From the IMG/VR virus record IMGVR_UViG_3300024264_001138, positions 1 to 20,107 of that record: DNA of 20,107 nucleotides; one strand, written 5' to 3'. The notes under the pieces were generated by a model that was not told the DNA's origin, did not search any database, and was given only the letters and a program-made list of their open reading frames with translations. The number at the start of each line of letters is the position of its first letter. Position 1 is the first letter of the stretch. Shown piece after piece: positions 1-20,107 of this stretch. Source of the stretch: a virus. The position numbers were made by a program, and so were the translations under genes.

Positions 1-998
1 AACGTCCTATATATATCATAATCGTATAGAGCTTTGTTCCTAGATATCTTACCATTAAAATCTCTAAAGAAACCAATGGAAGCTAGAGCTTTAAAAGCTG
101 TTGAACTGATCTTAGATGAGAAACAAAGAAGTATTTCTAGCCAGTTAAACTTAGAAAGCTTCTTGCCCAGTTCCTCTTCTGACATCTTGATTGTTTCAAG
201 TACCTTGTCTCCAGTTTTGCCAGTGAGAGATTTAATATCTTTAATACCAAAGTATATTTTATTCTTCTTAGCATTAAACTTATCTTCATAATTAGAAACG
301 CTAGGAGTTCTTGCCTCAATGTCAAATAGCTTTGCCTCAGATATCAGTTCGTATATCTCTTGGTGAGGGTCTTGCTTTTCGTTTGCATAATAAAGATAGG
401 CTAGGAAGAACTCTTCTGGAGTATGAGCCTTCTCATAAGCACTCCAGTAAGAACAAACAGCGTATGAAATACTGTGTGACTTATTAAAAGCATATCTAGA
501 GGAAGCCTGAATCCATCCAAAGATCTCCTCTGCCTCTTCCTTATTTACAACCTTGACTTTCTTGGCTCCAGCTATAAACTTCTTTTTAACCTTAGCCATA
601 AGGTCTGCTTTCTTTTTACCAATAGCTTTACGTAGCTCATCTGCTTCCTCAAGATTAAAGCCAGCAATCTTTTGAGCAATACGCATAGACTGCTCTTGAT
701 ACACAAGAACGCCATAGGTAGGTGCTAGAATTTCTTCTAATGACTCATGCAGAAATGTGACTTCTTCACGACCATGTTTGCGATCAATGAAGTGTTGTGT
801 CATAGACTTGCCATCCACGTATGCTTTCAAGCATCCGGGTCTGATAATAGCAATCAAGGCAGATAATTCCTCAATGTTATTAGGAGCTAACTTCTTTGAC
901 CAAGCTTTGCCAAGATTGCTTTCTAGTTGAAAGACACCCTTAGTTTTACCCTCTTCAAACAGCTCCCAAGTCTTCTTATCTGTATAATCATGTGACAT
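1..998 (-). CDS. dnaE: DNA polymerase III alpha (DnaE), C-terminal fragment, runs off window
   Basis: I translated this open frame from the minus strand; it has no stop through position 1, so at least 332 residues are present and the 3' end is missing. It carries the fingers and downstream part of a DnaE polymerase. KGVFQLES lies near residues 20-27, followed by an IIRPG segment, HFIDRKHG, PTYGVLVYQEQ, LRKAIGKKK and YAFNKSHSISYA, all in E. coli DnaE order. It contains none of the catalytic aspartates, which lie in the separate N-terminal protein at 1689-3254. The ATG at 998 overlaps the end of the exonuclease gene by 11 bases (ATGTCACATGA), so translation is probably coupled. It should pair non-covalently with the N-terminal protein to form the active polymerase (inference). 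No intein-like residues precede the DnaE homology. Family assignment is firm; start is likely. Confidence 0.92.
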   Translation of the reverse strand, partial: MSHDYTDKKTWELFEEGKTKGVFQLESNLGKAWSKKLAPNNIEELSALIAIIRPGCLKAYVDGKSMTQHFIDRKHGREEVTFLHESLEEILAPTYGVLVYQEQSMRIAQKIAGFNLEEADELRKAIGKKKADLMAKVKKKFIAGAKKVKVVNKEEAEEIFGWIQASSRYAFNKSHSISYAVCSYWSAYEKAHTPEEFFLAYLYYANEKQDPHQEIYELISEAKLFDIEARTPSVSNYEDKFNAKKNKIYFGIKDIKSLTGKTGDKVLETIKMSEEELGKKLSKFNWLEILLCFSSKISSTAFKALASIGFFRDFNGKISRNKALYDYDIYRT

Positions 999-1671
999 AT
1001 AGTTTCCCATCAGCAAATGCTTTATCTAGTTCAATATTTTGATAGACTGCTCTGTGAGTCTTCAATAGCTTTATAAATATATTAGCAGTATCTTTGACAT
1101 CTTGCAAGGCATCATGAGCGTTTTCTGAACTTAAGCCCATTCTTTCTCTCAGAGTATCCATACTGATTGACCTAACGCTTGGATCGCCCTCAGTCCACAT
1201 AAACATGTTGTCCATGAGGTCAACTTTGTAAACCTTGCTGAACAATTTGTTCTGCTGTCTACCTTCATCCCAATGCGTTTTTAGTTCTCTACAAACCCTA
1301 TTAAGAATGATATTATCATACCCAATAATGTTATACCCAACTGGGATTGGTGCAAAGAATGGCTCGCCCTTCCAGTTGAACGAGTCTACAAACTTACAGA
1401 ACTTAGGCCAGACTGCTTTGAGTGTTGGTGCTTTTGCTAATTCTTCTCTGGTCTTACCAGTAACCTTTAATGCACCTTCCTCAATGGGATCGTAACCTGC
1501 TGCAATAGCCTTGTCATCATCAATGATAGGCTTGATCATGCTCTCAAACTCACCCTTCACCTTTAGGTTTCTACCATCAATTGCAATTGCTGCAACCTGC
1601 GTAGGCATACACTTCTGAGGGTTACGTCCTGTGGTCTCAAAATCGTAGACGATATAATCTCTGTTAGCCAT
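988..1671 (-). CDS. dnaQ: DnaQ-like 3'-5' proofreading exonuclease (DEDDh)
   Basis: This 227-aa protein is a DEDDh exonuclease like the Pol III epsilon subunit, removing misincorporated 3' nucleotides. Exo I is YDFETTG with D10 and E12, Exo II is GYNIIGYD with D119, and Exo III is NAHDALQD with H186 and D191, so all five catalytic residues are present. A GAGAG ribosome site precedes the ATG. The gene sits between the two halves of the split DnaE: 17 bases separate it from the upstream stop and it overlaps the downstream start. The position suggests it is the proofreading partner of this polymerase. A clear clamp-binding motif was not found. Assignment as an exonuclease is firm; partnership with this DnaE is inferred from context. 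Confidence 0.93.
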   Translation of the reverse strand: MANRDYIVYDFETTGRNPQKCMPTQVAAIAIDGRNLKVKGEFESMIKPIIDDDKAIAAGYDPIEEGALKVTGKTREELAKAPTLKAVWPKFCKFVDSFNWKGEPFFAPIPVGYNIIGYDNIILNRVCRELKTHWDEGRQQNKLFSKVYKVDLMDNMFMWTEGDPSVRSISMDTLRERMGLSSENAHDALQDVKDTANIFIKLLKTHRAVYQNIELDKAFADGKLYVT

Positions 1672-1688
1672 ACTAGTCTCTCTTTCTT

Positions 1689-3254
1689 TTAGTCTTTAGT
1701 CAATTCTTTTACTTTCATTAATTTATCTAGCAATGACAATCCTAGAACATCTAGCTTTACATGGCCTAACGCTTCTAAGTCTGACATCTCCAACCCTGCT
1801 ATCTTCTCGTCTGTACCTTTCTGTTTAATCATTGGACATACTTCGTTAAGTGGGTCTTTAGATATGACCACACCAGCAGCATGTTTACCCTGAGTTTTAA
1901 ATGTTCCTTCCAAGTCAATTGCTTGTTGGAAATAAGCTGCATAATCGCCCTCTAGTTTACCATTATCTGTGACATGGCAGAAGTCTCTCAAGTCGTCAGG
2001 TCTGTTGATTAAAGCCCAACGAATGATTGATCTGTCCTCATCATCCATTTCTACTAACTGGTCAGATATCTCTGCTTCGTTAGGGATACTCTTTGTTATA
2101 GCATTCATCTCACCAAAAGAACAAGCTTCATTTATGCGAAGGACTTCTTTAATGGCACTACGTCCTTGCAGTCTACCAAATGTAATCATCTGACTAACCT
2201 GACCTTTGCCATAGGTCTTCTTTAAATAATCTATAACATCATCTCTACGCTTTGCTGGTACATCCATGTCAATATCAGGAAGTGACACATGACCACCAGT
2301 ATTTCTACCAGCGTTGTAGAATCTTTCAAACAATAGATCGTATTTAACTGGGTCAATCTTAGTAATACCAATAAGATATGATATCAAACAGCCAGCAGCA
2401 GAACCTCGTCCCGGCCCAGCCAAACAGCCCATGTCTTTTTCTACGTGCCTAATGATATCTTGAACAATTAGGAAGTATCCAAACAGGTCTGCATCTTTAA
2501 TAACCTGTAGCTCTTTCCTAAATCTGTCTCCATATTCCTGCTGTAGTGCTTCATCTTCACCAACTGCATCTTTTAAGAACTTTCTGTATCCAGCACGAGC
2601 CATCTTTGTCAGATGCTCTTCTTGTGACAGACCTTTAGGACAGGCAAATTTAGGCAGCATAGGTGGATGGAGTATTTCATATTCCTCACACTCATTATAT
2701 ATACGTTCAAGGTCTTTAGTTACCTTATCCTCTATAACACACTTGTCATCTTTAGTAAAATATTCTAATACCTCTGGGTCTAATTCATTTTTTCTAATCT
2801 TCTTTTGTATTTTTGGTAGGGTGGTCTTCAACGCAGAGCAAAGTAACACTCTATGAAGAGGTGCTTGCTCTTTTGTTACATAGTATGATGGATTAATGAG
2901 ATCTTTATTTTTTTGAATGGCTATTAAATTTTTCCTACTAACTATGTCTCTTGCTATGTCTTTTGGTACATTGCCATCCTCGTCTGTAAGTGACACCATC
3001 TGTATAAGATCGTGCCAGCCATCTTTATTCTTTGCGTATAGAGTGGTGTTGTCAAAAGAACAACCTATGATTGGTTTAATGCCAACCTTCTTGCACTCTT
3101 GGTGAAAAGATACTGCACCTGATATAGATTTATAATCTGCAATACCACAGGCAGGGTAATCATTTTCAGCACAAAGCTTGGCAAGTTGGTTTGGTTTAGA
3201 AAAGCCTTTTAATAAACTGTAATGCGTAATATTCTTCAATGGGAACCAGTTCAA
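1689..3254 (-). CDS. dnaE: DNA polymerase III alpha (DnaE), N-terminal fragment with PHP and catalytic palm
   Basis: This 521-aa protein covers the PHP and palm parts of a DnaE replicase. Residues 7-65 match the PHP start (HYSLLKGFS, IADYKSISGAVSFH, GIKPIIGCSF). GPGRGSAAG at 280-288 is a conserved palm loop. PDIDMD gives catalytic D327 and D329. HAAGVVIS and LDVLGL (D502, equivalent to E. coli D555) follow. The protein stops 19 residues after D502, just where bacterial DnaE continues into the fingers; that remainder is encoded at 1-998. The start is TTG, chosen because AAGGAG at 3261-3266 lies six bases upstream and the PHP homology begins at once. The PHP metal-ligand set looks incomplete, so PHP proofreading is doubtful. 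A normal DnaE exceeds 1,000 aa, so this is half an enzyme and not a short one. Confidence 0.93.
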   Translation of the reverse strand: MNWFPLKNITHYSLLKGFSKPNQLAKLCAENDYPACGIADYKSISGAVSFHQECKKVGIKPIIGCSFDNTTLYAKNKDGWHDLIQMVSLTDEDGNVPKDIARDIVSRKNLIAIQKNKDLINPSYYVTKEQAPLHRVLLCSALKTTLPKIQKKIRKNELDPEVLEYFTKDDKCVIEDKVTKDLERIYNECEEYEILHPPMLPKFACPKGLSQEEHLTKMARAGYRKFLKDAVGEDEALQQEYGDRFRKELQVIKDADLFGYFLIVQDIIRHVEKDMGCLAGPGRGSAAGCLISYLIGITKIDPVKYDLLFERFYNAGRNTGGHVSLPDIDMDVPAKRRDDVIDYLKKTYGKGQVSQMITFGRLQGRSAIKEVLRINEACSFGEMNAITKSIPNEAEISDQLVEMDDEDRSIIRWALINRPDDLRDFCHVTDNGKLEGDYAAYFQQAIDLEGTFKTQGKHAAGVVISKDPLNEVCPMIKQKGTDEKIAGLEMSDLEALGHVKLDVLGLSLLDKLMKVKELTKD

Positions 3255-3285
3255 ATTTGTCTCCTTAGTTCAATCTTATTTTCAA

Positions 3286-3369
3286 TTATTTACCAGAAGG
3301 CATTGGTCGCCTAACAGGTTCTTTAGGTCTGGGGGCATCAGTCAAAGGTATTCTCACTGGCTCGTTCAT
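3286..3369 (-). CDS. 27-aa proline-rich peptide overlapping the PAP2 gene end
   Basis: This is a very short open frame encoding a basic, proline-rich peptide (MNEPVRIPLTD, then PRPKEPVRRPMPSGK, then TAA). It is in a different frame from the PAP2 gene and overlaps its last 32 bases. Support comes from a consensus AAGGAG at 3377-3382, seven bases before this ATG and four bases before an adjacent ATG at 3372. That site has no other use, because it lies inside the PAP2 gene. The peptide also fills the gap before the polymerase start at 3254. I do not recognise a family and no membrane segment is visible. It could be a translational link rather than a functional peptide. Confidence 0.5.
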   Translation of the reverse strand: MNEPVRIPLTDAPRPKEPVRRPMPSGK

Positions 3370-4021
3370 CATAGTACTCCTTGATCAATGGATATAACTT
3401 ATCAACTACTACTACAGACGCTTGATTGTCTGAATCGTAATGGACTCCTTGTAGTATTCTAGCAAATCCACAGTAGTTTGACAACTTAAAAAACTCTTTT
3501 TTATGCTCTGGATATTCATCAGTTAATATGTGTGCTGCTAGTTCTGAATATAATACATGACCACTGGGATATGCTGGCGTGTGGTGAGTCTTAGTTCTAA
3601 GTACATTTATTTCTAAACCATAGTAAGCTGCTACCTGCTCTGGCCTAGCTCTGTTATAATAATATTTTAAAGCATACTGAAACTGCTCTAGTATATTAAA
3701 GTAATCAAGGAACTTAGACTTGGGAAACTTAAGATCTCTGGGATTGAGATACTTATAGAATAAATTAAGAGGGTCTTTGTCCACTTCTACAATCAAATCT
3801 AACTCTTCACGAGACCTAGACTTAGTTACCTTAGCTATGCTTATCAATTCTTTTTTTGTAATTAAGCTACTATTTTTAGGTGGGGGTGGAATAATCTTAG
3901 TGAAGTCAATATCCAACATGGAAGCACCAGCGTCATAGCTTATCTCATTTTCTAGATAAGTTACTTCGTCTATTGATTGTTTAGAATCAATTATCGCTGC
4001 TACTTTATTTATCAGTGACAT
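3338..4021 (-). CDS. PAP2-superfamily phosphatase (acid phosphatase/haloperoxidase fold)
   Basis: The protein carries the complete three-part PAP2 signature. Numbered from an upstream ATG at 4048, K128 and R135 form KxxxxxxRP, PSGH at 161-164 supplies H164, and R197, H203 and D207 form RxxxxxHxxxD. Members remove phosphate from lipids, nucleotides or small phosphomonoesters, or act as vanadium haloperoxidases. The substrate here cannot be read. No strong membrane helices or signal peptide are visible, unlike lipid-phosphate members, so a soluble enzyme is likely. I chose the ATG at 4021 (227 aa) because AGAGAG lies eight bases upstream; the ATG at 4048 has no ribosome site and would lengthen the overlap with the preceding gene. 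It sits in an accessory block with a DUF6356-like gene and a glycosyltransferase. Confidence 0.85.
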   Translation of the reverse strand: MSLINKVAAIIDSKQSIDEVTYLENEISYDAGASMLDIDFTKIIPPPPKNSSLITKKELISIAKVTKSRSREELDLIVEVDKDPLNLFYKYLNPRDLKFPKSKFLDYFNILEQFQYALKYYYNRARPEQVAAYYGLEINVLRTKTHHTPAYPSGHVLYSELAAHILTDEYPEHKKEFFKLSNYCGFARILQGVHYDSDNQASVVVVDKLYPLIKEYYDERASENTFD

Positions 4022-4235
4022 CGTTTTTACTCTCTGTAAAATGTTCATTCAAAATCTTACATAAATCTCTACCAGATTTCATTCCATAGCATGGAAGTAT
4101 AGAGTGTACAATTAAATATACACCACTCCAGAGGCAAGTTAGTCCATGACCCATAGCAAATTTTAAATGCTGCCAGTAGGTCATATCATTTTCTGCCAAA
4201 TGCTCTACCCATTTATCTCTTAAGTCTTCTAACAT
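4005..4235 (-). CDS. Small DUF6356-like membrane protein
   Basis: This 76-aa protein has a polar N-terminus with MTYWQHLKFAMGHG at about 18-31, then a hydrophobic helix (LTCLWSGVYLIVHSILPCY, about 32-50), then a polar tail with a helical KILNEHF segment. The pattern of TYxxHL, a central helix, H..LP and a short helical tail resembles the DUF6356 family from memory; that family has no firm function. One transmembrane segment is likely. The ATG shares a TAATG junction with the upstream gene, so it is probably coupled to it, and its 3' end overlaps the PAP2 gene by 17 bases. It may act at the inner membrane together with the phosphatase (inference from adjacency only). Confidence 0.65.
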   Translation of the reverse strand: MLEDLRDKWVEHLAENDMTYWQHLKFAMGHGLTCLWSGVYLIVHSILPCYGMKSGRDLCKILNEHFTESKNDVTDK

Positions 4236-4777
4236 TAGATCACCATTAAAACAAAGGGAATTAGAAGCCAGAATTTACATGACCAGTACCTCGGAGTGGT
4301 CTTGTCTTTAGCGTTAGCACAATCGTGTCTAGCTCTAAAACTCTTACGTGCTGCTGGATCACTCTTCTTGATGGACATATTTGGGTCTCCAAAGTTGACC
4401 TTAACTACGTTACCACTACCATTCTTTACGTATACACTTCTCTTCTTAGGACCATCAGGCGTAAGGAAAGGTTTGTTAAGAGTAACCTTCTTACCTTGGT
4501 ACTCTTCAGACTGTGCCTTCTTGAAAGAATCGTCATCTGGCCTAGCCTTGTCGCCCTTTTTAGCTGGCTTATAGTTCTTGCCTTCACGTTCTTTTTTCTT
4601 CTGGATGTTTTCCCAGAGTCCGGGTTTAGCCTCAGAGATATCCCACTCTTCTGACTCTTCACCACAGTCTTCGTACTCAGCCTCTGCTGGACAGTACCAG
4701 TTATCTTCAGTAATCTCTTCAGCCCAGCCATAAGTACTAGTTGTATACTCTTTATCAGCGTCATCTATAAAAGACAT
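4235..4777 (-). CDS. Acidic phage protein with a conserved FRARHxC ... RYWSCKFW C-terminus
   Basis: This 180-aa protein has a strongly acidic first 50 residues rich in E, D and W. A basic segment with LWENIQKKKEREGK and a KKGDKARP stretch follows, then VYVKNGSGNVVKVNFGDPNM at about 115-134. It ends with KSFRARHDC (145-153) and RYWSCKFW (163-170), plus a ten-residue hydrophobic tail. From memory, the second half matches a family of uncharacterised proteins common in marine myovirus-like phages; I cannot name a function. The paired H and C residues could bind metal. It follows the glycosyltransferase gene by ten bases and is coupled to the next gene by TAATG. The hydrophobic tail after RYWSCKFW is unusual, because my recollection is that relatives end near that motif. 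Confidence 0.75.
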   Translation of the reverse strand: MSFIDDADKEYTTSTYGWAEEITEDNWYCPAEAEYEDCGEESEEWDISEAKPGLWENIQKKKEREGKNYKPAKKGDKARPDDDSFKKAQSEEYQGKKVTLNKPFLTPDGPKKRSVYVKNGSGNVVKVNFGDPNMSIKKSDPAARKSFRARHDCANAKDKTTPRYWSCKFWLLIPFVLMVI

Positions 4778-4787
4778 GCGTTTCTCC

Positions 4788-5642
4788 CTATAGTGTTTGT
4801 TTAATTGCCTGATTTAAAATATGATCTATACTACCAGCAGGAATCTTATTGTGAAAATGTTTATAAGCTCCCTGAATCATCTCATGATCTGGGTCTTGTG
4901 TTAGTTCTAACCAACCCACAAAGTAATTCCAAATTCTATCCTCTAATATCAGTGGATAAGGTACTCCAGCTGGTCTAACAAACCTGTGCATCCATTTCAG
5001 TTGGGGAATGCAAATTGCTTTGCCACCAAACTGTCTGAACTTCTCATGAATGTAACCCTCTTCGCCACCAAACCCTCTAAATGTTTTGTTGAAACCTACC
5101 CAGTTTTTTGTCTCACAAGAGAACAAGCCTAAACCCTGCATGGGTATTTCAAAAGGCTCGCCCTTATGTAAATTGTCGTGATCAGTAGCCCACTGACCAT
5201 ACATTCCTGAACCCCATCCGGGCTTGAAATGAGTAGATGCGTTCTTCTCATCTAAGCCATCGTATACTAATGGTCCAGATACAATATCTTTACAGTCTGG
5301 ATTCTTAGCATAATAATTTAACAGTGATTCTAACGCTCCATTAAACAGTAATACATGACAATCCATTGATATAGCGTACTTACCTCTGGCCTGTCTAAAT
5401 ATTTCATTTCTTACAGTTGTACTCTTCTTTAAAGTATATGGTACGTAATTACAGTTTTTAATCCACTTGCAGAATGCCTGAGTTGCCTGACCTGACGGTG
5501 AGTCTGGGTTATTATCTATAACTACAAACTCTACATCATCAGTCTTGCATATCTCATGGTGCATTCTTAATGATTGTAAGGTGAAAAATACACCATCGTA
5601 ATCATCATATACAGCAGTTCCTATTGTCAGTAATTTATCCAT
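4788..5642 (-). CDS. Glycosyltransferase, GT-A fold (GT2-like)
   Basis: This 284-aa protein starts like a family 2 glycosyltransferase, with LLTIGTAVYDDYDGVFFTLQSL (4-25) and EFVVIDNNPD (38-47), the usual nucleotide-sugar binding half. SMDCHV at 92-97 occupies the place of the DxD metal motif as D-C-H, a variant. FGGEEGYIHEKFR (191-203) and WMHRF (217-221) fit the acceptor-side ED/H motifs of GT-A enzymes. It has no membrane segment. Phage enzymes of this type glycosylate virion proteins, host surface sugars or modified DNA bases; nothing here decides among these. Its ATG overlaps the stop of the Cas4-like gene (TAATG), so it is translated in the replication operon and not in a separate cell-surface cluster. 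Confidence 0.85.
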   Translation of the reverse strand: MDKLLTIGTAVYDDYDGVFFTLQSLRMHHEICKTDDVEFVVIDNNPDSPSGQATQAFCKWIKNCNYVPYTLKKSTTVRNEIFRQARGKYAISMDCHVLLFNGALESLLNYYAKNPDCKDIVSGPLVYDGLDEKNASTHFKPGWGSGMYGQWATDHDNLHKGEPFEIPMQGLGLFSCETKNWVGFNKTFRGFGGEEGYIHEKFRQFGGKAICIPQLKWMHRFVRPAGVPYPLILEDRIWNYFVGWLELTQDPDHEMIQGAYKHFHNKIPAGSIDHILNQAIKQTL

Positions 5643-6667
5643 TAGCCCGGAGCCTCATAATATCCTATATCGTGGCCTTCCCTAGTACACTCTTTGGTAG
5701 TATTCTCCATACCAATCTCATGTAGTCTGTCCTCTATATACATACACATATTTTGGTTAGTTCCGGGCCAGTTAGTCTTGTAAAAATGGCATAACTTAGT
5801 GCATTTAAAGCTGCTTCTGGTAGGAGATATTGGCTTAGGCATGACATCCTTCTGTATTTCTTGGAAACGATTCTTCAGCATACCCAAAAACTTCTCCTTG
5901 TCTGACGCATCAAAGCACATTGAGAAGGGACCACCATCCTTAATAAAGAAGATAGTCATAATAGCTTGCTTGTAGTCAGGAAATAGCTTGGATATTGCAT
6001 AATTATACAGTAAAAGCTGCGGATCTGACAACAATTTGTCGTAAGTTTTTTCCTCACCTGTAGCCCAATCAATTCTCCTACCTGTCTTCCAATCAATTAC
6101 CTCTATTGTGTCCTCATCTGTCTGAGTTACAAGGTCAATCGTACCCTTGATAGCTAGCTGACCCTCAATCTCTTTGCCATTGGGAAGAGTGTATTTAAAC
6201 TTGGCCCAATCCTCTTCAATTGGTATGTCAAAATGAGGTTCTGGAGCAACTATATTCCTATTTCTAGGATCAAACTGACCCTCATTCCATTGCAATGCTG
6301 CCCAAGTCCACTTCCTACAATCTTCCCTCTCTTTCTTGTACCATTCATGATGGTTTTCTTGTGCTGTGTAAGCGTCAAAGCTCTGATCTAATAACTCATT
6401 TACTATTTCATAGCTATCTAGGTGAGACTTGTTGATAGAGACTTTACCTAACATGTCATCATCTACAACTAGCTTCCTTTTGGTTCCAGCGTTCTGCTTT
6501 GCTAGCTGTAAGCCAGCCATAACTTCTAACACCTTATGCACTACAGTTCCTTGTACTGCTTTCTTTCCACTAGGAGATTGATATCCCAGATTGTAAGTTA
6601 GGTAGTATTGTAGTCCACAATAATCATAGTTATTATAAGACGACGATCTGATATAAGTTACTAGCAT
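5642..6667 (-). CDS. PD-(D/E)XK nuclease, Cas4/AddB-like with probable Fe-S cluster
   Basis: This 341-aa protein shows the RecB-family nuclease core: GTVVHKVLEVM with H44, GTIDLV with D178, and IEVIDWKTGR with D192 and K194, then QLLLYNYAI (QxxxY, 217-225). One cysteine before the core (C17 in YDYCGLQYYL) and a C-terminal cluster (C289, C293, C308, with C327 further on) match the arrangement that holds a 4Fe-4S cluster in Cas4, AddB and similar exonucleases. It likely degrades or processes single-stranded DNA ends in replication or recombination. GGAG lies five bases before the ATG. It sits between the dNMP kinase and a glycosyltransferase; no cas1/cas2 or CRISPR repeats are in the window, so a CRISPR role is not supported. 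Confidence 0.88.
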   Translation of the reverse strand: MLVTYIRSSSYNNYDYCGLQYYLTYNLGYQSPSGKKAVQGTVVHKVLEVMAGLQLAKQNAGTKRKLVVDDDMLGKVSINKSHLDSYEIVNELLDQSFDAYTAQENHHEWYKKEREDCRKWTWAALQWNEGQFDPRNRNIVAPEPHFDIPIEEDWAKFKYTLPNGKEIEGQLAIKGTIDLVTQTDEDTIEVIDWKTGRRIDWATGEEKTYDKLLSDPQLLLYNYAISKLFPDYKQAIMTIFFIKDGGPFSMCFDASDKEKFLGMLKNRFQEIQKDVMPKPISPTRSSFKCTKLCHFYKTNWPGTNQNMCMYIEDRLHEIGMENTTKECTREGHDIGYYEAPG

Positions 6668-6668
6668 A

Positions 6669-7370
6669 TTATCTCCACATCCAGTTGAAGGTTTCTAATT
6701 GTTGCACTAGGTCTGGTAGCTTGTACTCTCCATTATGTACAATGCCATCAAAGTTGTCCCAATCATATTTGTCATGATCCAACGCACATTCACACGCATG
6801 GTCAGACTCAAATGGGTCTCTCGTCAGTCTCAAACACACTCCACCAGCCTTATGGATAGCGTCCACTTCGTTAGGAAATCTAACGTCTGGAATGATAGCT
6901 ACAGTAGACCCCTCTTCCTCTATGGTCTTAATTGTTCTATCAACCCAGATTGTGTCTTTAATCTTCCTCATGACATCAGTACCAAAGTATTGTAGGAACT
7001 CTCTAGCAGTCATGTCATATGGAGTATCAGTATTCTTATCATCGTCTGTGCCATACACCTGCTGGGGAGTAAGGTCAAACAATTCTACACTAATCTTTTT
7101 TAGATAGTCTGCGAAGTGATAAACTTTTACATATGGAAAAAGAGACTTCTCTGCATAGTCTAAGAACTCATGATCTTTTCTTAGCACATCAAAGATGCCC
7201 CAGCCAGACTCACCATCTTTATTTATTGTCTTAATGTTAAGTTGTCCTGAGTTATTAATGGAGAATTCTTCAACCATGTTTAGCTCTTTAATCACATCAC
7301 CATTAATGATGTTAGCTACAGTGTTTTTACCAGCTTGCTTTCTACCAGATATGCCTATAATCTTCGTCAT
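6669..7370 (-). CDS. Deoxynucleoside monophosphate kinase (T4 gp1-like)
   Basis: This 233-aa P-loop kinase should phosphorylate dNMPs to dNDPs for phage DNA synthesis. The ATP site is GISGRKQAGKNT at 6-17. The family-specific segments REFLQYFGTDVMR (123-135) and DVRFPNE (162-168) are both present and are typical of phage dNMP kinases. Length is close to T4 gp1. The ATG overlaps the primase stop in TAATG. With the class II reductase and dUTPase in the same window it completes a nucleotide-supply set. Which of dTMP, dGMP or modified dNMPs it accepts cannot be read from sequence. Confidence 0.92.
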   Translation of the reverse strand: MTKIIGISGRKQAGKNTVANIINGDVIKELNMVEEFSINNSGQLNIKTINKDGESGWGIFDVLRKDHEFLDYAEKSLFPYVKVYHFADYLKKISVELFDLTPQQVYGTDDDKNTDTPYDMTAREFLQYFGTDVMRKIKDTIWVDRTIKTIEEEGSTVAIIPDVRFPNEVDAIHKAGGVCLRLTRDPFESDHACECALDHDKYDWDNFDGIVHNGEYKLPDLVQQLETFNWMWR

Positions 7371-8386
7371 TAGTATGTTCCTTCTAATTCTTTTAGTAAT
7401 TTAATTTTGATTTCTCTTGGACTCATTTCTCCAACGTCCTTGTGCGATAGTGTAGGAAATGTAAGCTTATACATTCTAGATAACTTTCTTTGTATTTCAA
7501 CCTTTGATTCTCTGCCAGCCTGATCGTTGTCTGTTAATATAATTAGTCTGGTAACAGGTAGTTTTACTAGCTTCTGCATCTGTTCGTTTGAAATATTCTT
7601 ACCAAATATACTGACTGCATTACTGACTCCCGCCTCAAACATTCTCCATACATCTCCCTGACCCTCCAGTATATACAAGCAAGAAGTTTCTCTAGCTTTT
7701 TCTATAGCGTTATGATAATTGTAAAAGTAAAACCTCTTATTAAACCCTGTTGGATAGAATAGAAATTTTGGGTTCCTGTATTCTTTCGTTGATCTTCCTA
7801 TCGCTGCAACAACCTTAGAACCATCATCGTTGTATATAGGTATAATAGCTCTATCTTTCATTATACCTCTTTCAGAGCAATCTCCCACGTTAAAATGTTT
7901 TAAAGTTGATTTTTTATATCCTCTATCAAAGAAATACTCAGATGGTATCTTCTCGTCAAATTCTAGCTCTATTTCCTTGTCTGTTGTGTTCTTATCTTTA
8001 GTGTTAATGTTCTTTATAATATATGAGAAGTAATCATCTTCATCTTCTATGTCTACAGCAGGCTCTCTAGTTGTCTGTATATTAAACTCTTTCTTTACCC
8101 ACTGGAGTACGTCCTTGAAATCTAACTCTTCACCTGCCTCCTTGGATAAAACACCTGATATCAATCCGAATATATCATTTCTATGTTCCTGCTGACAGTC
8201 TCTAGTCCAACACTTCCATATCCCTCTCTCTGGCGAGAAAGAAAATGCTCTTGGATTATCACTTCCATCATGTATTGGGCAAGTTGAGTATATATTATCA
8301 TTAAACACTTCGCATTCCATGCCTAGCTTTTTAAAGACTAGCTCTGCTTCAGAGTTTAACTTCTTCTTCAACTGTTTCAAGTTCAT
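7370..8386 (-). CDS. dnaG: DnaG-like DNA primase
   Basis: This 338-aa protein makes RNA primers at the fork. A CHC2 zinc finger near the N-terminus uses C36, H39, C59 and C64 (CPIHDG ... WKCWTRDC). A Toprim domain follows, with LYILEGQGDV (E241) and LTDNDQAG (D286, D288), the metal-binding acidic residues of the catalytic site. It is shorter than bacterial DnaG and seems to lack most of the C-terminal helicase-binding domain; about 50 residues follow the Toprim DxD. The ATG lies inside the end of the helicase gene, overlapping by 38 bases, with only a weak ribosome site, so it is probably expressed by coupling to helicase translation. Separate primase and helicase genes differ from the fused T7-type arrangement. 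Confidence 0.93.
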   Translation of the reverse strand: MNLKQLKKKLNSEAELVFKKLGMECEVFNDNIYSTCPIHDGSDNPRAFSFSPERGIWKCWTRDCQQEHRNDIFGLISGVLSKEAGEELDFKDVLQWVKKEFNIQTTREPAVDIEDEDDYFSYIIKNINTKDKNTTDKEIELEFDEKIPSEYFFDRGYKKSTLKHFNVGDCSERGIMKDRAIIPIYNDDGSKVVAAIGRSTKEYRNPKFLFYPTGFNKRFYFYNYHNAIEKARETSCLYILEGQGDVWRMFEAGVSNAVSIFGKNISNEQMQKLVKLPVTRLIILTDNDQAGRESKVEIQRKLSRMYKLTFPTLSHKDVGEMSPREIKIKLLKELEGTY

Positions 8387-9818
8387 CTTTTAGTCCATCT
8401 AAATTAGTAATCAATCCTGTGTCTCCAACTGGAGCATTCCTAAGTTCATTTCTTGTAGGCAACTCTAATAGTTTTGCTTGATTACCTACCATGTTCATAT
8501 TAATATAATCGCCATCATCCATTCCAGCACCATGCCTACTAACAAGTGGGACTAGCTTCCTGTTGCCAGCGGTTGGTCCATCTTCTGCTATCTCTTCTGG
8601 TGATTTTGCTTTAAATATACTGAACGATGTGCATAGCCAGATTAGTCTGTCAGACCCACTCACAGCGTCTGTACTCTCTTTAGTTATACCATCTCTGTTC
8701 AACTGCACAAAGGATAAACATGGGATATCTAGCTTGACACATAGATTATGTAGTGATGTAATCTGAAAACCAAGTGCCTGATACTCCTGTATGTTATTAG
8801 TAATAGAGGATGAGGACATTAGCTTTAAGTAGTCATATATAATTAAACATTCATTAGTCTTACCATCTTCATCTGTCTTGACCTCTTGTACAATCCATCT
8901 TCTAATCATATTAAGTATGGAGTCAAATGGTTTGCCAGCTACGCTAACATAACTGTATGGTATTGAGTCTATCTTTTCTACTGCTTCGTGTACTTTCTCT
9001 GCCTTCTGTTCGTCTTCTACAAACTTGCCAGTTGCAACCTCATTAATAGGCACACCGCTAATGTTAGCTATTAGCCTATTGAGATGATCTTCCTTTGACA
9101 TTTCTGTGTCTAAGACTAGAACAGGAATTCCTCCAGAGGACACGTTAAGGGCAACATTATCTGCAAATACTGACTTACCAACTTTTGGTCTTGCAGAAAC
9201 AAGGTCAACGCATTTACGTCTAAGACCACCACCAATGGCTTCATCGTACCTTGGGAATCCTGTGGGTACGCCAATAATATCGCACTTGTTTTCTTCAAGG
9301 AATTTGAGATAATCTTCTACTCCTTCACCAATTAGTTCTGGGTTTTCCCCACCATCATCCTCTCTGAGGAAGTCTGTTACTGGGTCTTCTAGTATTCTTA
9401 CTATCTGATCTACAGATTCTGACCCATCAATCTTACCTACCTCGTCATGTATTTTTGTTGTAAGCTTCCTAATGTTTCTAGCAAACTCAAACTTCTTAAT
9501 CTGTACAGCAAACCCCATGATGTTTCCTGCCATGATGGGGAACTCATATAAAGACTTCAGGTATTTAAGTTCTTGCTTAGTGCTGATCTGCTCAATGCAT
9601 CTGAGTTTTTCTGCTGACGACAGGATGGTAGCTATGTCTGGAGTCTGATCGTTGGACAGTACGTCTACGATACATCCAAAGATAAGTTTATTATTTACAT
9701 GGACAAAACTATCTTTACTTATAAACCCATCAATTACTACGTAGCCATCCATACCATGCTGTAATAATCCAGCAAGTATTGCTCTCTCAGCACCAACGTC
9801 TAATAGTCTTTCTTCCAC
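8349..9818 (-). CDS. dnaB: Replicative DNA helicase, DnaB-like (SF4)
   Basis: This is a hexameric 5'-3' fork helicase. The N-terminal DnaB domain (GAERAILAGLLQ onward) precedes a RecA-like motor. Numbered from an ATG at 9836, Walker A is ARPKVGKS (215-222), the catalytic glutamate is in DTEMS (245), Walker B is LIIYDYLKL (331-339), the sensor Q378 is in FVQLNRDG, and R434 in SRHGAG fits the arginine finger. I prefer a GTG start at 9818 (489 aa): it overlaps the upstream stop as TAGTG, matching the TAATG junctions elsewhere, and GGGGTGG lies just upstream. The ATG at 9836 adds six residues and has no ribosome site. It is followed directly by the primase. Confidence 0.93.
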   Translation of the reverse strand: MEERLLDVGAERAILAGLLQHGMDGYVVIDGFISKDSFVHVNNKLIFGCIVDVLSNDQTPDIATILSSAEKLRCIEQISTKQELKYLKSLYEFPIMAGNIMGFAVQIKKFEFARNIRKLTTKIHDEVGKIDGSESVDQIVRILEDPVTDFLREDDGGENPELIGEGVEDYLKFLEENKCDIIGVPTGFPRYDEAIGGGLRRKCVDLVSARPKVGKSVFADNVALNVSSGGIPVLVLDTEMSKEDHLNRLIANISGVPINEVATGKFVEDEQKAEKVHEAVEKIDSIPYSYVSVAGKPFDSILNMIRRWIVQEVKTDEDGKTNECLIIYDYLKLMSSSSITNNIQEYQALGFQITSLHNLCVKLDIPCLSFVQLNRDGITKESTDAVSGSDRLIWLCTSFSIFKAKSPEEIAEDGPTAGNRKLVPLVSRHGAGMDDGDYINMNMVGNQAKLLELPTRNELRNAPVGDTGLITNLDGLKDELETVEEEVKL

Positions 9819-10198
9819 TAAGCCACCCCGCAGCATCTGTCACAACGATAGTATTCACCAAACATCACTGATGGGCTGACGCTAAACGTCTTACCACACG
9901 AGTGACACCTTACTTCTTTTTTCTTGGGAGGTTGTCTATTTCTAGGAGTCCTCGTGACTTCAGGAGTTGTAACATCCTTTGCCTCACCAGTATCTGTCCA
10001 AGTGTTCTCTCTAGCAACAATTGGAGTTCTCTGCTTGTTAGTTCTACCCTTATTCATAGTGAAGTCACCATCAACAGCTTCTGATACAGGCTCTTCTGGC
10101 TTACGTACCTCTGGCTTGAAGTCATCTCCAGTTAAAGCCTTTAGTAACGCTGCTCTTTGTTCATCTGTTAAGGTATCTACAAATTCATTCATGCTCAT
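9818..10198 (-). CDS. C-terminal zinc-ribbon protein upstream of helicase, unknown
   Basis: This 126-aa protein is not recognised. Its first 40 residues look helical (FVDTLTDEQRAALLKALTGDD) and the middle is low-complexity, charged and rich in T, R and P. The last 30 residues form a zinc ribbon, with C98 and C101 (CHSCGK) and C119 and C122 (CDRC). A DNA- or protein-binding role at the replication fork, such as helicase loading, is possible, because the gene sits directly before the DnaB-like helicase and shares its stop with that start. This is inference from position. The start is supported by AAGG nine bases upstream and an ATGA overlap with the coiled-coil gene. Confidence 0.75.
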   Translation of the reverse strand: MSMNEFVDTLTDEQRAALLKALTGDDFKPEVRKPEEPVSEAVDGDFTMNKGRTNKQRTPIVARENTWTDTGEAKDVTTPEVTRTPRNRQPPKKKEVRCHSCGKTFSVSPSVMFGEYYRCDRCCGVA

Positions 10199-10680
10199 GT
10201 TCTCTTACCTTTCTCCATTAGGATATCTGCTTTACGTTTTAGTTCATATATCTTGCCATCCAGTGCTTGTACTCTTGACTCTGCAATCTCACGATAGTGA
10301 TCTACCGCTGCGGCAAACTCATCATTAACTACAATGAGTTGTCTTCTCATCTCATGCTTTGTGTATGGGCTAAAGTTATCTATGTTTTTAGCTACCATCT
10401 TGTCAAGCTTGTCATTGCACCAGCCAAGTGCAATTTTCTGCATATTTAATTCATCCTGTAGATGTGTGGAGTAGCTATATAGTTGATACGACCAATCAAA
10501 TAGTTCTGCTTGGGTAAGAGAACTGATGGTTTCCCTATCAGCATTAGCACATCTATGCCAATCATCTCTGAACTTCTTATTGAACCTAGCATTGCTGGCA
10601 CTTAAGAAGTCGTCAATCATAGCTTTCAAATCAGCTAACTGCTCATTCGCTGTTTTCAATTTGTTCTCTCCACTGCTCAT
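10195..10680 (-). CDS. Coiled-coil protein, unknown
   Basis: This 161-aa protein is almost entirely helix-forming and charged, with a likely coiled coil in the last third (about 118-158) and another near the N-terminus (NEQLADLKAMIDDFL). I do not recognise a family. The ATG at 10680 has no visible ribosome site. A TTG at 10659 (giving 154 aa) has GGAG eight bases upstream and may be the true start; TTG starts with good ribosome sites occur elsewhere in this window. It overlaps the end of the upstream nuclease gene and links to the zinc-ribbon gene by ATGA. Confidence 0.75.
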   Translation of the reverse strand: MSSGENKLKTANEQLADLKAMIDDFLSASNARFNKKFRDDWHRCANADRETISSLTQAELFDWSYQLYSYSTHLQDELNMQKIALGWCNDKLDKMVAKNIDNFSPYTKHEMRRQLIVVNDEFAAAVDHYREIAESRVQALDGKIYELKRKADILMEKGKRT

Positions 10681-11068
10681 CTGTTTCTGAGTACCTCAAT
10701 ACTATTATATCAATTTTATTCAATTCGCACCACTCTATTTTATCTTCATCCTTAGCTTTTGCAATGGCAAAGTCTGCTTTATTTTTGTGAAAGAATGGAG
10801 TGTATTCATAGTGTTGTTGACCATGCACCTCTACAGCCAGCATAATTTGTGGTATATAGAAGTCTAAATATAAGACACCTTTCCTGTGACTAAGGGTGCT
10901 TCCGGGTAACTTTACTTCTTCTAAGATTCTGTAGGAGTGGAAAATCTGTTTCAAAACTTTCCTCGCTCTTACGTGAAACTTTGACCTCTTTCGTTTGTCG
11001 TTTGCGTCTACGTTGTAGCTTGTTAAATTCCAAGCGTACTCTCTTCCATTTATACCTGTAACCTTCAT
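10643..11068 (-). CDS. PD-(D/E)XK endonuclease, Vsr/EDxHD-like
   Basis: This 141-aa protein has a basic N-terminal half and then a compact nuclease core: a candidate E50 or E51 in LEEVKLPGS, LYLDFYIP (D69), LAVEVHGQQHYE (E80, H82, H86), and a later hydrophobic strand IDIIVLRYSE (119-128). D-x10-E-x-H-G-x-x-H is typical of small PD-(D/E)XK enzymes related to Vsr and to phage EDxHD nucleases. It probably nicks or cleaves DNA structures or mismatches. AGAGG lies six bases before the ATG. Being close behind the recombinase gene, it could act in recombination or junction processing. It could instead be a stand-alone homing-type nuclease; no intron is visible nearby. Confidence 0.78.
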   Translation of the reverse strand: MKVTGINGREYAWNLTSYNVDANDKRKRSKFHVRARKVLKQIFHSYRILEEVKLPGSTLSHRKGVLYLDFYIPQIMLAVEVHGQQHYEYTPFFHKNKADFAIAKAKDEDKIEWCELNKIDIIVLRYSETDEQWREQIENSE

Positions 11069-11135
11069 TAAAAACCTCTGTAATAATTCTGGATAATAAT
11101 ATCCCTAATGTGATTTGTATTATTGGTAATAGCAT
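10890..11135 (-). CDS. Possible overprinted small membrane peptide (81 aa)
   Basis: This open frame begins at a TAATG junction with the 47-aa gene, with AAGGTGG about nine bases upstream, so initiation is well supported. Its first 22 residues are a clean hydrophobic helix (LLPIIQITLGILLSRII). The remainder is strongly basic and lies out of frame inside the first 59 codons of the PD-(D/E)XK nuclease. The nuclease frame is clearly real, so the overlapping part could be merely read-through of an unconstrained frame. Either this is a short membrane peptide whose tail is overprinted, or initiation here just keeps ribosomes moving into the nuclease gene. No family recognised. Confidence 0.4.
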   Translation of the reverse strand: MLLPIIQITLGILLSRIITEVFNEGYRYKWKRVRLEFNKLQRRRKRQTKEVKVSRKSEESFETDFPLLQNLRRSKVTRKHP

Positions 11136-11278
11136 TAACTGTTTACCACCTTCTTTAATTTCTTTTCTGTGCTGACAATTGTTTTAACAGCTGCCGCTGG
11201 AAGCTCATAATCTTTTTTATAAACTTGTAGAGCGTCCAAGGTTCTCCAAGCTTCTGTTTTGCTGATCTCAACTTGCAT
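11135..11278 (-). CDS. 47-aa small protein after recA
   Basis: I found this short frame by translating the gap behind recA. It encodes a mainly helical, basic 47-residue protein beginning MQVEISKTEAWRTLDALQ and ending KKLKKVVNS. Its ATG overlaps the recA stop (TAATG) and its stop overlaps the next ATG in the same way, so it fills the gap exactly. No metal-binding motif or membrane segment is visible and I do not recognise a family. The tight coupling suggests it is translated at recA levels. A role with the recombinase is only a guess from position. Confidence 0.6.
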   Translation of the reverse strand: MQVEISKTEAWRTLDALQVYKKDYELPAAAVKTIVSTEKKLKKVVNS

Positions 11279-12393
11279 TAGAATAACTCCTTTATTTGTT
11301 CATATATGAAATCTGATAGTTCAGGATTCTCGTTTAAGAACTCAAGCGTATTGTTTGATCCTTGAAATTTAAAAAACCTCTCAATGTCTTCCTCTTTATC
11401 TCCAACCTCCTTGTCAGAAAGTAGCTTACTTATTACTGGATGGTCAGTGTTGTCAATGGCACACTGGATTGTGTACCAAGCACCAGCAGTTTTAATCAGT
11501 CTAAACTCACAAGCTATTTGTACGACCTCTTGTATTTCATCAACACCAATGCCATACCTAATCCACCCCTCTGCTGTGCTTCCGGGAATACCTCCAGCAC
11601 AAGAAGTTTTGATATTCCAGTTAGCGATTTGACCAACGTGAGGCCCACTATCTTTAGGGACTTGCCATCTGCCTCTGTGGGTAATGACCATATTGGTTCC
11701 AGCTTGGTATTGTAGCATGTTGCCACAGTCTGCCATCTTGGATGGAGCGTATGGAGAACCACCAGTGTTTGCTATATTGTGAGTGACTGCTATGAGAATT
11801 ACTTTATTCTTCATGAGAGAGCCACTGATACGTTTAAAGAACATAGATAGTAGTCTAGGTAATGCGTTACGCACACCTGTTCGTACTTCTCCATCTAACT
11901 CTACTGATGGAACCATGTTTGATAATGAGTCTGCAATGATTAAGCAACCCGGATCATTGTTAATATAGTATTCTGTAATGTTTAGGAATTCTTCTGCTGA
12001 TAGAATCTTGTCGTCGGTAGATTGTATGATGAGAATCCTCTCAGGGTCTAACCCCTTGATCCCTTCAAAGTTCTGCTTAGATAATCTACCCTCTGTGTTA
12101 AGATAGATTACTCGTTTGTTCTGAGCCTGACACTTAGCAGCGAAGTGCAGGGCTGTAGTTGTCTTGCCAGACTTTGGATCGCCTGTCATCACTACTACTG
12201 AACCTTCTCGTAGACCACCACCAAGAGCAATGTCTAAAGCTGGCGAAACGCCAATCGTTTGCAGGCTATTGATAGTTTCTAGCACTTCTGTGCCAGTACT
12301 TACTACATCGCCATACTTGTCTACAACATTGTTACTCACAACGTCAGTGTCAAACTTCTTTTTACCAGATGCTTTCTTCTTAACTCTACTCAT
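11278..12393 (-). CDS. recA: RecA/UvsX-like recombinase
   Basis: This 371-aa strand-exchange ATPase has an N-terminal basic stretch, then IGVSPALDIALGGGLREGSVVVMTGDPKSGKTT-type core sequence. Walker A is GDPKSGKTT (71-79), the catalytic glutamate is in YLNTEG (E101), and Walker B is CLIIADSLS (150-158). Loop L2 follows LIAVTHNIANTGG and continues to GNMLQYQAGTN. Bacterial RecA has a conserved glutamine (NQ) at the position of H205 here; a histidine is what I recall for phage UvsX, so it looks closer to UvsX. It would pair homologous single strands in recombination-dependent replication and repair. The ATG overlaps the upstream stop as ATGA. Confidence 0.93.
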   Translation of the reverse strand: MSRVKKKASGKKKFDTDVVSNNVVDKYGDVVSTGTEVLETINSLQTIGVSPALDIALGGGLREGSVVVMTGDPKSGKTTTALHFAAKCQAQNKRVIYLNTEGRLSKQNFEGIKGLDPERILIIQSTDDKILSAEEFLNITEYYINNDPGCLIIADSLSNMVPSVELDGEVRTGVRNALPRLLSMFFKRISGSLMKNKVILIAVTHNIANTGGSPYAPSKMADCGNMLQYQAGTNMVITHRGRWQVPKDSGPHVGQIANWNIKTSCAGGIPGSTAEGWIRYGIGVDEIQEVVQIACEFRLIKTAGAWYTIQCAIDNTDHPVISKLLSDKEVGDKEEDIERFFKFQGSNNTLEFLNENPELSDFIYEQIKELF

Positions 12394-12887
12394 AGATCCC
12401 TCAGTTTCCTTATTGATTTCTTCTTGTTTGAAAATGTTTTCTTTCGAGACTGCACTGGCTTCTTCTCTTCTTCAACTACTGGTGCGTCTTCTTGTTCTGC
12501 TGTTGCATCACATAGCTTCATAAAGTCTTTGAACTCTTTATCATACCTCCTTATGGCTTCTATTGCAAGGGGATTATATTTCCAACCTCTAGGCCCATAG
12601 CACTTAAGACCTATATGGAATATCTTTTCAAAGTGTTTTGACTTAACTGCTGCAAGCAAAAGTGTACAATCATACTTCTTTAACAATGACGCAACGGCTT
12701 TCATGTTCCTACGATACATCTCTTGATACTTTCCGGGTATATTCCAGAACTCACAAGGAGGCTTATCCATCTTGAACTCATCAGTCCAACGTATGATTAG
12801 ATACTCTGCAAGATAGTCTTCAAATGTACACCAGCCGTCAACAGTTTGTCTTGGATAGTTATGTTTTTTTGTTCTTTTCTTTGTCAT
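12390..12887 (-). CDS. Conserved-looking hypothetical protein before recA
   Basis: This 165-aa protein is not recognised. The ordered part (about 15-125) is rich in aromatic and basic residues, with WCTFEDYLAEYLIIRW, PCEFWNIPGKYQEMYRRN and CYGPRGWKYNPLAIEAIRRY. The tail (130-165) is acidic, then very basic (PVQSRKKTFSNKKKSIRKLRD), and is probably disordered. The mix suggests a nucleic-acid or replisome partner, possibly for the RecA-like protein it precedes (ATGA overlap). The ATG has no strong ribosome site and lies within the end of the upstream gene, so translation is probably coupled. Confidence 0.72.
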   Translation of the reverse strand: MTKKRTKKHNYPRQTVDGWCTFEDYLAEYLIIRWTDEFKMDKPPCEFWNIPGKYQEMYRRNMKAVASLLKKYDCTLLLAAVKSKHFEKIFHIGLKCYGPRGWKYNPLAIEAIRRYDKEFKDFMKLCDATAEQEDAPVVEEEKKPVQSRKKTFSNKKKSIRKLRDL

Positions 12888-13305
12888 ATATAATTAGTGC
12901 GTCTGGTATGCAATCCTCCACCTTGTCTTCAAATGTTAAGTCCTCTATCAACTCTGGAGTAGACCAGAGTGTTCTTTTTACAACACCCTTATTTACAGTA
13001 CCTATGCTGTAGCAATGTTTAGTTTCTCCACCCATCTTTCCTTTAGCTGTTCTAACTACGTAGACTCCTTCAGCACCTTTAGTATCTAGAGATACGAGAT
13101 GGCTACGAAATTTTAAGCTTACAGAGTCTATTGTTATATTCATTTTAGCACAATAGTTACCCATTGTCAACCACAATTTGTACTCTTTCAAAAAAATTTC
13201 TTGACCATCAGAAGTCTTTACTAAGATAAATATATTATTTCTGTCCTGTTCAGCGAGACTTAGATAGTGATCCCTGAATCCATTTTCTCCAAATATATAG
13301 CTCAA
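12859..13305 (-). CDS. Hypothetical protein with TTG start
   Basis: This 148-aa protein is not recognised. It is a mixed alpha/beta sequence with several strand-like stretches (NIFILVKTSDGQEIFL, EGVYVVRTAKGK) and a WSTPELIEDLTFED segment near residues 113-127. The start is TTG, chosen because AGAGGA lies five bases upstream and no ATG fits before the conserved-looking N-terminus. It is one base away from the upstream stop. The end overlaps the next gene by 29 bases. Neighbours are small replication-region proteins; no function can be given. Confidence 0.7.
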   Translation of the reverse strand: MSYIFGENGFRDHYLSLAEQDRNNIFILVKTSDGQEIFLKEYKLWLTMGNYCAKMNITIDSVSLKFRSHLVSLDTKGAEGVYVVRTAKGKMGGETKHCYSIGTVNKGVVKRTLWSTPELIEDLTFEDKVEDCIPDALIIYDKEKNKKT

Positions 13306-13306
13306 T

Positions 13307-13603
13307 TTAGTCCTCTTTAATCTTAGTTACGCAAGCTGGTTTTGGTCTAGTGTAGCCAGCTTTCTGCTGGTCTGCCATGCTAGAGGCGTTCTCTGTCATG
13401 ATAGTAGCACCAGACTGTCTAGCAAACTGATCCCCCACTGTCAGCCTGCCTTCTTTTATAGGGTTCTTTTTAATAAACTTCTCAACCTGATCCTTAGACC
13501 TTACTAAGTCTGCTGCAATAGTATCAGTTGGAGTGTTATCTCTGTGGCCTTGGATGTAGTACTCTTCAGCTTTACTCAATGGTCCTCGTTTAAGTTTAGC
13601 CAT
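13307..13603 (-). CDS. Small basic protein with possible helix-turn-helix
   Basis: This 98-aa protein has an N-terminal half that looks like a short helix-turn-helix or sigma-region-4-like element (LSKAEEYYIQGH, then TDTIAADLVRSKDQVEKFIK, about 8-44). A disordered basic tail rich in K, T and P follows. It may bind DNA or RNA polymerase, but this rests on secondary-structure appearance only. GGAG sits eight bases before the ATG, which overlaps the end of the upstream gene by eight bases. No family recognised. Confidence 0.7.
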   Translation of the reverse strand: MAKLKRGPLSKAEEYYIQGHRDNTPTDTIAADLVRSKDQVEKFIKKNPIKEGRLTVGDQFARQSGATIMTENASSMADQQKAGYTRPKPACVTKIKED

Positions 13604-13934
13604 TTATCATGCTCCTTTGTGAACGTGTTAGATATAGAGAATTATTACTCTTCAAATACATCATATAGTAATCAAAAGTTTGCTGAGACACTGCCTTCAG
13701 TAGGCAGTTCATATTCTTCTTCTTGTTGCTGTCTGTACCCAGAGGATCGTATATCAGACCATTGATTGTGTTCAGGTAGTAAGTCCTTGACTCTCTACCA
13801 TCAGTAAAAGATTGGTTCAAAACGTGAGCTACAGATAGTGGCTCTACGTCAGTAACGTTTCCTTTTTGGTCATACATAATCCTGTTGTTCACAACTTGTT
13901 CTGGCAAATCTTTAGCATCATTTATATATTTCAT
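13596..13934 (-). CDS. Hypothetical protein
   Basis: This 112-aa protein is not recognised. It contains RTYYLNTINGLIYDPLG near 50-66, followed by a helical, aromatic segment (LLKAVSQQTFDYYMMYL). No metal ligands, membrane helices or nucleotide motifs are visible. AAGGA lies about ten bases upstream of the ATG and the start overlaps the stop of the zinc-ribbon gene (ATGA). It belongs to a run of small unknown proteins between PhoH and RecA. Confidence 0.68.
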   Translation of the reverse strand: MKYINDAKDLPEQVVNNRIMYDQKGNVTDVEPLSVAHVLNQSFTDGRESRTYYLNTINGLIYDPLGTDSNKKKNMNCLLKAVSQQTFDYYMMYLKSNNSLYLTRSQRSMING

Positions 13935-14332
13935 TTATCACCATTCCTTATGTAATTAATCTTTTGTTCTCTCGTCATATTGTGTATCTTCTTTACCTGT
14001 GCTTTCTGAGCGTCTGATACTCTCTTCTTTTCTTTAGCTTCAGCTGCTCTTCTCTCAGAAGCTTCCACCATGTCAGTCTTGTTCCACTCAACTCTGGTAA
14101 TTTGTCTGCCATCTGGCATCGTCTTGTGACCTTCGTTGAATCTTTTCTCAGCTATTCCCTGCTTTGTAGTTGGTTCTCCACTCTTTACACAGGCATGAAT
14201 GCCACCATAAAGCACACGCTCTAAGCTGTTCTTTTTACATTGGGGACATTTAGTAAGTGGCTCATCCTTCATAGACTGATAAACATCTTCCATAAAATAA
14301 TCACACTTACCACATTGATAATCGTACAACAT
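13931..14332 (-). CDS. FmdB-type zinc-ribbon protein
   Basis: This 133-aa protein begins with the FmdB-family layout: YDYQCGKC (C7, C10) and CPQCKK (C29, C32) around a short EDVYQSMKDEPLTK segment, followed by LERVLYGG. The rest is charged and helical. FmdB proteins are annotated as putative regulators and their molecular role is unsettled. In phages they are small zinc-binding proteins with unknown targets. The ATG overlaps the phoH stop (TAATG), with GGAAGG immediately upstream. Confidence 0.82.
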   Translation of the reverse strand: MLYDYQCGKCDYFMEDVYQSMKDEPLTKCPQCKKNSLERVLYGGIHACVKSGEPTTKQGIAEKRFNEGHKTMPDGRQITRVEWNKTDMVEASERRAAEAKEKKRVSDAQKAQVKKIHNMTREQKINYIRNGDK

Positions 14333-15012
14333 TAACCTTCCAGTGCATATAGCACTGCTCCTATGATTCCATTTCTCTGTATATCATGATACGCTAATTT
14401 TGAGATTCCAACACCATTAATATTTGATAATCTTTGGACGCAGAAAGCAAGCCCATTATCTCTAAATATATCTGTCTGCTGGTTATCACCATTTATAAGC
14501 ACTTTAGAATGCTTGCCCATCCTCGTTATGAACATCTTAATCTGTTCAAGCGTACAGTTCTGAGCCTCGTCTAATATCATGTATGAGTCATGAAATGTAG
14601 AACCACGCATGGTTTCTAGTGGCTCAAACTTAATCCTACGCTGGTTAAAATAATAACCAAACTTTTCACGACCAAGGAAGTGGCGAAGGTTTTCTTCCAT
14701 AGGCTGTAGGTATGGTTTGATCTTGTCGTTTAGCTCTCCGGGTAAAGACCCAAGGTCTCTACCAGTACAAACTAGAGGTCTGGTTACAACTACTGTATCT
14801 ATTTCATCCTTGAGTAGTTTCTGTGCTGCAACGCCAGCAGCAATAAAAGACTTACCAGTACCAGATGGACCTGTACAAAATACAACATCGTTTTCTATAA
14901 TAGATCTTATATATGATTTTTGATTAGAAGTTTTAGCCTCTAAGACTACAGGTTTAAATTCTTTCTTTTCTTTACGTTTCTTACGATTGCTCTGTGCATG
15001 TGCTGCGACCAT
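14332..15012 (-). CDS. phoH: PhoH-like P-loop ATPase
   Basis: This 226-aa protein is a PhoH-family ATPase with a basic N-terminus (KKRKEKKE) and Walker A GPSGTGKS (48-55). It then has VVTRPLV, the family segment GSLPGELNDKI (88-98), Walker B ILDEAQN (146-152) and INGDNQQTD (173-181). Bacterial PhoH is linked to phosphate starvation and RNA metabolism; phage copies are very common in marine phages but their biochemical role is unclear. AAGGAGG lies five bases before the ATG, one of the best ribosome sites here. It follows dUTPase by ten bases. Confidence 0.93.
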   Translation of the reverse strand: MVAAHAQSNRKKRKEKKEFKPVVLEAKTSNQKSYIRSIIENDVVFCTGPSGTGKSFIAAGVAAQKLLKDEIDTVVVTRPLVCTGRDLGSLPGELNDKIKPYLQPMEENLRHFLGREKFGYYFNQRRIKFEPLETMRGSTFHDSYMILDEAQNCTLEQIKMFITRMGKHSKVLINGDNQQTDIFRDNGLAFCVQRLSNINGVGISKLAYHDIQRNGIIGAVLYALEG

Positions 15013-15022
15013 TTAAGCCTCC

Positions 15023-15451
15023 TTAGCGTCCAGTAGATCCAAAGCCTGCTTTATCTCTTGATGAAGTTGTTAAGTCCTCTCTTAACATTAAAGATACATT
15101 GGGGATTTCTTGGAAAACAATTTGTGCAATTCTGTCACCCTTCTTTATTTCTACGTCCTCATCAGAAGTATTATAAAGACATACCATAACTTCACCCCTA
15201 TAGCCAGAGTCAATAACACCAGCTAGTACATCAATACCTTTCTTGACTGACAGTCCAGACCTAGGCCAAACTAGACCTGCCATATTGTCAGGCATCTCTA
15301 GAGAGATTCCAGTTTTGACTGTTTGTCGCTGCTTGGCAAAGACCCAAGCTTCTTCATCAGCGAATACGTCAAACCCAGCATCTGTTCTGTTGGCTTTAAA
15401 AGGCATCTGTGCTGTTTCAGTTAACAGTTTATAAGAGACAAATCCCATCAT
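15023..15451 (-). CDS. dut: dUTP diphosphatase (trimeric dUTPase)
   Basis: This 142-aa enzyme hydrolyses dUTP to dUMP and pyrophosphate, keeping uracil out of DNA and feeding dTMP synthesis. All five motifs are present in order: AGFDVFAD (25-32), PRSGLSVK (63-70), GVIDSGYRGEV (78-88), GDRIAQIVF (105-113) and the flexible C-terminal AGFGSTGR (135-142). The first ATG is chosen because AAGGAG lies six bases upstream; a second ATG follows immediately. The 90-bp gap before it holds an unusual repeat (15471-15533) that could control this gene and those downstream. Confidence 0.95.
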   Translation of the reverse strand: MMGFVSYKLLTETAQMPFKANRTDAGFDVFADEEAWVFAKQRQTVKTGISLEMPDNMAGLVWPRSGLSVKKGIDVLAGVIDSGYRGEVMVCLYNTSDEDVEIKKGDRIAQIVFQEIPNVSLMLREDLTTSSRDKAGFGSTGR

Positions 15452-15470
15452 TTCTTTCTCCTTGAGTTTG

Positions 15471-15533
15471 CCTGACGACCATTACGGATAAAGGTAATGC
15501 ATTGCACGACCATTCGCATTAAAGGTAATCAGG
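15471..15533 (-). repeat. Pair of 24-bp imperfect direct repeats within an inverted-repeat frame, upstream of dut
   Basis: Two 24-bp copies lie at 15475-15498 and 15506-15529. They share nine bases at each end plus one in the middle (19 of 24), with a different core. On the plus strand each is ACGACCATT-core-AAAGGTAAT. The block is flanked by CCTGA (15471-15475) and TCAGG (15529-15533), so the outer ends also pair as an imperfect 10-bp inverted repeat. In the transcript one copy can form a 6-bp hairpin, CATTAC / GTAATG, with an eight-base loop. It occupies most of the only sizeable internal gap, between the reductase stop and dut. It may be an RNA structure or protein-binding site; no run of U marks it as a terminator. 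Confidence 0.6.
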
Positions 15534-15541
15534 ACTTTGTT

Positions 15542-17758
15542 TTATAAGATTTCACAATTTCCACCAGCACATGAGAGTTCCTGTACAGGGTTAACATTAT
15601 TCTGTTGCTCTAGAACCTGAGTGTAGTCAACGTCTTTATATTCACGTTGGATATCTAGCCACTCTTTCCAGTTATATACATCCTTCATGCAATAAGTAAG
15701 CTTTTTTAAATCTCCATCCATATATTTATCAGCAAACTTCTGACACTTATTTTGATACTCTCTCTTATCTTTACCCTTGAGCTTTGTACCAAAACCTAGA
15801 AGGCTATCACATGCTGCCCACAGGTTGTCCTCAAAAAGAGAAATGCCTATTTCAATAAGACCACTGACAAACATACAAGCGTCACCATAGTGATGAATCT
15901 GCTCGCTAGGTAAGTAAACGGTTGTGAATGGTGCTTGAGCGTAATCCTTATCACCAGCGATTGGCAATAGAGAAATACCACAGAAGTGCTGACGATTAGC
16001 ATAGATGTATTCTGTAACCTCATCCCATTCTTGAGGCATAACATTAATTGTATTAGATACATTGTGTGTTAGCCAAGGTTGGGTACATTGTTCAGGGTTC
16101 TTTCCTGACTCAACCCATGCACATTGCGTACTTTTTACATACTCAAGCAGGTCAATAGCACCCAATTGGTTCTTAATTTTAGCACCATCTGGAACCTCTA
16201 CGCAAAAGGCTACAACGTCATCAGTGTCGTTGTTAGACCATACTGACTCTTCACATGCTCTAGGATTTACTTCTCTAAAGTACTGATAGATTGGCTCCAT
16301 CTTGTTTGCTTGTACTCTACGAATGTATCTCTTAGCATGGTGAGGGTGAATGCCAGATGACGTACCAAGAATACAACTTGACGTACCCTCTGGCTTAACA
16401 CAGGTAGTTCGTGCAGCTTGATTGACACCAATTAGTCCTGCTACTCTCTTGTTGGTTTCTCTGACTATCTCAGCACCTTTCTTTTGTACCTTTGGATCAA
16501 GACAAATCTCATGCTGTTCCATGACTCCTGTCATTGACACTCCAAGTAGAGCCTCACGACTAATGATTCGCTCTGACACTTCGCCAAGATATGGGAACTG
16601 GGAGAATCCAGCCTGTAGTGTACCAATGGTTGCAGCAGCTTCACAAGCTTCGTAGAATTCTTCTTCAGTCTTAACCTTAGCACAATTAATAGTAGATAGA
16701 TTACATGCCTGCCATCCTGTCTTACCTGTCTTTTCATCTACAGGCCACATGCCAATCTCTACGCAGGGGTTTACAATCAACTCTGTAGAGTCAGACCATA
16801 CGAATCCGGGTTCCCCAAACTCTTTGACTGACTGCATGAGAGTAGAGAACTCTTCCTCTGTAGTCTCACCACGTAGAAGTAGTGCAGAGTTATTAGATCG
16901 TCCACGCTGTGGATTGTCAATAAACCATGATCCAGTTTTGGCTTTTGCCATCTCTTCATCGTCAGGAGAGAAGACACAGATGGTAGCACTACGTCTGACA
17001 CCACCACTAATTACAGCGTCAGCACCATACATTACGATATCATACGCATCAATAGGTTTAAGTTTCCTGTCTCCAGACTTAATTGCTCTGTCAAGGGTCT
17101 TCTTGATACTTGTAAGGGCTTTTCGCAGCGGATCTGGTCCGGGAGCCTTACCTCCGCTAGACTTTAAATATGAGCCTGCTGAACGTATTTTAGAGTAATC
17201 AAAAACTACAGTCTTTCCAGTATATTCTGGGAACAGATTGCACTTGGAGAAGTAACTGGACACCAGTACACCTACAGCGTCTGACCAGCCTTCAATTGAG
17301 TCCTCAATGACAAACTTCTTTGTCCCTGACTTCTCTTTTACCAGCTTTGGTAGCTTGGCGATGTGATGCCTTTGAACAGAAAAGCCAGTACCACAACCAC
17401 AGAGTAGGAGGTACATACATTCTTGAAAGAACTTTGGTCTATCTACATATGAAGAAATACAATTATACATTCTAGCATTGTGTTTAAACACTGGCGATCC
17501 ACCAAACTGCAACGCTCTCTGAGAACCTAGAACCCTCTTCTTTCTCATGCCTTCATAGGCTTGTTCAATAACTCGTGCGATCTCTGCTACTGGAGGAGGG
17601 GTTGTCTCTTGATGTATGCTACCACCCACATACTTATCAAACATCATTTGCTTGACCCTATCAACTGACTCGCCCCACGTTTCCCTTCTTAGCTTACCTG
17701 CGTCCCATCTTGCATACTTAGATACGAAAGTATAGTTCATCAGTGATTTAATTGACAT
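15542..17758 (-). CDS. nrdJ: Class II (B12-dependent) ribonucleoside-triphosphate reductase
   Basis: This 738-aa enzyme reduces ribonucleoside triphosphates to dNTPs using adenosylcobalamin. Length and layout fit the monomeric Lactobacillus-type enzyme. C100 in MYNCISS and C352 in WQACNLSTIN are the redox pair. PCVEIG (331-336) supplies the thiyl-radical cysteine C332 and E334. CVKPEGTSSCILGTSSGIHP (453-472) is the phosphate-binding loop region. The C-terminal shuttle pair is C730 and C735 (SCAGGNCEIL). No intein interrupts it and no partner subunit is needed. It works without oxygen chemistry but needs host B12 and a thioredoxin-like reductant. GAGG lies upstream of the ATG at moderate distance. 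Confidence 0.95.
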   Translation of the reverse strand: MSIKSLMNYTFVSKYARWDAGKLRRETWGESVDRVKQMMFDKYVGGSIHQETTPPPVAEIARVIEQAYEGMRKKRVLGSQRALQFGGSPVFKHNARMYNCISSYVDRPKFFQECMYLLLCGCGTGFSVQRHHIAKLPKLVKEKSGTKKFVIEDSIEGWSDAVGVLVSSYFSKCNLFPEYTGKTVVFDYSKIRSAGSYLKSSGGKAPGPDPLRKALTSIKKTLDRAIKSGDRKLKPIDAYDIVMYGADAVISGGVRRSATICVFSPDDEEMAKAKTGSWFIDNPQRGRSNNSALLLRGETTEEEFSTLMQSVKEFGEPGFVWSDSTELIVNPCVEIGMWPVDEKTGKTGWQACNLSTINCAKVKTEEEFYEACEAAATIGTLQAGFSQFPYLGEVSERIISREALLGVSMTGVMEQHEICLDPKVQKKGAEIVRETNKRVAGLIGVNQAARTTCVKPEGTSSCILGTSSGIHPHHAKRYIRRVQANKMEPIYQYFREVNPRACEESVWSNNDTDDVVAFCVEVPDGAKIKNQLGAIDLLEYVKSTQCAWVESGKNPEQCTQPWLTHNVSNTINVMPQEWDEVTEYIYANRQHFCGISLLPIAGDKDYAQAPFTTVYLPSEQIHHYGDACMFVSGLIEIGISLFEDNLWAACDSLLGFGTKLKGKDKREYQNKCQKFADKYMDGDLKKLTYCMKDVYNWKEWLDIQREYKDVDYTQVLEQQNNVNPVQELSCAGGNCEIL

Positions 17759-17787
17759 AATTGACAGACCTCATATTGTAAAATTAC

Positions 17788-18438
17788 TTATTGATTGAAT
17801 AATTCATCTAAAACTCTATGCACTACCCAAGAAATTATAGCTGGGAGTATTACTGTTATAAGAACAAAAGTAAGAAATACAGAACTGTATTCTTTTTCAA
17901 CTTCTTCTTTAACATTTTCTCTAACAAACTCAGCACATTGACTTCTTAATCTACTTCTTTCTGAACGATTAGCTTTAGAAAACTCAACGCCACCAGCTGT
18001 AGATATTGTACTCCATTCCCTAGCATATTGCAAACATTTCTCAGCAATTTTTTGCTTATTCTTGTCAGAGAATCTTCCCTTAATCTCTGCTTTGATAGTA
18101 TCATCATCATCTCCAAACTTAATAGACGGTATATTTTGAGACAAGAAGTCTAATACAGTCTCAGTATCATAACCAAAATTAATATCTGGAAAATTTTTCA
18201 GCTTAATACTGCCTGAGTCTGTCCCAAACATAACTCCCTCAATGTATACATAGAGTGTTATAATCTTTTTTACTTCTGCTCTAGGAAAATTATTCCCAAA
18301 GTCTATAGTAGTTCTACCTCCTGCACTGGCGATGTTAGCCACTAATGGACTCTGGCATTTTACTGTCAATCCATTGACTGAATAGCCCTCTTCACTAAAT
18401 ATCTGAAATAAAAGATCACTAATAACTTGTGGTGACAT
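17788..18438 (-). CDS. Tail-anchored membrane protein, unknown
   Basis: This 216-aa protein is mostly soluble, with beta-rich stretches (KKIITLYVYIEGVMFG near 55-70). One hydrophobic helix sits near the C-terminus (about 187-206, VFLTFVLITVILPAIISWVV), followed by a short polar end, so it is probably tail-anchored in the inner membrane. I do not recognise a family. AGGGG lies eight bases before the ATG, itself made partly from the preceding gene's stop region. It is the last of a run of membrane proteins and the gene just before the reductase. Confidence 0.7.
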   Translation of the reverse strand: MSPQVISDLLFQIFSEEGYSVNGLTVKCQSPLVANIASAGGRTTIDFGNNFPRAEVKKIITLYVYIEGVMFGTDSGSIKLKNFPDINFGYDTETVLDFLSQNIPSIKFGDDDDTIKAEIKGRFSDKNKQKIAEKCLQYAREWSTISTAGGVEFSKANRSERSRLRSQCAEFVRENVKEEVEKEYSSVFLTFVLITVILPAIISWVVHRVLDELFNQ

Positions 18439-18450
18439 ATTATATTACCC

Positions 18451-18918
18451 CTAAAGATTTGGCTGGATGAGCGTCCAAGACACTCCTAAAAAATATTCGC
18501 TAAGTTGTTGCTTTTCCGTAAGAGTCAAATTATGATTTTCTTCACCCATGATTTCTCCAAGCAGCTTAACTATCTCTTCTGCTAGGCCATCATATTTATC
18601 TACAAGACTACCTTTAAAAAATGTCTTACCAGCTAATGCATAAACATCATTTACTTGTTGGCTAGTTGTCTCATATCCTTCAACCCTTTTAGCAAACTCA
18701 TAATTAAATATAGCAAGTTTTGCTTTGTCTGTAGGGTCTGTAACCAAATCAGAAAATATTTTAACTCTATTCTTTACTGTTTCAGTAGGTGTATCAATGT
18801 TTAATATTTTCTCTGGAGGTTTTGGCTCAGGAGTTGGGCTTGGTCTATCCAAAAGATCTAGAAGACCAGTGCCAAATACTGCATAGAGTAATAATACAAT
18901 TGCTATAATATTCTTCAT
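18451..18918 (-). CDS. N-terminally anchored protein with proline-rich linker, unknown
   Basis: This 155-aa protein begins with a hydrophobic helix (about 3-22, IIAIVLLLYAVFGTGLLDLL) lacking a lipobox cysteine. A Pro/Glu linker (RPSPTPEPKPPEK) and a helical, mostly soluble domain of about 115 residues follow. The layout suggests an inner-membrane anchor with the domain in the periplasm, or a cleaved signal peptide. AGGAG lies seven bases upstream of the ATG. No lysozyme, amidase or spanin motif is visible. It shares its plan with the two genes upstream. Confidence 0.7.
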   Translation of the reverse strand: MKNIIAIVLLLYAVFGTGLLDLLDRPSPTPEPKPPEKILNIDTPTETVKNRVKIFSDLVTDPTDKAKLAIFNYEFAKRVEGYETTSQQVNDVYALAGKTFFKGSLVDKYDGLAEEIVKLLGEIMGEENHNLTLTEKQQLSEYFLGVSWTLIQPNL

Positions 18919-18928
18919 GTTTATACTC

Positions 18929-19219
18929 CTAGTCTTCTGTGTTTAGTAGAGGAAATACCTCGTCAATTTTTTCTACAGCCTCTGTCAATCCATAGGCTTC
19001 ACATTGATTTCTCAGAGTGTGCCAAGAATCAACGATTTCTAAGAAAGTTACTTCTTCTACCTCTGGTACTGTAGGTACAACCTCTGGTTTAGGCTTAGGC
19101 ATAGGTATAAGATCTGTTACTAATGTAACAATCTTTGAATAATTTATACTTGAAAATAGTAGTGAGGCAGCAATGACAACAGCTACGATTCTCAATAGGG
19201 TTTCTGTGTCTAGTTCCAT
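18929..19219 (-). CDS. Small N-terminally anchored protein with proline-rich linker, unknown
   Basis: This 96-aa protein has one hydrophobic helix (about 9-25, LRIVAVVIAASLLFSSI), a Pro/Lys/Val linker (MPKPKPEVVPTVPEVEE) and a short helical C-terminal domain (about 57-92). GGAG lies close upstream of the ATG. No known family. Size and single helix would be compatible with a holin- or spanin-like role, but the extended linker and the matching neighbours fit a tethered periplasmic protein equally well. Confidence 0.68.
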   Translation of the reverse strand: MELDTETLLRIVAVVIAASLLFSSINYSKIVTLVTDLIPMPKPKPEVVPTVPEVEEVTFLEIVDSWHTLRNQCEAYGLTEAVEKIDEVFPLLNTED

Positions 19220-19597
19220 TTATTTCTCCAATAAAAGAGGGTTTACAAATTGTTTTCCATGATAAGGACAGGGTGTCACATGTCCATCTCCCTGTTTAAT
19301 TACTCCAGTTCCTTTACAAATACACTTCTTTGGGTCTGGATCAGGCCCAATTGGCACAGGTGCAGGATCAGTTCCATATACTTCTTTCTCTGCTACGTTG
19401 AAAGAATATTTTACATCTTTTTTCCATTGCTCTACATATCCTTCGTACATCTTTGCAATAGAGTCATCAGGAGTTGTATAGGTATCATTATTAGCACCAC
19501 TGTTCCAAGATTTACTACCTTCTACGTCAGGGTGAATAGCAACGCCTATAACTATAACTAAGATTCCAGCTAAAGCAAATTCTAAAAACTTCCTCAT
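19220..19597 (-). CDS. Anchored protein with proline-rich linker and C-terminal Cys/His motif
   Basis: This 125-aa protein has an N-terminal hydrophobic helix (about 6-21), a central charged segment, a linker rich in Pro and Asp (DPAPVPIGPDPDP, 77-89) and a C-terminal metal-like motif: C92, C94, C110 and H113 in CICKGTGVI and PCPYHGK. The CxCxGxG piece resembles half of a DnaJ-type zinc finger. If the domain is exported, the cysteines could be disulphide-bonded instead. GGAGG lies close upstream of the ATG, and the start overlaps the upstream stop as ATGA. Not assigned to a family. Confidence 0.7.
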   Translation of the reverse strand: MRKFLEFALAGILVIVIGVAIHPDVEGSKSWNSGANNDTYTTPDDSIAKMYEGYVEQWKKDVKYSFNVAEKEVYGTDPAPVPIGPDPDPKKCICKGTGVIKQGDGHVTPCPYHGKQFVNPLLLEK

Positions 19598-19839
19598 GAT
19601 GGACCTCCACCATCTACAGCATTATAATAACCAATGTTATCAAATCTGCTTGTATACGATGACTCCAAGGCTTCATATGTTAAGCTTGTGTCAAAGTTTA
19701 CAAAATTACTATCAGTACTTGTGCTTACTGTAAAAGATTCACCAGTTGGAAAGCAAGAACAAACAACGCTAGCGTTTGTTGCTACTTCTCTGGATGTATC
19801 TGGATTAGTGACCACATCTGTTGTTGATACGACTGCCAT
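19594..19839 (-). CDS. Small Ser/Thr-rich protein, possibly virion-associated
   Basis: This 81-aa protein is rich in S, T, V and N, with strand-like stretches and CSC at 27-29, and ends YNAVDGGGPS. It has no membrane helix and no charged coiled coil. Composition resembles small phage decoration or fibre-associated proteins, but no family was recognised. AAGGAG lies six bases before the ATG. It is the first gene after a promoter-like sequence at 19868-19900 and after the partial gene at the window edge. Confidence 0.65.
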   Translation of the reverse strand: MAVVSTTDVVTNPDTSREVATNASVVCSCFPTGESFTVSTSTDSNFVNFDTSLTYEALESSYTSRFDNIGYYNAVDGGGPS

Positions 19840-19867
19840 ATTATTCTCCTTATTAAGGGACCATTCT

Positions 19868-19900
19868 ATTATACTAGTTTATGTCACAAAAGACACAAAA
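19868..19900 (-). promoter_or_regulatory. Promoter-like -10 with tandem TTTTGTG repeats
   Basis: In the 68-bp gap between two genes, the minus strand has a perfect TATAAT at 19868-19873. Two tandem nine-base copies of TTTTGTG(T/A)C (19883-19891 and 19892-19900) lie upstream. The -35 is weak: TTGTGT needs a 19-base spacer and TGTGTC an 18-base spacer. The tandem repeat could be an activator or operator site in place of a good -35. It would drive the small Ser/Thr-rich gene and the membrane-protein run behind it. Confidence 0.4.
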
Positions 19901-19907
19901 TTTTTAA

Positions 19908-20107
19908 TTATGTAAGTGGGTATGTAGTTACTCCAGTATTATCTATAACACGTTTTCTGGTATAGCCATCAGTGTCTGTGGTTATTTCAGCCTTGAGTGT
20001 TGCCGGAGTCCAGCCAAGCATTAGAGTTTCATCGTCATCACTAACAATACCCGTGGTTGTTGTGCCATTCTGAGACCTGATTTCAGGTTTTAAGCTAGGG
20101 TTAGCAT
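19908..20107 (-). CDS. C-terminal end of a protein cut by the window edge, possibly structural
   Basis: The minus-strand frame is open from the window edge to TAA at 19908-19910, giving the last 65 residues of a protein. The sequence is rich in T, G and D, with strand-like stretches (TTTTGIVSDDDETLMLGW, then EITTDTDGYTRKRVIDN), which fits a beta-rich virion or tail protein but is not diagnostic. The start lies outside the window. It is the last gene of whatever block lies to the right. Confidence 0.6.
   Translation of the reverse strand, partial: ANPSLKPEIRSQNGTTTTGIVSDDDETLMLGWTPATLKAEITTDTDGYTRKRVIDNTGVTTYPLT

Follow-up and report, generated by a model that had tools for sequence, protein, structure and literature searches.

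A replicative family C DNA polymerase gene, probably functional in pieces around an exonuclease gene, in a lineage of tailed phages

Introduction

The locus analysed in this work raises the question of whether a family C replicative DNA polymerase can be divided between palm and fingers and nonetheless remain the enzyme that copies a phage genome. The locus lies in an IMG/VR record that is part of a tailed-phage genome, the entire 20,107 bases of which (20.1 kb, hereafter the window) were examined. The identified genes of the window are all located on the - strand and are mostly devoted to replication and nucleotide metabolism. Within a replication module comprising primase, DnaB and RecA, dnaE is found as two ORFs (dnaE-N and dnaE-C) with an exonuclease gene (exo) between them. 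We consider it likely, with a probability of about 0.82, that this is the replicative DnaE of a Caudoviricetes lineage encoded by a gene in pieces, and that its N and C products make up a non-covalent alpha subunit operating with an epsilon-like proofreader.

Results

The three ORFs of the window are each in their own frame of the - strand. The first of them, dnaE-N (1689..3254, 521 aa), encodes the PHP, palm and thumb of DNA polymerase III alpha and starts at a TTG codon, with a Shine-Dalgarno sequence (AAGGAG, 3261..3266) 6 nt upstream. A gap of 17 bases (1672..1688) separates its stop from the ATG start of exo (988..1671, 227 aa), the end of which overlaps the start of dnaE-C by 11 bases (988..998). 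The ATG of dnaE-C (1..998; fingers, HhH and OB) is at 998, and the gene is cut by the contig end after 332 visible residues; in relatives with the full gene, the C half spans about 505-530 aa. The coordinates, gap and overlap given in the original prediction agree exactly with these ORFs, as do the points at which the polymerase was said to end, 19 residues past D502, and to restart, about 20 residues ahead of KGVFQLES.

Both polymerase ORFs can be identified as parts of Pol III alpha. Pfam matches in dnaE-N of the window include PHP (3.2e-16), in a short form at 2937..3233, and DNA_pol3_alpha (8.9e-68), and the PF07733 palm/thumb region (1740..2615) contains the three predicted palm aspartates, D327 (2276-2274), D329 (2270-2268) and D502 (1751-1749). 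The match of dnaE-C is to DNA_pol3_finger (PF17657, 1.1e-48); HHH_6 falls just under the cut-off in the window and exceeds it in relatives, and the OB region of full-length C halves aligns to residues 949-1056 of E. coli alpha. AlphaFold2 models of dnaE-N and of the C half of a relative (L028) reached mean pLDDT values of 90.1 and 90.5, respectively. The best PDB matches of both were bacterial Pol III alpha chains, with DnaE ranking above PolC. The hallmarks of a family C DnaE (PHP, palm with three aspartates, fingers, HhH and OB) are hence all found, with the exception of a single continuous polypeptide, given that the ORFs are separate in every clade relative examined. The intervening gene matches RNase_T (1.8e-16) and phrog_192, annotated as 'DNA polymerase exonuclease subunit' (8.8e-30). 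As had been predicted, it encodes a complete DEDDh 3'-5' exonuclease, of the epsilon/DnaQ-like type, with D10 and E12 in Exo I, D119 in Exo II, and H186 and D191 in Exo III. These residues, as well as the three palm aspartates, are invariant in a 27-sequence alignment.

The arrangement is widespread. When the three proteins were used in turn to scan viral contigs, 26, 80 and 45 loci were obtained, and in nearly all of those with enough flank, N, exo and C were present in this order as separate ORFs. In the first profile scan, which extended down to about 41% identity, dnaE was split in 80/80 loci. Two deeper scans enlarged the set of relatives, which after removal of duplicates comprised 158 distinct N-exo-C triples, mostly from IMG/VR contigs and with protein identities down to about 40%. 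The recurrence of the same three-gene order in 158 distinct triples excludes chance, and a single continuous dnaE, the signature of an artefact, was not seen inside the clade, every classified relative being split. The N-exo junction overlaps or touches in 52/158 triples and the exo-C junction in 51/158, and both junctions lie within 50 bases in 37/158. A scan of genome contigs yielded one phage-like contig with the N-exo-C order (L231), assigned to a Flavobacteriales MAG and possibly mis-binned; the remaining matches were to bacterial DnaE, at 27-41% identity, and were contiguous among the matches listed. Two split sets were seen in one relative (G030) and in the assembly that matches it (G032). 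No cultured member with the N-exo-C order was found in the phage collection of isolates, where all DnaE matches had less than 60% identity (mostly about 25-38%) and terminase matches about 24-27%, and the split-dnaE phages are a large and apparently uncultured group. Among open-licence papers, the only ones searchable, we found no earlier description of the arrangement.

The origin of the break was addressed with a 37-row tree, inferred under a mixture model with 200 bootstrap trees. The split rows group together in a single clade, which has 100/100 support and is present in 200/200 bootstrap trees, and the nearest group to it consists of contiguous phage DnaE (L454, L466 and L469). A once-contiguous gene is therefore now represented by co-encoded parts, and the tree indicates that the break in this clade arose once, is old and has been conserved since. 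A 75-row quick tree agrees with this topology, save for L478, a long branch that falls outside the clade and is hence ruled out as a further member of it. The break of L478 is in the same linker, and its position in the tree, together with the methyltransferase-like gene in its gap, makes a second, independent break probable. The first branch within the split clade (L404, L405 and L406) shares the break point of the other members and shows no exo match between the halves. Its gaps hold about 12 kb of other genes in L404, macro-like and uracil-DNA-glycosylase-like ORFs, as read from the sequences, in L405, and about 5 kb of other genes in L406. The simplest order of events places the break first and the exonuclease second, the alternative being a loss of exo from this branch.

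Extra ORFs at one or both junctions are present in many relatives, and Pfam identifies examples of Endonuclease_7, HNH_3 and NaeI-like proteins among them. Across the 158 triples, 23 exo-C gaps bear an Endonuclease VII signature, and 10 N-exo gaps bear that of a PD-(D/E)XK-like protein. The break of the window itself carries no mobile nuclease gene. The junction genes would fit, without proving it, the route to genes in pieces that has been described in T4-related phages (PMC2988022). No intact dnaE was seen to carry a homing nuclease precisely at the break point, and the case for this step of the origin is hence indirect.

The central position of exo suggests at first sight a structural role, and the original prediction had proposed that epsilon might bridge the two halves. 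According to this reading, the exonuclease would bind both of them and be needed for polymerase assembly. Such a role might account for a gene order kept in 158 distinct triples, for the short overlaps, which suggest coupled translation, and for divergence of exo that correlates with that of both halves (Spearman rank correlations of 0.78 with N and 0.69 with C, as compared to 0.81 between N and C). Once the third gene is controlled for, nonetheless, exo hardly tracks C: the partial rank correlations are 0.60 for N-C, 0.52 for N-exo and 0.15 for C-exo, in what is a rough measure with non-independent pairs. These values are suggestive of an exonuclease docked on N, and not of one bridging the halves. 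In addition, epsilon has been described to contact alpha through the PHP domain (PMC3666897), which sits solely in the N half, and the basal split lineages mentioned above lack an exo match between their halves. Taken together, these observations speak against the bridge and make it unlikely. We regard as equally doubtful its stronger version, an obligate three-protein core replicase in which exo is required to assemble the alpha halves and the operon is kept for assembly order, even if such a core, were it real, would couple polymerisation and proofreading at assembly.

It could also be argued that genome copying is done by another enzyme, the split dnaE being in decay or serving an accessory role. 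In some jumbo phages, a minimal Pol III alpha encoded in two parts does coexist with a family B polymerase (PMC7824862), and the PHP domain of the window has lost its metal-ligand residues, showing no HxH and a change of DH to DY in the alignment to T. aquaticus alpha. A simple motif test on the 158 triples found both HxH and TDH in 41 of them, whose N halves all measure 619 aa or more, and 108 triples have neither motif (median N length 535), the window being a member of this second group. In bacteria, however, loss of the PHP metal ligands correlates with the presence of epsilon (PMC3666897), and the catalytic residues of the split genes are invariant. All three genes, moreover, are under strong purifying selection, with dN/dS of 0.00-0.07 in the pairs with estimable synonymous change, several distant pairs being saturated in dS and giving no estimate. 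The setting of the genes in a replication module likewise points away from an accessory role, and so does the search for other replicases. All of the 25 large relatives searched with PF07733 (contigs of 69-200 kb) gave exactly one match, and the full-length DnaE that might have been encoded elsewhere in the genome is absent among them; G030 and G032 hold their two split sets instead. Neither PolA nor PolB was matched in any of 30 large relatives (0/30), and the same is true of the beta clamp (PF02767; 0/30). These contigs are metagenomic and possibly incomplete, and another polymerase could thus lie outside them. On balance, an accessory or decaying role seems improbable.

A separate possibility is that the halves are joined after all, covalently or through RNA, by a split intein, intron splicing, a frameshift or readthrough. 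Split inteins do exist in this family, at GPGRG|SAAG in L074 and L194 and at FNK|SH in L373 and L390, where a free-standing putative endonuclease ORF lies in between, and L147 has a continuous HNH intein at RPG|C. These few cases all map to other sites, and none of them is at the N|C break. Here, the N profile ends near residue 575 of E. coli alpha and the C profile starts near residue 588, and only about 12 residues of the palm-fingers linker are missing. The tails at the junctions, of some 19-20 residues, align to native DnaE and therefore leave no room for intein fragments. The facing ends of N and C in the window are accordingly free of intein sequence at both junctions, IntN and IntC included, in keeping with the original contrast to the cyanobacterial split-intein DnaE, and the identical intein-free break is found in every clade relative examined. 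These junctions and the intein sites of the relatives rule out an intein at the break. An intron is made unlikely by the lack of any Rfam match, introns included, in bases 1-4000 at E<=1. Since the three genes are in different frames, readthrough cannot join the halves, and a frameshift fusion is discarded on the same grounds. We therefore deem joining of any kind very improbable. An assembly or binning artefact, which might be suspected of a single metagenomic contig ending within dnaE-C, has next to no likelihood, being ruled out by 158 distinct triples from independent contigs and many samples that combine real sequence divergence with a common arrangement.

Discussion

The evidence gathered here favours a two-piece replicative alpha subunit. 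The original prediction of halves that assemble non-covalently stands with regard to the split between palm and fingers, the lack of an intein at the break and the selection acting on both halves; from these features, the non-covalent assembly itself can be deemed probable. We propose that dnaE was still continuous in the clade ancestor and that a single break occurred in the surface linker joining palm to fingers, most likely through insertion of a free-standing mobile nuclease gene. The break may have been tolerated because it falls between domains. The DEDDh exonuclease gene would have settled later in the gap, where almost every descendant has retained it. With all three proteins translated from one operon, the subunits would arise in proximity, and N (PHP, palm and thumb) and C (fingers, HhH and OB) are predicted to dock non-covalently at the palm-fingers interface, creating the active site. 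The exonuclease would act as the epsilon-type proofreading partner, with the N half as its probable docking site. Since the break is old and still conserved, we predict that a functional enzyme is very probably reconstituted from the two halves.

The original view that such a replicase would be unusual must be tempered, given that functional split phage replicases (PMC2988022), minimal split Pol III alpha (PMC7824862) and isolates with dnaE in pieces are known. Split gp43 in the T4-type Aeromonas phages 25 and 44RR is likewise a two-gene phage replicative polymerase without an intein, and the halves of phage 25 (43A/43B) co-purify, with polymerase activity (PMC2988022). The NrdA of phage Aeh1, an essential, once contiguous enzyme whose gene was interrupted by that of a free-standing nuclease (mobE insertion), is also active in its split form (PMC2988022). 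It differs in being another enzyme and in its gap gene, which in the N-exo-C phages is a conserved functional partner, mobile nucleases being present at their junctions only sometimes. Split gp43, in turn, belongs to family B, whereas the N-exo-C polymerase belongs to family C, and what separates its two genes can be the gene of a seg homing endonuclease, not that of a proofreading exonuclease. To our knowledge, split gp43 is not fixed across a deep clade.

Within family C, the group 2.2 jumbo phages likewise encode the catalytic subunit as two standalone proteins predicted to reconstitute (PMC7824862). Theirs is a minimal Pol III alpha from distant genes, devoid of other Pol III domains and found beside PolB (PMC7824862), whereas the N-exo-C phages retain further alpha domains, PHP included, in one operon with exo, and no PolB was matched in the 30 large relatives. 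DnaE is also spread over 2-4 neighbouring ORFs in isolates such as the Staphylococcus Sextaecvirus phages S-CoN_Ph15 and PMBT8 and the Bacteroides phage BS-TP1, but mostly with other break points and without the N-exo-C order; the gap in BS-TP1 holds a Dda-like helicase gene. In cyanobacteria, dnaE is likewise encoded by two genes, the products of which are ligated by a trans-splicing intein, as opposed to the intein-free break at the palm-fingers linker seen here. PolC also links a family C polymerase to a DEDDh exonuclease; there, however, the exonuclease is a domain within one polypeptide, whereas the N-exo-C phages have three separate genes and are DnaE-like rather than PolC-like. Other phage polymerase genes in pieces include the DNAP gene of OM43 phages, split by an inserted small ORF (PMC10580990), and the PolB of a Pseudomonas jumbo phage, split by a split intein (PMC6892783).

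From a practical standpoint, the resemblance of the halves to truncated dnaE genes means that they may be discarded as fragments, which calls for caution in annotation. More generally, the case of the N-exo-C phages suggests that palm and fingers, which together build the active site, can be permanently assigned to different proteins in a family C replicative polymerase, and that strong purifying selection on such a polymerase is maintained throughout a deep radiation of phages. It thus points to a site at which family C polymerases can be split in nature and may provide a system for asking how genes in pieces become fixed as multi-subunit enzymes.

Further interruptions of dnaE in relatives and neighbouring genes

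Inteins occupy several sites in the dnaE genes of relatives. A split intein at FNK|SH in the C half (the fingers onward) is shared by loci L373, L374 and L390, where it is accompanied by a free-standing putative endonuclease ORF, and another split-intein site, GPGRG|SAAG, lies in the N half (PHP, palm and thumb) of L074 and L194. In L147, dnaE is interrupted at RPG|C by an HNH intein that is continuous rather than split. In the basal split relatives L404, L405 and L406, the N half bears insertions of approximately 105-120 aa, and the C half of L406 a larger one (~240 aa); these insertions are possibly inteins. A ~70-aa insertion in the fingers of the L365 C half adjoins the RPGC motif, and intein-like sequence was not seen in it by eye.

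Other irregularities were also noted. The N half is broken by an in-frame stop in L020 and by an apparent frameshift in L197, either of which may be an error or real. At L005, L009 and L059, the gaps between dnaE and the exonuclease gene hold FkbM-methyltransferase-like or glycosyltransferase-like ORFs in place of nucleases.

Elsewhere in the window, a class II (B12-dependent) ribonucleotide reductase gene (15542-17758, minus strand) is adjoined by a dUTPase gene (15023-15451) and neighboured by phoH (14332-15012). A small ORF among the replication genes (10643-11068, minus strand), with a weak, below-cut-off PvuRts1I-like match, possibly encodes a Vsr/PD-(D/E)XK nuclease.

Two large assemblies, G030 (206 kb) and G032 (221 kb), each contain two sets of N half, exonuclease and C half, separated by 146 kb, and the C half of one set is broken further by a split intein. 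Finally, dnaE is found in pieces in cultured phages (L481, L482 and L483): it is in three parts in Sextaecvirus PMBT8 and in four in Sextaecvirus S-CoN_Ph15, and in the divided gene of Bacteroides phage BS-TP1 a Dda-like helicase gene occupies the gap.
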